DNA of 64,000 nucleotides. Source: an uncultured Oscillospiraceae bacterium. Lineage in GTDB: Bacteria > Bacillota > Clostridia > Oscillospirales > Oscillospiraceae. Positions 1 to 64,000 of the stretch are shown piece by piece. The position numbers and the translations under genes were made by a program. The notes under the pieces were generated by a model, which saw nothing but the letters and a program-made list of their open reading frames with translations, was not told where the DNA came from and did no database searches. Position 1 is the stretch's first letter. Every line of letters begins with the position of its first letter. The stretch is from the NCBI GenBank assembly GCA_947628805.1, contig CANRBG010000006.1, forward strand, positions 1 through 64,000, written 5' to 3'.

Positions 1-291
1 GCCGCCGAGGGACAGATGCGAGGTCTTCATTTCGGCGACCAGATTGCCGTGATCCACGCCGTCGCCCCATTCCAGGTTGTCCAGCTCCTCAGTATTATCT
101 TTGTTGACATCACCTTTGAAGATCTGGTACGCGGTGAAGCGGTTATCACCGCCCAAGCTCTCCTGGCCGTTGGGGGCGATGGTGATGCTCCCGGTACCAC
201 TCGCCGCCAGCGCGGGGAGCGCCAGGGCCAGCACCATCACGACGGTCAGGGCCAGCGCAGCCGCAGATCTGAGGACAGTTCTCTTTTTCAT
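1..291 (-). CDS. Pilin-like / isopeptide-forming fimbrial protein, N-terminal part (runs off left edge)
   Basis: Reverse complement from ATG at 291: MKKRTVLRSAAALALTVVMVLALALPALAASGTGSITIAPNGQESLGGDNRFTAYQIFKGDVNKDN...; signal peptide plus Spa/Fim-type pilin opening. Not in the ORF track because it has no stop in the window. Confidence 0.75.
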   Translation of the reverse strand, partial: MKKRTVLRSAAALALTVVMVLALALPALAASGTGSITIAPNGQESLGGDNRFTAYQIFKGDVNKDNTEELDNLEWGDGVDHGNLVAEMKTSHLSLGG

Positions 292-310
292 GCTTTATAA
301 ACCCCCCGTA

Positions 311-3300
311 TTATTTGCAAATATGGTTTGTATGGGCATAGCGCGCTTTACCGCGCCGCCCTCCTGCACACAGGATGATCGCGCCGCCCGCGAGGCACAG
401 CAGTGCGCTCAGCAGCGCCAGCCCCGCCGAACCAGGTCCGCCGGTATCCGGCAGCGTGGCGGAGATAATGGTATTCGTGCATTTCACTGTAGCCCCGACG
501 CCGCCGCCCGGGATCGTGCCGGTATTGGTGCCGCCGGTACTGTCGTCCCACGTTGCGGTGTAGTGCTCCGCCTCTTCGGTCACGGTATATTTCACCCCGG
601 CGGGCAGACCGGTGATGGTGATGGACTGCTCATGCGAGAGATAGACCGTGGCCACGCCACCCGTGAAGGTGATTTTGGTCTCTGTCGGGTCCAGACTATC
701 GTCGGACTGATGCTTCACACCGCCTGTCTGCGTATAGCTGTATGTGCCGTTGAACGGTACGGTGCCGTCGGTCAAGTTGATGGTGAACTTGAACAGTTTG
801 TCCGTTTCGCCGCCGTCCGCCACCGTCTTGCTGACGGTCAGGCTGCCGGTCTGGCGTGTGTTGGTGAACGTCGCCTGGGCGTCAGAATTTGCAGTGACCT
901 GCCCTGTCTCGCCGGTGGCCAAGGTAGTATAGCCGCTCTGGTTCGCCTCGACCTCCGTCACCGTATACGTGGTGTCCACGGGCAGGCCCTTGATGGTGAT
1001 GGACTGGCCGCCCTTGAGCGCGATGTTCTCATTGCTGTCCTTTAGTTTGACATTGCCGTCATCGTCCACGGTCACATAGCCGGTCACAGGGGGATCGGCA
1101 GGTGCGCCGTCCGTCTTGATCTCATAGGGGTAGTCGCCGGCCAGCGGGACATCCGTGCCGGAATTCACCAGCTTGATCTGGAAGTGCCACAGCCTTCCGG
1201 CGTCCGCGCCGGGGCCGGCCACCGTCTTGCTGATTGTCAGGTCGCCGTGTTCGATGCGGGTATTGGTGAACTCGACCTTAACACTTTCTCCTCCTGCATA
1301 TCCCTTAATGGTGCCAGACAAGACGCCGTTCTCCGCGTCGGTCGTGTAGCCTCCCTGGTTGGCATCTATCTCCGTGATGGTGTAAGTAGTATCCACAGGC
1401 AGTCCGTCGATAGTGATATACTCGCCTGCTTTGAGCTTGATGACATCCTCGCCGCCGAGCCTCACTAAACCATTTTCATCGACTGTCACGACAACTCTTT
1501 CAGAAATGCTTGAAAGATATGCACTATACTCGCCCGCCAGGTGGACGTCAGAAGGACCAGCAGGCGCCTCCAATTTGATTTTGAAGGTCCACTCTCTGTC
1601 CGTTTCCGGATCACTACCGGCAGTCTTCTTTGTGATTGTCAGAGCGCCGTCGGAGGACTTACGGTTGACGAACTCAACACTTTCCGGTCTGCTGGTACTT
1701 GTCGTACCACTCTTGGTCGGGTCCGCCGTCGAAAAACCGCCCGTGTTCGCATCCGTCTCCGTGATGGTATACGCAGTGCCCTCCGGCAGACCGAAAATCT
1801 TCAAGGTCGTGCCTCCGCCGAGCTTGACATTGGCTTCGCCGTTTTGATCAAACTGGACAGTCCAGCTGCCGCCCTCGTTGTGCAGACCATATTCCCTTCC
1901 GTCTACAGAATCCAGCCTGTCTCCACCTGATGACCAAACCTCGGCGGGGTATTCGCCGCTCAGGGCATTGCCGTCCTTGGTAAGCTTGATTTTGAAATTC
2001 CACCGTTTCCACGTGGCGGTGTTGTTATTATCATTTTCTACCTTCTTTGACAGGTCCAGCTCGGTTTTGTCGTGGAATATGTTCGTACAGGTGAATTCGA
2101 TTCGTTTGACCCTTGTACTTGTACTTGGTGTCGAACTGCTCCCCAAACCGCCGCTGAGAATGTTGCCATCCTCGTCATAGGCAATATAGGTGATACGCGA
2201 GTCATCCGCGCCCTGATCGTCAGTCTCCTGTAGATAGAAATTGTAGTCAGTGTTACTTGAGAAATTAAACTTATTTTTAAAATCAAAGGTTATCTTCTGG
2301 TCGGACTTCAGGGTGAAGGAATACTGCATCCCAGAAGAAGGTCCGCCAGAGGAGTTGTCTATTGAGCCATTGTATGTAAACTTAGCATCGCCGTTTGTCG
2401 TCACGTCTCTCCCAGTCAGCGTATACGGCACCTCGATATCACCTGTACTACTAGAACCATAACTGCCGACCGTGAACGTGAAGCCAAACTCTTTTTGGTT
2501 CTTTTCCTCCTCTGTGAGCCCCACGGTCTTTTTTTGCACGGAGACATTGAGCTCTCCCGCTATCACCGTACCGTTGACCATCACGCCGCCGCCGGCATAC
2601 AGGGCGCTCCTCGTGTGGTTGTTGGTGATGTAGACGCTGTAGCCGCCGCTGTTGCCGGCAGCCGTTGTCATGATCCCGGCGTCCTGCACATGGGCCTTGA
2701 AGCCCACGGGGCCGCTGCCGCCGTTGGCCGCCGACGCCATGGCGATCCCATGGAATTCGTTGGTCCAGTCGTACTCGCCGGTGACGGCCAGTTCGTCGTT
2801 CAGGTCGGTCCAATTGTAGGGCCGTCCGTCGGGTGTGGTGTCGCTGATATAGAGCTTGGCGGGGTTCTCATGGGTGATGACCGGGTCAGAAGGCACCGCC
2901 AGGATGTCCATGCCGCTGCTGCCGTTGCCGTAGATCATGGCTCCGTTCTCCGGGTACAGGAACACCTGGGCGTTGGGGCAAAGTCCAATGCCGTTGCCCA
3001 CGGTATTGCCGTCGGAGCCGCCCTGCACGGAGTTGCCGGTGATCAGGGCGTTATACATGTAGCAGGTGATGTTCTCGCCGATGTATATGCCGCCGGTGTT
3101 ATAGTGCTTTGTGGGCTCCAGGTCGGACTCCTTATAGTTTTCGAAGTTGGCGTTGCACCAGTTGCCGTCCACTGTGCAGGACAGCAGCTGCACCGTGCCG
3201 GAATAGTCTGCGCCCTTCCGGCGGACGGAGAACGCGCCCGCGTTCACGTCGGCGCTGTTGCCAGAGAACACCGCGCCGCCGGTGACCGTGACCGTGCCGC

Positions 3301-5767
3301 CGTTCAGGTTGGCCCGGAACGCGCCGCCGGAGCTGCCGGATTTGTTGCCGGTGAAGGTGCCGCCGTCGATGGTGATGTTGGAGTTCTCGCCGTCGCCGGG
3401 GAAATAGAAACAGCCGCCGTCGCCGGTCTCGGCGGTGTTGTCCGTAAAGGTGCAGTTCTTGAAAAGGAACTCGCTCTGGGGCGGGAAGCCGCGCCACACA
3501 CCGCCCTGGTTCTTGGCGTAGTTCCCGGTGAAGGTGCTGCTCTCAAAGTTGAACGTCGTGCCCTTGGCATCCACCGCCGCGTAGAAGCAGCCGCCGTTGT
3601 TGCTGCTCCGATTGTTCTCAAACGTGCTGTTTTTGACCGTGAATGTGGAGTTGGGGACGTTATACTGCATGACGCCCGCATTGTCGGCGGCGCTGTTGCC
3701 CCGGAAGGTCACGCCGTCCACCAGGAATTCTTTGATGGCATCCGCGTTGTCCTTGGTGACGTAGACGCAGGGGCCTTTATTCGCAGTATTATTGATGAAC
3801 TGTGTCCCGCCGCTGATCGTGAATCTGCCGCTCCCGTTCGGCGTCTTCGCAGCGTTTGCCGCCTTGTAGATGCCGCCCTCTTTGGCCGCGCTGTTGCCGC
3901 TGAACACAGCGCCGCTGATGTCGATGGCGGAGTTCTTGGAAGAGATGAAAGCGATGGACCCATAGGCCGTCGCAGTGTTGTCCGTAAAGGAGCCGCCCGA
4001 TATGGTCAGGGCCACCGTATCCGCGTCGATACCGATGCTGAAAGCGCCGCCGCGCTGGGCGCTGTTGCCCGTGAACTGGGCGCTCCCGCCGAGCCGGACT
4101 GCAGCGGAGCCCGCGCCGTCCACGTGGAGCGCCCCGCCGTAGGCCTGGTCCGCAGTGGCCGTGTCTGCCGTATTCCCGGAGAACGTACCGCCGGTCACCG
4201 ACACGGCAGAGTCGTAAGCGTAAACGCCGCCGCCGCAGATGGCGCTGTTGCCGCTGATCTCGCCGCCGGCCATATCAAAGGCGGAGCTGTTCGCCATGAG
4301 GACAGCGCCGCCAAGGCCCTGCCTGCCGGCATTCGCACCGTTATAGGCGAAGCGGAACGCGGTGCCGTATGTTACCTGGGCCAGCGTTCCCTCGTCCGCC
4401 GCCGCGCTGTTGTTCCGGATCGCGCCGCCTTCTATATTAATAGAAGAAGCGTCCAGATACACTGCGCCGTAAGACTTGTTGTTCATCAGCGCCGCGCCGG
4501 GGTTCAGGGTGAGGGTCGAACCGCCGCTGGCGGTCACGGTCCGGCCCGCAGTGTTGTTCGTGGCGTCCACGGTCACGTTCTCCAGCGTCAGGGACGCGCC
4601 GCCCGTGAGGACGAACATGTTTTCGCTCTCGCCGGATTTGGACAGCGTATAGGGTCCGGCCCCGTCATAGGACTTGACCGTCACGGCCTTGCCGTTGAAG
4701 GTCACTGTGTCCATTTCCACGTTGCCCGTCAGCCAGATGGTGCCGCCCTCGGGCAGCAGGCGCTCCGCCGCTTCCTCGATGGTGGCCGCCGCGGCGGGCT
4801 CTCCTTCCACGCCCTCCGGGGCCGCGGGGACATAGATCTCGCCGGCATCGCCGGCCGGCTCCGCGCTGCGCCGCATCAGCGCCGGGCCCATCACGGAGAA
4901 GGAACCCACTGCAAACGTGACCGTGCCGTCCTCGCCTGTCACCGGCTCCGACGCCAGCTGCTCCACTAAGCCATTGTCCAGGATATGTACCACGAACCGC
5001 TCCGTCATCAGCTCCGGGGCCGCCTCGACCGCGCCAGGCTCCTCTATGCCGGGCTCCTCCGGGACACCGGGGTCGGAGACCGTATCACGGGGCGCGGCCA
5101 GTATGGCCGCAAAGGGGTCGGAGGGGAACCGCATGGTCACGGTCACAAGGCCACTCTGGGGTTCAAGCCTGACCTCATTCCCGCCGTCCACGGCCGTGAA
5201 ATAAACATCATAGGGAATAAAGTAGAGCTCGTCGCCCTCGGCCAGTCCGAGCTGGGTCCACAGCGCGTCATAAGCCCGGGTGTAAGCCTCGGTGCCCGCC
5301 GCGATCGGATCGGCATGGAACAGAGCGTCCGCCGGAATACCGCTTTCGGCAGCCGCGACCGCGCTGACGGACACGCCGTCGGTCGTTTCACAGGTAAAGC
5401 TCTGCTCCGCCGGCATCTCCGTGGGTTCCGCCGTCTCCGTGGGTTCCGCCGTCTCCGTGGGTTCCGCCGTCTCCGTAGGCTCCGCTGTCTCCGTGGGTTC
5501 CGCCGTCTCCGTGGGCTCCGCCGTCTCCGTGGGCTCTGCCGTCTCCGTGGGTTCCGCCGTCTCCGTGGGTTCCGCCGTCTCCGTGGGCTCCGCCGTCTCC
5601 GTGGGCTCCGCCGTCTCCGCAGGCTCCGCCGTCTCCACGGGCGCAGTGACCTCAGATGCAGGTTCCTCTTCAGCATCCCGCAGCATCATGCCGGACGTCA
5701 GCCCCAGCGCCAGCGCAAAGCACAGGGCCAGCGCCAAGATCCTGCAGAACTTGTTGACCTTCCCCAT
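311..5767 (-). CDS. Large LPXTG-type surface adhesin: signal peptide, TEPTEA repeat, beta-helix (GGxF/GN repeats), about five C-terminal Cna-B-like/DUF5979-like repeats, LPDTG anchor
   Basis: 1818 aa; N-terminal hydrophobic signal; repeated 'GGAFxxN...' motifs; repeated 'LTxSKTVxxxxxxxxxFxFxIxL...ITIxGLPxxxxYTVTE' units; C-term LPDTGGPGSAGLALLSALLCLAGGAIILCAGGRRGKAR. Confidence 0.92.
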   Translation of the reverse strand: MGKVNKFCRILALALCFALALGLTSGMMLRDAEEEPASEVTAPVETAEPAETAEPTETAEPTETAEPTETAEPTETAEPTETAEPTETAEPTETAEPTETAEPTETAEPTETAEPTEMPAEQSFTCETTDGVSVSAVAAAESGIPADALFHADPIAAGTEAYTRAYDALWTQLGLAEGDELYFIPYDVYFTAVDGGNEVRLEPQSGLVTVTMRFPSDPFAAILAAPRDTVSDPGVPEEPGIEEPGAVEAAPELMTERFVVHILDNGLVEQLASEPVTGEDGTVTFAVGSFSVMGPALMRRSAEPAGDAGEIYVPAAPEGVEGEPAAAATIEEAAERLLPEGGTIWLTGNVEMDTVTFNGKAVTVKSYDGAGPYTLSKSGESENMFVLTGGASLTLENVTVDATNNTAGRTVTASGGSTLTLNPGAALMNNKSYGAVYLDASSINIEGGAIRNNSAAADEGTLAQVTYGTAFRFAYNGANAGRQGLGGAVLMANSSAFDMAGGEISGNSAICGGGVYAYDSAVSVTGGTFSGNTADTATADQAYGGALHVDGAGSAAVRLGGSAQFTGNSAQRGGAFSIGIDADTVALTISGGSFTDNTATAYGSIAFISSKNSAIDISGAVFSGNSAAKEGGIYKAANAAKTPNGSGRFTISGGTQFINNTANKGPCVYVTKDNADAIKEFLVDGVTFRGNSAADNAGVMQYNVPNSTFTVKNSTFENNRSSNNGGCFYAAVDAKGTTFNFESSTFTGNYAKNQGGVWRGFPPQSEFLFKNCTFTDNTAETGDGGCFYFPGDGENSNITIDGGTFTGNKSGSSGGAFRANLNGGTVTVTGGAVFSGNSADVNAGAFSVRRKGADYSGTVQLLSCTVDGNWCNANFENYKESDLEPTKHYNTGGIYIGENITCYMYNALITGNSVQGGSDGNTVGNGIGLCPNAQVFLYPENGAMIYGNGSSGMDILAVPSDPVITHENPAKLYISDTTPDGRPYNWTDLNDELAVTGEYDWTNEFHGIAMASAANGGSGPVGFKAHVQDAGIMTTAAGNSGGYSVYITNNHTRSALYAGGGVMVNGTVIAGELNVSVQKKTVGLTEEEKNQKEFGFTFTVGSYGSSSTGDIEVPYTLTGRDVTTNGDAKFTYNGSIDNSSGGPSSGMQYSFTLKSDQKITFDFKNKFNFSSNTDYNFYLQETDDQGADDSRITYIAYDEDGNILSGGLGSSSTPSTSTRVKRIEFTCTNIFHDKTELDLSKKVENDNNNTATWKRWNFKIKLTKDGNALSGEYPAEVWSSGGDRLDSVDGREYGLHNEGGSWTVQFDQNGEANVKLGGGTTLKIFGLPEGTAYTITETDANTGGFSTADPTKSGTTSTSRPESVEFVNRKSSDGALTITKKTAGSDPETDREWTFKIKLEAPAGPSDVHLAGEYSAYLSSISERVVVTVDENGLVRLGGEDVIKLKAGEYITIDGLPVDTTYTITEIDANQGGYTTDAENGVLSGTIKGYAGGESVKVEFTNTRIEHGDLTISKTVAGPGADAGRLWHFQIKLVNSGTDVPLAGDYPYEIKTDGAPADPPVTGYVTVDDDGNVKLKDSNENIALKGGQSITIKGLPVDTTYTVTEVEANQSGYTTLATGETGQVTANSDAQATFTNTRQTGSLTVSKTVADGGETDKLFKFTINLTDGTVPFNGTYSYTQTGGVKHQSDDSLDPTETKITFTGGVATVYLSHEQSITITGLPAGVKYTVTEEAEHYTATWDDSTGGTNTGTIPGGGVGATVKCTNTIISATLPDTGGPGSAGLALLSALLCLAGGAIILCAGGRRGKARYAHTNHICK
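5421..5636. repeat. Tandem array, 12 x 18 bp, encoding (T-A-E-P-T-E)n in the adhesin
   Basis: Unit gtgggttccgccgtctcc repeated with few substitutions (gtaggctccgctgtctcc, gtgggctctgccgtctcc etc.). Confidence 0.95.
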
Positions 5768-5853
5768 AGTTGTGTTCCCCTTTCAGCGTTTGGACCGTAT
5801 CCGCCTTGCTTCGCTGTAAGCATTTGCGGCAGACGCCCCCGATGTCCTATATC

Positions 5854-6348
5854 TCATAGCCTTCTGCGGCTGAAGCGCCTGACGCGGACAGGGCCGATGG
5901 GTCCCGCTCGCCATAGTACCAGGCCGTCGTAATACTTCTCCTCGCCCCGGCGCCGGGCTCCTATCGCGTCCCGTATGTCCGAAAAGGCGCCAAGATAGTA
6001 TGTCTTCCCCATAAACGTGATCTGTGCGCACCATTTGCCGCTGCGCTTATCCCGGTATACGCCGTTATACCCGCTGGTGTTGGAGCTAATGGGCGTTTTC
6101 AGCCGGTTCTCTATCATGGTAACGGATGTTCCATTTATGAGTTTCAGGTTATTTCTGGGGCTCTCCCTCTGCAAACATCCGCAGCTCTTCCGATCCCCCC
6201 GATTCAGCTGAGCAATGGTAGCCAGACACTCGCCGCCGCAATCGCACCGGCACCGCCACAGCATACAACCGTCAGCACCGCACTCCCCGGTAGGTTCAAT
6301 ACATGTCTGCCTTCCGTACCGTCTCCCGCGCAGATCCTTAACGGCCAT
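5854..6348 (-). CDS. AP2-domain protein with Cys-rich N-terminal zinc-binding motif (phage/mobile-element type)
   Basis: CRCDCGGEC...KSCGC followed by SGYNGVYRDKRSGKWCAQITFMGKTYYLGAFSDIRDAIGARRRGEEKYY. Confidence 0.8.
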   Translation of the reverse strand: MAVKDLRGRRYGRQTCIEPTGECGADGCMLWRCRCDCGGECLATIAQLNRGDRKSCGCLQRESPRNNLKLINGTSVTMIENRLKTPISSNTSGYNGVYRDKRSGKWCAQITFMGKTYYLGAFSDIRDAIGARRRGEEKYYDGLVLWRAGPIGPVRVRRFSRRRL

Positions 6349-6614
6349 TGCTTATGCCCCCAATCCGAAAAGCGGAAAAAACCGGCCTTTCAGCTTGAGG
6401 GCAGCGTTTTCTGGCTCAAACGTGACATATCCTTCTGCCACAGCGCTGTCCTCCCCTCAAAGGCAACACGGGTGCAAAAAAGTAAAAGTTATTCACCGCC
6501 GGCGGGGACATAAGTAAAGTTTGCGCACCAAAGCACTATTGATTTTTAAGACCGCGTTTGCTATACTTATTCCGAGCTTTGAGATATCAATTTGTGCAAT
6601 TCAATCGATTTCCT

Positions 6615-7250
6615 CTATATTGTTTCAGATGGGGATAAACCTTTACTTTTTTCCCCAGTCACGGTCGATGAGGCCCATTTCAGGAACGTCTTGTGCGCTA
6701 CGCCGAGGCGTTCCGCCGCTTTTCTGGCTGTGAGCGCACCCTGTTCCCATTCGCGAAGTATCACTTCAAACGCCTCCGGACGCTCCTTGGGACGCCGGCC
6801 GAACTGTACGCCTCGCTCTTTCGCCGCTGCGATCCCCTCGGCCTGCCGCTGGCGGATGAACTCCCGCTCTGTTTGCGCCACATAGCTCAGCAGCTGCAGC
6901 ACGATGTCCGCTATCAGCGTCCCCACGAGATCCCGCCCCTGCCGTGTGTCCAGCAATGGCATGTCCAGCACGACGATCGCCACGCCCTTTTTCTTGGTCA
7001 GCAGCCGCCATTGCTCCAGGATCTCATCATAATTGCGCCCCAGCCGGTCGATACTCTTGATCACAAGAGTGTCGCCCGGCTTCAGCTTTCGGACAAGGCG
7101 GCGATAGGCGGGACGGTCAAAGTCCTTTCCTGACTGCTTGTCCGTGAATACATTTTCGTCGGCTATGCCAAAATCACGCATGGCTATCCGCTGACGATCC
7201 GTATTCTGTTCTTTGCTGGATACGCGAACATAACCGTATGATGTACTCAT
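6615..7250 (-). CDS. Serine site-specific recombinase (resolvase/invertase family)
   Basis: MSTSYGYVRVSSKEQNTDRQ...DRLGRNYDEILEQW...; Hin/Pin-type C-terminal HTH. Start moved from 7430 to the ATG at 7250. Confidence 0.93.
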   Translation of the reverse strand: MSTSYGYVRVSSKEQNTDRQRIAMRDFGIADENVFTDKQSGKDFDRPAYRRLVRKLKPGDTLVIKSIDRLGRNYDEILEQWRLLTKKKGVAIVVLDMPLLDTRQGRDLVGTLIADIVLQLLSYVAQTEREFIRQRQAEGIAAAKERGVQFGRRPKERPEAFEVILREWEQGALTARKAAERLGVAHKTFLKWASSTVTGEKSKGLSPSETI

Positions 7251-7272
7251 ATCGTTCCCTCCTGATCCTATT

Positions 7273-7509
7273 ATGCTGAATAGTTTAGAGGAAACCTTGA
7301 TCGCACATAAAGTACTTCTTGCTCGAATCCAATTTGGCGCCGTGCTTAAAAGCCCCTTGCAAGTCAAGGGCGGAATCAGCAGTTCCACGATACGGCGGCT
7401 GAAAGGTGGAGAATCTGTCTCTACCAACACGCTGGAAGCCCTATGTCAGACTTTGAACTGTACATTATCTGACATCGTGGCGTACTTACCCGACGCGCAG
7501 GATAAATGA
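7273..7509 (+). CDS. XRE-family HTH protein
   Basis: GGISSSTIRRLKGGESVSTNTLEALCQTLNCTLSDIVAYLPD; divergent from the recombinase. Confidence 0.7.
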   Translation: MLNSLEETLIAHKVLLARIQFGAVLKSPLQVKGGISSSTIRRLKGGESVSTNTLEALCQTLNCTLSDIVAYLPDAQDK

Positions 7510-7575
7510 TGCAGCCTACGCATGAACTCTGTAGTCAAGTTCACCTGGAGGTTGCTTTGAACTGGTTCAAAGCGC

Positions 7576-7623
7576 AAAAAAGTCCCCTGAATCATAAAAG
7601 TACATGATCCAGGGGACTTTTTT
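7576..7623. terminator. Rho-independent terminator, possibly bidirectional
   Basis: AAAAAAGTCCCCTG...CAGGGGACTTTTTT inverted repeat. Confidence 0.85.
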
Positions 7624-7637
7624 CGTTGGCTCGTTGT

Positions 7638-7872
7638 TCATTCGATTTGCCGCTTGGTCACAGCGCCCAAATACTTTTCCGGGTCGCCGCTCAGAATCAA
7701 ATCGGCATACGCCAGCGGGTCATTGTAGATCAGATAATCCAGTTCCGACCGCTGATACAGGTTATCGGCCACTTCATTCTCCACGGCGGTACAGTCTTAT
7801 GCTGTTATCCGAATACACCGGCTCCACACAAGCGCTGTCCATATTGAATCCACAGGAAACCAGCTTTTTCAT
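7638..7872 (-). pseudogene. Frameshifted small protein, resembling DUF6061-type proteins of Clostridia mobile elements
   Basis: Frame a: MKKLVSCGFNMDSACVEPVYSDNSI...; frame b: DCTAVENEVADNLYQRSELDYLIYNDPLAYADLILSGDPEKYLGAVTKRQIE*. Total 235 nt, one more than 78 codons. Confidence 0.6.
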
Positions 7873-7959
7873 GGGAACCCTCCACTATGATGTGTTGTGG
7901 GCATTGTAAGTGTGGGGTGATAATAGGATAACACATTCCGTCCGGGAAGACGAGTTGGA

Positions 7960-7997
7960 AAAGTCCTTCTACTCTCAAGTAAGAATAGAAGGACTTT
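7960..7997. repeat. Perfect 12-bp inverted repeat (hairpin)
   Basis: AAAGTCCTTCTA-N14-TAGAAGGACTTT. Confidence 0.7.
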
Positions 7998-8218
7998 AGC
8001 ACCCTGAAACCGTCAGCCGACAATGATTTGTCGTTTGGTTCCTTATCACTATCAAGTCAACGGTCACAAGGTTTCTTCTTTCTTATGCCTTCCGGCAAAG
8101 CTCCGTGCCTCGGTCACCGCGCCCCAGCGTCCTCGCTGATTGACGAACGGGCCGATTCGATGTATAATCAGGGAAATACTTGACAGCCGGCGTTTTCGCC
8201 GGTCTGGGAGGTAACCTG

Positions 8219-9103
8219 ATGCCTGAACGATATACCCGCCGGCGCATGACCGACCGCCGGGACGGAAGACGGCTGCACACCATCTCCCCCATCTTCCAGC
8301 TGTCCCCCTTCACCATGCTCTCCCCCGCGGACGCCGCCGTCGGCTTCAGCGACGCGGCGGACGTGTCCGCCGTGGAGACATGGCTCCGGACCCGCCGGGC
8401 CGCCGGCGACGAGGACATCTCCCTTATCCACATCGTCATCGCCGCTTATGTGCGCACGCTGGCCCTGTATCCGGCTCTGAACCGCTTTGTGGCCGGCCGG
8501 TTCATCTATGCCCGGGACGCCATCGACATCGTGCTCCCCTCCGGCGGCGCGGGCGCGGCGGAGGTGGGTGCCATGTCCGTCACCGTGCGGTTTCAGGCCA
8601 CGGATACGGTCTATGATGTGTTCCGCAAGATCAACACCCGCGTGGATAACCTGAAGGCGGACCAGTCCGCCGACCGGCTGGAACGGCTAGCCGCCACCCT
8701 GGTCAAGACCCCCCGGTTCATCCTCCGGTTGGGCATCGCCGTTCTGCGGTGGCTGGACTACCACGGCTGGCTCCGGCCCGGTCTCACTGGCAAAAGCCCC
8801 TATCACGGCTCCGCCCTCATATCCGACGACGGCGCGTTCCACCTGCCGCCCCTGTTCCGGGGCATCAACAGCACCGGCGCTCTGCCAGTCAGCATCTCCG
8901 TGGGCCGCATCAAAACCGTCACCGAGCTGGACAAGGCCGGTCAGCTCCACGACCACAAGATGCTGGACTTCGCCGTCACCTTCGACGGCCGCATCGTGGA
9001 AAGCGCCTACGTAGGCGCCGCTTTCCGCTACTTCCGCTACTTCCTGTCCAACCCCGACACCCTGGAAAATCCCCCCGAACGGGTCAACGAAGACGCATTA
9101 TAA
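8219..9103 (+). CDS. 2-oxoacid dehydrogenase acyltransferase/CAT-like fold protein
   Basis: MPERYTRRRMTDRRDGRRLHTISPIFQLSPF...; GALPVSISVGRIKT...LDFAVTFDGRIVESAYVGAAF. RBS gggaggt before ATG 8219. Confidence 0.7.
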   Translation: MPERYTRRRMTDRRDGRRLHTISPIFQLSPFTMLSPADAAVGFSDAADVSAVETWLRTRRAAGDEDISLIHIVIAAYVRTLALYPALNRFVAGRFIYARDAIDIVLPSGGAGAAEVGAMSVTVRFQATDTVYDVFRKINTRVDNLKADQSADRLERLAATLVKTPRFILRLGIAVLRWLDYHGWLRPGLTGKSPYHGSALISDDGAFHLPPLFRGINSTGALPVSISVGRIKTVTELDKAGQLHDHKMLDFAVTFDGRIVESAYVGAAFRYFRYFLSNPDTLENPPERVNEDAL

Positions 9104-9105
9104 GT

Positions 9106-9241
9106 CGTTTGAATGCATCGCATTCAAACGAGAAGGCTTCGGCCCGCTGCAGCGCAAAGCACCCCCGCCCGAATGGGCGGGGGTGTTCACGTTTGCGGGC
9201 CGCAAAGAATGATTTCCGACGCACATGTCGCCGGAAATCAT
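9106..9241. other. Highly structured intergenic segment (three perfect-stem hairpins, one nested)
   Basis: CGTTTGAATGC-ATC-GCATTCAAACG (9106-9130); outer CGGCCCGC (9140-9147)/GCGGGCCG (9195-9202) enclosing CACCCCCGCCC-GAAT-GGGCGGGGGTG (9160-9185); ATGATTTCCG (9209-9218)/CGGAAATCAT (9232-9241). Confidence 0.8.
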
Positions 9242-9293
9242 ATCCAACTCTATTCGCGCCTGCGGGCGCGAACTCTGCGAGGCTTTTGCGGTT

Positions 9294-10706
9294 TTATTGT
9301 GACGGGATTTCGACTAAAAACTTCAGCGCGTCGTTTTTCACCAGGTCCGCGGCGGCGTGAGTCACCAGGTAATATTCCTCCCCGTTGACCACGCACAGGT
9401 ACCGGGCGCTGTCATAGCCGCGGAACTCCACGCTCACCGTGGGATACAGCTCGTTATCCTGTTCAAATGTCATGGCCATCACCGTCTCCCGGCCCTGGGC
9501 GGCGTCCACGCGGCTGTCCGCCGTCATGGCGTCCATGCTCTGCTGCCAGGCGGCCACGGCCGCGCTGTCCAGGCTCCGCTGGCCCAGGGTGTACACGTCC
9601 TCCGGCTCCTCTCCCTCTTCCGAGGGGGTGGTCACGGAGCGGACCACCTCATAGCTGTCGCCGCCGATGTCCAGCGTGGCGCTTCGGATCCTGTCCCAGT
9701 CCAGGGCACAGGGGTCCAGGGCGGACATGGCGTCGAAGTCCGGGTACATGAGCCCGTCCAGCACTGTGCCGCTGACCAGGTACACCATCCGGGAGTCCTT
9801 CATGCGCACGTACACGTCCCCATCCGCGTAATCGCCGAACTCCAACGTGAAGCTCTCCAGGGACCCGGCGTCGGACAAGTACCCCACCCGCACGGTCCCC
9901 TGGGGCTGGGCCAGGCCGTATCCGGCCAGGTCCGTGGCGTTCCACTCCACGCACTTGGTAAAGACCAGGCCCGTTGCCAGGCCGTACAGGGCCTCCGTCT
10001 GCTCCGTATTCAAAGGCCGGACCGGATCGCCGTTTTCATCCACCAAAAACCAAGGGTCCGCTCCGGTATACCACACGTCCGACGCCTGATCCAGGTACCG
10101 CAGCTCATAGGAGTTCCCGTCCGTGTCCACGGTCAGGTCCACCACGGAGGATATATCCGCCGAGGGGATGGCCTCCATCTTCAGCACGTCGTCCAGGCCG
10201 ATCTGAAAATAGGCGGCCAGCTGGCCGGACTCCACGTACACCGTGTCCTCCCCGTTCATGCGCACGTAGTACTCCCCCGTGGGGCTCTGCTTGCCCACGG
10301 CATAGGTGTTGACCTGCTCCGACGAGGCGGCCACCACGGTAAAGGCCGGGTCCGCCAGGCCGTACTGGTCAAAATCCGTCACATCGTCGATCCGGTCGGA
10401 GGCCGTCAGGGACGCCACCGCCTGGACCAGTGGCTTGACCGCGTCCTGGTCGATGGGGCACGCTCCGTCGCTGGCGTTGACCCACGTTCCGTCCTTCCGG
10501 GCCAGGCTCACCGCGTCGCCGAAATAATCCCAGGCCACGGCGGACACGTCCGCCTCCGGGCCGGTGGAGATATCCAGCTGGTCCTCGTGGGCCTCCGCCG
10601 CCTGCTGGGCCTGCTGCCGGTGGGACAGATTTGCCGCCAGATACCACGCGCCCACCAGCACCAGCAGCGCCGCCAAAAGCGCCGCCAGCCGCGCGCCACG
10701 CTTCAT
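9294..10706 (-). CDS. DUF4340-domain protein
   Basis: MKRGARLAALLAALLVLVGAWYLAANLSHRQQ...; last gene of a Gld-type ABC cluster; ATGA overlap with the upstream gene. Confidence 0.8.
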   Translation of the reverse strand: MKRGARLAALLAALLVLVGAWYLAANLSHRQQAQQAAEAHEDQLDISTGPEADVSAVAWDYFGDAVSLARKDGTWVNASDGACPIDQDAVKPLVQAVASLTASDRIDDVTDFDQYGLADPAFTVVAASSEQVNTYAVGKQSPTGEYYVRMNGEDTVYVESGQLAAYFQIGLDDVLKMEAIPSADISSVVDLTVDTDGNSYELRYLDQASDVWYTGADPWFLVDENGDPVRPLNTEQTEALYGLATGLVFTKCVEWNATDLAGYGLAQPQGTVRVGYLSDAGSLESFTLEFGDYADGDVYVRMKDSRMVYLVSGTVLDGLMYPDFDAMSALDPCALDWDRIRSATLDIGGDSYEVVRSVTTPSEEGEEPEDVYTLGQRSLDSAAVAAWQQSMDAMTADSRVDAAQGRETVMAMTFEQDNELYPTVSVEFRGYDSARYLCVVNGEEYYLVTHAAADLVKNDALKFLVEIPSQ

Positions 10707-12178
10707 CAGCGCCGCCTCCTTTTCACAAAGATACCGATGCCCGCCGCCAGAAACAGCGCCGGCACCGCCACCGTCAGCGCGATCTTCAGGCCATTGGCCG
10801 CGCTGTCGGTAAAGTTGAGATACTCGCTGGTCAGGGTCTTGGGGTGGATGGTGATGCTCTGCTCCTGCCGGCAAAGCCAGCTGGCGCCGTTCAAAAACAA
10901 GTCCAGATTGGCCCCGGACACCATATCGCTGAACTCCGATTCCATGAACCGGGTGGACCCGAACACCACCAGCCGCGCGCCGGTATCCTCCCGCTCAGAG
11001 GCCGCCCCCAGCAAAAACGGTCCCACCGGGTCGTCATCCGTCTGCTCATAGCTGGCCTGGCCCTCCGCGTCCAGCTTCACATAGCTGCCGTCGGAGCTGG
11101 TCAGCAGGGCCGTCACCGCGGCGGGCCCGGGCGTCTCGTCGCTGGTGATATCCGCCAGGGCCTGGGCGTCGGGCATGATAACGGTATAGCTCTCCCCGGT
11201 CAGCAGGGGAGCGGTGATGGTGTGCTCGCCCAGGGCGGGCAGGACAAGATCAATATAGCCGTAGTGATAGTACCGGCTGTCAGACTCCATCACGTATCCG
11301 CCGATCAGGTCCAGGCCGAAGCCCTCCAAGAGCTTGTCCAGGTTGGGTGTATCCTCCTCGGCGTAGGCGGTGGTGACCAGCATCTGACCGCCCCCGGCCA
11401 GGTACTCGTCCACCAGCTCCGCCTCCCGGTCGGTCAGGTCCCGGACCGGCCCGAACAGGGCCAGGGCGTCGCAGTCCGCCGGCACGGCCTCCTCCGTCAG
11501 CAGATTCAGCTCCTGGGTGCGGATATTCGCCAGGGCCAGGGCATTTTTCACGCTCTCGGACACGCCGGTCTCCCCGTGGCCGGTCAGACAGTACAGGGTG
11601 GGCTGCCGGTCGCTGGTCACGTACAAAATGGCCCCGGTGAGCTGTTCCTCCCCGGTGAACACGTCCAGATACTCCTGGCCGTAGTAATTCAGGTAATAGG
11701 AATACTGCTCATAGTCGGAATAGGTCCACATGTCAGAATAGGGGATATACAAACTCTTATCCCCGCAGACGGCCACCACGCTGTTGTCGGCCACCTCTTC
11801 GTCCGTATACTCCGCGGCGAAGCCGGGGTAGCGCACCGGGTCCACCCGGGTCACGTTCACGTGGTCGTACTCGGCGTACTTATACAGCAGCTGCTGGATG
11901 GTCACGTTGTCGTGGTCCTCCTGGACCAGCCAGTAGATATCCACGTCCCGGTCCAGCCCAGCCAGGGCCAGCTGGGTCCCCTCGGTGATGGAATAGAGCT
12001 TGTTGGCGGTCATATCCTTCTGGGTCACGGAGGCGGGCAGGGCCTCCACGGCCAGGTTGGCCACCACGGCCATGGCGATCACCAGCACAGCGGCGAACAC
12101 GCTGTAGGCCCCCGCCCGCCAGCTGCGGGTGGAGAAGGACGCGCGCAGTTTCGCGGAAAGCTTTTTCACGCCGCCCAC
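10706..12178 (-). CDS. GldG-family ABC-associated protein
   Basis: LYSITEGTQLALAGLDRDVDIYWL...; N- and C-terminal TM segments; adjacent to ABC-2 permease. Confidence 0.82.
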   Translation of the reverse strand: MGGVKKLSAKLRASFSTRSWRAGAYSVFAAVLVIAMAVVANLAVEALPASVTQKDMTANKLYSITEGTQLALAGLDRDVDIYWLVQEDHDNVTIQQLLYKYAEYDHVNVTRVDPVRYPGFAAEYTDEEVADNSVVAVCGDKSLYIPYSDMWTYSDYEQYSYYLNYYGQEYLDVFTGEEQLTGAILYVTSDRQPTLYCLTGHGETGVSESVKNALALANIRTQELNLLTEEAVPADCDALALFGPVRDLTDREAELVDEYLAGGGQMLVTTAYAEEDTPNLDKLLEGFGLDLIGGYVMESDSRYYHYGYIDLVLPALGEHTITAPLLTGESYTVIMPDAQALADITSDETPGPAAVTALLTSSDGSYVKLDAEGQASYEQTDDDPVGPFLLGAASEREDTGARLVVFGSTRFMESEFSDMVSGANLDLFLNGASWLCRQEQSITIHPKTLTSEYLNFTDSAANGLKIALTVAVPALFLAAGIGIFVKRRRR

Positions 12179-13038
12179 CTCCTGCGCTCCATGGACTGGA
12201 CCGTGAGGAACAGGAACACCGCCGTCACCGATATGTAATACACGATGGACCGCAGGTCGAATATATCATAGCTGAAGCTGTCGAATCTGTCGAAAACGGC
12301 CAGCTTCCCCACCACCTCGGCAAAAAGCCCGCCGAAGCGGGTCCGCCACAGGGCGAAGCAGACCCCCAGCGCCGCTTCCAGCACCGCCGTGAAGACCAGG
12401 GCGAAGCCGCCGTTGCGGGTCAGCCGCCACAGGATGATCCCGAACACGGCCGCCGCCGCCCCGAAGGCGATCAGGGACGCGGCGGGGCTGTCGGAGATAT
12501 ACCCGGTCAGGGGCGTCCAGAAATACAAGAGCAGCATCACCATGAAGCAGGCCCCCGCCGCCAGACCCACGTTATCCATGAGACTGGAGATAAAAAGGCC
12601 GATGGCCGTCAGGGCCATGCCCAGAAAGAGAAACCCTATCAGGGCCCCGTAAGCGCTTTTCAGCGGTATCGCCCCGCTCTCCGCCAGGGCGTTCACCACC
12701 AGCGGGTACAGCCCCAGGATCAGCCCGGGGATCGCCATCACCAGGGCCAGGGCGAGATACTTGCCCAGTACGATCCGGGTCATGCTCAACGGCAGGCTGT
12801 ACAGCAGCTGATCGGTCTTTTGGTGGCGCTCCTCTGCCACCGACCGCATGGTCAGCAGGGGTATGCCGATCAGAAAGATGAAGGTCATGCTGAACAGCAC
12901 GTATGTAAAATCGATGGACCCCTCCAGGTGGTAGGCCATCACGTAAATGCCGCCGAACAGCAGCATCAGCGCCCCGTACACATACCCGGTCAGGCCGTTC
13001 ATCAGGCTGTCCAGCTCCCGCTCAAAGATCGCTCTCAT
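12166..13038 (-). CDS. ABC transporter permease (ABC-2/GldF-like)
   Basis: MRAIFERELDSLMNGLTGYVYGALMLLFGGIYV...; multiple TM helices. Confidence 0.85.
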   Translation of the reverse strand: MRAIFERELDSLMNGLTGYVYGALMLLFGGIYVMAYHLEGSIDFTYVLFSMTFIFLIGIPLLTMRSVAEERHQKTDQLLYSLPLSMTRIVLGKYLALALVMAIPGLILGLYPLVVNALAESGAIPLKSAYGALIGFLFLGMALTAIGLFISSLMDNVGLAAGACFMVMLLLYFWTPLTGYISDSPAASLIAFGAAAAVFGIILWRLTRNGGFALVFTAVLEAALGVCFALWRTRFGGLFAEVVGKLAVFDRFDSFSYDIFDLRSIVYYISVTAVFLFLTVQSMERRRWAA

Positions 13039-14026
13039 GCCGCCGGCCCCCTCTCCATCTTCTCTTTTTCTTACCGCTTTCCGGCTGCTCTCCCGCGTCC
13101 TTGGTCAGGGCCAGGAACACGTCCTCCAGGCTGGCCTGCTCCCGCTCCAGCCGCAGCACGGGGATGCGCTTATCGCTCAGCGCGAAGCTGAGCTTCTCGT
13201 CCATATCCCCGGCAGGGTCCGTCACGGACACCTCCAGCGCGCACCGGCCCGCGTCGTCGGGCCTGGTCAGGATCTCCCCCACCCCCGGCACCGTCTCCAA
13301 GGCCTCCCGGACCTCCAGGGGCCCGGCCTTTACCGTGACGCGGTAGGTGATCTTCCCGGCGAACTGGCTCTCCAGCTCCGCCGGGGTCCCGCTGGCCACC
13401 AGCCGGCCCCGGTGGATCATCAGCACCCGGTCGCACACCGCCTGGACCTCGCTGAGGATGTGACTGGACAAGATCACCGTCCGATCCTTTCCCAGGGACC
13501 GGATCAGCTCCCGTATCTCCACGATCTGCAGGGGGTCCAGCCCCACGGTAGGCTCGTCCAGGATGATGACGGAGGGGTCCCCCAGCAGGGCCTGGGCGAT
13601 GCCCACCCGCTGGCGATATCCCTTGGACAGGTTCCGGATCAGCCGTTCCGCCACGTCGGTGACGCCGGTGACGGTCATGACCCGTTCCAGGTCCTGGTCC
13701 AGGGCGGCGACCTTCACGCCCTTGGCCCGGGCCACGAATGACAGATACTCCCGCACGGTCATGCCCGTGTACAGGGGCGGCTGCTCCGGCAGATAGCCCA
13801 CCCGGGCCTTGGCCTGGGCGGGCTGGTCAAATATATCGAATCCGTCGATGGTCACCTGGCCCGCCGTGGCGGCCAGACACCCGGTAAGGATATTCATCGT
13901 GGTGGTCTTGCCGGCGCCGTTAGGGCCCAGAAAACCGTAGACCAGACCGCTTTCGGCGGTGAAGGTCAGATCCTCCACGGCGGTCCGGTCACCGTATCGC
14001 TTTGTGAGATGGCTCACCTGGATCAC
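13022..14026 (-). CDS. ABC transporter ATP-binding protein
   Basis: MIQVSHLTKRYGDRTAVEDLTF...GPNGAGKTTTMNIL...LSKGYRQRVGIAQALLGDPSVIILDEPTVGLDP; GTG start at 14026. Confidence 0.95.
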   Translation of the reverse strand: MIQVSHLTKRYGDRTAVEDLTFTAESGLVYGFLGPNGAGKTTTMNILTGCLAATAGQVTIDGFDIFDQPAQAKARVGYLPEQPPLYTGMTVREYLSFVARAKGVKVAALDQDLERVMTVTGVTDVAERLIRNLSKGYRQRVGIAQALLGDPSVIILDEPTVGLDPLQIVEIRELIRSLGKDRTVILSSHILSEVQAVCDRVLMIHRGRLVASGTPAELESQFAGKITYRVTVKAGPLEVREALETVPGVGEILTRPDDAGRCALEVSVTDPAGDMDEKLSFALSDKRIPVLRLEREQASLEDVFLALTKDAGEQPESGKKKRRWRGGRRHESDL

Positions 14027-14207
14027 GCGCGTTCGCCTCCTTTGGAAATCCTCGCATATTTTACACCCATTTGCAAGGGCTTTTGTGACCGAATGATGAA
14101 GTTTTCGCAAAACTTTTGCCAAGACCCCCGCCGGGGCCGCCCCTTGCATTCCACCGGCGAATATCTTATAATAGCGCCGTTGACCAATCTCCCGGAGGAA
14201 TGGCGTT

Positions 14208-14912
14208 ATGCGGATGCGCAACAAGAAAAATCTCATACCCCGGATGGAGCGGTGCGCTTCGGTGCAGGTGAAGGACCCGGCGGCCCTTCGGGGCCGGTGG
14301 GCGTCGCTGCTGCCCGGCTGCGAAGAGGTCCGGGCGGAGATGGGCTGCGGCAAGGGCGCTTTCACCGCCGGGGTGGCCAAGCGTGACCCCCAGGCGCTGA
14401 TCGTGGCCCTGGAAAAGGTCCCCAACGCCATGGTCACCGCCATGGAGCGGGTCTGCGCTGAGGAGATACCCAACGTGCGCTTCATCGACACCGACGCCGT
14501 CAACGTGCCGGACATCTTCGCCCCCGGGGAGGTATCGGTCATATACATCAACTTCCCGGACCCCTGGCCCCGGAAAAAGGAGGCCAAGCACCGGCTCACC
14601 GCCCTGTCGTTTTTGGCCCTGTACTGGGACATGCTGCCCGTGGGGGGCCGGATCGAGTATAAGACCGACCAGAGCTGGCTGTTCGACTGGTCCCTGGAAC
14701 AGTTCGCCGCTGTCGGCTACGAGCTTGACCAGGTGACCCGGGACCTGCACGCAAACGGCCCCGTGGGGATCATGACCAACTACGAGGCCAGGTTCCATGA
14801 GCAGGGGGTCCCCATCTGCCGGTGCGTGGCCGTGAAGACCAAGCCGGATCACGCGCCCCTGCCGGAGCCGAAGAGGCGGCGGCCCGCCCCAGACGGCCCG
14901 GACCGGACATGA
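14208..14912 (+). CDS. trmB: tRNA (guanine-N7-)-methyltransferase
   Basis: AEMGCGKGAF...VIYINFPDPWPRKKEAKHRLT. Confidence 0.95.
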   Translation: MRMRNKKNLIPRMERCASVQVKDPAALRGRWASLLPGCEEVRAEMGCGKGAFTAGVAKRDPQALIVALEKVPNAMVTAMERVCAEEIPNVRFIDTDAVNVPDIFAPGEVSVIYINFPDPWPRKKEAKHRLTALSFLALYWDMLPVGGRIEYKTDQSWLFDWSLEQFAAVGYELDQVTRDLHANGPVGIMTNYEARFHEQGVPICRCVAVKTKPDHAPLPEPKRRRPAPDGPDRT

Positions 14913-16093
14913 CCGACCGGCAGACAAGACTGGCCGCCCCGGATGTGCTGCGGGTGGCCGCCATCTTCATCGTGGGCTGGTTCCACATCTGGCAGCAGAG
15001 CTGGCTGGACCCGGGCTTCCAGGTGGGCGAATATTATGTAAACTTACAGCAGATGGTCCGCCACGGATATATGATGGTGGATCTGATGCTGCTGCTGTCG
15101 GGATTTCTGCTGGCCATGCCGGTGGCGCGCCGGGGGATGCGGCCCCTGTCCCGGCAGGAGACGGGGGCCTTTTACGTCCGGCGGTTCTGGCGCATCGCGC
15201 CCAGCTATTATCTTTGCGTGATCCTGACCACGCTTTTGTACGCCCTGCCCCGGGGGCTTTACCATTCCGGCGGGTTTCTGGCCAAGGACCTTTTGATGCA
15301 CTTCACCTTCACACACACCCTGGCCTACGACACCTATCTGTTCTCCCCCACGGCGTCCACCCTGTGGACCCTGGCGGTGGAGGTACAGTTTTACGTGCTA
15401 TGGCCTTTGATCGGGCGGCTGTTCTGCAAAAGGCCCGGGTGGACCTGTCTGGGTCTGGCGGGGATGGGACTGCTGTTCCGGGCCTGGGTATCCGGCCACA
15501 GCGACACCACGTTTTTATTCAACCAGCTCCCCGCCCAGCTGGACCTGTACGCCTGCGGCATGATGGCGGCGTATGTGTACGTGCGCCTGGATGAAGCGGG
15601 AAGGCCCTCGGAAAGGGTCCGGCGGTGGCTGGCCCCCGGGGGGATGCTGATCAGTCTGGCGGCGATGTGCCAGATCATGTACGTACAGCCCGTGGGGGAT
15701 TACGAGGCCGTCCGGGCCGGGCAGATGTTCTGGCGGCTGCCGTTGGGGCTGCTGGGGGCGGCGTTTCTGGTGTGCGGGTGTCTGGCCCCGGCGGGGCTGG
15801 AACGGGCTCTGGGCAACCGGGTCACCCGGTTTTTGGCAGATATATCCTATAATTTCTACATCTGGCACCAGTTTCTGGCCTGCCGGCTCAAGGACTGGCA
15901 CATCCCCCCCTATCACACGGTGGGGACTCTGCCCAACATGGCCTATGAACAGCCCTGGCAGACCACCTATACCCTGACGTGCTTTATCGCCGCGGCGGCC
16001 CTGGCGGCGGCGTGTACGTACCTTTGGGAACGGCCCCTCCGCCGGTTGGTGGAAAAACTGTCCGAAAAGGATAAAACGCCCGCGGCTCTATGA
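14909..16093 (+). CDS. OafA-like membrane acyltransferase
   Basis: DVLRVAAIFIVGWFHIWQQSW...LLLSGFLLAMPVARRGMRPLSRQETGAFYVRRFWRIAPSYY; overlaps trmB stop (ATGA). Confidence 0.88.
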   Translation: MTDRQTRLAAPDVLRVAAIFIVGWFHIWQQSWLDPGFQVGEYYVNLQQMVRHGYMMVDLMLLLSGFLLAMPVARRGMRPLSRQETGAFYVRRFWRIAPSYYLCVILTTLLYALPRGLYHSGGFLAKDLLMHFTFTHTLAYDTYLFSPTASTLWTLAVEVQFYVLWPLIGRLFCKRPGWTCLGLAGMGLLFRAWVSGHSDTTFLFNQLPAQLDLYACGMMAAYVYVRLDEAGRPSERVRRWLAPGGMLISLAAMCQIMYVQPVGDYEAVRAGQMFWRLPLGLLGAAFLVCGCLAPAGLERALGNRVTRFLADISYNFYIWHQFLACRLKDWHIPPYHTVGTLPNMAYEQPWQTTYTLTCFIAAAALAAACTYLWERPLRRLVEKLSEKDKTPAAL

Positions 16094-16105
16094 AAAGAGC
16101 CGCGG
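16080..16105. terminator. Terminator hairpin between convergent genes
   Basis: CCGCGGCTCT-atgaaa-AGAGCCGCGG followed by acgttttcctttttt. Confidence 0.85.
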
Positions 16106-16119
16106 ACGTTTTCCTTTTT

Positions 16120-17991
16120 TCAAAAGAGGTCTTTCAGCTTATCCCAGAAATCTGGCTGGGTCTCCGCCGCCGGCTCCGTCATGGACGGGGCCGGTTTTTC
16201 GATGGGCGGGGTGCGGATCACGAACTGGACCGCCGCCACGTCCCGGTTCCGGCTGGAGACGAAGGACGTCACCGGCTCGCTCCCGCCGTTGACGCCGGAG
16301 AGCATCTTGTCGATCTGCTCTTGGATCTTTCCCTCCATGCCGTCGGTCTGCCGGACCATCTCCGCCGTGCCCTCGGCCATTTGGCCGGCGCCCTCGCCCA
16401 GAGCGGCGACGCCCTCCGACAGGGCCGTGGCCCCTTCGTTCAGGCTCCCCGCCCCGTAGGCCAGGTCCTCGCTGCCCGCCGCCAGAGACGCCGCCCCGCC
16501 GGTGATCGCGCCAAAATTGCTTTGCAGCCGGGCTACCCCGTCCGTGTAGGCCGCCACTCCCGCGTCCAGGTCCAACGCCCCCGCCGCAAGCGCGTCCACG
16601 GCGGTCTTCAAGGTCTGCATCTCGTCCGGCAAAGCGCCCAGGGACCCGGCCGCCTGCCCCACCGCTTCGGAAAAGGCCGTAAACCCGTTTTGAAGCTGGG
16701 TCATACCGTCGGACAGCGTGGTAAGACCGCCGGACAGAGACGCAAGACCGCCAAGGACATCGTTGTCCAGCGTAAGGACGTCAATGACCTTCTGCAAATC
16801 CGAGAAGAACGACACATATCCGCTCAGGCCGTCGATGGCGGCCTGATTTCCCGCTATCAGATCGTCCAACTGGGTTATACCCATGGCGGCGTCGAGTCCG
16901 GCCTGCAAGCCATCCACCCCGGCTTTCATTGTCTCCAGCGTGGTGGTCATGTCGGCGGCCCCCTGCTGGACCTGGGCGATCTGCTCTGGGGAGAAAGACG
17001 CCCCGGCAAGGGTCTGCTGCAGCTGGGCCAGGCCGTCCTTGACCGCCTGGGCCCCGCCGGTCAGGCCGGCGGACTGCTCCGCCAGGGCGTTCAGCCCCGA
17101 CTGGAATTGGTACGCGCCGCTTTCCAGGCTGGCCGCGCCGCTCTCCAGCTCCTGGGCCCCGGACCGGACCGCGCCGGTCCCGGCGGTCAGCTCCGCCGCC
17201 CCGGTCCGCAGGTCCGCCGCGCCTCCGGACAGGGCCTCGGCCCCCTCGTTCAGCGTGCCTACCGCACCTGTCAGCTCCGATACCTTTTCCATCAGCGCGT
17301 CGTCGTCCACCTCCACGTCCAGGGTAAGGGGCACCCCGTTGATGGCGATGGGGTCCATGGCGAAGTCCGTCACCTGGGCCCTTACCACGATGTCCGCCCC
17401 CTTGCCCGGCAGGACGGTGTACGTCAGCTGCCGGTCGCCGCCCACGTTGGCCGCCGTGGCCCCGGGCGCGTCGATGTTCCGGCACATGTCCCCGTCCAGG
17501 GTCAGCGACGCCTGCAAGGCATAGTTAGCAAAGAAATGCCCCGTGCAGGCCGGGTTCTTCTTGATGGACAGGCGAATTTCCAGCTCCCCGCTCCGGCCGG
17601 CGATATCGGTGGCGCTCAGCTCCTGGTCGTCCAGAAAATACCGGATGTCAAAAAGCCACGGGACCTTCGCTTCCGGCAGCACCCCCTCGTAGTAGACCCG
17701 GCCCGGCCCCGCCTGAATGGTCACAGTTTCGCCCGCCAGAGTCACCGGCTCCGTGCCGGTCATGTTCCGCACGGAGGTGTACGCTCCGTGGTCCACGATC
17801 CGGCCCGCCTGGGCCAGATCGAAGATGTTCACCACGCTGACGGAGGATACATCGCCGGCGTTGTCCAGATTTATGTAAATCACTTCCTCCTTTCCCGGGC
17901 TCTCCCCGTCCGCCCAGGCGGGCAGGGCGCCCCAGGAAAGGACCGTCACGGCGGCCAGACCCGCCGCCAGAAGCTTTCTCATCCGATTCAT
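16120..17991 (-). CDS. YhgE/Pip-like secreted coiled repeat protein
   Basis: Start MNRMRKLLAAGLAAVTVLSWGALPAWADGE; many 'GAxxLxxGAxxL' heptad-like repeats; RBS aaaggagg. Confidence 0.75.
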   Translation of the reverse strand: MNRMRKLLAAGLAAVTVLSWGALPAWADGESPGKEEVIYINLDNAGDVSSVSVVNIFDLAQAGRIVDHGAYTSVRNMTGTEPVTLAGETVTIQAGPGRVYYEGVLPEAKVPWLFDIRYFLDDQELSATDIAGRSGELEIRLSIKKNPACTGHFFANYALQASLTLDGDMCRNIDAPGATAANVGGDRQLTYTVLPGKGADIVVRAQVTDFAMDPIAINGVPLTLDVEVDDDALMEKVSELTGAVGTLNEGAEALSGGAADLRTGAAELTAGTGAVRSGAQELESGAASLESGAYQFQSGLNALAEQSAGLTGGAQAVKDGLAQLQQTLAGASFSPEQIAQVQQGAADMTTTLETMKAGVDGLQAGLDAAMGITQLDDLIAGNQAAIDGLSGYVSFFSDLQKVIDVLTLDNDVLGGLASLSGGLTTLSDGMTQLQNGFTAFSEAVGQAAGSLGALPDEMQTLKTAVDALAAGALDLDAGVAAYTDGVARLQSNFGAITGGAASLAAGSEDLAYGAGSLNEGATALSEGVAALGEGAGQMAEGTAEMVRQTDGMEGKIQEQIDKMLSGVNGGSEPVTSFVSSRNRDVAAVQFVIRTPPIEKPAPSMTEPAAETQPDFWDKLKDLF

Positions 17992-18005
17992 ACCGCCGCC
18001 TCCTT

Positions 18006-20072
18006 TCATGCTTTCACGTGCTTCGGCGTGTTTTTCTGCCGGCCCATCACCAGCCGGTCTGTCACGCTCAGCAGCCCCGGCAGCACCAGCAGCACCGCCC
18101 CCAGGCTCATCAAGGCCCCCCGGCCCAGCAGCAGGCCCAGCTGGGCCAGAAGCTGGTTGGAGGACAGATACCCCATCAGCAGCCCTACCACCGCCAGCAC
18201 ACTGCCGGAGGTCAGGATGGATACCGCCGTGTCCGCCACGGTCTTCACCGCCGCCTTCCCCTTGGGCAGGGCCCGGCGGTTTTCCCGGTACCGATCCGTC
18301 ATGAGGATCGCGTAATCCACCGTGGCCCCCAGCTGGATGGAGCTGATGATCAGGTAGGTGATGTAAAAAATGGGCGTGTTCATAAAATAGGGCACCGACA
18401 GGTTCAGCCATATGGCCGTCTCAATGGTCAGCACCAGCAGCACCGGCAGCCACAACGACCGCATGGTCAAAAGCAGCACCAGAAATACCGCCCCGATCGC
18501 CACCAGATTCACCTTGGCCAGGTCCGCCGTCACCGTGTCCATCAGATCGTATGTGCTGACCCCGCCCCCGGCCAGGTAGTACTGGCCCGGATAATACCGC
18601 TCCGCCGCCGAGCGGACCGCCTCCACCAGAGCAAAGGTGTCCGCCCCCTCGGCGGGCACGTCCACGGTCAGGACCATGCGGCTGTAGTCATCGCTCATGA
18701 GCAAGGCCAGGGTGCTCTCGTCCAGGTATTCCAGGGGGATCTCCGCCCCGGCCATGTCCACGTAGGAGATGACGCTCTTCACGTGGTCCAGGGCGTGCAG
18801 GTCCCGGGAAAGCGCCGCCTGCACCACCGTGTCCCGGCCCGGGACCATCAGCACATAGGTGTCGCTGCGGCCAAAGGCCGCCTCGATGGCGGCGGTGTCC
18901 CGGCCGTAGGTGGAGTCGGGGCTGAACATCTGGGACGAGCCATAGTAAAAGTCGTTGGCGTTGGAGGCGAGATACGCCGGCGCGATGATGATGAGAAAGG
19001 CCGGGACCGTGACCACCGCCAGCCGCCGGACCAGCTTTCCGAAGCCCCCGAAGCCCGGCAGCAGCGGCCGGTGGCGGAGCTTATCCGCCAAGGACCGGGC
19101 CGCGAGGAACAGCGCGGGCATGAATACCAGGGCCGTGATCAGGCTGATGGCGATGCCCTTGGCCAGGGCCAGCCCCAGATCCGCCCCCAGCCGGAAGCGC
19201 ATCAGCACCAGCGCCAGAAAGCCGATCACCGTGGTCAGGCCGCTGGACAAAATGGAGGACGTGGACTTGCACAGCGCCTCCACCATGGCCCCGTCCCGGT
19301 CCGGGAACTGCTCCCGGCATTCCTCGAACCGGTGCAGCAGAAACACGGAATAGTCCAGGCTCACCGCCATCTGCAAAATGCTGCCGCAGGCGTTGGTGAC
19401 GAAGGATATCTCCCCGAACAGCAGGTTCGTCCCGCCGTTGATGAATACCGCCACCCCCAGCCCCAGCAGCACCAGCAGCGGGTCCAGCCAGGAGCCCGTG
19501 GTCAGTGCCAGCACCAGCAGCGCGAAGGCCACCCCGAAAGCCCCGATCAGCTGTACCTCGTTCATGGTGCCCGTGGCGGACTCTGTCTGGGATACCGCGC
19601 TGCCCGTGGCGGCCCCCCGGTCGCCTACGATGGCCCGGATGCCGGTGATCGCGTTTACATAATCTGTCTCCGACACGGTGACGGTATACAGGGCGTTGCC
19701 GTCCCGGTAGTAGGTATCCAGGGCGTCCCGGTCCATATAGGACAGGGGCACGGTGACGGATACGGTGTCGTCCAGCCAGGCCACGGACAGCACGCCCGCC
19801 ACCTGGGAGAGCTTTTCTTTATACTCCAGGGCCTCCGGGATGGTCACGTCCCGGACCATGACCCGGGCGTTGGGGATACCGCCGGGAAATTCCTCCCCCA
19901 GCACGTCGATGGCCACGGTGGAGGCGGTGCCGGCGGGCAGGTATTTGTTCACGTCGTAGTTGACCTGCACCAGGCCCTTCAGGACCAGGCCTGCGGCGGC
20001 GGCCAGCAAAAACAGGACCAGGACGGCTGTCTTATGCCTCACGACGCCCGTATAAAACCGTCTCACGGCCAT
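18006..20072 (-). CDS. MMPL/RND-family transporter
   Basis: MAVRRFYTGVVRHKTAVLVLFLLAAAAGLVLKG...; two sterol-sensing-like TM blocks (DYSVFLLHRFEE; VDYAILMTDRYRE). Confidence 0.92.
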   Translation of the reverse strand: MAVRRFYTGVVRHKTAVLVLFLLAAAAGLVLKGLVQVNYDVNKYLPAGTASTVAIDVLGEEFPGGIPNARVMVRDVTIPEALEYKEKLSQVAGVLSVAWLDDTVSVTVPLSYMDRDALDTYYRDGNALYTVTVSETDYVNAITGIRAIVGDRGAATGSAVSQTESATGTMNEVQLIGAFGVAFALLVLALTTGSWLDPLLVLLGLGVAVFINGGTNLLFGEISFVTNACGSILQMAVSLDYSVFLLHRFEECREQFPDRDGAMVEALCKSTSSILSSGLTTVIGFLALVLMRFRLGADLGLALAKGIAISLITALVFMPALFLAARSLADKLRHRPLLPGFGGFGKLVRRLAVVTVPAFLIIIAPAYLASNANDFYYGSSQMFSPDSTYGRDTAAIEAAFGRSDTYVLMVPGRDTVVQAALSRDLHALDHVKSVISYVDMAGAEIPLEYLDESTLALLMSDDYSRMVLTVDVPAEGADTFALVEAVRSAAERYYPGQYYLAGGGVSTYDLMDTVTADLAKVNLVAIGAVFLVLLLTMRSLWLPVLLVLTIETAIWLNLSVPYFMNTPIFYITYLIISSIQLGATVDYAILMTDRYRENRRALPKGKAAVKTVADTAVSILTSGSVLAVVGLLMGYLSSNQLLAQLGLLLGRGALMSLGAVLLVLPGLLSVTDRLVMGRQKNTPKHVKA

Positions 20073-20217
20073 CCGCTCCTTTCCCAAAAAACGCGGGCCC
20101 ATTTCGGGCCCCGTTCGACAACATCGTATTATACGCTTTTAAGCGTAAAAGTGCAATGGACATCATCTGCCAAGTGTCTGAAAAGCGCGCCGCTCTCGCG
20201 GCGCGCCCCGGTTTATC

Positions 20218-20955
20218 TCACTCCAAATACCAGTCCTCCAGGCGGCTTATCTGCTCCGGGCCCACGTTCAGGGCCATTTCCAGATAGGTCTGTACACTGC
20301 CGTACTCGATCTCGATGCAGTCGAAGTAATACAGCGCGTTGCGCTCGAACACCGGGAACACCTCCCCCATCAGGGCCAGTTCCTCCTCCGTTGCCCGGGC
20401 CAGGCGCATACCGTCCAGCTGCTTTTGGGCAAACTGGTTTGTGCGCAGATATTCCTCGATCACCGCCTCCCGGTCAAAGCCCAGCGCGCTCATGAGCAGC
20501 ATGCCCCCCACGCCGGTCCGGTCCTTGCCCTGGGTGCAGTGCCACAGCACCGGCGCCCCCTCCGAGGCCAGCAGCTCTTTGAAAAACCGCTCGTAGGCCC
20601 CGATGGCGTCCGGATGCAGGCTCAAGAGCTTATAAAACTCGTGGAACACCTCCCGGACCTCCCGGGGCACGGTGCTTTTGATAGGGATGATGGCCTCCAG
20701 ATCCGCCACCGGCGGGCACCAGATGTTCTCCGCGCCCGGCACGGCCCGGTCCGGGGAGCGGCGGCGCTCGTTCTTGTCCCGCATGTCGATGATCCGCTTC
20801 ACGCCCCAGTCCGCCAGACGCTCGATATCCCCGTCCGTGGCCCGGCCCAGGTGGCCGGAGCGAAACAGGACGTTGTCCTTTATCCGGGCCCCGTCCGGCC
20901 GGGTCAGGCCCCCCAGGTCCCGGACGTTCTCCATGCCTTCAAACTCGTAAAACAT
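20218..20955 (-). CDS. Tyrosine-protein phosphatase (DSP-like)
   Basis: NVRDLGGLTRPDG...VLWHCTQGKDRTGVGG. Confidence 0.9.
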   Translation of the reverse strand: MFYEFEGMENVRDLGGLTRPDGARIKDNVLFRSGHLGRATDGDIERLADWGVKRIIDMRDKNERRRSPDRAVPGAENIWCPPVADLEAIIPIKSTVPREVREVFHEFYKLLSLHPDAIGAYERFFKELLASEGAPVLWHCTQGKDRTGVGGMLLMSALGFDREAVIEEYLRTNQFAQKQLDGMRLARATEEELALMGEVFPVFERNALYYFDCIEIEYGSVQTYLEMALNVGPEQISRLEDWYLE

Positions 20956-21123
20956 TATGTACGTTCCCTTTCATAATTGAAACTGCTCGGCGGAAGTGAA
21001 TCCCGCCGGCAGGAAGTCAAAAGCCTGTCGTACAGCGGCTTTTGACTTCACGCGCGTGAATGACGCGCGGCTCGCCCTGACCGGGCTTCGCGATCTGTGC
21101 TTCTATGTACTATCCCTTTCATA
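20956..21123. repeat. Structured intergenic insert flanked by 20-bp imperfect direct repeats
   Basis: TATGTACGTTCCCTTTCATA (20956-20975) and TATGTACTATCCCTTTCATA (21104-21123), 18/20 identical; interior hairpin GAAGTCAAAAGCC (21013-21025)/GGCTTTTGACTTC (21037-21049). Confidence 0.8.
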
Positions 21124-21756
21124 GGTCTGGCACCACCGCTTCACGCAGCAGCTTTCGCATTTGGGCGAGCGGGCCGTGCACACCGCCCGGCCATGGTACA
21201 CGATCCGGTGGCAGAAATCGGAACAGCCCTCCGGCGGCAAGATAGCCCGCAGGGCCGTCTCGATCTTGGGCGGATCCTTCAGATCGTCCACCAGCCCCAG
21301 CCGGTTGGAAAGGCGGATACAGTGGGTGTCCACCACCACGCTGCCTGGCTTGCGGTACACGTCCCCCAAAATCAGGTTGGCGCTCTTCCGGCCCACGCCG
21401 GGCAGCTTCAAAAGGTCCTCCATATTGTCCGGGACGATCCCGCCAAAGTCCTCCACCAGCATCCGGGCGGCCCCCACGATGTCCCGGGCCTTGCCGTGAT
21501 AAAACCCACAGGAGCGTATGTAGGGCTCCACGTCCTCCGGCTTAGCGGCGGCCATGGTCTCCGGGTCGGGGAACCGGGCGAATAGGGCCGGAGAGATCAT
21601 GTTGACCCGCTCGTCCGTACACTGGGCCGCCAGGCGCACCTGCACCAGCAGCTCCCAAGCCCCGTTATGGTCCAGCGTGCAGTCCGCCAGGGGATACTCC
21701 GCCGCCAGGCCGTTCACGATATGCTCCACCTGTTCCGGCGTGCGCATAAAAACCAC
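21103..21756 (-). CDS. nth: Endonuclease III
   Basis: LLKLPGVGRKSANLIL...VDTHCIRLSNRLGL; C-terminal Cys cluster CTARSPKCESCCVKRWC. Confidence 0.95.
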   Translation of the reverse strand: MVFMRTPEQVEHIVNGLAAEYPLADCTLDHNGAWELLVQVRLAAQCTDERVNMISPALFARFPDPETMAAAKPEDVEPYIRSCGFYHGKARDIVGAARMLVEDFGGIVPDNMEDLLKLPGVGRKSANLILGDVYRKPGSVVVDTHCIRLSNRLGLVDDLKDPPKIETALRAILPPEGCSDFCHRIVYHGRAVCTARSPKCESCCVKRWCQTYERDST

Positions 21757-21858
21757 CTGCTTTCTCTGTCTCTACGGGAAATCTTATCACGGCCTGTTGC
21801 AAATTCCAAGGGGTTTCTATATAATTTGTATATCTTACCGATGAAAGGGAGCGCGTTT

Positions 21859-23127
21859 ATGTACCGTCCGCTGGCAGATGAATTTCGGCCCCAGACCCTG
21901 GACGAGGTGTTCGGCCAGGAGCATATCCTGGGCAAAGACGGCATGCTTCGGCGCATCGCGGCCAGCGGCCATATCCCTTGCATGATCTTTTACGGCCCCT
22001 CCGGCACCGGCAAAACCACCGTGGCCCGGATCATCGCCCAGAGCACCGACCGGCCCCTGCGCCGGCTGAACGCCACCACCGCGGGTCTTGCGGACATCAA
22101 AGCCATCATCGAGGAGCTGGACACCCTGCTGGCCCCGGAAGGAGTGCTGCTGTACCTGGACGAGATCCAGTACTTCAACAAAAAACAGCAGCAGTCCCTG
22201 CTGGACTTCATCGAAAACGGCAAGATCACCCTGATCGCCTCCACCACGGAAAACCCCTACTTCTGCGTGTTCAACGCCATCCTGTCCCGGAGCACGGTCT
22301 TTGAGTTCAAGCAGCTGGGTCCGGCCGACGTGCACAAGGCCCTGGAGCGGGTGCTGGGCCTTTTGCGGGAGCGTGACGGGGTCTCCATCTCCCTGGAGGA
22401 CGGGGTACTGGATTACATCGCCTCCGCCTGCGGGGGCGACGCCCGCAAGAGCCTGAACACCCTGGAGCTTCTCTACTCCACCGCCCTGCCGGACAAGGCC
22501 GGGACCGTTACCTTCACCATGGCGGATGCCCGGGCCGTCACCCAGCGCAGCGCCATGCGCTACGACCGGGACGGGGACGAGCATTACGACATCCTCTCGG
22601 CCCTGATGAAATCCATGCGGGGTTCGGACCCGGACGCGGCGGTGCACTATCTGGCCCGATTCCTGGAGACTGAAGACCTGCTGGGGGCCTGCCGGCGCAT
22701 ATTGTGCTCCGCCAGCGAGGACATCGGCCTGGCCTATCCCATGGCGGTGCCCATCGTAAAAGCCTGCGTGGACTCGGCCTTGCAGCTTGGTCTGCCGGAG
22801 GCCCGGCTGCCTTTGGCGGAGGCGGTGATCTTTCTCGCCACCTGCCCCAAGTCCAACACCGGCTGCATGGCCATCGACGCCGCCATCGCGGATGTGCGCG
22901 CCGGCAAGAACGGCCCCATCCCCCGGCAGCTGCAAAATGTCCACGCCGACGGCACGGGCTTTGAGCGGGAGCAGGGGTATCTCTACCCCCACAATTTCCC
23001 GAACCGCTGGGTGGACCAGCAGTATCTGCCCGACGCCATCAAGGACGCGCATTATTACGAATTCGGCGACAACAAGACCGAACAGGCCGCGAAAAAGTAT
23101 TGGGATATCATTAAGGGCAAGGGTTAA
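21859..23127 (+). CDS. rarA: Replication-associated recombination protein A (AAA ATPase)
   Basis: MYRPLADEFRPQTLDEVFGQEHILG...GPSGTGKTTVARIIA...; RBS aaaggga before ATG 21859. Confidence 0.94.
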   Translation: MYRPLADEFRPQTLDEVFGQEHILGKDGMLRRIAASGHIPCMIFYGPSGTGKTTVARIIAQSTDRPLRRLNATTAGLADIKAIIEELDTLLAPEGVLLYLDEIQYFNKKQQQSLLDFIENGKITLIASTTENPYFCVFNAILSRSTVFEFKQLGPADVHKALERVLGLLRERDGVSISLEDGVLDYIASACGGDARKSLNTLELLYSTALPDKAGTVTFTMADARAVTQRSAMRYDRDGDEHYDILSALMKSMRGSDPDAAVHYLARFLETEDLLGACRRILCSASEDIGLAYPMAVPIVKACVDSALQLGLPEARLPLAEAVIFLATCPKSNTGCMAIDAAIADVRAGKNGPIPRQLQNVHADGTGFEREQGYLYPHNFPNRWVDQQYLPDAIKDAHYYEFGDNKTEQAAKKYWDIIKGKG

Positions 23128-23468
23128 AGGATCCTGCCTTTCACCGTGGCGATGATCTCCCGGGCCCGGAGGACCTGATCCGCCCGGACGTTCAGGGTCA
23201 GCCGGGCCTGGCCCGCCGCCGCGCTGGTGCGCTCCATCACCGCCCGGGATCCCAGCACCGCCGCGTACATCTCCGCCGGGGCCACGCTGTTCATGGCGGT
23301 CAGGCCGTAGCTGGGAGCCATATCCAAAAGGGGCATGTCCGACTGCCGCTTCCGGTCCGGGGCCCGCATCTCCGTGACGGAGTACTCGATGCCGTTGCGC
23401 CTGAGACGCATCAGGGCCAGATCCGCCCCATCCCGGTCGTCAAACACCGCTGTCAGTTGGGTCGTCAT
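23124..23468 (-). CDS. Small conserved hypothetical protein
   Basis: 114-aa ORF; MTTQLTAVFDDRDGADLALMRLRRNGIEYSVTEM resembles YflT/GSP17M-like stress domains; weak. Confidence 0.6.
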   Translation of the reverse strand: MTTQLTAVFDDRDGADLALMRLRRNGIEYSVTEMRAPDRKRQSDMPLLDMAPSYGLTAMNSVAPAEMYAAVLGSRAVMERTSAAAGQARLTLNVRADQVLRAREIIATVKGRIL

Positions 23469-23525
23469 CCGATCACCTCACAAAGCTTCCCTACTAGATT
23501 GCCCCAGAACCAGGAGGTTATACCC

Positions 23526-24410
23526 ATGCGCTACGAGGGAGATATCTATCGCCCGCCCGGGGAGTGGAAGAGCTATCTGCTCCAATGCACCGTAGGCTGC
23601 TCCAACAACACCTGCACCTTCTGCTCCATGTATAAATCCAAGCGCTACCACACCCGGCCCCTGGCCGACGTTCTGGAGGACATCCAAATGGCGCAAAATA
23701 CCTTTTACCGGGACACGGAGACAGTATTTTTGTGCGACGGCGACGCCATCGACCTGCCGGCGGAGTACCTTTTTGCGGTGCTGGACGCGCTGTATAAGGC
23801 TTTCCCCCGGCTGCGGCGGGTGACCACCTACGCCGGGCCCCTGTCCACGTTGCGCAAGAGCCCACAGGAGCTGCGGGCCATCCGGCAGGCGGGATTGCAG
23901 CGGGCCTATCTTGGCGTGGAGACCGGGGACGACGCGCTGCTGCGCCATGTGAAAAAGGGCGTGGGCGCGGATGGCATGCTCCGGGCCGGCCAGGCCCTGG
24001 TGGAGGCGGGCTTCGACCTGTGGGCCATCGTGATCACAGGCCTGGAGGGCGGCGGCCGGGAGGCATTGGAGAAAAACGCGGCCCTCACCGCCAAGATGGT
24101 CAACGAAATGAAGCCGAAGCACCTGTCCTCCATGACCCTGATGCCCATCGAGGGCACGCCCCTTTATGAAGAGGTCCGCCGGGGCGAGCTCACCTTGCAG
24201 ACTCCCTTTGAGAGCCTTTTGGAGGTCCGGGAACTGGTCCGGCAGATCGAGCTATCCGGTCTGCACTATACCTCAAACCACGCCTCCAACTACCTGCCGG
24301 TCAAGGGCACGCTGAAGGAGGACCGGGCGCGCATTTTGGCCCAGCTGGATGAAGTCATCGCCGCCCGGGACCCGTCCCTGCTGCGGGACGACGTATACAG
24401 GAGGCTTTGA
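23526..24410 (+). CDS. Radical SAM protein
   Basis: QCTVGCSNNTCTFCSMYKSKRYHTRPL...YLGVETGDDALLRHVKKG. Confidence 0.93.
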   Translation: MRYEGDIYRPPGEWKSYLLQCTVGCSNNTCTFCSMYKSKRYHTRPLADVLEDIQMAQNTFYRDTETVFLCDGDAIDLPAEYLFAVLDALYKAFPRLRRVTTYAGPLSTLRKSPQELRAIRQAGLQRAYLGVETGDDALLRHVKKGVGADGMLRAGQALVEAGFDLWAIVITGLEGGGREALEKNAALTAKMVNEMKPKHLSSMTLMPIEGTPLYEEVRRGELTLQTPFESLLEVRELVRQIELSGLHYTSNHASNYLPVKGTLKEDRARILAQLDEVIAARDPSLLRDDVYRRL

Positions 24411-25069
24411 TGGACGCTGCCATTTCGCGTGACCTGCAAATTTTGTGGGACTATATGCGCCTGGACATGACGCCGGGCCCGGCGGACGTGATCGCGGGCT
24501 TTGGCTGCTACGACGAGCTGATCCCCCTCCGGGCGGCGGAGCTGTACCAGGCGGGGCTGGCCCCGGCGGTGGTGTTCTCTGGGGGCCTGGGCCGCAATAC
24601 CGACAGGCTTTGGACCGGCTCCGAGGCGGAGCGGTTCGCCGCCATCGCCGTAAAAGCGGGGGTGCCGGCGGAGGCCATCATATTGGAGACCCGCTCCGCC
24701 AACGCGGCGGAGAATTACCTGTTCACCAAAAAGCTCCTGGCGGACCGGGGCATGTGCCCGGACCGGGTCCTGGCAGTGCACAAGCCCTATATGGAGCGGC
24801 GGGTCATGGCAGCCGTGGCCGTGTACTGGCCGGAGGCAACGTTCACCGTCACCTCCCCCCGGGTCACCGTAGCGGAGCACATGAAAGCCGCCGAGGCGGT
24901 GGGCATGACGGAGCGGGGCGTGATCGAGACGCTGGTGGGCGACGTGCAGCGCATGGAGCTTTACGCCCAAAAGGGCTGGCAGATACCCCAGCCCATCCCC
25001 GAAGACGTCCGTGCGGCCTACGACCGTCTGGTATCCGCCGGCTACACCGGACAGTTGGTCCGCTCGTGA
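24407..25069 (+). CDS. YdcF/SanA-like DUF218 protein
   Basis: AVVFSGGLGRNTDRLW...ILETRSANAAENYLFTKKLL...; ATGA overlap with radical SAM gene. Confidence 0.85.
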   Translation: MMDAAISRDLQILWDYMRLDMTPGPADVIAGFGCYDELIPLRAAELYQAGLAPAVVFSGGLGRNTDRLWTGSEAERFAAIAVKAGVPAEAIILETRSANAAENYLFTKKLLADRGMCPDRVLAVHKPYMERRVMAAVAVYWPEATFTVTSPRVTVAEHMKAAEAVGMTERGVIETLVGDVQRMELYAQKGWQIPQPIPEDVRAAYDRLVSAGYTGQLVRS

Positions 25070-25089
25070 TCCCATCGGCACAAAATTGC

Positions 25090-25127
25090 AAAAGCCCTGT
25101 TCGGAAAAAACCGAACAGGGCTTTTTT
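25090..25127 (+). terminator. Rho-independent terminator
   Basis: AAAAGCCCTGTTCGG-aaaaaa-CCGAACAGGGCTTTTTT. Confidence 0.93.
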
Positions 25128-25198
25128 GATCCTCTTTTCTGACGTTTTCCTCTTGACACCTGCAGTCTGATACTGGGCGGGACCCATCTATTATTCTC

Positions 25199-25894
25199 TC
25201 ATTTTACGATCGGGTCCCTGTCCTCATAGGGGTGATAAAACCGCCGCCCACCGACGGTCACATACGCGCCGTTGCTAGAGGGATATGTAGCCGCCCGGAT
25301 ACGACGACCGATCTCAGTCTCATCGTCCCTGTCCGGGTCGATCTCGAACAGCGCATACATCTCCTTTCTGGTAAAAGGTTTACGCAACCACCTCTCCCGA
25401 GACACTGGCAGTGGATCATCAGCAGCTATGTAGGCCATGATCCTTTCAAAGCAAAACAACAGATGATTCATAGATTTGAGCTTCATGGTTTCCACGGTCT
25501 CAAAGGGCGAGACGTCAAAGTAGGATGTCATAACAATGTCTCCTGTGTCCACCGTCTCCCGCATGTGATGCACTGTAACGCCGTATCGTTTGGCCCCTTC
25601 ATAGAGCGCGAAATTGTAGCAGCCCGTCCCTGGATATGCCGGTGGCCCCGGATGAAAATTTAGCGCCGCCTTCTGCGCCGCAGCCAGCAGTGGTTGGGGG
25701 ACGATCCACGGTGAGACAAAGGAGATAACGTATTGTGGTTCATACCAGCGCAGCTCGTCATTCAGCCAATCACCAACGCTCCCCCGTACAGAAAGGACTT
25801 CTTCTTCCGCAAAATAGCTTTTCAAAATCGCCTCTGCATAGTCACAGAAAACATTCTCCCTTTTCGAGAGCATCAGTATCTTCAGCCCGTCCAT
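25199..25894 (-). CDS. Stand-alone formyltransferase-family protein (Fmt/ArnA-like fold)
   Basis: MDGLKILMLSKRENVFCDY...AALNFHPGPPAYPGTGCYNFALYEGAKRYGVTVHHMRETVDTGDIV. Confidence 0.82.
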   Translation of the reverse strand: MDGLKILMLSKRENVFCDYAEAILKSYFAEEEVLSVRGSVGDWLNDELRWYEPQYVISFVSPWIVPQPLLAAAQKAALNFHPGPPAYPGTGCYNFALYEGAKRYGVTVHHMRETVDTGDIVMTSYFDVSPFETVETMKLKSMNHLLFCFERIMAYIAADDPLPVSRERWLRKPFTRKEMYALFEIDPDRDDETEIGRRIRAATYPSSNGAYVTVGGRRFYHPYEDRDPIVK

Positions 25895-26013
25895 GGCCCA
25901 CCTCCACACGCGCATGCAACGTGATTTTCTACAGATTATAGCCCGAATACGGGCAATTGTCAATATACGTATATGAAAATATCCTAGGTGCAAAGCTACC
26001 TGGGGGACTTTGC

Positions 26014-26214
26014 ATGATTGTATATAACAGGCTGTGGATAACCATTCGAGAGAAAAACTTTTCCCAGTACAAACTGATGAAGGACTATGGTATCAGCAGC
26101 GGTCAGCTGGATCGGCTACGAAAAAACGAAAACGTCAGCACCTACACTCTTTCCCAACTCTGCCGGATCCTCCACTGCCGCTTAGAGGATATCGCAGAAT
26201 ATATCGATGACTGA
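26014..26214 (+). CDS. XRE-family HTH regulator
   Basis: MIVYNRLWITIREKNFSQYKLMKDYGISSGQLDRLRKNENVSTYTLSQLCRILHCRLEDIAEYIDD. Confidence 0.85.
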   Translation: MIVYNRLWITIREKNFSQYKLMKDYGISSGQLDRLRKNENVSTYTLSQLCRILHCRLEDIAEYIDD

Positions 26215-26245
26215 GTACCCATCTGTATTTTGCAGATGGGTACTC
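26213..26245. terminator. Hairpin downstream of XRE gene
   Basis: GAGTACCCATCTG-tattttg-CAGATGGGTACTC perfect 13-bp stem; no strong T tract. Confidence 0.6.
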
Positions 26246-26311
26246 AACACAGACGCAGAATCGTCTCATAATGTAAAAATCGGCCCGGAGCATTTGCTTC
26301 GGTCCGATTAT

Positions 26312-26794
26312 TCATTCGATCTTTTGGATGTTCACGACCTCGCCTATGTAGATGGTGTGAGGCGGCTCCGCTTGGTAATAATCCTCCGCCACGTCCGCCG
26401 GGACGGCGGACACGTCAAAATCATGGGCATATATCTTTCGGCACAGCAGCGTCACGCTGGCCTCCCGGAAAGTCACGGCCTGGTCCGGATATACCGGCGT
26501 CAGGCCCGCCGCGGCCACCTTATCCTCATCCCGGCCCGAGTGGGAGCCCAGATACCCCAAGGCCTTTTTATACGCCGCCGGGAAAAAGCTCACGGTGAAC
26601 CAGTCGTTTTTCTCCATAAACTCATGGGTGTACCGGTTCTTTTTCACGTAAACTGTAGCGGCGGGCCGGCCCCAAAGGGTCCCCAGGCCGCCCCAGCCGA
26701 TGGTCATGGTATTGTAGTCCCCCCGGACCCCGGCGGTCACCAGGGCCCAGTCGTCCGCAAACGCCTTGAACACATTTACATTGAAATCTTCCAT
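26312..26794 (-). CDS. Flavin reductase-like FMN-binding protein
   Basis: DWALVTAGVRGDYNTMTIGWGGLGTLWGRPAATVYVKKNRYTHEFMEKNDWFTVSFF. Confidence 0.85.
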   Translation of the reverse strand: MEDFNVNVFKAFADDWALVTAGVRGDYNTMTIGWGGLGTLWGRPAATVYVKKNRYTHEFMEKNDWFTVSFFPAAYKKALGYLGSHSGRDEDKVAAAGLTPVYPDQAVTFREASVTLLCRKIYAHDFDVSAVPADVAEDYYQAEPPHTIYIGEVVNIQKIE

Positions 26795-26808
26795 CTCATG
26801 ACTCCTTC

Positions 26809-27318
26809 TCAATACGGGCTGATCTCCATGGTGTCGTCGTCCGTGCCCTTTTCGATGGCGCGGATCTGGGCCCAGTAGCCGCCCCGGTCCCCCACCTGCA
26901 CAAACACCCGGTCACCGACCTTGTGGCCCAGCACCGCCTGGCCCACCGGGGACTCCTTGCTGATGCGGCCCTTGGCCGGGTCCTGCCGCAGGGTGGTCAC
27001 CAGGGTGATGGTCTCCTCCTCGTTCTCGTCCTCCATGAACAGCGTCACCTTGTCGAAAAGGCCCGCCTCGTCCTGGCCAGACCGGGCCTCGATCACCACC
27101 GCCGTGGCGATCATCCGCTTCAGGTACCGGATGCGGCTCTCATTTTTATTTTTGGCCTGCTTGGCGGCCTTATACTCAAAGTTCTCCGACAGGTCCCCGA
27201 AGGCCCGGGCGGTCTGCACGTCCTCAATGAGCTTGGGGCGCAGCTCCGTCTCCCGGTAGTCGATCTCCTGCTGTATCTTGCGGATGTCCACCGCCGTCAA
27301 TTCGTCGTGCATATGCAT
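26809..27318 (-). CDS. Transcription elongation factor GreA/GreB family
   Basis: DVQTARAFGDLSENFEYKAAKQAKNKNESRIRYLKRMI...ESPVGQAVLGHKVGDRV. Start 27318 or 27312. Confidence 0.9.
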   Translation of the reverse strand: MHMHDELTAVDIRKIQQEIDYRETELRPKLIEDVQTARAFGDLSENFEYKAAKQAKNKNESRIRYLKRMIATAVVIEARSGQDEAGLFDKVTLFMEDENEEETITLVTTLRQDPAKGRISKESPVGQAVLGHKVGDRVFVQVGDRGGYWAQIRAIEKGTDDDTMEISPY

Positions 27319-27411
27319 CCCTCCGCCGGCTACTGTAGTCCAATCCTCCAAAAAAGTCAATCGCTTCGGAAAAGGTTTTCCCCGCCGGGCCAATTGTGCT
27401 ATACTGGCCCC

Positions 27412-28650
27412 ATGGACAAGGATTTTCTCCAATTTTATACCGCCACGCCCAAGTTCACCCACGCCCCCGGTCTGGACGTGATGGCCGCCCTGTGCGCCCG
27501 GCTGGGCGACCCCCAGCGGTCTCTTCGGTGCGTACACATCGCCGGCACCAACGGCAAGGGCTCCTGCGCCGCCATGGTCTGCGCCATGCTCCGGGCGGCG
27601 GGCTATAAGACGGGACTGTACACCTCCCCGGATCTGACCGGTCCCTGGGAGAGGATCAAAGTGGATGGAGTTGACATAACTCTTCCCGATTTTGCCGCCG
27701 TCACCGCCCGGGTCAAGGCGGCCTGCGCCGGGCTGCCAGAGCCGTCCTATTTTGAAAAGCTCACCGCCGCGGCCTTTTTGTATTTTGCCGAACGCCGCTG
27801 CGACTATGTGGTGCTGGAGACCGGCCTGGGGGGCCGACTGGACGCCACCAATATCGTCGAAAAGCCCGCCGTGTCTGTGATCATGCCCATCGGCCTGGAC
27901 CACACTGACCTGCTGGGCAGCACCCTGGAGGCCATCGCCGGGGAAAAAGCGGGCATCGTCAAGCCCGGCTGTCCCGTGGTATGCGCGGTGCAGCCGCATT
28001 CGGCGGAGGCGGTGATCCGGGCCCGGTGTGAGGCCGTGGGCTCGCCGTTACATAAGATTGACATAAATGTTATCCATCCTCTTGCCCACGGCCTGGCCGG
28101 CCAGCGGTTCGCCTACGGGGATATGGAGGACATATCCCTGTCCCTGCTGGGCCGGCACCAGGTAGAGAACGCCTGCGCCGCCATCGAGGCGGGGCGGGTG
28201 CTGGGCCTTTCCGAGGCAGATATCCGCGCCGGGCTGGCCGGGGCTCAGTGGCCCTGCCGGTTCGAGTATGTCCTCGGCGCGCCCCCCTTTATCCTGGACG
28301 GGGCCCACAACGGCCACGGGGCGGCGGCCCTGGCGGCGGGGCTGAAAGAATACTTCCCCGGAGAGCGGTTCACCATACTGATGGGAGTCATGCGGGACAA
28401 GCCCTGGCGGGAAATGCTGGAGATTTTATCACCCCTGGCGGCCCGGTTCGTGTGCGTGGCCCCGGAGGGCCCCCGGGCTCTGCCGGCGGGGGAGCTGGCG
28501 GCGGCGGTGGCCGCCCGGGGCGTCCCGGCGGAGGCGGCGGAGAGTCTGAATGAGGCTCTGGCCCTGTGCCGGGCCCACAGCGAGCCGGTCTGCGCCTGCG
28601 GGTCCCTTTACTACATCGGGTATCTGCGGAAAATGCTGAAAGGAGCGTAA
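27412..28650 (+). CDS. folC: Folylpolyglutamate/dihydrofolate synthase
   Basis: CVHIAGTNGKGSCAAMVCAMLRAAGYKTGLYTSP...VILDGAHNGHGAAALA-type motif. Confidence 0.93.
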   Translation: MDKDFLQFYTATPKFTHAPGLDVMAALCARLGDPQRSLRCVHIAGTNGKGSCAAMVCAMLRAAGYKTGLYTSPDLTGPWERIKVDGVDITLPDFAAVTARVKAACAGLPEPSYFEKLTAAAFLYFAERRCDYVVLETGLGGRLDATNIVEKPAVSVIMPIGLDHTDLLGSTLEAIAGEKAGIVKPGCPVVCAVQPHSAEAVIRARCEAVGSPLHKIDINVIHPLAHGLAGQRFAYGDMEDISLSLLGRHQVENACAAIEAGRVLGLSEADIRAGLAGAQWPCRFEYVLGAPPFILDGAHNGHGAAALAAGLKEYFPGERFTILMGVMRDKPWREMLEILSPLAARFVCVAPEGPRALPAGELAAAVAARGVPAEAAESLNEALALCRAHSEPVCACGSLYYIGYLRKMLKGA

Positions 28651-28655
28651 CAGCC

Positions 28656-29273
28656 ATGGAGATGAAAGACATGACCCTGGCGGCGTTCACGCAGGCTCTT
28701 GGCTCCAAGGCCGCCGTCCCCGGCGGAGGCGGCGCGTCGGCCCTGGCGGGGGCTCTGGGGGCCGCTCTGGGGGCCATGGTGGGCGAGCTGACACTGGGCA
28801 AGCCCAAGTACGCCGCCGTGGAAGGCGAGATGCAACCCCTGACAGATCGGGCCAAGGCCCTTTCCCGGGAGCTGCTGGCCCTGGCGGACGCGGACGCGGA
28901 GGCATTTTTGCCTCTCAGCCGGGCCTATGGCATCCCCCGGGACGACCCGGGTCGGCCGGCGGAGATGGAGCGGTGTCTGCGTCTGGCTGCGGAGCCGCCG
29001 CTGCGGATGGTCCGGCTGTGCTGCCAGGCCATCGAGCTCATGGAGGGCTTCGCCGCCATGGGCAGCGCGCTGGCCGTATCCGACGCCGCCGCCGGCGCGG
29101 TCCTCTGCCGGGGGGCCCTGTACGGCGCGGCGGTGAATGTGAAAGTGAACACCAAGGCCATGACAGACCGGGCCTATGCCGGGCGGGTCAACGGCGAGGT
29201 GGACCGGCTGACGGAGGCATACGGGAAGCGGGCCGAGAAGGTCTATGCGGATATCTGCGGGAGGTATTGCTGA
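28656..29273 (+). CDS. Formiminotransferase-cyclodeaminase-like / methenyl-THF cyclohydrolase
   Basis: MTLAAFTQALGSKAAVPGGGGASALAGALGAALGAMVGELTLGKPKY. Confidence 0.9.
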   Translation: MEMKDMTLAAFTQALGSKAAVPGGGGASALAGALGAALGAMVGELTLGKPKYAAVEGEMQPLTDRAKALSRELLALADADAEAFLPLSRAYGIPRDDPGRPAEMERCLRLAAEPPLRMVRLCCQAIELMEGFAAMGSALAVSDAAAGAVLCRGALYGAAVNVKVNTKAMTDRAYAGRVNGEVDRLTEAYGKRAEKVYADICGRYC

Positions 29274-30136
29274 TGGCGGAGCTGTTGAAAGGCGCGCCTG
29301 TGGCGGAGGCGCTGACGGCACGGACGGCGGAAAAGACGGCGGCGCTGGCGAAGCGGGGCGTGACGGCTACCCTGGCGATCCTGCGGGTGGGTGAGAGGCC
29401 GGAGGACCTGTCCTACGAGCGGGGCGCGCTGAAGCGCTGCGCCGCCGCCGGGGTGGCGGTCAGGTCGGTGGTCCTGCCGCCGGAGACGACGCAAGATGCG
29501 CTTTTGGAGGCCATCCGGGCCCTCAACGGGGACGACGGCGTCCACGGCATTTTGCTGATGCGGCCCCTGCCCGCGCCCCTGGACGACGAGGCGGCCCGGA
29601 AGGCGGTGCTGCCTGCCAAGGACGTGGACGGGGTGACGGACGGATCCCTGGCAGGGGTGTTCACCGGCTCGGGGGAGGGCTTCGCCCCCTGCACCGCCCA
29701 GGCGGCGGTGGAGCTTTTGAAGTTTTACGGCGTCCCTCTGAAGGGGGCCCGGGCCGTGGTGGCCGGGCGGAGCCTTGTGGTGGGACGACCGGCGGCCATG
29801 CTGCTGATGGCGGCGGGCGCCACGGTGACGGTCTGCCACAGCGAGACCAAAGATCTTGCGGCGGAGACCCGCCGGGGCGATATCGTGGTGGCGGCCATCG
29901 GGAGGATGGGCTATTTCGGGGCGGAGCACTTCGCCCCTGGCGCGGCGGTGGTGGACGTGGGCATCCACGCGGACCCCGTGACCGGCAAGCTTCGGGGTGA
30001 CGTGCGTTTTGACGAGGCGGAGCCGGCAGTGGGGGCCATCACCCCGGTGCCCGGCGGTCTGGGCGCGGTGACTACGGCGGTGCTGGTGAGCCATGTGGCG
30101 GAGGCCGCCGAAAAAGCCGCTGGAAGCGGAAAATAG
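29273..30136 (+). CDS. folD: Methylene-THF dehydrogenase/cyclohydrolase
   Basis: GILLMRPLPAPLDDEAARKAVLPAKDVDGVTDGS...AVVAGRSLVVGRPAAMLL...GAITPVPGGLGAVTTAVL. Confidence 0.94.
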   Translation: MAELLKGAPVAEALTARTAEKTAALAKRGVTATLAILRVGERPEDLSYERGALKRCAAAGVAVRSVVLPPETTQDALLEAIRALNGDDGVHGILLMRPLPAPLDDEAARKAVLPAKDVDGVTDGSLAGVFTGSGEGFAPCTAQAAVELLKFYGVPLKGARAVVAGRSLVVGRPAAMLLMAAGATVTVCHSETKDLAAETRRGDIVVAAIGRMGYFGAEHFAPGAAVVDVGIHADPVTGKLRGDVRFDEAEPAVGAITPVPGGLGAVTTAVLVSHVAEAAEKAAGSGK

Positions 30137-30211
30137 TCTTGACTTTGCCGGACGGGCCGTATATAATAAGGAAGCTTGAACTGCATAGCGTTTTGCAAGT
30201 CCGGCAGGCAT

Positions 30212-30304
30212 GGAGAAGTCGCGTAGCCTGGTCGAGCGCGCACGATTGGAAATCGTGTATACCCCAAAAGGGTATCGGGGGTTCGAATCCCCCCTTCTCC
30301 GCCA
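30212..30304 (+). tRNA. tRNA-Ser(GGA)
   Basis: GGAGAAG...CACGA-TTGGAAA-TCGTG anticodon arm, long variable arm ATACCCC-AAAA-GGGTAT, GGTTCGAATCC, CTTCTCC, encoded CCA. Confidence 0.95.
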
Positions 30305-30312
30305 CACGAAAG

Positions 30313-30336
30313 CCTTGCGGCCCTAGGGCCGCAAGG
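30313..30336 (+). terminator. tRNA-Ser downstream terminator
   Basis: Perfect palindrome CCTTGCGGCCCTAGGGCCGCAAGG followed by ttttcg. Confidence 0.8.
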
Positions 30337-30436
30337 TTTTCGCATATCTCGGGGTCCCTCGCCGGCGGACCATTTTGCCCGGGGTAAATGGGACTAAAAA
30401 GGACTGTTTTGGACCCTTTGCTGTGGTCAAAATGTG

Positions 30437-30476
30437 GTCAAAAATCCCGCCCTTTTTGGGGGCGGGATGCTCTGTT
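30437..30476. repeat. Direct repeat, left copy (DR-L) flanking the AbiTii module
   Basis: gtcaaaaatcccgccctttttgggggcgggatgctctgtt. Confidence 0.9.
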
Positions 30477-30527
30477 GTGGCTCGCAGATCCAGATAGGAT
30501 ACCACAGCTGTATCGATATCGATCCGA

Positions 30528-31163
30528 TCACTTACTCAGCCCAAGCCAAATGCAGATCGCGACCGCCATGACCGCTGCGGCTATGGGGATGATAAACTGC
30601 CAGAACACCTTAGATAACAGTGTTCCCTTCTCTTTTTTCGCAGAACCGGTTTTATTTTCAATCTCCACTGTATCGTACGCGCCGATGGAACTGCCGGTGA
30701 TACTGTTTCCATCCCCAATATGTATGCTGTTATCTTCATATTTTACAACTGTGGCAGCGGGATGCGCTGCATATAGCTTATGCCGGTTTTGAAGAGCGTC
30801 TCTGAGATCAACAAGCCACTGTTCATTTTCCGAAGTCAATATAAACTCCTGTTGACCCATTTTAACTCTATTGCTGGAGTAAACACTGATAAGTATACCA
30901 TTTAAACTTTCTGACGCCCATATTGTGATATGCCCGACCTTGATTTCTTTTCCAAAGGCGTACTTTTTAAATTCATCTATTGAATGGCAGTCATATGATA
31001 ATTCACCTGACTTGAATGAAACAGCGCAGTTGATGTCTATATCTGACTTGTTTTTGAATACATATTTCAATGCATCAGCTATCCAATTATATGTAGCGAT
31101 AACATCGTCAAAAAACTCCAGCTCGTGCTCACGATCTAAATATCTGCACTCGATATCAGCCAT
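30528..31163 (-). CDS. Unknown protein with N-terminal soluble domain, 'NSIHIGDGNSITGSSIG' motif and C-terminal TM helix
   Basis: MADIECRYLDREHELEFFDDVIATYNWIADALKYVFKNK...KYEDNSIHIGDGNSITGSSIGAYDTVEIENK...VFWQFIIPIAAAVMAVAICIWLGLSK. RBS aggagag; overlaps the upstream gene. Confidence 0.85.
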   Translation of the reverse strand: MADIECRYLDREHELEFFDDVIATYNWIADALKYVFKNKSDIDINCAVSFKSGELSYDCHSIDEFKKYAFGKEIKVGHITIWASESLNGILISVYSSNRVKMGQQEFILTSENEQWLVDLRDALQNRHKLYAAHPAATVVKYEDNSIHIGDGNSITGSSIGAYDTVEIENKTGSAKKEKGTLLSKVFWQFIIPIAAAVMAVAICIWLGLSK

Positions 31164-31833
31164 TCCCATCTCTCCTACCGACGATACTTGCCCCTTCGAT
31201 CTGGTTTTTATCGCCAATACTTATACTGTTATCCACATAAATATATTTATAAATAGCGTTATTCGTTTTAGTGATTTCTTCTGAAGAGACAGCGCTGGCT
31301 TCAACATCCAGTTCGTCAAGGCACCCATATGTCTTATCCAGTTCGAGGAAAATCTTCATCAGCCGCATTTTGACGGCGCTCAACACCCCTTGGAATACAT
31401 TTTTAGGAATCGTCTGCTTGATGGAATAGCATCGTATCCCACATTCTTTCGCTACCATGCCCGCCGCCCAAGTTAAATCCCGGCCTACTTCAATGTTCTC
31501 CGTACTGTTCACGATCCCCTCTATTGTGCCGATCCCTTCCGTAATTGGAATATAAAAAACCGACGGGTCTTCTGTGTTAAGGATCTCCGGAAGAGGTATC
31601 GGCGCATTTTCGACTTTAAAGCCCCCGTTAATACCGCTATACTTGAAAAACGTCTTCTTTGCCAGGCGGTAATCCGGGACCTTATTCTCACCGTAGCCAT
31701 TCAATTCACATTCAGCCCACTCTTTTAGTTCATTGTTATCTATATCGGTCGCGATAACAAACAGACGTCCCAATGCTACCTCAAGAGAAATGTTGTTGTT
31801 CGCCAGTTCCTTTATGATCGTACTCTTCGCCAC
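31156..31833 (-). CDS. AbiTii-domain (abortive-infection type) protein
   Basis: GTG start at 31833 with RBS AGAGGAG; VAKSTIIKELANNNISLEVALGRLFVIATDIDNNELKEWAECELNGYGENKVPDYR...; C-term VDNSISIGDKNQIEGASIVG. Confidence 0.83.
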   Translation of the reverse strand: MAKSTIIKELANNNISLEVALGRLFVIATDIDNNELKEWAECELNGYGENKVPDYRLAKKTFFKYSGINGGFKVENAPIPLPEILNTEDPSVFYIPITEGIGTIEGIVNSTENIEVGRDLTWAAGMVAKECGIRCYSIKQTIPKNVFQGVLSAVKMRLMKIFLELDKTYGCLDELDVEASAVSSEEITKTNNAIYKYIYVDNSISIGDKNQIEGASIVGRRDGNG

Positions 31834-31879
31834 TTTTATTCTCCTCTGCACGCATCGAATTCCGCTCATTTATAAAGAT

Positions 31880-31885
31880 AATATA
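31880..31885 (-). promoter_or_regulatory. Putative -10 (TATATT) of the AbiTii module
   Basis: Minus strand TTGTAG-N17-TATATT about 45 nt upstream of the GTG start; -35 is weak. Confidence 0.4.
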
Positions 31886-31950
31886 TCACGCCTTGATCTA
31901 ATCTACAACCCTTGAATAATTCCTCTGATAGTGTTATCTTAAACCTAGCA

Positions 31951-31990
31951 GTCAAAGATCCCGCCCTTTTTGAGGGCGGGACGCTCTGTT
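31951..31990. repeat. Direct repeat, right copy (DR-R) flanking the AbiTii module
   Basis: gtcaaagatcccgccctttttgagggcgggacgctctgtt; 37/40 identical to 30437-30476. Confidence 0.9.
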
Positions 31991-32021
31991 TTCTCGTCTG
32001 TTTTCCCTGGAGCAGTACGGC

Positions 32022-33020
32022 TCAGGATGGCGGCCGGCCACCGGCCGGGCAAAAGAAGGTATCCAGTATTTCCGACCGTCCAATGGCCCCGAACAGGTCC
32101 GCGAGAGGAAAGCGGTCCAGCACCGCGCCCACGGCCTCCCGCTCCCAGAGACAGCCTGCCAGCGCCTCCCGCAGAGGGTCCAGAGAAGCCCGTGCCATAA
32201 AATCGCCGTAAAAGAAAATATCCCGTATACGGCCCTCCGCCACATCCGCCCGGATCTCCAGACTGCCGCCGGGAAACCGGGCTCGGCCTGCCACGGTATA
32301 CCGGGGGGAACGGCCGAAGTTCCAGTCCCAGCGGGCATATTTCTCTTCCCGCAGGGCCCGGACCTGGGCCAGCTCCTCCTCCGTCAGGGCAACGGGAACA
32401 AGGCCGTCCCGGGCGAGGGCGGTCTTGATATGCTCCCAAAACGCCTCCAGCGTCATGTCCGTCGGCAGCAGGGGGCGGATATTGCCCACACGGCTGCGGA
32501 CAGAACGCACGCCCTTGGAGGCGAATTTCTCCGGATCTGCCCGCAGCGCGCCCGCCACCATGGCCGGGTCCGTGTCAAAGAGCAGCGTCCCGTGGTGGAG
32601 GATACGCCCGTGAAGGATGCGCTGGGCCGTGCCGGACACCTTTTTGCCCGACACCAGAATGTCGTTGCGGCCGGTGGCCTCCGCCGCCAGACCCAGCTCC
32701 CGCAGAGCCCGGACCACCGGGCGGGTGAACCGGTCCATGGCCAGATCCCCGTCCGCGTCGGTTATAAAGGAGTAGTTCAGGTTGCCCAGATCGTGATAGA
32801 CCGCGCCGCCGCCGGTGGTCCGCCGGACCACCCGGATGCCGTGGGCCTCCACAAAGGACCGGTCGATCTCCGCCTCCGCGTTTTGGTTCAGACCGATGAC
32901 CACAGTGTTGTCGTTCTGCCACAGCAACAGATAGTCCCCCGACCTCCGGCGGCGGAGGACCGTCTCCTCAAAGGCCAGATTGTAATAGGGATCCTGAGAG
33001 CCGGTCTGCAAATAGAACAT
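32022..33020 (-). CDS. lplA: Lipoate-protein ligase
   Basis: MFYLQTGSQDPYYNLAFEETVLRR...WQNDNTVVIGLNQNAEAEID...VVRRTTGGGAVYHDLGNLNYSFI...RNDILVSGKKVSGTAQ. Confidence 0.95.
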   Translation of the reverse strand: MFYLQTGSQDPYYNLAFEETVLRRRRSGDYLLLWQNDNTVVIGLNQNAEAEIDRSFVEAHGIRVVRRTTGGGAVYHDLGNLNYSFITDADGDLAMDRFTRPVVRALRELGLAAEATGRNDILVSGKKVSGTAQRILHGRILHHGTLLFDTDPAMVAGALRADPEKFASKGVRSVRSRVGNIRPLLPTDMTLEAFWEHIKTALARDGLVPVALTEEELAQVRALREEKYARWDWNFGRSPRYTVAGRARFPGGSLEIRADVAEGRIRDIFFYGDFMARASLDPLREALAGCLWEREAVGAVLDRFPLADLFGAIGRSEILDTFFCPAGGRPPS

Positions 33021-33473
33021 TTACTTGATAACGCCCTTTTGCAGGATGATATTGGCGTAGACGCTGGTCTCGCCGGACTGGAGGATGCAGCAGCATTTTT
33101 TGGCGTGATCGTAAAACTCGAAGCGCTCATAGGCCCCGAAGGCCGCCGCGCCCCGCTTGTCATACTTGGCTACGATGGCCTTGTACTCGTCCCAGACGGG
33201 GATGGGCATGTCCTTGTCGCAGTCCATCTTCTCCATGAGCATGACAGGGGTGTCCACATACTCATCCAGAGGGATGACCTGCAAAATGGCGTCCAGCAGC
33301 TCCGGGATGCCGTGGCCGTCGGCCCGGACCAGGATGGCGTCCTCCGCCTTGGCCATGGACATGCCGGGGAAGTTGCCGTCGCCGATGCAGATGCGGTCGC
33401 CATGGCCCATTTCACACAGGACCTTCAAAAGCTCAGGTGACAGGATGGGAGGAATATTTTTCAGCATCGTCAT
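33021..33473 (-). CDS. fucU: RbsD/FucU family mutarotase
   Basis: MLKNIPPILSPELLKVLCEMGHGDRICIGDGNFPGMSMAK...; stop and lplA start are contiguous. Confidence 0.9.
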   Translation of the reverse strand: MTMLKNIPPILSPELLKVLCEMGHGDRICIGDGNFPGMSMAKAEDAILVRADGHGIPELLDAILQVIPLDEYVDTPVMLMEKMDCDKDMPIPVWDEYKAIVAKYDKRGAAAFGAYERFEFYDHAKKCCCILQSGETSVYANIILQKGVIK

Positions 33474-33504
33474 GCGCTCCTTATGTTAAGAATCGTTGTG
33501 ATAA

Positions 33505-33534
33505 GGCCGGCCCCGCCCGAAGGCGGGGCCGGCC
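33505..33534. other. Strong intercistronic hairpin between fucI and fucU
   Basis: GGCCGGCCCCGCC-cgaa-GGCGGGGCCGGCC, 13-bp perfect stem. Confidence 0.85.
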
Positions 33535-33554
33535 CTCTTTTTTACCGGGTGGGA

Positions 33555-35366
33555 TCAGCGGATGTTCTTATACATGGGGCCGTAGGCGGCGCAGGCCCGG
33601 TAGTCCTGGCCTTCCTTGTCCATGCCGAAGGCGTTCCACGCCGCGGGACGGAAGATGTCCTTGGTGGGCACGTTGTGCATGCACACGGGGATGCGCAGCA
33701 TGGAGCAGAAGGTGATCAGGTCGGCGCCGATGTGGCCGTAGGAGATGGCGCCGTGGTTGGCGCCCCAGTTGTTCATCACGTCATAGGCGCTCTTGAAGGG
33801 GCTGCCCTCGACGCCGTCGCAGCGGGGGGTGAACCAGGTGCAGGGCCAGGTGGGGTCGGTGCGCTTCATGAGCACGTCGGTGACCTCGTCGGGCAGCTGA
33901 ATGGTCCAGCCCTCGGCGATCTGGAGCACGGGCCCCAGACCCTTGATCAGATTCAGACGGATCATGGTGGCGGGCATCTGGGCCCGGGTGGTGAAGGAGC
34001 TGGAGAAGCCGCCGCCCCGGAAGTAGCCGTTGTCGGCAGCGGGCCAGGTGGTGGCCTTGGTCATCTTTTCGATGTCTTCCTCGGTGACCTCCCACCAGCG
34101 CTTCATGACGGGCTTGCCGTCGGCGTCCCGGCACTCGCCGCAGGCGTCCAGCGCGGTGGCGCCGGAGTTAATGAGGTGGATGAAGCCGCCGTTTTCCTTG
34201 GCCACGCCGGTCACGTCGTAGCCGCTGGCCCGTTTGCAGGCTTCGGGGGACCAGTAGGTACGCACGTCGGAGAACATCTGGGCCCGGCCGGTCAGCAGCT
34301 TCATGAACAGCATACCCAGGCCGTTGAGGGTATCATTTTCCGTGGCCAGCACGTAGGGCTCCCGGGGACCGTTGTGGTCAAAGGTGGAGTTGAGCAGCGC
34401 CTCGGGATAGTCGCAGTTGGGGTAGAAGTCGGTCCACTGACGCTGGCCCTGGAAGCCGCCGACGATGGCGTTGTGGCCCACCATCTCCTCCTCCCGGCCC
34501 TCGGGCAGGTTGGGGTTGCCGTTCATCAGGTCCTTGATGATGCAGTACATCTTGACGGTGAATTCCCACTGCTTTTCCTTCTTCTCCGGGGAGGAACGGA
34601 CGAACTCGGGGTTCTTGTCCCAGCCCTCCTTGCAGTGGGCCTTGGTCCAGGCCAGCGCCTTCTGGTACTCGGCCTCGTCGTAGATGCCCTCATCCATGCG
34701 GCGGATGATCTCCACCTCGTCCACGGACTCCACCCGCATGCCCAGATATTCCTCGATAAAGGCGGAGTCGATGATGGAGCCGCCGATGCCCATGCAGATG
34801 GAGCCGATCTGCAGATAGCTCTTGCCCCGCATGGTGGCCACGGCCACGGCCGCCCGGCCGAAGCGCAGCAGCTTTTCCTTCACGTCCTCAGGGATATCGG
34901 ACACTTCATCCAGATTCTGCACGTCATGACCGTAGATGCCGAAGGCGGGCAGGCCCTTCTGGGCGTGGGTGGCCAGCACGGATGCCAGATACACCGCGCC
35001 GGGCCGCTCGGTGCCGTTGAAGCCCCAGACGCCTTTGATGGTCATGGGATCCATGTCCATGGTCTCCGCGCCATAGCACCAGCAGGGAGTGACGGTGAGG
35101 GTGATGTCCACGCCCTCTTTCTTGAACTTGGCGGCGCAGGCGGCGGTCTCCGCTACCCGGCCGATGGTGGTGTCCGCGATGACCACCTTCACCGGATCGC
35201 CGTTGGTATAGCAGATGTTCTCTTCAAAGAGCTTCTTCGCGGCACGGGCCATTTCCATGGTCTGATCTTCCAGAGACTCCCGGACCTTCAGGGGACCGCG
35301 GCGGCCGTCGATAACGGGCCGGATGCCGATCACGGGATACTCGCCTATGTACCGGTTTTTTGCCAT
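33555..35366 (-). CDS. fucI: L-fucose isomerase
   Basis: [31 protein letters not shown]...[17 protein letters not shown]...; full-length 603 aa. Confidence 0.95.
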
Positions 35367-35438
35367 TGGTTCATTCCTCCTATAACAGTTTATTGTATGC
35401 TATCCCAAAGCCCGTCTCCGGGCTGTGAAACCGTTTTG

Positions 35439-36428
35439 CTATTGCCTGTCCATCCCCACCAGAAGGCTCTTCAGCCGGACCATCCTGGGAGGACCCTTCC
35501 AGCCGTTCAGGCGCCTGAGCAGGAGCTCTGCCGCCATGCGGCCCATTTCCTGCTCCGGCTGCTGGACCGTGGGCAGCGTGGGCGACATCATGCTGAACAC
35601 GTCCGCGCAGTCATAACCGAACACGCCCACATCCTCCGGGATGCGCACGCCCCGCTCCCGGGCGGCGGTGAGCAGGCCGATGGTGGTGTCATAATTGGTC
35701 GTCAGTATGGCCGTGGGCCGAACAGGCAGCGCCATCAGCTGCTCAAAGCCCTGATAGCCGGTGACGAAGTCGAACTGTCCCTCCACCACCAGCGCGTCGT
35801 CATAGGGGATGTTCCTGCGCTCCAGCGCCCGCAGATAGCCGGCCAGCCGTTCCCGGGCCGTGAAGGCGCTCATGGAGCCCATGATGGCCGCTACCCGGCT
35901 GTGTCCCTGATCCAGCAGCCAGCTCACCGCCTCACAGGACGCGTCCACATTGTCGGTCAGCACCGTGTCCGTATCCACATCCGGGATCATCCGGTCCAGC
36001 TGGACCAGCGGGATGGCCCGCCCCATGGTCAGCTCCCAGTACTCCCCCGCCGTCAGCCGCTCCGGTATATAGACCAGTCCGTCGATGCCGGTGCTGATAA
36101 GATACTTTAAATAGTCCCGCTCCAGACCGTGACTGGCGCTGTAGCAGGCGATGGTGCAGTGGTAGCCCTCCTGACGGAACTGCTGCTCCATGACCGCGAA
36201 CATATTGCCGAAAAAAGGGGCGGACAGGGCCGGCAGCAGCACGCCCACGGAATAGCTCTTGCGCGTCTTGAGCATCCGGGCGAAGGGATTGACCTTGTAG
36301 TCCAGCTCTTCGATGGCCTGCCGGACCGCCTCAGCCTTTTGGGGCCGGACCTCGCCGCCGTTTATGTACTTGGAAACGGTGGAAACAGACACGTTGGCCC
36401 GCTGTGCTACGTCCTTGATGGTGGCCAT
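35439..36428 (-). CDS. LacI-family transcriptional regulator
   Basis: MATIKDVAQRANVSVSTVSKYINGGEVRPQKAEAVRQAIEELDYKVN. Confidence 0.95.
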   Translation of the reverse strand: MATIKDVAQRANVSVSTVSKYINGGEVRPQKAEAVRQAIEELDYKVNPFARMLKTRKSYSVGVLLPALSAPFFGNMFAVMEQQFRQEGYHCTIACYSASHGLERDYLKYLISTGIDGLVYIPERLTAGEYWELTMGRAIPLVQLDRMIPDVDTDTVLTDNVDASCEAVSWLLDQGHSRVAAIMGSMSAFTARERLAGYLRALERRNIPYDDALVVEGQFDFVTGYQGFEQLMALPVRPTAILTTNYDTTIGLLTAARERGVRIPEDVGVFGYDCADVFSMMSPTLPTVQQPEQEMGRMAAELLLRRLNGWKGPPRMVRLKSLLVGMDRQ

Positions 36429-36445
36429 AATGCCTCACTTTCGAA

Positions 36446-36465
36446 AAAACGAAACGTTTCGTTTT
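36446..36465. promoter_or_regulatory. LacI-type operator
   Basis: Perfect 20-bp palindrome AAAACGAAACGTTTCGTTTT 18 nt upstream of the lacI-type start codon. Confidence 0.85.
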
Positions 36466-36551
36466 ATAAATAATCGGATATTTTTCCTAACTTGCTACCA
36501 TAATATCGGAAATCTTTTGCTGTGTCAATCAAAAAATTTGAAAAAAATTAC

Positions 36552-36580
36552 TTGATTTTTAGTCAGAACGCTAGTATGAT
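36552..36580 (+). promoter_or_regulatory. Sigma-A-type promoter of the ABC transporter operon
   Basis: TTGATT-N17-TATGAT. Confidence 0.7.
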
Positions 36581-36622
36581 AAACACAACACGTTTCCGTA
36601 CCGCCGTGAAAACGGCCTTTAA

Positions 36623-36642
36623 AAAACGAAACGATTCTAATT
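36623..36642. promoter_or_regulatory. Second, degenerate LacI operator downstream of the promoter
   Basis: AAAACGAAACGATTCTAATT, 16/20 match to the perfect operator. Confidence 0.6.
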
Positions 36643-36696
36643 TTCCGCTGCTCCGTGTGAGCGGCAGCGGGGAGCCAGTGGAAGGAGGAGTGGAGC

Positions 36697-38205
36697 TTGG
36701 GTGATGTGATATTGCGGATGCACGGCATCCAGAAATACTTCCCCGGCGTTCACGCGCTGGACAACGCCCAACTGGAGGTCCGCGCCGGCGAGGTGATGGC
36801 GCTGGTGGGCGAGAACGGCGCCGGCAAGTCTACGCTCATGAAGATCCTGACCGGCATTTATAAAAAAGATGACGGCGCGATCGAGCTGTTTGGGGAGAAT
36901 GTGGAGTTCCACGATCCCCGGGACGCCCAGCACCGGGGCATCAGCATCGTCCATCAGGAGTTGAACCTGATGCAGGATCTGACCGTGGCGGAGAACATCT
37001 TTATTGGCCGGGAGCCCACCTCGGGCATTTTCCTCAACAAGGCCAAGCAGGACCAGATGACCCAGGAGCTGCTGGAATCGCTGAATCTGCACATCGACGC
37101 CAGAACGCAGGTCAAGCGTCTCACCGTGGCCAAGCAGCAGATGGTGGAGATCGCCAAGGCGCTGTCCTTCAAGAGCACCAAGGTGCTGGTGCTGGATGAG
37201 CCCTCCGCGGCTCTTACCGACAGCGAGCTGGAGGACCTGTTCAAATTCATCCGCCGGCTGAAGGCTACCGGCGTGGGCATCGTCTACATCTCCCACCGGA
37301 TGGAGGAACTGAAGCAGATCACCGATCGGATCACCGTCATGCGGGACGGTCAGTATGTGGACACGGTGAACACGGCGGATGTGACCATTGACGAAGTGGT
37401 GAAGATGATGGTGGGCCGGGTCATCTACGAGGAGCCCAAGAGCCATTCCAACGTCCCCGCGGACGCGCCGGTGGTGCTGGAGGTGGATGATCTCTGCTCC
37501 GATGATGTGAAAAATGTCTCCTTCCAGCTGAAAAAGGGCGAGATACTTGGCTTCGCGGGATTGATGGGCGCGGGCCGCACCGAGACCATGCGGCTCATCT
37601 GCGGCGCCGACAAGCGGGACGCGGGCACCATCAAGGTCAACGGCAAAGAGGCCAACATCCACCACCCCAAGGACGCGGTGGATCTGGGCATCGGATATCT
37701 GTCCGAGGACCGGAAGCGGTTCGGCCTGTGTCTGGGGCTGTCGGTGGCGGACAACACCGTGCTCCCCTCGCTGGAAGAGCTGAGCGGCCTGTTGTTCGTC
37801 AAGGACGACCAGGTCAACCAGCGCACCGGTGAGTACATCGACAAGCTCAGCACCAAGACCCCCTCCACATCCACCCTCCTGCGGAGCCTGTCCGGCGGCA
37901 ACCAGCAGAAGGTGGTCATCGCCAAGTGGCTGCTGCGGGACTGCGACGTGCTGATTTTTGACGAGCCCACCCGAGGCATCGACGTGGGCGCCAAGAGCGA
38001 GATATACAAGCTCATGAATCAGCTGGCGGCCGAGGGCAAATCCATCATCATGATCTCCTCGGAAATGCCGGAGCTGCTGCGGATGAGCGACCGCATCGTG
38101 GTCATGTGCGAGGGGCGGGTCACCGGCGAGCTGGACATCGCCGAGGCCACGCAGGAAAAAATTATGAGCTACGCAACTAGAAGAGAGGTGGAACAAGCGT
38201 CATGA
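36697..38205 (+). CDS. Sugar ABC transporter ATP-binding protein (RbsA/MglA type, two NBDs)
   Basis: MRMHGIQKYFPGVHALDNAQLEV...GENGAGKSTLMKILTGIY...LSGGNQQKVVIAKWLLRDCDVLIFDEPTRGIDVGAK; TTG start. Confidence 0.94.
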   Translation: MGDVILRMHGIQKYFPGVHALDNAQLEVRAGEVMALVGENGAGKSTLMKILTGIYKKDDGAIELFGENVEFHDPRDAQHRGISIVHQELNLMQDLTVAENIFIGREPTSGIFLNKAKQDQMTQELLESLNLHIDARTQVKRLTVAKQQMVEIAKALSFKSTKVLVLDEPSAALTDSELEDLFKFIRRLKATGVGIVYISHRMEELKQITDRITVMRDGQYVDTVNTADVTIDEVVKMMVGRVIYEEPKSHSNVPADAPVVLEVDDLCSDDVKNVSFQLKKGEILGFAGLMGAGRTETMRLICGADKRDAGTIKVNGKEANIHHPKDAVDLGIGYLSEDRKRFGLCLGLSVADNTVLPSLEELSGLLFVKDDQVNQRTGEYIDKLSTKTPSTSTLLRSLSGGNQQKVVIAKWLLRDCDVLIFDEPTRGIDVGAKSEIYKLMNQLAAEGKSIIMISSEMPELLRMSDRIVVMCEGRVTGELDIAEATQEKIMSYATRREVEQAS

Positions 38206-39203
38206 AAACGGAAAAGAAACTTGACCTGCAAAAGCTGCTGGCGCCGGCGGCGCTGGTGATCCTGTATGTGTTCTTCTCCATCTTCGGCAACAACTTTTTC
38301 AGTTTGGATATGGTCAAGAACATTCTGGAATCCAGCTACTACATAGGCTTTATGGCCTTCGGCGTCACGTTCATCATCATCACCGGCGGCATCGACCTTT
38401 CCCTGGGCACGGTCATGATGTGCTCGGCGCTGCTGGGCGGCTATGTCTTCAAGCAGCTCCACTGGCCGCTTGTTCTGGCGCTGGTGACGGCCGTGGCCGT
38501 GGGCTCCCTGTTCGGTCTGGTCAACGGTACTCTGGTGGCCAAGCTGAAGCTGCCCCCCTTCATCGCCACGCTGGGCTCCATGATGATGGCTCAGGGCATC
38601 GGCTCCGTCATCACGAAGGTACAGTCCCAGACCTGGCCCACCGCCACCGAGCCCGTGGGCGGCTGGTTCAAGAAGGTATTCATCCGCTGCAACCTCCAGT
38701 TCGGGGATACGAAGATCAGCGGCTTTCCGGTGGGCGCGCTGTGGCTGATCGCGTTCTTCATCATCGCGGCGCTGATCCTCCACAAGACCAAGTTCGGCCG
38801 CTATGTGTTCGCCATCGGCTCCAACGAGGAGGCCGCCCGGCTCAGCGGTATCAACGTGGACAAGTGGAAGATCCTTACCTACACCCTGGCCGGCTTCTTC
38901 GTAGGCATGAGCGGCATCTTCTACGCCGCGGCCTATACCACCATCACCCCGGGCACCGGCAACGGCCAGGAGATGAACGGCATCACCGGCGTGGTCATCG
39001 GCGGCACGTCCATGGCCGGCGGCTCCGGTACCATGGTGGGCACCCTGATCGGCGTGTTCATCATGTCCGTGCTGAAAAACGGTCTGGCCGCCTGCGGCCT
39101 GCAGGCCCCCTGGCAGACCTTCTTCACCGGCCTGGTGGTCATCGGCGCGGTGCTGCTGGACATCCAGCGGACCAAGGCCGCCAATCGGGTCAAGAAGAGC
39201 TGA
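38202..39203 (+). CDS. Sugar ABC transporter permease (RbsC type)
   Basis: GVTFIIITGGIDLSLGTVMMCSALLGG...GGTSMAGGSGTMVGTLIGVFIM. Confidence 0.94.
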   Translation: MKTEKKLDLQKLLAPAALVILYVFFSIFGNNFFSLDMVKNILESSYYIGFMAFGVTFIIITGGIDLSLGTVMMCSALLGGYVFKQLHWPLVLALVTAVAVGSLFGLVNGTLVAKLKLPPFIATLGSMMMAQGIGSVITKVQSQTWPTATEPVGGWFKKVFIRCNLQFGDTKISGFPVGALWLIAFFIIAALILHKTKFGRYVFAIGSNEEAARLSGINVDKWKILTYTLAGFFVGMSGIFYAAAYTTITPGTGNGQEMNGITGVVIGGTSMAGGSGTMVGTLIGVFIMSVLKNGLAACGLQAPWQTFFTGLVVIGAVLLDIQRTKAANRVKKS

Positions 39204-39269
39204 CGATACGTTCAAGCGGGGCTTCGTCCCCTTGAAAATACAAAAAATCTTTATTTAGGAGGAACCACC

Positions 39270-40343
39270 ATGAAGAAGTTTCTTGCACTGCTCCTGGCCC
39301 TGACCCTGGTCCTGGCCCTGGGCGCGACCGCCTTTGCGGACGGTGACGGCGAAGAGCTCTACATCCCCGTAATGGCGAAGGGCTTCCAGCATCAGTTCTG
39401 GCAGGCTGTGAAGGCCGGCTCCGACGCCGCCGCGGCCGACCTGGGCGTGGAGATCTACTTCGACGGCCCCGCTTCCGAGACCGAGATCGACGCGCAGGTG
39501 AACATGGTCAAGACCGAGCTGGCCAAGGACCCCAAGGCCATCTGCCTGGCCGCCCTGTCCACCGACGCCGTCAAGGAGATCCTGGAAGAGTGCGCCGAGA
39601 AGGAGATCCCTGTCATCGGCTTTGACTCCGGTGTTCCCGACGACACCACCGGCGCTGTGAAGGCCACCGCCGCCACCAACAACGAGGCCGCCGCCGCCAT
39701 CGCCGCTGAGAAGTTCGGCGAGAACGAGGACCTGGTCGCCGCCATGAAGGCCGCTACCCCCGAGGCTCCCGTGGTTATCGGCTGCCTGAGCCAGGACGCT
39801 GTCTCCGCCTCCGTCACCGGCCGTACCACTGGCTTCGTGAACAAGATGGCCGAGATCGCCGAGGAGTATCAGCCCGGCGCCGTCTCCATCGAGGGCCACA
39901 GCCTGTGGGAGAAGAAGGTTGACGATCCCGCCATCATCATCGAGGTCGCCATCTCCGCCACCACCGAGGCCACCGCTGTTCAGACCGCTGCCAACGCCCT
40001 GCTGGGCACCGAGGGCCTGACCGCGCTGTTCATCTCCAACGAGGGCGCTGTGACCGGCTTCCTGGCCGCTGTCTCCGACGGCGAGGATCTGGCCGAGGGC
40101 GGCAAGTATGAGAACCTGCTGGTGGCCGGCTTCGACGCGGGCGCCGCGCAGAAGAACGCCATCCGCCAGGGCTGGTTCTACGGCTCCGTCACCCAGGACC
40201 CCTACTCCATCGGCTACAAGGCTGTTGAGCTGGCTGTGAAGGCCGCCAACGGCGAAGAGGTCGAGGATGTGGATACCGGTGCCAAGTGGTACGACTCCAC
40301 CAACATCGACGACGAGGATATCGCCCTGCTGGTGTACGACTGA
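39270..40343 (+). CDS. Sugar ABC transporter substrate-binding protein (RbsB type)
   Basis: MKKFLALLLALTLVLALGATAFADGDGEELYIPVMAKGFQHQFWQAVKAGSDAAAADLGV. Confidence 0.93.
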   Translation: MKKFLALLLALTLVLALGATAFADGDGEELYIPVMAKGFQHQFWQAVKAGSDAAAADLGVEIYFDGPASETEIDAQVNMVKTELAKDPKAICLAALSTDAVKEILEECAEKEIPVIGFDSGVPDDTTGAVKATAATNNEAAAAIAAEKFGENEDLVAAMKAATPEAPVVIGCLSQDAVSASVTGRTTGFVNKMAEIAEEYQPGAVSIEGHSLWEKKVDDPAIIIEVAISATTEATAVQTAANALLGTEGLTALFISNEGAVTGFLAAVSDGEDLAEGGKYENLLVAGFDAGAAQKNAIRQGWFYGSVTQDPYSIGYKAVELAVKAANGEEVEDVDTGAKWYDSTNIDDEDIALLVYD

Positions 40344-40391
40344 TCGCCAGGTATAAAGCGAACATAGCCAGGCGTTAGCCGGCAAGTTTCG

Positions 40392-40424
40392 GGCCGGCGC
40401 CGTTAAAGCGGCGCCGGCCTCTTT
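40392..40424 (+). terminator. Terminator/attenuator hairpin after the substrate-binding protein gene
   Basis: GGCCGGCGCCG-ttaaag-CGGCGCCGGCC then tctttt. Confidence 0.85.
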
Positions 40425-40502
40425 TACAAAGGCGGCTGAAGAGCGCGGACCGGGATGTGGTCCGCGGCCTTGAACCGTTTTATGATACAAGGAGGCTGCT
40501 CT

Positions 40503-41978
40503 ATGACTGCAATGAGAAACATGATCGCCTTCGATCTGGGTGCCAGTAACGGCCGGGCCATTCTGGGCCAGTTTGACGGCGAGCGCATCCGGCTGAAGGA
40601 GCTGCATCGGTTTGAGAACAACTTCATTGAGATGAACGGCGTCTTTTACTGGGACCTGCCCTATCTCTACGACCAGATGAAGAAGGGGCTGCTGGCCTTC
40701 CGCCGGGGCGGCTTCGGTGATCTGGACAGCTTTGGCATCGACACGTGGGGCGTGGACTACGGCCTGCTGGACAAAAACGGCCACCTGCTGGGCCTGCCCC
40801 GGTCCTATCGAATGGGGGTGCAGGCGGACATCGACGCCGTCACCGCCCGTATCCCGGCGGATGAGCTGTACCGGCGCTCCGGCATCGACACCACGCTCAC
40901 CTTCAACACCCTCTATCAGCTCCACCGCCGCCAGCGGGAGGACGACGCGGCGCTGGCCGCGGCGGACAAGCTGCTGCTCACCCCGGACCTTTTGGGCTAC
41001 TTCCTGTCTGGCGAGGCGGCCACTGAGTACACCATCGCCACCACCACCCAGCTGTACGATCCCACCGCCCGGGACTGGGACTGGAGGACCATCGACCAGC
41101 TGGGCCTGCCCCGGCACATCTTTACCCCCATCCAGCCCAGCGGCACCATCCGGGGCCATCTGCGCCAGTCGCTGTGCCAGGAGCTGGGACTGAACAGCGC
41201 CGCCCACGTGGCAGTGGGCAGCCACGACACCGCTTCCTCCGTGGCGGCGATCCCCGGCACGGGCAGCTTTGCCTTCTGTTCCTCCGGCACCTTCTCGCTG
41301 GTGGGCGTGGAGACGGATAAACCGTATCTTTCTCCGGAGGCCGCCGCGGCCGGTTTCTCCAACGAGGGTACCATCCAGGGCGGCTTCCAGCCCCTGCGGA
41401 ACATCATTGGCCTGTGGCTCATTCAGGAGTGCCGCCGGGACTGGGACAAGGAGGGCCATCACTATTCCTGGGACGACATCGTGGCTATGGCCCGGGAAGC
41501 CGCCCCCCTGCGTTCGGTCATCGATACGGACGCGCCGGAGTTTTACGCCGGCGGGGATATGGAGAAGAAGATCCGGGACTTCTGCGCCCGGACCGGCCAG
41601 CCTGTCCCCGATACCCCTGGCCAGACGGCCCGGTGCATCTATGAGTCGCTGGCTTTGAAATACCGCAAGGCGGTGGAAGGGCTGGAGCGGATAAAGGGCG
41701 TTCCGATCGATTCGGTCAACATCGTGGGCGGCGGCATCCAGAACCGGCTTCTGGACCAGATGGCCGCCGACGCCACCGGCCGGCCCGTCATCACCGGCCC
41801 CATCGAGGGCTCCGCCATCGGCAATCTGCTCACCCAGGCCATCGCTCTGGGGGATCTGGGCGGAGTGGAGGATCTGCGCCGGGTGGTCCGGGCCAGCGAG
41901 ACCGTGGAGACCTGGCAGCCTCACCCCAGCGACGACTGGGAGCGGGCCTATGAAAAACTCTTATCCTTTTTGAACTGA
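40503..41978 (+). CDS. Rhamnulokinase/fuculokinase-like FGGY kinase
   Basis: MIAFDLGASNGRAILGQFDGERIRLKELHRFENNFIEMNGVFYWDLPYLYDQMKKGLLAF. Confidence 0.9.
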   Translation: MTAMRNMIAFDLGASNGRAILGQFDGERIRLKELHRFENNFIEMNGVFYWDLPYLYDQMKKGLLAFRRGGFGDLDSFGIDTWGVDYGLLDKNGHLLGLPRSYRMGVQADIDAVTARIPADELYRRSGIDTTLTFNTLYQLHRRQREDDAALAAADKLLLTPDLLGYFLSGEAATEYTIATTTQLYDPTARDWDWRTIDQLGLPRHIFTPIQPSGTIRGHLRQSLCQELGLNSAAHVAVGSHDTASSVAAIPGTGSFAFCSSGTFSLVGVETDKPYLSPEAAAAGFSNEGTIQGGFQPLRNIIGLWLIQECRRDWDKEGHHYSWDDIVAMAREAAPLRSVIDTDAPEFYAGGDMEKKIRDFCARTGQPVPDTPGQTARCIYESLALKYRKAVEGLERIKGVPIDSVNIVGGGIQNRLLDQMAADATGRPVITGPIEGSAIGNLLTQAIALGDLGGVEDLRRVVRASETVETWQPHPSDDWERAYEKLLSFLN

Positions 41979-41996
41979 CAGAAGGAGCGGCAGACA

Positions 41997-42875
41997 ATGA
42001 GCATCGATATGACAAAATGGCAGGATATAGCCAGAGGACGCGTCCATGACCGCCCCGCCGGCACCGGCCGCATGGCGGGGAAGATCGCCATCGTCACCGG
42101 CGCGGCCCAGGGATTCGGTCAGGGCATCGCCGAGGCGCTGCACGCCGAGGGCGCCACCGTGGTGGTGGCGGACCTGAACGCCGCCAAGGCGGAGGAGGTG
42201 GCCCGCGCCATGGGCGAGCGGGCTGCGGCCATCGCCGTGAACGTGGCGGACGAGCAGAGCGTGGCGGACCTGATGGGGCAGACCGTAGAGCGCTACGGCG
42301 GCATCGATATCCTGATGGAGACCGTGGGCGTGGTCCGCTCCGGGCCCCTGACCAGCTTTGAGCAGAAGGATCTGGAATTTGTCACCAACCTCAACTACAC
42401 CGCGGTGTTCCTCTGCTGTAAATATGCCGCCATGATCATGCAGGCACAGCACGAGGCGGACCCGAAGGCCATGTTCGACATCGTGGTCATGGCCTCCAAG
42501 TCGGGCCTGACCGGCTCCAACAAGAATTTCGCCTACGCCGGCAGCAAGTTTGGGGCCATCGGGCTGGTGGAGAGCTTCGCGCTGGAGCTGTGCGAGTATA
42601 ACATCAAGGTCAACGCCATCTGCCCGGGCAACTTCCTGGACGGGCCTTTGTGGAGCGATCCGAAAAACGGCCTGTTTTTGCAGTACCTGCACGCCGGCAA
42701 GGTCCCCGGGGCCAAGACGGTGGAGGATGTGCGCCGGGCCTATGAGGCCAAGGTGCCCATGGGCCGGGGCTGCCTGCCCCAGGACGTGGCCAGAGCGGTG
42801 ATGTACTGTGTGGAGCAGCAGTATGAGACCGGTCAGGCCATCCCCGTCACCGGCGGGCAGATCATGCTCCACTGA
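41997..42875 (+). CDS. SDR-family oxidoreductase
   Basis: GKIAIVTGAAQGFGQGIAEALHAEGATVVVADLN...FAYAGSKFGAIGLVESFALEL. Confidence 0.93.
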   Translation: MSIDMTKWQDIARGRVHDRPAGTGRMAGKIAIVTGAAQGFGQGIAEALHAEGATVVVADLNAAKAEEVARAMGERAAAIAVNVADEQSVADLMGQTVERYGGIDILMETVGVVRSGPLTSFEQKDLEFVTNLNYTAVFLCCKYAAMIMQAQHEADPKAMFDIVVMASKSGLTGSNKNFAYAGSKFGAIGLVESFALELCEYNIKVNAICPGNFLDGPLWSDPKNGLFLQYLHAGKVPGAKTVEDVRRAYEAKVPMGRGCLPQDVARAVMYCVEQQYETGQAIPVTGGQIMLH

Positions 42876-42880
42876 CCGCC

Positions 42881-44056
42881 ATGATCGACCTTGCCATTCT
42901 CTCCGCGCTCAACGCCCCCACGGCGGAGGAGCGCCTTGCGGCCTTGGGGGAGCTGCTGCCCCGCACCCGATTTCCGGCCCCTGACAGCCGCTATGTGAAC
43001 AACCACATCCATACCATTTATTCCTTCTCGCCCTATTCCCCCACGGCGGCCGTGTTCGCCGCCAGGAGCGAGGGCCTGTGCACCGCCGGGATCGTGGACC
43101 ACGATTCCATCGCCGGGGCCCGGGAGTTTCTGGCCGCGGCGGAGCTGGCCGGCCTGCCGGTGACGGTGGGGATGGAGTGCCGGGCCAGCATGGAGGGGAC
43201 CGTTTTGGCCGACCGGCTCACCAACGACCCGGACCAGGCCGGCATCAGCTATATGACCCTGCAATCCGTGCCCCATGACCAGATCGAGTATCTGAACGAC
43301 TGGTTCCGTCCCTATCGGGCGGCCCGGGACCGGCGAAACGAGGCCATGACGGCACGCATCAACGCCCTGCTGCCCGATATGGCCCTGGACTACCGGCGGG
43401 ACGTACTGCCCCTGAGCCGCCACGACGAGGGCGGCGGCGTCACCGAACGCCACCTGATGTATGCGCTGGCCCGGCGGCTCACGGAGCGCTGCGGCCGGGG
43501 CCAGGGCGTCATCGACCGGCTGGAGAGCCTGGGCGTCGCCCTCGGCGAAAAGCAGCGGGCCATGCTGCTGGATACGGGCTATCACTTTTATGAATACGAT
43601 CTGCTGGGCATTTTGAAGGCGAACTTCATCCAGAAGATCTATGTGGACGCCCGGGAGGAATGCCCGACGCTGGCCGAGCTGGCGGCGCTGAGCCGCCGGG
43701 TGGACGCGGTGCTCTGCTACGCCTACCTGGGGGATGTGGAGGAGAGCGTCACCGGCGACAAGAGAGCCCAGCGGTTCGAGGACGCCTATCTGGAGGATGT
43801 GTTCCGCTGCCTGAAGGAGGCGGGCGTACCGGCCGTCACCTATATGCCCACCCGCAACACCCGGGCCCAGATCACCCGTCTGCGGGCCCTGTGCGAGCAG
43901 TACGGTATGTTTCAGGTCTCCGGCGAGGACATCAACTCCCCCCGGCAGAGCTTTGTCATCCACGCCATGGAGGACCCGCTGTTCCAAAACCTGATCGACG
44001 CCACCTGGCGGCTCATCGAGCACGAGCGGACAGGCGCGCCTGTCCTGACTGAATAA
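42881..44056 (+). CDS. PHP-domain protein
   Basis: NNHIHTIYSFSPYSPTAAVFAARSEGLCTAGIVDHDSIAGAREFLAAA...VGMECRASM. Confidence 0.85.
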   Translation: MIDLAILSALNAPTAEERLAALGELLPRTRFPAPDSRYVNNHIHTIYSFSPYSPTAAVFAARSEGLCTAGIVDHDSIAGAREFLAAAELAGLPVTVGMECRASMEGTVLADRLTNDPDQAGISYMTLQSVPHDQIEYLNDWFRPYRAARDRRNEAMTARINALLPDMALDYRRDVLPLSRHDEGGGVTERHLMYALARRLTERCGRGQGVIDRLESLGVALGEKQRAMLLDTGYHFYEYDLLGILKANFIQKIYVDAREECPTLAELAALSRRVDAVLCYAYLGDVEESVTGDKRAQRFEDAYLEDVFRCLKEAGVPAVTYMPTRNTRAQITRLRALCEQYGMFQVSGEDINSPRQSFVIHAMEDPLFQNLIDATWRLIEHERTGAPVLTE

Positions 44057-44071
44057 AGGAGGACCTGACCC

Positions 44072-45331
44072 ATGAAAACGAAAGCTGTAAGACTGCACGG
44101 AAAAATGGACCTGCGGCTGGAGGAGATCGACCTGCCGGCGCTGGGGCCCGACGACGTACAGGTGAAGATCGTCTCGGACAGCGTGTGCGTGTCCACCTAC
44201 AAGGCGGTCATCGAGGGCGAAGAGCACAAGCGGGTCCCCAACGATGTGGCGGAGCACCCCACCATCGTGGGCCATGAGTTCTGCGGCGATATCATTGCCG
44301 TGGGCGACAACTGGAAGGACAAATACAAAGTCGGCGACCATTTCGCCATCCAGCCCGCCCACTACTACAAGGGCTCCCAAATGGCCCCCGGCTACTCCTA
44401 CCGCTACTGCGGCGGCTCGTCCCAGTACGCCAATATCCCCATCGAGACCCTGCTCATGGACTGCCTGCTGCCCTATAACTCCGACACCTACTTCTATGGC
44501 TCCCTGGCCGAGCCCATGAGCTGCATCGTGGGCACCTACCATGCCATGTACCACACCACCGCCGGCTCCTATGTCCACCAGATGGGCATCAAGGAGGGGG
44601 GCAAAATGTGCCTGATGGCCGCGGTGGGCCCCATGGGGCTGGGCGCCATCGATTACGCCCTGCACGGGGACCGGCACCCGTCTCTGCTGGTGGTCACGGA
44701 TATCAACGAGGCCCGTCTGGCCCGGGCCGCCTCCATCTATACCGTGGAGGACGCGGCCAAGCTGGGCGTGGAGCTGAAATACGTCAACACCAGCATGGAT
44801 GACCCCGCCGCCTATCTGCGAGGCCTTACCGGCGGCGCGGGCTATGACGACGTGATCTGCTTTGCCGCCGTCAAGCCTCTGGTGGAGCAGGCGCGGGACA
44901 TCCTGGGCTATGACGCCTGCTTCAACCTGTTCTCCGGCCCAACGGACACGGCCTTCAAGGCGGAGTGGAACTTCTATGACGTGCACTACCTCTACACCCA
45001 TGTGGTGGGCACCTCCGGCGGCAACACCGACGACCTGAAGGAGGCCATTGCCATGATGAACGCCGGCCGGCTGAATCCGGCCTGTATGGTCACCCATGTG
45101 GGCGGGCTGAACGCGGTGGTGGACACGGTGAAGAACCTGCCCGATATCCCCGGCGGCAAGAAGCTCATCTACAACCACATCGACATGCCTCTCACCGCCA
45201 TCGACGATTTTGGCGAGCTGGGCAGGACCGACCCCCTGTTCGCGGAGCTGGACCGGCTGTGCAAGGCGGCGGGCGGTCTTTGGAATCCGGCGGCGGAGAA
45301 GTATCTTCTCGCCCACGGAAGATCTATTTGA
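44072..45331 (+). CDS. Zinc-type dehydrogenase, L-sorbose-1-phosphate reductase-like
   Basis: MKTKAVRLHGKMDLRLEEIDLPALGPDDVQVKIVSDSVCVSTYKAVIEGEEHKRVPNDV...VGHEFCGDIIAVG. Confidence 0.85.
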   Translation: MKTKAVRLHGKMDLRLEEIDLPALGPDDVQVKIVSDSVCVSTYKAVIEGEEHKRVPNDVAEHPTIVGHEFCGDIIAVGDNWKDKYKVGDHFAIQPAHYYKGSQMAPGYSYRYCGGSSQYANIPIETLLMDCLLPYNSDTYFYGSLAEPMSCIVGTYHAMYHTTAGSYVHQMGIKEGGKMCLMAAVGPMGLGAIDYALHGDRHPSLLVVTDINEARLARAASIYTVEDAAKLGVELKYVNTSMDDPAAYLRGLTGGAGYDDVICFAAVKPLVEQARDILGYDACFNLFSGPTDTAFKAEWNFYDVHYLYTHVVGTSGGNTDDLKEAIAMMNAGRLNPACMVTHVGGLNAVVDTVKNLPDIPGGKKLIYNHIDMPLTAIDDFGELGRTDPLFAELDRLCKAAGGLWNPAAEKYLLAHGRSI

Positions 45332-45407
45332 ACACGGCCCCGGGGCGCGCCGCTTTCACACGGCGCGCCCGTCGTCTATGCTGTGAAAAATCGGAAAGGA
45401 GTTTCCC

Positions 45408-46982
45408 ATGATCGATCTGGAGAGCACCGTTCTGGGCATCGAATTTGGCTCCACCCGCATCAAGGCCGTACTCATCGGCCCGGACCACAAACCCCTTGCC
45501 AGCGGCAGCCACGCCTGGGAGAACCGGCTGGAGGACGGGGTGTGGGTCTACTCGCTGGAGGATGTGCATACGGGGCTGCGAAGCTGCTACCGCTCGCTGG
45601 CCGAGGATGTGCGCGCCCGTTACGGCCAGCCCCTGCGCCGGGTGGCCGCCATCGGCATCTCCGGCATGATGCACGGCTATCTGGTATTTGACGGCGAGGG
45701 CCGGCAGCTGGCGCCCTTCCGCACCTGGCGCAACACCGTGACCGGTCCCGCCGCCGCGGCGTTGACGGAGCTTTTCCGCTTCAACATCCCCCAGCGGTGG
45801 AGCGTGGCCCACCTGTATCAGGCCATCCTGAACGGGGAGGAGCATGTGGGGCGCATCGCCTCTCTCACGACCCTCTCCGGTTACATCCACCGCCGGCTCA
45901 CCGGCCAGGACGTGGTGGGCGTGGGAGAGGCCTCCGGCATGTTCCCCTATGACCGGCAGGCCGGTGACTTTGATGGGACCAGGCTTGCCCAGTTCGACGC
46001 TCTGACGGCGGACCGGGGATATCCGTGGAAGCTGCGGGATATCTTCCCCCGGGTCCTGCCCGCGGGGGAAGCGGCCGGGACCCTTACGAAAGAGGGGGCC
46101 GCTTTTCTGGACGAGACGGGCACGCTGGAACCGGGCATCCCCCTGTGTCCGCCGGAGGGCGACGCGGGTACGGGCATGACGGCCACCGGCTGTGTGCTGC
46201 CCCGGACGGGCAGCGTATCCGCCGGCACCTCCGCCTTCTCCCTGCTGGTGCTGGAAAAGGAGCTGGGCGGCTTCTACCCGGAGATCGACGTGGTAGCCAC
46301 CCCCGCCGGCCGGCCCGTAGCCATGGCCCACGCCAATACCTGCACCTCCGACGCGGACGCCTGGATCCGGCTGCTGGCCGAGGCCGTCGCCGCCGCCGGC
46401 GGTCACGCCGGGCTGGACGAGCTGTTCCCCCTGTTCTACCGCAAGGCTATGGAGGGTGCGCCGGACTGCGGCGGGATGCTCTCGTATAACTTCTTCTCCG
46501 GGGAGCCGGTGGCCCGGGCCGAGACCGGCCGGCCGCTGTTCCTGCGTCTGCCGGACAGTCAGTTCACGCTCGCCAATTTCATGCGGACCCAGCTCTACGG
46601 AGCGGTAGCCACGCTGCGGCTGGGTATGGATCTGCTGGAGGAAAAGGAGCATGTGCGGATCGACCGGCTGCTGGGCCACGGCGGCTTTTTCAAGACCCCC
46701 GGCGTGGGCGCCCAGATCCTGGCCGACGCCCTGGCAAAGCCCGTGTCCACCATGGAGACCGCCGGCGAGGGCGGCCCCTGGGGCATGGCCCTGCTGGCCG
46801 CCTATATGGTCTGGCGCCGCTCCGGCGAGAGTTTGGAGGACTATCTGACGGACCGGGTCTTTGCCGACGCGCCCCGGACGGTGTGCCAGCCCGATCCCGC
46901 CGGTGTTGCGGGCTACGAAAAATACATAGAGCGCTACCGGGCCTGTCTGGACGCGGAGCGGGCCGCCGCGGCGTTGCAATGA
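45408..46982 (+). CDS. FGGY-family carbohydrate kinase (xylulokinase-like)
   Basis: STVLGIEFGSTRIKAVLIGPDHKPLASGSHAWENRLEDGVWVYSLEDV...GISGMMHGYLVFD. Confidence 0.9.
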   Translation: MIDLESTVLGIEFGSTRIKAVLIGPDHKPLASGSHAWENRLEDGVWVYSLEDVHTGLRSCYRSLAEDVRARYGQPLRRVAAIGISGMMHGYLVFDGEGRQLAPFRTWRNTVTGPAAAALTELFRFNIPQRWSVAHLYQAILNGEEHVGRIASLTTLSGYIHRRLTGQDVVGVGEASGMFPYDRQAGDFDGTRLAQFDALTADRGYPWKLRDIFPRVLPAGEAAGTLTKEGAAFLDETGTLEPGIPLCPPEGDAGTGMTATGCVLPRTGSVSAGTSAFSLLVLEKELGGFYPEIDVVATPAGRPVAMAHANTCTSDADAWIRLLAEAVAAAGGHAGLDELFPLFYRKAMEGAPDCGGMLSYNFFSGEPVARAETGRPLFLRLPDSQFTLANFMRTQLYGAVATLRLGMDLLEEKEHVRIDRLLGHGGFFKTPGVGAQILADALAKPVSTMETAGEGGPWGMALLAAYMVWRRSGESLEDYLTDRVFADAPRTVCQPDPAGVAGYEKYIERYRACLDAERAAAALQ

Positions 46983-47055
46983 CCGTTTCGACGGTCCAAA
47001 CCCATATAAATCAAAAATAATCACTCATTTTTTGTGGAAAGTTATTAGATTCAAC

Positions 47056-47104
47056 TTGACAATATGTGGAAATCGGTATATCCTATGGCTGGATATACCG
47101 ATTT
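47056..47104 (+). promoter_or_regulatory. Promoter overlapped by a perfect 14-bp inverted repeat (putative DeoR operator)
   Basis: TTGACA (47056-47061)-N17-TATCCT; AAATCGGTATATCC-tatggct-GGATATACCGATTT (47070-47104). Confidence 0.75.
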
Positions 47105-47124
47105 TGATGTTTGGGGGCGTTGGG

Positions 47125-47925
47125 ATGCTGGCAGCGGAGAGACGAAGCATGATCGCCGAGTGTCTGCAGGCCGAGGGCCGGGTGCTGGTGAGCCGGCTCA
47201 GCGTCCAGTTCGACGTCTCGGAGGAGACCATTCGCCGGGATCTGGAGCGTTTGGAGCAGGACGGCGTGGCCACCCGGACTTACGGCGGAGCCATTTTGCG
47301 GGGCGGGGACCAGGTGGCCCCCCCTTACGCCATACGCAAGAACACCAATCCGGAGGGAAAGCTTGCCATTGCCCGGCGTCTGGCGGCCATGCTCCGGGAC
47401 GGGGATACGGTCATGGCGGACGAGAGCTCCACGGCGGCTTACGCGGTCCGGGCCATGCGGCCGCTGAAGAACATCACTCTCATCACCAACTCTTTGGAGA
47501 TCCTGCGGGAGATGAGCGGTCAGGACAGCTGGCATATCATCTCCACCGGGGGGAGGCTGAAGCCGGAGGTGCTGGCGCTGGCGGGACCTCACGCCCTGCG
47601 GGCCATCGGCTCGTACCATGTGGATTGGGCGATATTGTCCTGTCGTGGCATCAACACCCGGCTGGGTATGGCGGACTCCGACGACGACATCGTTCAGGTC
47701 AAGCAGGCCATGATGGCGGCGGCGGACCGGACCGTTCTGCTGGCTGACCACCGGAAATTTGACCGGAGCGGGTTCGTGGCGCTGGGAGACCTGAGCCGGG
47801 CGGATCGGATCATCACGGACCTGCGCCCGCCCCAGCTGTGGATAGACCGATTGGAGAAGCTGGGCGTGGAGCTGCTCTGGGACGACGACAAGGGGCTCTC
47901 CGCCCCGGAAAATACAAACTCATAA
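47125..47925 (+). CDS. DeoR-family transcriptional regulator
   Basis: MLAAERRSMIAECLQAEGRVLVSRLSVQFDVSEETIRRDLERLEQDGVATRTYGGAIL. Confidence 0.94.
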   Translation: MLAAERRSMIAECLQAEGRVLVSRLSVQFDVSEETIRRDLERLEQDGVATRTYGGAILRGGDQVAPPYAIRKNTNPEGKLAIARRLAAMLRDGDTVMADESSTAAYAVRAMRPLKNITLITNSLEILREMSGQDSWHIISTGGRLKPEVLALAGPHALRAIGSYHVDWAILSCRGINTRLGMADSDDDIVQVKQAMMAAADRTVLLADHRKFDRSGFVALGDLSRADRIITDLRPPQLWIDRLEKLGVELLWDDDKGLSAPENTNS

Positions 47926-47938
47926 GGGAGGAATCGCT

Positions 47939-49189
47939 ATGGCGAACGCGGTGCTGATGCCCAAGGCGGGCATTACGGTGGAATCGTGCATCATCGGCAA
48001 ATGGGAGAAGAAGATCGGCGACCATGTGGCAGTGGGGGACGTGCTGTTCAGCTACGAGACGGACAAGGCGTCCTTTGAGTGCGAGTCCACGGCGGAGGGC
48101 GAGCTGCTGGAGATCTATTTCCAGGACGGGGACGAAGTGCCCTGTCTGGTGAACGTGTGCGCCATCGGCGAGAAGGGCGAGGACTGCTCCGCTCTGCGGC
48201 CGGAGGGGGGCGCTTCCGCACCTGCCCCGGCGGCCGCCGAGGCTCTGGCGGAGGCCGCCGCGCCTGCCGCGCCCGCGGCCGCCGTTCCCACAGCGGAGTC
48301 TCCTGCGGGCGGCGCGCCCCTGTCGCCCCGGGCCAGAAAGCTGGCCGAACGCTCCGGCGTGGACCCCGCGCTGGCCGTCCCCACCGGCCCCAATGGCCGC
48401 GTCATCGAGCGGGACGTGCGCCGGCTGATGGAGGAGGGCACGCCCACGGCGGCCCCGGACGCTGCGGCGGCTGTCTCCGCGCCCTCGCCGGAGAGCGAGT
48501 ATGAGGATGTCCCCTTCGCGGGTATCCGCAAGGTGATCGCCCGGTCTATGACGAACTCGCTGCACACCATGGCCCAGCTGACGGAGAACTTCTCCTTTGA
48601 CGCGGGCTGCCTGCAGGGCTACCGCAAGCTGATGAAACAGTCCGAGGAACTGGCCGGCGTGACGCTGGGCGACATGATCCTCTACGCCGTGAGCCGGGTG
48701 CTGACCCATCATCCCGACCTGAACGCCCACCTGCTGGAGGACGGGGTCACCCTGCGCCGGTTCCGGCATGTGGATCTGGGCGTGGCGGTGGATACCTCTC
48801 GGGGCCTGATGGTGCCCACCATCTTCCACGCGGACGAGAAGAGCCTTTTGGAGATATCCCATCAAGTCAAGGACCTGGCGGCCCAGGCCCGGTCCGGGAA
48901 GATCAGTCCCGACCTGCTCGCCGGCGGCACCTTCACGGTGACCAACCTGGGCAGCACCGGCGTGACCAGCTTCACCCCCATCATCAACCCGCCGCAGACC
49001 GCGATCTTGGGGGTGTGCGGCATCACCCAGCAGGTGCGGCCCGCCCCGGACGGCAGCCCGGCCTTCTATCCCGCCATGGGCCTGTCCCTGACGGTGGACC
49101 ACCGGGCCGTGGACGGCGCGCCCGCCGCCCGCTTTATGCAGGAGCTGTGCGCTGAACTGGAACGGTTCACGGCGCTGCTGGCAAGATAA
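47939..49189 (+). CDS. 2-oxoacid dehydrogenase E2 (dihydrolipoamide acyltransferase)
   Basis: Lipoyl domain with ETDKASFE; PSBD LSPRARKLAERSGVDPALAVPTGPNGRVIERDVRRLM; catalytic DHRAVDGAPAARFMQEL. Confidence 0.93.
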   Translation: MANAVLMPKAGITVESCIIGKWEKKIGDHVAVGDVLFSYETDKASFECESTAEGELLEIYFQDGDEVPCLVNVCAIGEKGEDCSALRPEGGASAPAPAAAEALAEAAAPAAPAAAVPTAESPAGGAPLSPRARKLAERSGVDPALAVPTGPNGRVIERDVRRLMEEGTPTAAPDAAAAVSAPSPESEYEDVPFAGIRKVIARSMTNSLHTMAQLTENFSFDAGCLQGYRKLMKQSEELAGVTLGDMILYAVSRVLTHHPDLNAHLLEDGVTLRRFRHVDLGVAVDTSRGLMVPTIFHADEKSLLEISHQVKDLAAQARSGKISPDLLAGGTFTVTNLGSTGVTSFTPIINPPQTAILGVCGITQQVRPAPDGSPAFYPAMGLSLTVDHRAVDGAPAARFMQELCAELERFTALLAR

Positions 49190-49201
49190 AGGAGAGAAGA
49201 T

Positions 49202-50566
49202 ATGGAAAGATTTGATCTCATCGTCATCGGCGGCGGCCCCGGCGGGTATCTGTGCGCCGAGCGCGCGGCCCAGGGGGGCCTGCGGGTGGCCCTCATGGAG
49301 GGCAAGCACCTGGGTGGCACCTGTCTGAATGAGGGCTGCATCCCCACCAAGACGCTGCTGTATTCCGCCAAGCTGTACCGTCACGCCACGGAGAGCGAGG
49401 ATTTTGGCGTGATCGGAGAGAAGGTGGTCTTTGACCACGCCAAGGTGATCCAGCGCAAGGGCCGGGTGGTCAAGAGCCTGGTAAATGGCGTGGCCTCCGC
49501 CATGAAGGCCAATAAGGTCACCGTGGTCACGGAAAACGGCCGGATCGCCGGCCGGACGGCGGAGGGCTTTCGGGTCCTGGCCGGGGAGCAGGAGTACATA
49601 GGGGACCGGCTGGTGCTGGCTACCGGCTCCGAGACCGCCGTCCCGCCCATACCCGGGCTGAAGGAGGCTCTGGCCTCGGGCTTTGCCGTCACCAACCGGG
49701 AGCTGCTGGACTGCGAAAAGCTGCCCGAGACGCTGGCGGTGATCGGCGGCGGCGTGATCGGCCTGGAGATGGCCTGCTACTTCGCCTCCGTGGGGACCCA
49801 TGTGACTGTCATCGAGGCCCTGCCCAAGATCGCCGGGCCCGTGGACCCGGAGATGTGCCGGATCATCATGGACGCCTACAAGGATACGATGGACTTCAAG
49901 CTGTCCTGCCCGGTGAAGGCGCTGACGGCGGACGCGGTGGTCTATGAGCAGGACGGTCAGCGTCAGGAGCTGAAGTGCGGCATGGTGCTGGTGAGCGTGG
50001 GCCGGAAGCCCTTCACCGCCGGTCTGGGCCTGGAGACGCTGGGCGTTGAGACGGATCGGGGGGCCATCGTCACGGACCGGCACATGTGCACCAATGTGGC
50101 GGGCGTGTACGCAGTGGGCGACTGCAACGGCAAGGCCATGCTGGCCCATACCGCCTATCGGGAAGCGGAGGTGGCTGTGCACCATATGCTGGGCCAGCCG
50201 GACGAGGTCCGCTACAACGTGATCCCCACCGTACTGTATACGGAGCCGGAGGTGGCCGACGTGGGCGAGACTAAGCAGAGCGCCGAGGCGCTGGGTCTGC
50301 GTGTGAAGGAGATCAAGCTGCCCATGAACTACGCCGGCCGGTATCAGGCCGAGAACGAGAAGGGCAAGGGGTTCATCAAGCTCGTCGTGGATCTGGACAC
50401 CCACCGGGTGCTGGGCTGCCACATGATCGGCAGCTACGCATCGGAGCTCATTTTGCCGGCCGCCATGATGGTGGACACGGAGCTGCCCGTGGAGCGGCTG
50501 AAAAAGATGGTGTTCCCCCACCCGTCCGTGGGCGAGATCATCCGTGAAGCACTGTTTCAACTGTAA
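49202..50566 (+). CDS. lpdA: Dihydrolipoyl dehydrogenase (E3)
   Basis: DLIVIGGGPGGYLCAERAAQGGLRVALMEGKHLGGTCLNEGCIPTKTLL. Confidence 0.95.
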   Translation: MERFDLIVIGGGPGGYLCAERAAQGGLRVALMEGKHLGGTCLNEGCIPTKTLLYSAKLYRHATESEDFGVIGEKVVFDHAKVIQRKGRVVKSLVNGVASAMKANKVTVVTENGRIAGRTAEGFRVLAGEQEYIGDRLVLATGSETAVPPIPGLKEALASGFAVTNRELLDCEKLPETLAVIGGGVIGLEMACYFASVGTHVTVIEALPKIAGPVDPEMCRIIMDAYKDTMDFKLSCPVKALTADAVVYEQDGQRQELKCGMVLVSVGRKPFTAGLGLETLGVETDRGAIVTDRHMCTNVAGVYAVGDCNGKAMLAHTAYREAEVAVHHMLGQPDEVRYNVIPTVLYTEPEVADVGETKQSAEALGLRVKEIKLPMNYAGRYQAENEKGKGFIKLVVDLDTHRVLGCHMIGSYASELILPAAMMVDTELPVERLKKMVFPHPSVGEIIREALFQL

Positions 50567-50580
50567 GGGAGGTCAAGCAA

Positions 50581-53064
50581 ATGCCGAAAAGTTTATTTGT
50601 CGATCCCAAGGAGCTGCGGGCTCCCGCAACCATCCACTTTGAGGATATCCCCGTAAACGCCTACAACACCCCCGTCTCCGAGGAGCGGAAGAAGTACGGC
50701 GACGAGGCCCTTGTGCGCATCTGGCGGGATATCACCATCCTGCGGGAATTTGAGTCCATGCTCAGCCAGATCAAGACCCAGGGCTCCTACAACGGCGTCG
50801 AGACGTCTTACCCCGGTCCGGCCCATCTGTCCCTGGGACAGGAGGCCGCCGCGGTGGGTCAGGCGTTTCTGCTGGGCCAGAACGATTACACCTTCGGCAG
50901 TCACCGAAGCCACAGCGAGATCCTTGCCAAGAGCCTCAGCTGCATCCAAAAGCTGGACGACAAGACCCTGCTGGATGTGATGGAGGGCTTTCTGGACGGC
51001 CGTACCCTGCGGGCCGCGGAGAAGCTCAGCGAGACCCTGGGCCAGCCGAAGGATGTGAAGGAGCTGGCCATCCGGTTCGTGGTCTACGGCGCCCTCAGCG
51101 AGATCCTGGCCCGGGAGAACGGCTTCCACAAGGGCATGGGCGGGTCCATGCACGCCTTCTTCCTGCCCTTTGGCGTCTATCCCAACAACGCCATCGTGGG
51201 CGGCAGCGGCACCATCGCCACCGGCGCGGCCCTCTTCAAGAAGATCAACGGCCGGGACGGCATCGTGGTGTGCAACGTCGGCGACGGCGCCCTGGGCCGG
51301 GGGCCGGTGTGGGAGGCCATGAACTTTGCCGCCATGGATCAGTTCCGCACTCTCTGGGAGACCGGCCGGGAAAAGGGCATGCCCATCCTGTATAACATTT
51401 TCAATAACTCCTACGGCATGGGCGGCCAGACCCGGGGCGAGACCATGGCCTATGACATGCTGGCCCGTATGGGCTCCGGCGTCAGCCCCACCCAGATGTA
51501 TGCCGAGCGGGTGGACGGATATAATCCGCTGGCCGTGGTGGACGCCATGGAGCGGAAGCTGGAGCAGCTCCATCAGGGCAAGGGTCCCGTTTTGCTGGAC
51601 ACCATCACCTACCGGCTGTGCGGCCATTCCACCTCCGACCAGAACGCCTACCGTACCAAGGAGGAGATCGAGGCCTGGCGGGCCATCGACCCGGTGCTCA
51701 CCTATCGGGCGGCGCTGACGGAAGCGGGCGTGGCGCCCGACAGCCGCTTTGATGAGATCCTGCACGAGACCGTGGAGCGTATGACGGCCATCTGCCGCCA
51801 CGCCGCCGACGTGAAGCTCTCCCCCTACGCGGACTTTGACGCGGACCCGGCGTATTTGGAGAAGGTCATGTTCTCCAACCAGCGGGTCCCCGCGCTGGAC
51901 GACCGGAAGCCGGAGGTCACCCTGCCCAAGGAGGAGTGCCCCCGCTATCAGCAGATCAAGGCCAAGGAGCGCGCTCCCATCGGCAAGGACGGCAAGCCCG
52001 TGAGCAAGCTGAAGCTGTTCAATCTGCGGGACGCCATCAGCGAAGTGCTGCTGGACCGGTTCTACGAGGACCCCACCATGGTCTCCTATGGGGAGGATGT
52101 GCGTGACTGGGGCGGCGCGTTCGCCATCTATCGGGGCATGGCGGAGGCTTTGCCGCACACGCGGCTGTTCAACGCGCCCATTTCCGAGGCGGCCATCGTT
52201 GGCACCGCCGTGGGCTACGGCATGTGCGGCGGCCGGGCGGTGATCGAGCTGATGTACGCGGACTTTATCGGCTGTGCCGGCGACGAGATCTTCAACCAGC
52301 TCTCCAAGTGGCAGGCCATGAGCGCGGGCATCCTGAAAATGCCCGTGGTGCTGCGGGTATCCGTGGGCTCCAAGTACGGCGCGCAGCACAGTCAGGACTG
52401 GACCAGCCTGTGCGCCCACATCCCCGGTCTGAAGGTTTGCTTCCCGGCTACCCCCTGGGAGGCCAAGGGCCTGATGGAATCCGCCCTGAACGGAACGGAC
52501 CCGGTGGTGTTCTTCGAGAGCCAGCGCATCTACGACGTGGGAGAGCAGTTCCACGAGGGCGGCGTGCCCGCCGAACGCTATGAGATACCCATCGGCGACA
52601 CCGATCTGGTCCGCGTCGGCAAGGACATCACCATCATCACCGTCGGCGCCACCCTCTACCGGGCCATGGACGCGGCCAAGGAACTCAGCGAGAAGTACGG
52701 CATGGAGGCGGAGGTCATCAACCTGCACTCTCTGGTGCCGCTGGACTACACCAAGCTGGTGGAATCCGTCCGCAAGACCGGCCGAGTGCTGCTGACCAGT
52801 GACGCCTGCGCCCGGGGCTCCTTCCTGGAGGATGTGGCGCAGAATCTGACGAGCCTCTGCTTCGACGATCTGGACGCGCCCCCCGTGGTGGTGGGAGCCC
52901 GGAACTGGATCACGCCGCCCTTTGAATTCGACGACCGGTTCTTCCCCCAGAGCGCTTGGATGCTGGACGCCATTCACCAGAAGGTCGTGCCCCTGCCCGG
53001 ATATACCCCCTCCCAGAGCTGGACGGAGACCGAGCAGATCCGCCGCGCCAAGCTGGGCGTGTGA
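50581..53064 (+). CDS. Fused alpha-beta E1 of a 2-oxoacid/acetoin-type dehydrogenase
   Basis: N-half E1-alpha: GHKGMGGSMHAF-like 'HKGMGGSMHAFFLPFGVYPNNAIVGGSG...'; C-half E1-beta: 'LFNLRDAISEVLLDRFYEDPTMVSYGEDVRDWGGAFAIYRG...NAPISEAAIVGTAVGYGM'. One 827-aa ORF. Confidence 0.93.
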   Translation: MPKSLFVDPKELRAPATIHFEDIPVNAYNTPVSEERKKYGDEALVRIWRDITILREFESMLSQIKTQGSYNGVETSYPGPAHLSLGQEAAAVGQAFLLGQNDYTFGSHRSHSEILAKSLSCIQKLDDKTLLDVMEGFLDGRTLRAAEKLSETLGQPKDVKELAIRFVVYGALSEILARENGFHKGMGGSMHAFFLPFGVYPNNAIVGGSGTIATGAALFKKINGRDGIVVCNVGDGALGRGPVWEAMNFAAMDQFRTLWETGREKGMPILYNIFNNSYGMGGQTRGETMAYDMLARMGSGVSPTQMYAERVDGYNPLAVVDAMERKLEQLHQGKGPVLLDTITYRLCGHSTSDQNAYRTKEEIEAWRAIDPVLTYRAALTEAGVAPDSRFDEILHETVERMTAICRHAADVKLSPYADFDADPAYLEKVMFSNQRVPALDDRKPEVTLPKEECPRYQQIKAKERAPIGKDGKPVSKLKLFNLRDAISEVLLDRFYEDPTMVSYGEDVRDWGGAFAIYRGMAEALPHTRLFNAPISEAAIVGTAVGYGMCGGRAVIELMYADFIGCAGDEIFNQLSKWQAMSAGILKMPVVLRVSVGSKYGAQHSQDWTSLCAHIPGLKVCFPATPWEAKGLMESALNGTDPVVFFESQRIYDVGEQFHEGGVPAERYEIPIGDTDLVRVGKDITIITVGATLYRAMDAAKELSEKYGMEAEVINLHSLVPLDYTKLVESVRKTGRVLLTSDACARGSFLEDVAQNLTSLCFDDLDAPPVVVGARNWITPPFEFDDRFFPQSAWMLDAIHQKVVPLPGYTPSQSWTETEQIRRAKLGV

Positions 53065-53106
53065 ACGGATCTTTACATACCCGCGGCGACGGACAAATCG
53101 TTTGCG

Positions 53107-53146
53107 AAAAACATCCCCTGACGGAAAACCGTCAGGGATGTTTTTT
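53107..53146 (+). terminator. Terminator after the E2-E3-E1 operon
   Basis: aaaaacatcccctgacgg-aaaa-ccgtcagggatgtttttt (one bulge). Confidence 0.85.
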
Positions 53147-53163
53147 CGCGGAGAAACGCTTTT

Positions 53164-54277
53164 TCATCTTCCGTCCCGCGGGAAGGTCACGGTGAACGCC
53201 GCGCCCTGGCCGGGGGCGCTTTTCAGGTCTATGGCCGCGCCGTGGACCTGGGCGGCGTGCTTGACGATGGACAGCCCCAGCCCCGTTCCGGGGATCTCCT
53301 TGCTCCGGCTCTTGTCGCCCCGGTAAAACCGCTCAAAGACGTGCTCCTGCTGATCCAGAGGGATACCGGGCCCGTCATCCGTCACGGTCAGCCGCGTCCA
53401 GATGGGACAGGCGCGTGATGTCCTCCAAAAGCTTTCCCATCTGCTGGGCTCCGTCGTATATCTTCCCGGCGAAGGACCCCACGTCCTCCAGCTTCACCAT
53501 GCCGTTTTGCATCAGCTCCGCGTAGCCGGAGATGACGTGCAAAGGGGTCTTCAGCTCATGGGAAACGTTGGCAGTGAACTCCCGGCGGGCCTGCTCCGCC
53601 TGGGTCTTTTCCGCCATCTCCAAAAGCAGCTGGTTATTCTGGGCTTGCAGCTGCTTCTGCTGAGCGTCCAGCCGCCTCAGCAAAGGCCCGATCTCCTCAT
53701 AGCCCCCGTTTTCCAAAGGCCGGTCCAGATCCAGCTCGTTCAGCGGCTTTACGATCCGCCCGGACAGCCGCCTGGCCAGGATCACCGACAGGGTCAGCGC
53801 GATGACGATCACCGCCGCCACCCCCTGACCCATCCCCAGCAGCATGGTGAGGATGGAGCTCTGGGCGATAGCCAGGCGCAGCACCGTGCCGTCCGGCAGG
53901 CGCTGGGCCGCGTACAGCATCCGCTCCGTCAGCGTGGCGGACAGCCGCTGGCTCTGGCCGAAGCCGCCCTGCAAAGCTTCCTGGACTTCCTCCCGCGCCA
54001 GGTGGTTTTCCATGCGGCCGCTGTCCGCGTCGCTGTCATAGAGCACGCTGCCGTCCCGGCCGATCCAGGTGATGCGGTAATCCTGCACGTCCAGACCGTC
54101 GAAGTAGTCCGCGCCGCCGGTCTCCACGCCCCGGGCGGCCAGCTGGGTCTGCATGCGCAGCTGGGTCTGCTGGATCCGGGAAAAGTAGTCGTACAGCACC
54201 CCCATGATCAGCGCCAGAGAGCACAAAAACACGGCGAACGCCACCAGCAGCAGCGAACGGAATATCCTCTTCGTCAT
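53164..54277 (-). pseudogene. PhoR-type sensor histidine kinase with internal deletion and frameshift in the HATPase domain
   Basis: ORF 53375-54277 ends ...EFTANVSHELKTPLHVISGYAELMQ...LEDITRLSHLDAADRDG*; the G-box part continues in another frame: LTVTDDGPGIPLDQQEHVFERFYRGDKSRSKEIPGTGLGLSIVKHAAQVHG. Confidence 0.8.
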
Positions 54278-54279
54278 GA

Positions 54280-54954
54280 TCAGACCTCCAGTCGGTGGCC
54301 CACGCCCCGGACGGTCCGGATACAGTCCGCCGCCGGGCCCAGCTTGGCCCGCAGGGAGCGGATATGCACGTCCACGGTCCGGGTCTCGCCTGTGTAATCC
54401 GTATCCCATACCCGCCGCAGCAGGGTCTCCCGGTCGAAGGCCCGGCCCGGGTCAGTTAGAAAAAGCCGCAGCAGCTCGTATTCTTTCAGAGTCAGCGTCA
54501 CCCGCTCCCCCGCCGCCGTCACGGTGTGCTCTCCCGGGTCCAGAACGATATCCCCCGCCCGCAGCGGGCTCTCCCGCTCTTCCGGGGCCGCCCGGCGCAG
54601 CACCGCCCGGATCCGGGAGAGCATCTCCATCATGCCGAAGGGCTTGACCAGATAGTCGTCCGCTCCCCGGTCCAGGCCCGTCACCTTGTCGAACTCCGTG
54701 CCCTTGGCGGTGGCCATGATCACCGGCAGCCCGGCGGTATCGGTCCGGGTGCGGAGCTTTGTCAGCACCTGCACCCCATCCTCCCCGGGCAGCATGATGT
54801 CCAGCAGGACCAGCCGGGGGACCTTCTCGTCCAGAGCCCGCCAGAACGCGCCGCTCTCGGCAAAGCCCCGGGCCTGGAACCCGGCGGCGTCCAGCGCGTA
54901 CAGGATCAGATTGCGGATGCTCTCGTCATCCTCCAGACAGTAGATCAGACTCAC
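54280..54954 (-). CDS. OmpR/PhoB-family response regulator
   Basis: GTG start: SLIYCLEDDESIRNLILYALDAAGFQARGF...LVLLDIMLPGEDGVQVLTKLR...LTLKEYELLRLFLTDPGRAFDRETLLRRVWDTDY. Confidence 0.94.
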   Translation of the reverse strand: MSLIYCLEDDESIRNLILYALDAAGFQARGFAESGAFWRALDEKVPRLVLLDIMLPGEDGVQVLTKLRTRTDTAGLPVIMATAKGTEFDKVTGLDRGADDYLVKPFGMMEMLSRIRAVLRRAAPEERESPLRAGDIVLDPGEHTVTAAGERVTLTLKEYELLRLFLTDPGRAFDRETLLRRVWDTDYTGETRTVDVHIRSLRAKLGPAADCIRTVRGVGHRLEV

Positions 54955-55086
54955 GGCGCACCTCCCGTTACGCTGAAAGTATACTTCCCTTTTTGCCGCT
55001 TCGCAAGATATGTCCATCCTGCTCCCATAGTATCGCACGTTCGTAAGATCCGCCACCGGACTTTTGTAAGATCCATGTAAAATCGC

Positions 55087-55118
55087 AAAAAACTCCCCCG
55101 GCGCCGGGGGAGTTTTTT
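55087..55118. terminator. Perfect palindromic terminator downstream of groEL
   Basis: AAAAAACTCCCCCGGCGCCGGGGGAGTTTTTT. Confidence 0.93.
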
Positions 55119-55133
55119 ACAGATCTTGCTTTA

Positions 55134-56777
<1,644 letters not shown>

Positions 56778-57062
56778 TTACTGCACGATAGCCAGAATGT
56801 CGCCCTGGCGCACGATGGTGTATTCTACTTCGTCCACCTTCACAGTGGTGCCGCTGTACTTGCCCGTGATGACCTTGTCGCCGGCCTTGACTTCCATCTT
56901 GACCTCGTTGCCGTCCACCATGCCGCCGGGGCCCACGGCCACGACTTCAAATACCTCCGGCTTCTCCTGGGCGGACGCGGCCAGATAGATACCGCTCTTG
57001 GTTTTTTCCTCCGCCTCCAGACGCTTGACGACCACTTTGTCGGCCAACGGTTTCAGTGTCAT
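56778..57062 (-). CDS. groES: Co-chaperonin GroES
   Basis: MTLKPLADKVVVKRLEAEEKTKSGIYLAASAQEKPEVFEVVAVGPGG. Confidence 0.98.
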   Translation of the reverse strand: MTLKPLADKVVVKRLEAEEKTKSGIYLAASAQEKPEVFEVVAVGPGGMVDGNEVKMEVKAGDKVITGKYSGTTVKVDEVEYTIVRQGDILAIVQ

Positions 57063-57103
57063 TGTATATTGCCTCCTAACAATGTAAATACATTTTCATG
57101 GTG

Positions 57104-57130
57104 TTAGCACTCATGGCCTTTGAGTGCTAA
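57104..57130. promoter_or_regulatory. CIRCE element (HrcA operator)
   Basis: TTAGCACTC-atggccttt-GAGTGCTAA, canonical 9-9-9. Confidence 0.97.
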
Positions 57131-57224
57131 CATGGTTATAATAACCCAGTCTCGCCCAATCTTCAACTGGTATTATGCACAAATTTGGAAACCTTTATTT
57201 GTCGATCCTATACATCACGCTTTC

Positions 57225-58133
57225 TCACCGGTCGTTATTCTTGAATACGTCCGCCACCTCGCTGATGGTCATGAACGCCTTGGGGTCGATCCGGTGGACG
57301 ATGTCCCGCATCCGGGCGATCTGGAACCGGTTCACCACGAAATAGACGATGGCCTTTTCCGCGTTGGAGTAGCCCCCCACGGCGGCGATCCGGGTGGTGC
57401 CGCAGCCAAACGCCTCGATGAGCGCGTCGCTGATCGGCCTGGGCTTATCCGTCACGATGATGACCTCTTTGGACCGGTCGAAGCCTTCCACGATGAAGTC
57501 CACGGTCTTGAGCCCCGCGGCGTAGGTCACGATGGAGTAAAGGGGCAGTATCCAACTGCGGATGACGCACCCGCACACGGTATACAGCAGCACGTTATAG
57601 ATCATGACGAACGCGCCCACGGTGATGTTCAGCCGTTTGGCGAAGATCACCGCCAGCACGTCCACCCCGTCGATAGCCCCGCCGCAGCGGATGGCAAGGC
57701 CGCTGCCCGCGCCGGAGATGATGCCGCCGAACAGCGCGCACAGAAGCAGGTCTTGTCCCGCCAGGGGGGAGGCCATGCTCACGTCCACCGGCAGCACGTC
57801 GGTGATGAGCCAGGCGGCGGCCGCGTACACCGCCACCGCGAACACGGAGTAGACCGTAAAGGCCGCCCCCAGCCGCCGGGCGCCGAACAGGAAAAGCGGT
57901 ATGTTCAAGACCAGCAGAAACACCGAAAGGCTCAGCCATTCCGGGGTGATCTGGGAAAGCAGGATGGACGTGCCGGAGACGCCGCTGTCATAGAGCTTCA
58001 CCGGCGCCAGAAAAACCGTCACGCCGAAGGCGTTCACGCATCCGGCCAGAAACAGCATCGGGAAATTCCGCCACCGCAGCGCCCGCGCCGTTCGGGCTAT
58101 CTTTGCCCCTATCGTCTCGCGTATTTTCATCAA
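57225..58133 (-). CDS. YitT-family membrane protein
   Basis: NAFGVTVFLAPVKLYDSGVSGTSILLSQ...GGAIDGVDVLAVIF...VIIVTDKPRPISDALIEAFGCGTTRI. Confidence 0.92.
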   Translation of the reverse strand: MMKIRETIGAKIARTARALRWRNFPMLFLAGCVNAFGVTVFLAPVKLYDSGVSGTSILLSQITPEWLSLSVFLLVLNIPLFLFGARRLGAAFTVYSVFAVAVYAAAAWLITDVLPVDVSMASPLAGQDLLLCALFGGIISGAGSGLAIRCGGAIDGVDVLAVIFAKRLNITVGAFVMIYNVLLYTVCGCVIRSWILPLYSIVTYAAGLKTVDFIVEGFDRSKEVIIVTDKPRPISDALIEAFGCGTTRIAAVGGYSNAEKAIVYFVVNRFQIARMRDIVHRIDPKAFMTISEVADVFKNNDR

Positions 58134-58143
58134 AGCGCACCTG

Positions 58144-59259
58144 TCAATAGTACATATTTAAATGGCACTGGATCATGCCGTTGTAGAGCTTCCGCCGCTT
58201 GGCGGCCCGCTTGCCGTAAAAGCGCTCAAAATCCGGCTCGGAGGAGATGATGTACTGCTTCCAGCTCTCCAGCCGGCCCAGGGTCCGGCCCATGTCCCGG
58301 TAGAGCTCCTGGGCCTGCCGCCGCTCCAGCATCCGCTCCCCATAGGGCGGGTTGCAGACGATCACGCCCTTTTCCCAGGGGGCCGGGGCGGTGCGGGCGT
58401 CGGCCAGGCTAAAAGTTATGTCAACCTCCACCCCGGCCCGCCGGGCGTTCTCCCGGGCCAGGGCCACAGCCTTGGGGTCTATGTCGGAGGCGAAGATGTG
58501 GTAGGGTCCCGGGTATTCCAAGCTCCGGGCCGCCTCCCTTTCCGCGTCCCAGACCGGCGCCGGGATAAAGCCCCAGTCCTGAGCGGCAAAGGTCCTTTTC
58601 AGGCCCGGGGCCCGGTTCCGGGCGATCAGGGCCGCCTCGATGGGGATGGTGCCGCTGCCGCAAAAGGGGTCCCACAGGGCGTCCCGGCCCCGGTAGCGGG
58701 CAAAGCCCACCATGGCCGCCGCCAGGGTCTCCCGCAGGGGCGCGGCCACATGGCCGGGCCGGTAGCCCCGCTTGAAAAGGGGCGCGCCGGTGGTGTCCAG
58801 GTAGATCGCCGCCTGGTCTTTCACGATGGAAAACTGGATCTGGTACAGGGCCCCGGTCTCCGGCAGCCACCGGGCATGATAGGCCCGGCCCAGGGCCGTG
58901 GCCGCGGCCTTTTTCACGATCCGCTGGCAGTCCGGCACGGAATGCAGGGCCGAGTCCAGACAGTAGCCTTTCACGGGGAACTGGCCGTCGGCGGGGATAA
59001 AGTCCGCCAGAGGCAACGCTTTGACGCCCTCGAAAAGGGCGTCAAAGGTGGGGGCGGGAAAGCTCCCCAGCCGCAGCAGCACCCGCTCGCCGCAGCGAAG
59101 GCGGATGTTGGCCCGGGCGCAGGCCGCCCCATCCCCGGAAAACCGCACCCGGCCGTTCTCCGCCCGGACGTCTTCCAGCCCCATCCGCCGCAGCTCGTCG
59201 GCCACAGGGCCCTCCAGGCCGAAAAGGCAGGGGACGACAAAGTCGAATGTCTTCTCCAT
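58144..59259 (-). CDS. THUMP-domain class I SAM-dependent RNA methyltransferase
   Basis: DALWDPFCGSGTIPIEAALIARNRAPG...GVIVCNPPYGERM. Confidence 0.93.
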   Translation of the reverse strand: MEKTFDFVVPCLFGLEGPVADELRRMGLEDVRAENGRVRFSGDGAACARANIRLRCGERVLLRLGSFPAPTFDALFEGVKALPLADFIPADGQFPVKGYCLDSALHSVPDCQRIVKKAAATALGRAYHARWLPETGALYQIQFSIVKDQAAIYLDTTGAPLFKRGYRPGHVAAPLRETLAAAMVGFARYRGRDALWDPFCGSGTIPIEAALIARNRAPGLKRTFAAQDWGFIPAPVWDAEREAARSLEYPGPYHIFASDIDPKAVALARENARRAGVEVDITFSLADARTAPAPWEKGVIVCNPPYGERMLERRQAQELYRDMGRTLGRLESWKQYIISSEPDFERFYGKRAAKRRKLYNGMIQCHLNMYY

Positions 59260-59261
59260 AT

Positions 59262-61223
59262 CTATGCTCCCAGGGCGATCTTCGTCACCGCCGGGTCCTG
59301 GGCGAAATAGCCGCCCTCCCGCTCATGGCAGGTAAAAAGCAGTACCTGCCGCTTTTCCGCCACGCTCTTCAAAAGGTCCAGGGCCCGCTCCATCCGCTGC
59401 CGGTCAAAGGCGGCCAGGGCGTCGTCCAGGATGATGGGGCAGGCCTGTTCTTCTGGCAGCACCAGAGAGCACACCGCCAGCCGCAAAGCCAGATACAGCT
59501 GGTCCTTGGCCCCCTGGGACAGGTAGTCGGTCTCCCAGCCCACCGCGTCGCCGGTCAGCCTGGCCTTGGCGGACAGGTCCCGGGCCAGGGTGATCTCGTC
59601 GTAACGGCCGTCAGTCAGCGCCCCGAAGAGGCTGGCGGCTTTCTCAGCCAGCACGGGGGAGAATTTCTCCCGCAGGGCCAGATCGGCCTGCTCCATGGTC
59701 TGGGCGGCCAGCTCCAGGGCCTGGGCCTGGGCCGTCAACTCCGCCCGCCGCTCCGCGCCGGACTCCAGCGCCGAGCGCAGCTCCATGGGGTCCCCCAGCG
59801 CCCGGACCCGGCCCTCCGCCACGGCCCGCTGTTCCCGGAGCCGGTCGATCCGCTCCTGGCCCTCGGCCACAGCCCGGGAGGCCCGGGCCGCCTCGTTGTC
59901 GCCGTTTACAAAGTCCAGGCCGTTCAACACCGGCTCTTCCGCCGCCTGCTGGGCCTGACGGGCCCGCTCCAGCTCCGCTTCCGCGCTGTCCAGCGCCGCC
60001 GCCACCTGCCGGGCATGGTCGCATTGCTGCTGATAGGCGCTCAGCGACGCGTCGATGTCCTCAGCCTCCGACGCGCCGTACCGGTCCAGGATCTCCATCC
60101 GCTGGTCCAGCAGCGCGTCCCGCTTGTCGTCTATATCCCGGCTCCACAGATACAGCGCGACGGCCCCCACGAAAAAGGCCAGCGCGCCCACCACCAGCGG
60201 CAGCGCGGCCGCCCCGGAAAAGGGCGCGGCCAGCAGCAGGACCAGTCCGATCCCCGCCGGGACGAACATGGGCCACCGGGGCGGCAGCTTGTCCGCCTGC
60301 CGGGTCAGCGACTGGACCTGGTCCAGGTCCGCCGACGCCATTTTTGTGGCCCGGTCCGGGCCCATGACCCCAAAGGGCGTGGCCTGCAGGGCCTCCATGG
60401 TCCGGTCCTTCTCCTGCTCCGCCTGGCGCAAGGCGTCGGCCTTGGCCTCCGTCTCCCGCTTGGCGGCCTGATAGTCCGCCAAAGCCTTCTTCCGGGCGGC
60501 CGCCCGGGCCTGCTCCATCCGCTTGACCAGCTCCGCCTGCCGGACCTGGGCGGCGTCCAGCTCCGCCTCCACGTCCGCCACGTTTCGGCCGGCCGCCTCG
60601 ATGCTCTCCAGCTCGCCCCGGAGCCGGGCAAGCTCCCTGTCCAGCTCCGGCACGGCCCCTTTCCGGCCGGTCCGCCGCCGCTGCCAGGCACGCAGCAGCG
60701 TGTCCGTCTCCGAGTAGGACTGTTCCTCGTCCCCCGCCGACACGATGGCCGCGAAGCGCTTTTCCAGCTCCGGGTCCGAGGTGATGCTCAAAGCGGACTG
60801 GTGGATGAAGGCGCTGCGCTCGAATACCTCCCGGGGCGCGCCGGTCAGAACCCGGCCAACTGTCTCCGCCGTCAGGTCCGCCACGGGGGTATCCGTGCCA
60901 GTGACGGTGGCGGAGAAAGCCTGCATGGGCTGGCCGGCCCGCTCCGTCCACCGGCGCAGCGTCACCGGACCGTCCGCCGTCTCGATATCCATGCTGCCGG
61001 ACATAGGCGCGCCGCTCCAGGGGCGGTATTTCACCTTGTCCGGCTGCTGGCCCTGCTTCACCCGCTGGGCGGTATCCACCCCGTAGAGCATGTCTCGCAA
61101 AAAGGCGCACCAGGTGGATTTGCCGCTCTCGTTGGGGGCGTACAGGATATTCAACCCCTGACCCAGCTCCAGGCTCTTCCCGTCCAGGGTCCCGAACCAG
61201 GCCGTCATTTTCTTTATCTGCAT
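59262..61223 (-). CDS. SbcC/YhaN-like AAA ATPase
   Basis: LNILYAPNESGKSTWCAFLRDMLYG...; coiled coil; YLSQGAKDQLYLALRLAVC...CPIILDDALAAFD. Confidence 0.88.
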   Translation of the reverse strand: MQIKKMTAWFGTLDGKSLELGQGLNILYAPNESGKSTWCAFLRDMLYGVDTAQRVKQGQQPDKVKYRPWSGAPMSGSMDIETADGPVTLRRWTERAGQPMQAFSATVTGTDTPVADLTAETVGRVLTGAPREVFERSAFIHQSALSITSDPELEKRFAAIVSAGDEEQSYSETDTLLRAWQRRRTGRKGAVPELDRELARLRGELESIEAAGRNVADVEAELDAAQVRQAELVKRMEQARAAARKKALADYQAAKRETEAKADALRQAEQEKDRTMEALQATPFGVMGPDRATKMASADLDQVQSLTRQADKLPPRWPMFVPAGIGLVLLLAAPFSGAAALPLVVGALAFFVGAVALYLWSRDIDDKRDALLDQRMEILDRYGASEAEDIDASLSAYQQQCDHARQVAAALDSAEAELERARQAQQAAEEPVLNGLDFVNGDNEAARASRAVAEGQERIDRLREQRAVAEGRVRALGDPMELRSALESGAERRAELTAQAQALELAAQTMEQADLALREKFSPVLAEKAASLFGALTDGRYDEITLARDLSAKARLTGDAVGWETDYLSQGAKDQLYLALRLAVCSLVLPEEQACPIILDDALAAFDRQRMERALDLLKSVAEKRQVLLFTCHEREGGYFAQDPAVTKIALGA

Positions 61224-61240
61224 ACGTTCTCCTTTGCGTC

Positions 61241-62344
61241 TTACGCCAGGGGAGGTTCCTCTCCGTTCTCAAGAGCTTGTAAGCCGTAGCGGGCCGCCAG
61301 CTCGATAGCGTCCCGGTCTTCGTCCGTCTCCGCCGCCTGGTACCGCTCCCAGAGCCTGGCCAAAAACAGCCCCCGCAGGCTCAGGGTCTCCCGGCCGGCC
61401 CACACGTCCCGGCCCAGCTTCGTCCCGTCCCGGAGCTCCAGGGCGAAAAACCGCCCTTCCAGGGCGCTTTGCAGCTTGGGCAGGTCCGGGGCCAGGTCCG
61501 GCGTGCCGGTCAGCGTGATCCGGTACACGTCCCGGGCCGGGTCCCTGCCCAGGGCCTCCAGCACCGCCCCGGCCTGATCGGTCCTGCCGGTCAGGTCAAC
61601 GGAGAGCGTCTCGTACCGGCGGCCCTCCAGGGGCATGAATTTGGCCCGGCAGGCCCGGCGGCCCGCCTCCACCAGCAGCATGCCTTTCTCGCCGGTCTCG
61701 TCAAAGCCCCGGCCCTCCGGGCAGCCCGGCCAGGCGTAAAAGGTGTTCCCAGCCCGGCGCAGGCCGCTGCAGGCGTGGTTGTGGCCCAGGGCCACATAGT
61801 CCATACCGCTGCGGGCCAGATCCGCCTCCGATATGGGCCCGTAGGGGGACGAGGGATCGCCCACCTCCCCGTGCAGGACCATGATATCGATAGTATCTCC
61901 CTCTTTTTCCGCGGAAAACCCTGTCAGAGGTCCGTCCCGGTGTTTTCCGGTGAAAGCCGCGCCCCAGACCCGGGCGCGCAGCGCAGGCAGCTCCACGCAG
62001 ACGGGGGCGCTGTCCTTAAATATATGTACGTTCTCCCCCATATCCAGCCGGGCCCAGGGGGAACGGGGGCCGTACCAGTCGTGGTTGCCAGGGGCGATGA
62101 ACACCGGCACGCCCATGCTGGGCAGGACCTGTTCCAGAAGCCGGGCGGTCTCCGGATAGGGGCTGTCCGAGTCCAGCAGGTCCCCCGCCAGCAGCACCAT
62201 ATCCGCCTGGGTGTCCCGTGCGGCGGCGGCGATGCGCTCCAGCATCCCCCGCTGCTCCCCCCGGCGCATGGCGGCCCGTTCCCGGCCAAGGGCCTGGAAC
62301 GGCGAGTCCAGATGCAGGTCCGCCGCATGCAGAATCCGTATCAT
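61241..62344 (-). CDS. Metallophosphoesterase (SbcD/YhaO-like)
   Basis: MIRILHAADLHLDSPFQALGRERAAMRR...LLAGDLLDSDSPYPET...APGNHDWYGP. Confidence 0.92.
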   Translation of the reverse strand: MIRILHAADLHLDSPFQALGRERAAMRRGEQRGMLERIAAAARDTQADMVLLAGDLLDSDSPYPETARLLEQVLPSMGVPVFIAPGNHDWYGPRSPWARLDMGENVHIFKDSAPVCVELPALRARVWGAAFTGKHRDGPLTGFSAEKEGDTIDIMVLHGEVGDPSSPYGPISEADLARSGMDYVALGHNHACSGLRRAGNTFYAWPGCPEGRGFDETGEKGMLLVEAGRRACRAKFMPLEGRRYETLSVDLTGRTDQAGAVLEALGRDPARDVYRITLTGTPDLAPDLPKLQSALEGRFFALELRDGTKLGRDVWAGRETLSLRGLFLARLWERYQAAETDEDRDAIELAARYGLQALENGEEPPLA

Positions 62345-63120
62345 AGTATCCTCAACGCCTCCGCGTTCACGCACCGGCCCGTGTCCGTGTCGATATCGAA
62401 CACGCAGCACTCGATCTTTCCGTCCCCGTCCCCGGACTTATAGCGCATGGGCGGGTCCCCCAAAAACTTGTTGATGGACTGGTCCACGTCAATGCCCAGC
62501 ACGCTGTGGCTGGCGCCGGTCATGCCCAGGTCGCTGATGTACCCGGTGCCCCCGGGCAGCACGCAGGCGTCCGAGGTCTGCACATGGGTGTGGGTGCCCC
62601 ACACCGCGCTGACCCGGCCGTCCAGAAACCAGCCCATGGCCAGCCGCTCGCTGGTGGCCTCGGCGTGCATGTCCACCAGAATGATCTTCGGCAGCGGGTC
62701 CAGTTCCTTCAGGAGCATGTCCACCTCTACGAAGGGGTTGTCGGTGTTGGTGTCCAGGGTGAACCGGCCCAGGGCGTTGATGACGCAGATCTCCCCAAAG
62801 GGGGTCCGGTACACCCCGAAGCCCCGGCCCGGGCACTGGGGGGCGTAGTTGATGGGTCGGATCATACGCATATTGTCGGCCAGGTACGGCTTCAGCTCCC
62901 AGCGGACCCAGGTATGGTTTCCCAGGGTGATCACGTCCGCGCCGGCGTTGAACATCCGGTCGCACTGGTCCGGGGTCACGCCTACCACGTTGGCATTCTC
63001 CCCGTTGACCACCACAAAACTGATCCCCCGCTCCCGGCGGAGGGTCTTCAGACGCTTTTCCAAAATGGCAAGGCCCGGCGCGCCGCACACGTCGCCCACG
63101 GCCAGTATGCTGATGATCAT
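62341..63120 (-). CDS. ymdB: YmdB-family metallophosphoesterase (TIGR00282-type)
   Basis: ILAVGDVCGAPGLAILEKRLKTLRRERGISFVVVNGENANVVGVTPDQCDRMFNAGADVITLGNHTW. Confidence 0.92.
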   Translation of the reverse strand: MIISILAVGDVCGAPGLAILEKRLKTLRRERGISFVVVNGENANVVGVTPDQCDRMFNAGADVITLGNHTWVRWELKPYLADNMRMIRPINYAPQCPGRGFGVYRTPFGEICVINALGRFTLDTNTDNPFVEVDMLLKELDPLPKIILVDMHAEATSERLAMGWFLDGRVSAVWGTHTHVQTSDACVLPGGTGYISDLGMTGASHSVLGIDVDQSINKFLGDPPMRYKSGDGDGKIECCVFDIDTDTGRCVNAEALRIL

Positions 63121-63210
63121 GGCGATCTCCTTAAAATTTACTGTTCATTAAATATATCACAAACGAACTGGAAATACTAGCCGTGAACCGACAAGAAAGA
63201 GGGGTAAAGC

Positions 63211-63372
63211 ATGAATAATATGTCGTTTATCAAAGGTATGGGCGTGGGCCTGATGGTGGGGTCCATGGTGGGCATGATGGCTATGCCGCGCAAGAAGAAG
63301 TTCAATATCGGCAAGGCTCTCAAGTCCATGGGCGACGTAGTGGACAACGTGGCGGATACCATCGGCCTGTAA
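63211..63372 (+). CDS. Small 53-aa glycine-rich membrane protein (YtxH-like)
   Basis: MNNMSFIKGMGVGLMVGSMVGMMAMPRKKKFNIGKALKSMGDVVDNVADTIGL; below the ORF-track cutoff. Confidence 0.7.
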   Translation: MNNMSFIKGMGVGLMVGSMVGMMAMPRKKKFNIGKALKSMGDVVDNVADTIGL

Positions 63373-63459
63373 GGGGATTTTTTTGGAAAACCCCTTGCAA
63401 TCTGTCCGGGCTTATGCTATCATACTTTGGCGCGGGCGCGAGCGGCGCGAACAGTATAG

Positions 63460-63536
63460 GCGGCATTAGCTCAGCTGGATAGAGCGTCTGGCTACGGACC
63501 AGAAGGCCGGGGGTTCGAATCCCTCATGCCGTACCA
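63460..63536 (+). tRNA. tRNA-Arg(ACG)
   Basis: GCGGCAT TAGCTCAGCTGGATAGAGC TCTGG-CTACGGA-CCAGA GGTTCGAATCC ATGCCGT A CCA. Confidence 0.95.
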
Positions 63537-63542
63537 GCAGTG

Positions 63543-63576
63543 AAACCCTAGAGTCACAACGGCTCTAGGGTTTTTC
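63543..63576 (+). terminator. tRNA-Arg terminator
   Basis: AAACCCTAGAG-tcacaacgg-CTCTAGGGTTTTT. Confidence 0.85.
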
Positions 63577-63697
63577 TTATGCCTTTCACAGGCTGAAGAA
63601 ACAAGGGCCAAAAGGCTGTTTTTTGGTGAATCGCTTCAAAAACGGCCTCTTTGGGGCAAAAATGAGCGATACAGACGGGATGCCTGTATCGCTTTTC

Positions 63698-64000
63698 TTA
63701 TGCCCGTTTGCGTCGGGTGAACACGTCGAACCGGGCCTCCTCCGCCCTAGCCTTCGCCTCCGCGATCTGGTGGGCGTATATGGCCGCTGTGATCGTGGCA
63801 TTGGAGTGGCCAAGCTCATTGGCAGCGGTGACCAGGTCCACGCCGTTGGCGATCATGGTGGAGGCGGCGGTATGCCGGAAGGCGTGGGGGTGGATATGCG
63901 GCAGCCCATTGGCGGCGCTGAATTTGTTGAGCCAGTCCGTCACACTGTCCGGGCTGATCCGGTCCCCGTTGTCTTGGGTAAACACATAGCCGGTATTTAT
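63698..64000 (-). CDS. Tyrosine recombinase/phage integrase, C-terminal part (continues past the right edge)
   Basis: NTGYVFTQDNGDRISPDSVTDWLNKFSAANGLPHIHPHAFRHTAASTMIANGVDLVTAANELGHSNATITAAIYAH; HxxR...GHS motifs. Confidence 0.93.
   Translation of the reverse strand: MNTGYVFTQDNGDRISPDSVTDWLNKFSAANGLPHIHPHAFRHTAASTMIANGVDLVTAANELGHSNATITAAIYAHQIAEAKARAEEARFDVFTRRKRA

Follow-up and report, generated by a model that had tools for sequence, protein, structure and literature searches.

Among described systems, AbiT of Lactococcus is encoded by two genes, abiTi and abiTii, in a bicistronic arrangement; no lactococcal AbiT protein is toxic in E. coli, whereas AbiTi of C. catus (Coprococcus catus) is toxic in that host and AbiTii did not neutralise it (PMC3985639). 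AbiTii domains are elsewhere fused to HEPN RNase-type domains, and how Abi proteins such as AbiTii act is termed largely enigmatic (PMC3710099). Another point of reference is given by the amyloid signalling motifs, which are described as highly diverse, some 25 residues in length and occurring in matched pairs from neighbouring genes (PMC12261475, PMC7889193).

Here we analyse a gene pair in a window of 64,000 nucleotides, that is, the whole stretch of contig CANRBG010000006.1 under study, from a Clostridia-type host genome whose assembly is incomplete (82% complete). Both open reading frames lie where the initial annotation had put them, co-directional on the minus strand and overlapping at their ends by 8 nt. 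The AbiTii-domain protein gene (31156-31833, minus strand, 225 aa) has a GTG start at 31833 with AGGAG before it and a stop at 31156-31158, and encodes the domain followed by a 20-aa motif tail, while the partner gene (30528-31163, minus strand, 211 aa) runs from an ATG at 31163 to a stop at 30528. An AGGAGA Shine-Dalgarno-like site is located in the last AbiTii codons, ahead of the partner ATG, and this placement is consistent with translational coupling of the two genes. The AbiTii identity of the upstream product, as proposed from the sequence, is confirmed by Pfam PF18864 (E=3.5e-27, residues 17-188; 96.3 bits against a cut-off of 27.6) and by the PADLOC AbiTii model (6.2e-28). The Pfam search gave no other domain in this protein, neither HEPN nor another recognisable effector domain, and its AlphaFold model is of too low quality for a structure search.

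The partner protein consists, in order, of an α/β N-domain of unknown family, a linker, a motif, another linker and a C-terminal TM helix. It matches no family above cut-off in Pfam, NCBIfam, PHROGs or PADLOC, and the PADLOC AbiTi model does not match it even at E<=1. The single C-terminal TM helix read earlier from the sequence is borne out both by its strong hydrophobicity (Kyte-Doolittle 2.58 at residues 191-209) and by the AlphaFold model, which has a C-terminal helix at 185-210; the corresponding segment (30531-30611, minus strand, residues 185-211) resembles the tail of a fused AbiTii-TM protein discussed below. In the same model the blocks of the N-domain mostly reach pLDDT 70-87, and the motif region is unstructured (pLDDT <50). 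Foldseek searches with the partner model found no significant match in PDB or among viral structures, the weak resemblances to a helix-grip or an S-adenosylmethionine-decarboxylase-like fold being set aside, and sequence searches of PDB gave chance matches only.

The comparison with AbiT is one of partial likeness. The window pair agrees with AbiT in the AbiTii domain, in the adjacent co-directional genes and in a partner with a hydrophobic C-terminus. However, the window partner fails the AbiTi model and differs in N-domain, motif and TM tail, and AbiTii comes first in the window and in its relative from Pseudoflavonifractor sp. MSJ-37, whereas AbiTi comes first in three other genomes compared below (G009, G1369 and G1446). 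The initial annotation knew of no characterised AbiTii + TM pair, which does not hold, since AbiT already pairs AbiTii with AbiTi (PMC3985639), and the AbiTi proteins compared here are of membrane type. Its description of the module as undescribed stands in part: a two-gene system of AbiTii and a membrane-type protein was known, but the mismatch to AbiTi and the reversed order are not those of AbiT. Judged by sequence, the pair is AbiT-like, without the AbiTi part of the definition and with the gene order reversed.

The pair is a 1.5-kb insertion between 40-bp direct repeats. The left repeat (30437-30476), downstream of the partner gene, has a terminator-like hairpin inside, and the right repeat (31951-31990) holds the terminator-like hairpin of lplA; the two are 93% identical to each other, with 0 expected by chance. 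A tRNA-Ser (GGA) gene (30212-30304, plus strand) adjoins the insertion. The segment has a G+C content of 0.42-0.44, whereas the 500-bp bins around it range from 0.59 to 0.72. In a genome of the same genus (G002, locus L038) we find the empty site, namely tRNA-Ser, one repeat copy corresponding to the right repeat, and then lplA, with no pair; its flanks match those in the window at 93.5% identity towards lplA and at 86% towards tRNA-Ser, and no AbiTii match is found anywhere in that genome. The single repeat without the pair shows that the segment is a true insertion. Both the AT-richness and the repeat-bounded island of the initial annotation are upheld. The inserted segment has no integrase or recombinase of its own. 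The tRNA was rejected as the actual integration site, because the repeats lie 133 bp past its 3' end and consist of terminator-like hairpins, not tRNA sequence. In L038, the GTAGTCAAAATGTAGTCAAA sequence between tRNA-Ser and the single repeat recurs on the other side of the tRNA, which suggests that tRNA-Ser is an integration hotspot in this genus. Elsewhere in the window, a serine-recombinase-like (resolvase/invertase) open reading frame, judged by eye, stands in a GC dip at 6615-7430 (minus strand), near a small one at 5854-6348 that by eye resembles an AP2/HNH-type mobile protein; this region is possibly another mobile insertion.

On the whole, the pair is rare. A pattern scan of the genomes of 85,488 species reveals one other homologue of the partner, in Pseudoflavonifractor sp. 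MSJ-37, and the same homologue is the 1 found among 301 genomes sampled from the family; 2 of the 301 family genomes have the pair. The MSJ-37 proteins are 66% (AbiTii) and 45% (partner) identical to those of the window, with the 8-nt overlap kept and AbiTii first, and the pair is flanked by hsdS and hsdR within a type I R-M operon, whose hsdM, hsdS and hsdR were verified by Pfam. This neighbourhood survey supports the conserved coupling suggested at the outset, as the window partner and the sole homologue found are both paired with AbiTii, and the suggested defence-island setting is seen in MSJ-37. The pair is thus a recurrent unit, in a defence setting in MSJ-37, in a small sample of two. 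Between the pair and hsdR there is also an uncharacterised gene (L014, 6710-7561) that matches Abi_alpha below threshold (E=4e-4) and whose product has a hydrophobic stretch at the N-terminus. No relative of the pair was found in phage records or viral contigs; the AbiTii proteins that a broader profile finds in viral contigs are single-chain ones.

A further feature of the pair is a motif common to both proteins, which is new relative to the initial annotation and absent from the open-access passages retrieved on AbiTii. It spans about 19-20 residues of the form YxDNS[IV]xIGDxN and is located at the C-terminus of AbiTii (YVDNSISIGDKNQIEGASIVG, residues 199-219, 31177-31239, minus strand) and, separated by a short linker from the TM helix, in the partner (YEDNSIHIGDGNSITGSSIG, residues 142-161, 30681-30740, minus strand). 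The best local alignment between the two proteins, YVDNSISIGDKNQIEGASI against YEDNSIHIGDGNSITGSSI, has 13 of 19 residues identical, the proteins being otherwise dissimilar. This evidence consists of short alignments, but shuffles, cross-pair controls, conservation and a search of the whole genome all back it. The Smith-Waterman score of the window pair is 62, which none of 1000 shuffles reached (mean 32.4, sd 5.0), and the MSJ-37 pair scores 63, likewise reached in 0 of 1000. When the partner motif is searched against the whole 1.7-Mb genome, the only non-self match at E<=1 is the adjacent AbiTii tail (E=0.021); its matches in other genomes and plasmids were discarded as chance-level ones in unrelated proteins. 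Between the window and MSJ-37, no part of the partner is better conserved than the motif (75%; the N-domain has 47% and the linkers 21-26%), and in AbiTii it is conserved at 67% against 43% for the linker. The motifs vary in step across the two species (AbiTii/partner: DNSI/DNSI vs DNSV/DNSV, and NQ/NS vs NK/NK). The same codon is used at 9 of 13 matching motif residues in the window and at 3 of 12 in MSJ-37, which indicates that in MSJ-37 the likeness is kept at the protein level and does not reflect a recent DNA duplication. The motif links two otherwise unrelated proteins, and its presence in both suggests a route by which an AbiTii sensor may dock on, or switch on, a membrane partner.

Motif sharing is also observed in other AbiTii pairs, including the AbiTi/AbiTii pairs compared here, which in this respect are like the window pair. 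The PADLOC AbiTi model spans a motif and a helical, hydrophobic tail. Bouchard et al. reportedly found in 2002 that the C-terminal hydrophobic region of AbiTi is essential for AbiT of L. lactis. The model matches the partners of G009 (5e-34) and G1446 (1e-43), as well as that of G1369, which was itself found with the model (2e-41); the N-terminal parts of the three AbiTi proteins differ, with a QIQQGTxNSSQ-type motif kept. The AbiTii tails of G009 (SNSQFQQGTTNSGQ) and G1446 (TDTQFQQGTTNSKQ) carry a motif of the type QQGTxNSxQ that matches the adjacent AbiTi, and the sharing in G1369 is weak (58 of 1000 shuffles). The pair of Synechococcus sp. PCC 7502 has its own motif, of the NFxxxVGAVQxG type (NFYATVGAVQTGRENTANVNQ and NFHGNVGAVQNGDRNIAHVTQ); a fourth motif, a weaker one, is common to the members of a Nostoc plasmid pair. 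Across eight loci, which were those reached by the searches and not a random sample, the true pairing has a score of 459, and 3 of the 40,320 assignments (the true one included) score at least as high; own pairs average 57 against 30 for pairs of different type.

The sharing does not extend to all loci. In Enterococcus faecium, local alignment gives no motif in common between the members of the AbiTii pair, which is found on a plasmid (L006, 3019-4216), where AbiTii overlaps by 8 nt the gene for a protein of 192 aa that has a hydrophobic segment at its N-terminus, with a DUF262 gene and an EcoRI-family methyltransferase close by. In Macrococcoides and Exiguobacterium, AbiTi-like proteins reached from the partner side have no AbiTii alongside, so that AbiTi-like tails are neither always paired with AbiTii nor exclusive to AbiTii pairs. 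At three further places (L034, 1979-3091; L035, 2483-3109; L036, 2480-3058) an AbiTi-like motif-plus-tail stands on a different, beta-rich N-domain (VTLVKKDG...), with no AbiTii seen alongside, and the beta-rich AbiTi-like gene of Acetobacter is flanked by genes for a TPR protein and a CHAT-domain protein. Other arrangements of AbiTii include a TIR-domain gene overlapping a short AbiTii-like gene without the C-terminal part on a Lysinibacillus plasmid (L007, 1019-2379), and Enterobacter and Aeromonas plasmids (H53-H63) with up to 9 AbiTii-like places on a single record, two of the copies being 2.3 kb apart, one of them truncated, in the L027 stretch.

In addition, AbiTii and a membrane part can be joined in one chain. 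Most of the AbiTii proteins examined from plasmids and viral contigs are about 295-310 aa long and combine AbiTii, an N/G/Q-rich motif-like region and an AbiTi-like tail; in many of them, not in all, the C-terminal part is recognised by the PADLOC models AbiTi, PDC-M14B or both. Another fusion, in G121, joins AbiTii directly to a TM tail resembling those of the window and MSJ-37 partners (score 60 for the window and 92 for MSJ-37, with maxima of 47 and 51 among shuffles, 0 of 2000), with no motif. These single-chain proteins are like the window pair in the AbiTii domain and, for G121, in the TM tail, and differ from it in having one chain instead of two and, for G121, in having no motif. Both kinds of membrane part, AbiTi-like and TM-tail, therefore occur either fused to AbiTii or separate, and where the two are on separate chains, they usually have a motif in common.

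From the AbiTii domain, the R-M operon setting, the motif sharing, the single-chain fusions and the toxicity of C. catus AbiTi in E. coli (PMC3985639), we infer a role in phage defence, and on balance the pair is probably an AbiT-like abortive-infection module, in which an AbiTii sensor or regulator would be coupled through the motif to a membrane effector. Such roles were already proposed in the initial annotation (AbiTii as sensor or partner, the TM protein as membrane effector or anchor); they are plausible and gain in weight from the motif and the single-chain fusions, each role being putative. AbiTii would be soluble, and the partner would be membrane-anchored with an α/β domain of its own. 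Upon phage infection, AbiTii would assemble through its motif and draw in, or act as template for, the partner's matching one, as a putative beta-arch and possibly as an amyloid; the clustered TM helices of the partner would damage the membrane, by which the cell would die or phage production would be halted. The motif would in this way replace the covalent linkage found in the single-chain relatives. Several observations count against this module: there are two examples of the exact pair, the E. faecium pair has no shared motif, the sharing in G1369 is weak, the G121 tail is without the motif, the motif region of the partner is unstructured in AlphaFold, and AbiTi-like proteins occur without an adjacent AbiTii.

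Other explanations were weighed against the same evidence. An overlapping two-gene operon on a small mobile-looking insertion, with a toxin-like TM partner, would also fit a toxin-antitoxin system, where AbiTii restrains the toxic TM partner on its motif and the pair mainly stabilises the segment, and direct binding through the common motif would suit an antitoxin too. We regard this as unlikely, because the toxicity of C. catus AbiTi goes unneutralised by AbiTii, which fits an effector better than a toxin under antitoxin control, and because the lactococcal proteins are non-toxic in E. coli (PMC3985639), and fusions of AbiTii to an effector suit an antitoxin poorly; these points concern AbiTi-type partners, unlike that of the window. 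Far less credible, indeed highly improbable, is a reading outside defence, with an orphan insertion whose genes are decaying or unrelated and whose motif likeness would come from an old duplication: the missing integrase and the rarity in the family would agree with it, but both frames are intact and conserved across genera, the motif is better conserved than the flanking linkers, and the MSJ-37 pair is placed in an R-M operon.

A further alternative is a constitutive membrane complex. Here the motif would be a static assembly segment, such as a small beta-solenoid or mixed oligomer, by which AbiTii is tethered to the membrane; AbiTii would be the active component and the partner an anchor only. 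The N/G/I pattern of the motif would suit a beta-arch or solenoid, G121 has AbiTii simply joined to a TM tail, and the HEPN RNase fusions (PMC3710099) would be in keeping with an active AbiTii. A mere anchor, however, would have no need of the extra conserved domain of about 127 aa in the partner, and the window AbiTii is devoid of HEPN or another recognisable effector domain, so that we hold this reading to be rather doubtful.

Returning to the abortive-infection module, templated assembly is an attractive form of it, as the motif has N and G alternating with residues that are small or hydrophobic, like amyloid signalling motifs, and occurs in matched neighbouring pairs. By analogy, the pair may be likened to the BASS pairs (NLR + Bell effector), which have adjacent or overlapping genes for a receptor and a membrane-type effector, and one short motif matched within a pair and varied between pairs (PMC7889193, PMC12261475); the window pair differs in having no NLR, the AbiTii protein having no other Pfam domain, and in that each of the two proteins has its motif at the C-terminus or close to it. 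A bolder proposal, which we offer tentatively as possible though not the expected outcome, is that AbiT abortive infection is an NLR-independent form of amyloid (prion-like) signalling, in which AbiTii would nucleate a cross-beta motif and template that of a membrane-damaging partner. Under the prion-like proposal, the window pair would be a version with motif and effector both exchanged in comparison with classical AbiT.

A motif matched between AbiTii and its partner, differing from pair to pair and made superfluous by fusion in single-chain relatives, provides a coupling mechanism that is concrete and testable. Should the motif be amyloid-like, the finding would bear on the question, raised in PMC7889193, of signalling amyloids in NLR-independent bacterial pathways, with gut Clostridia and a likely defence context as the setting.
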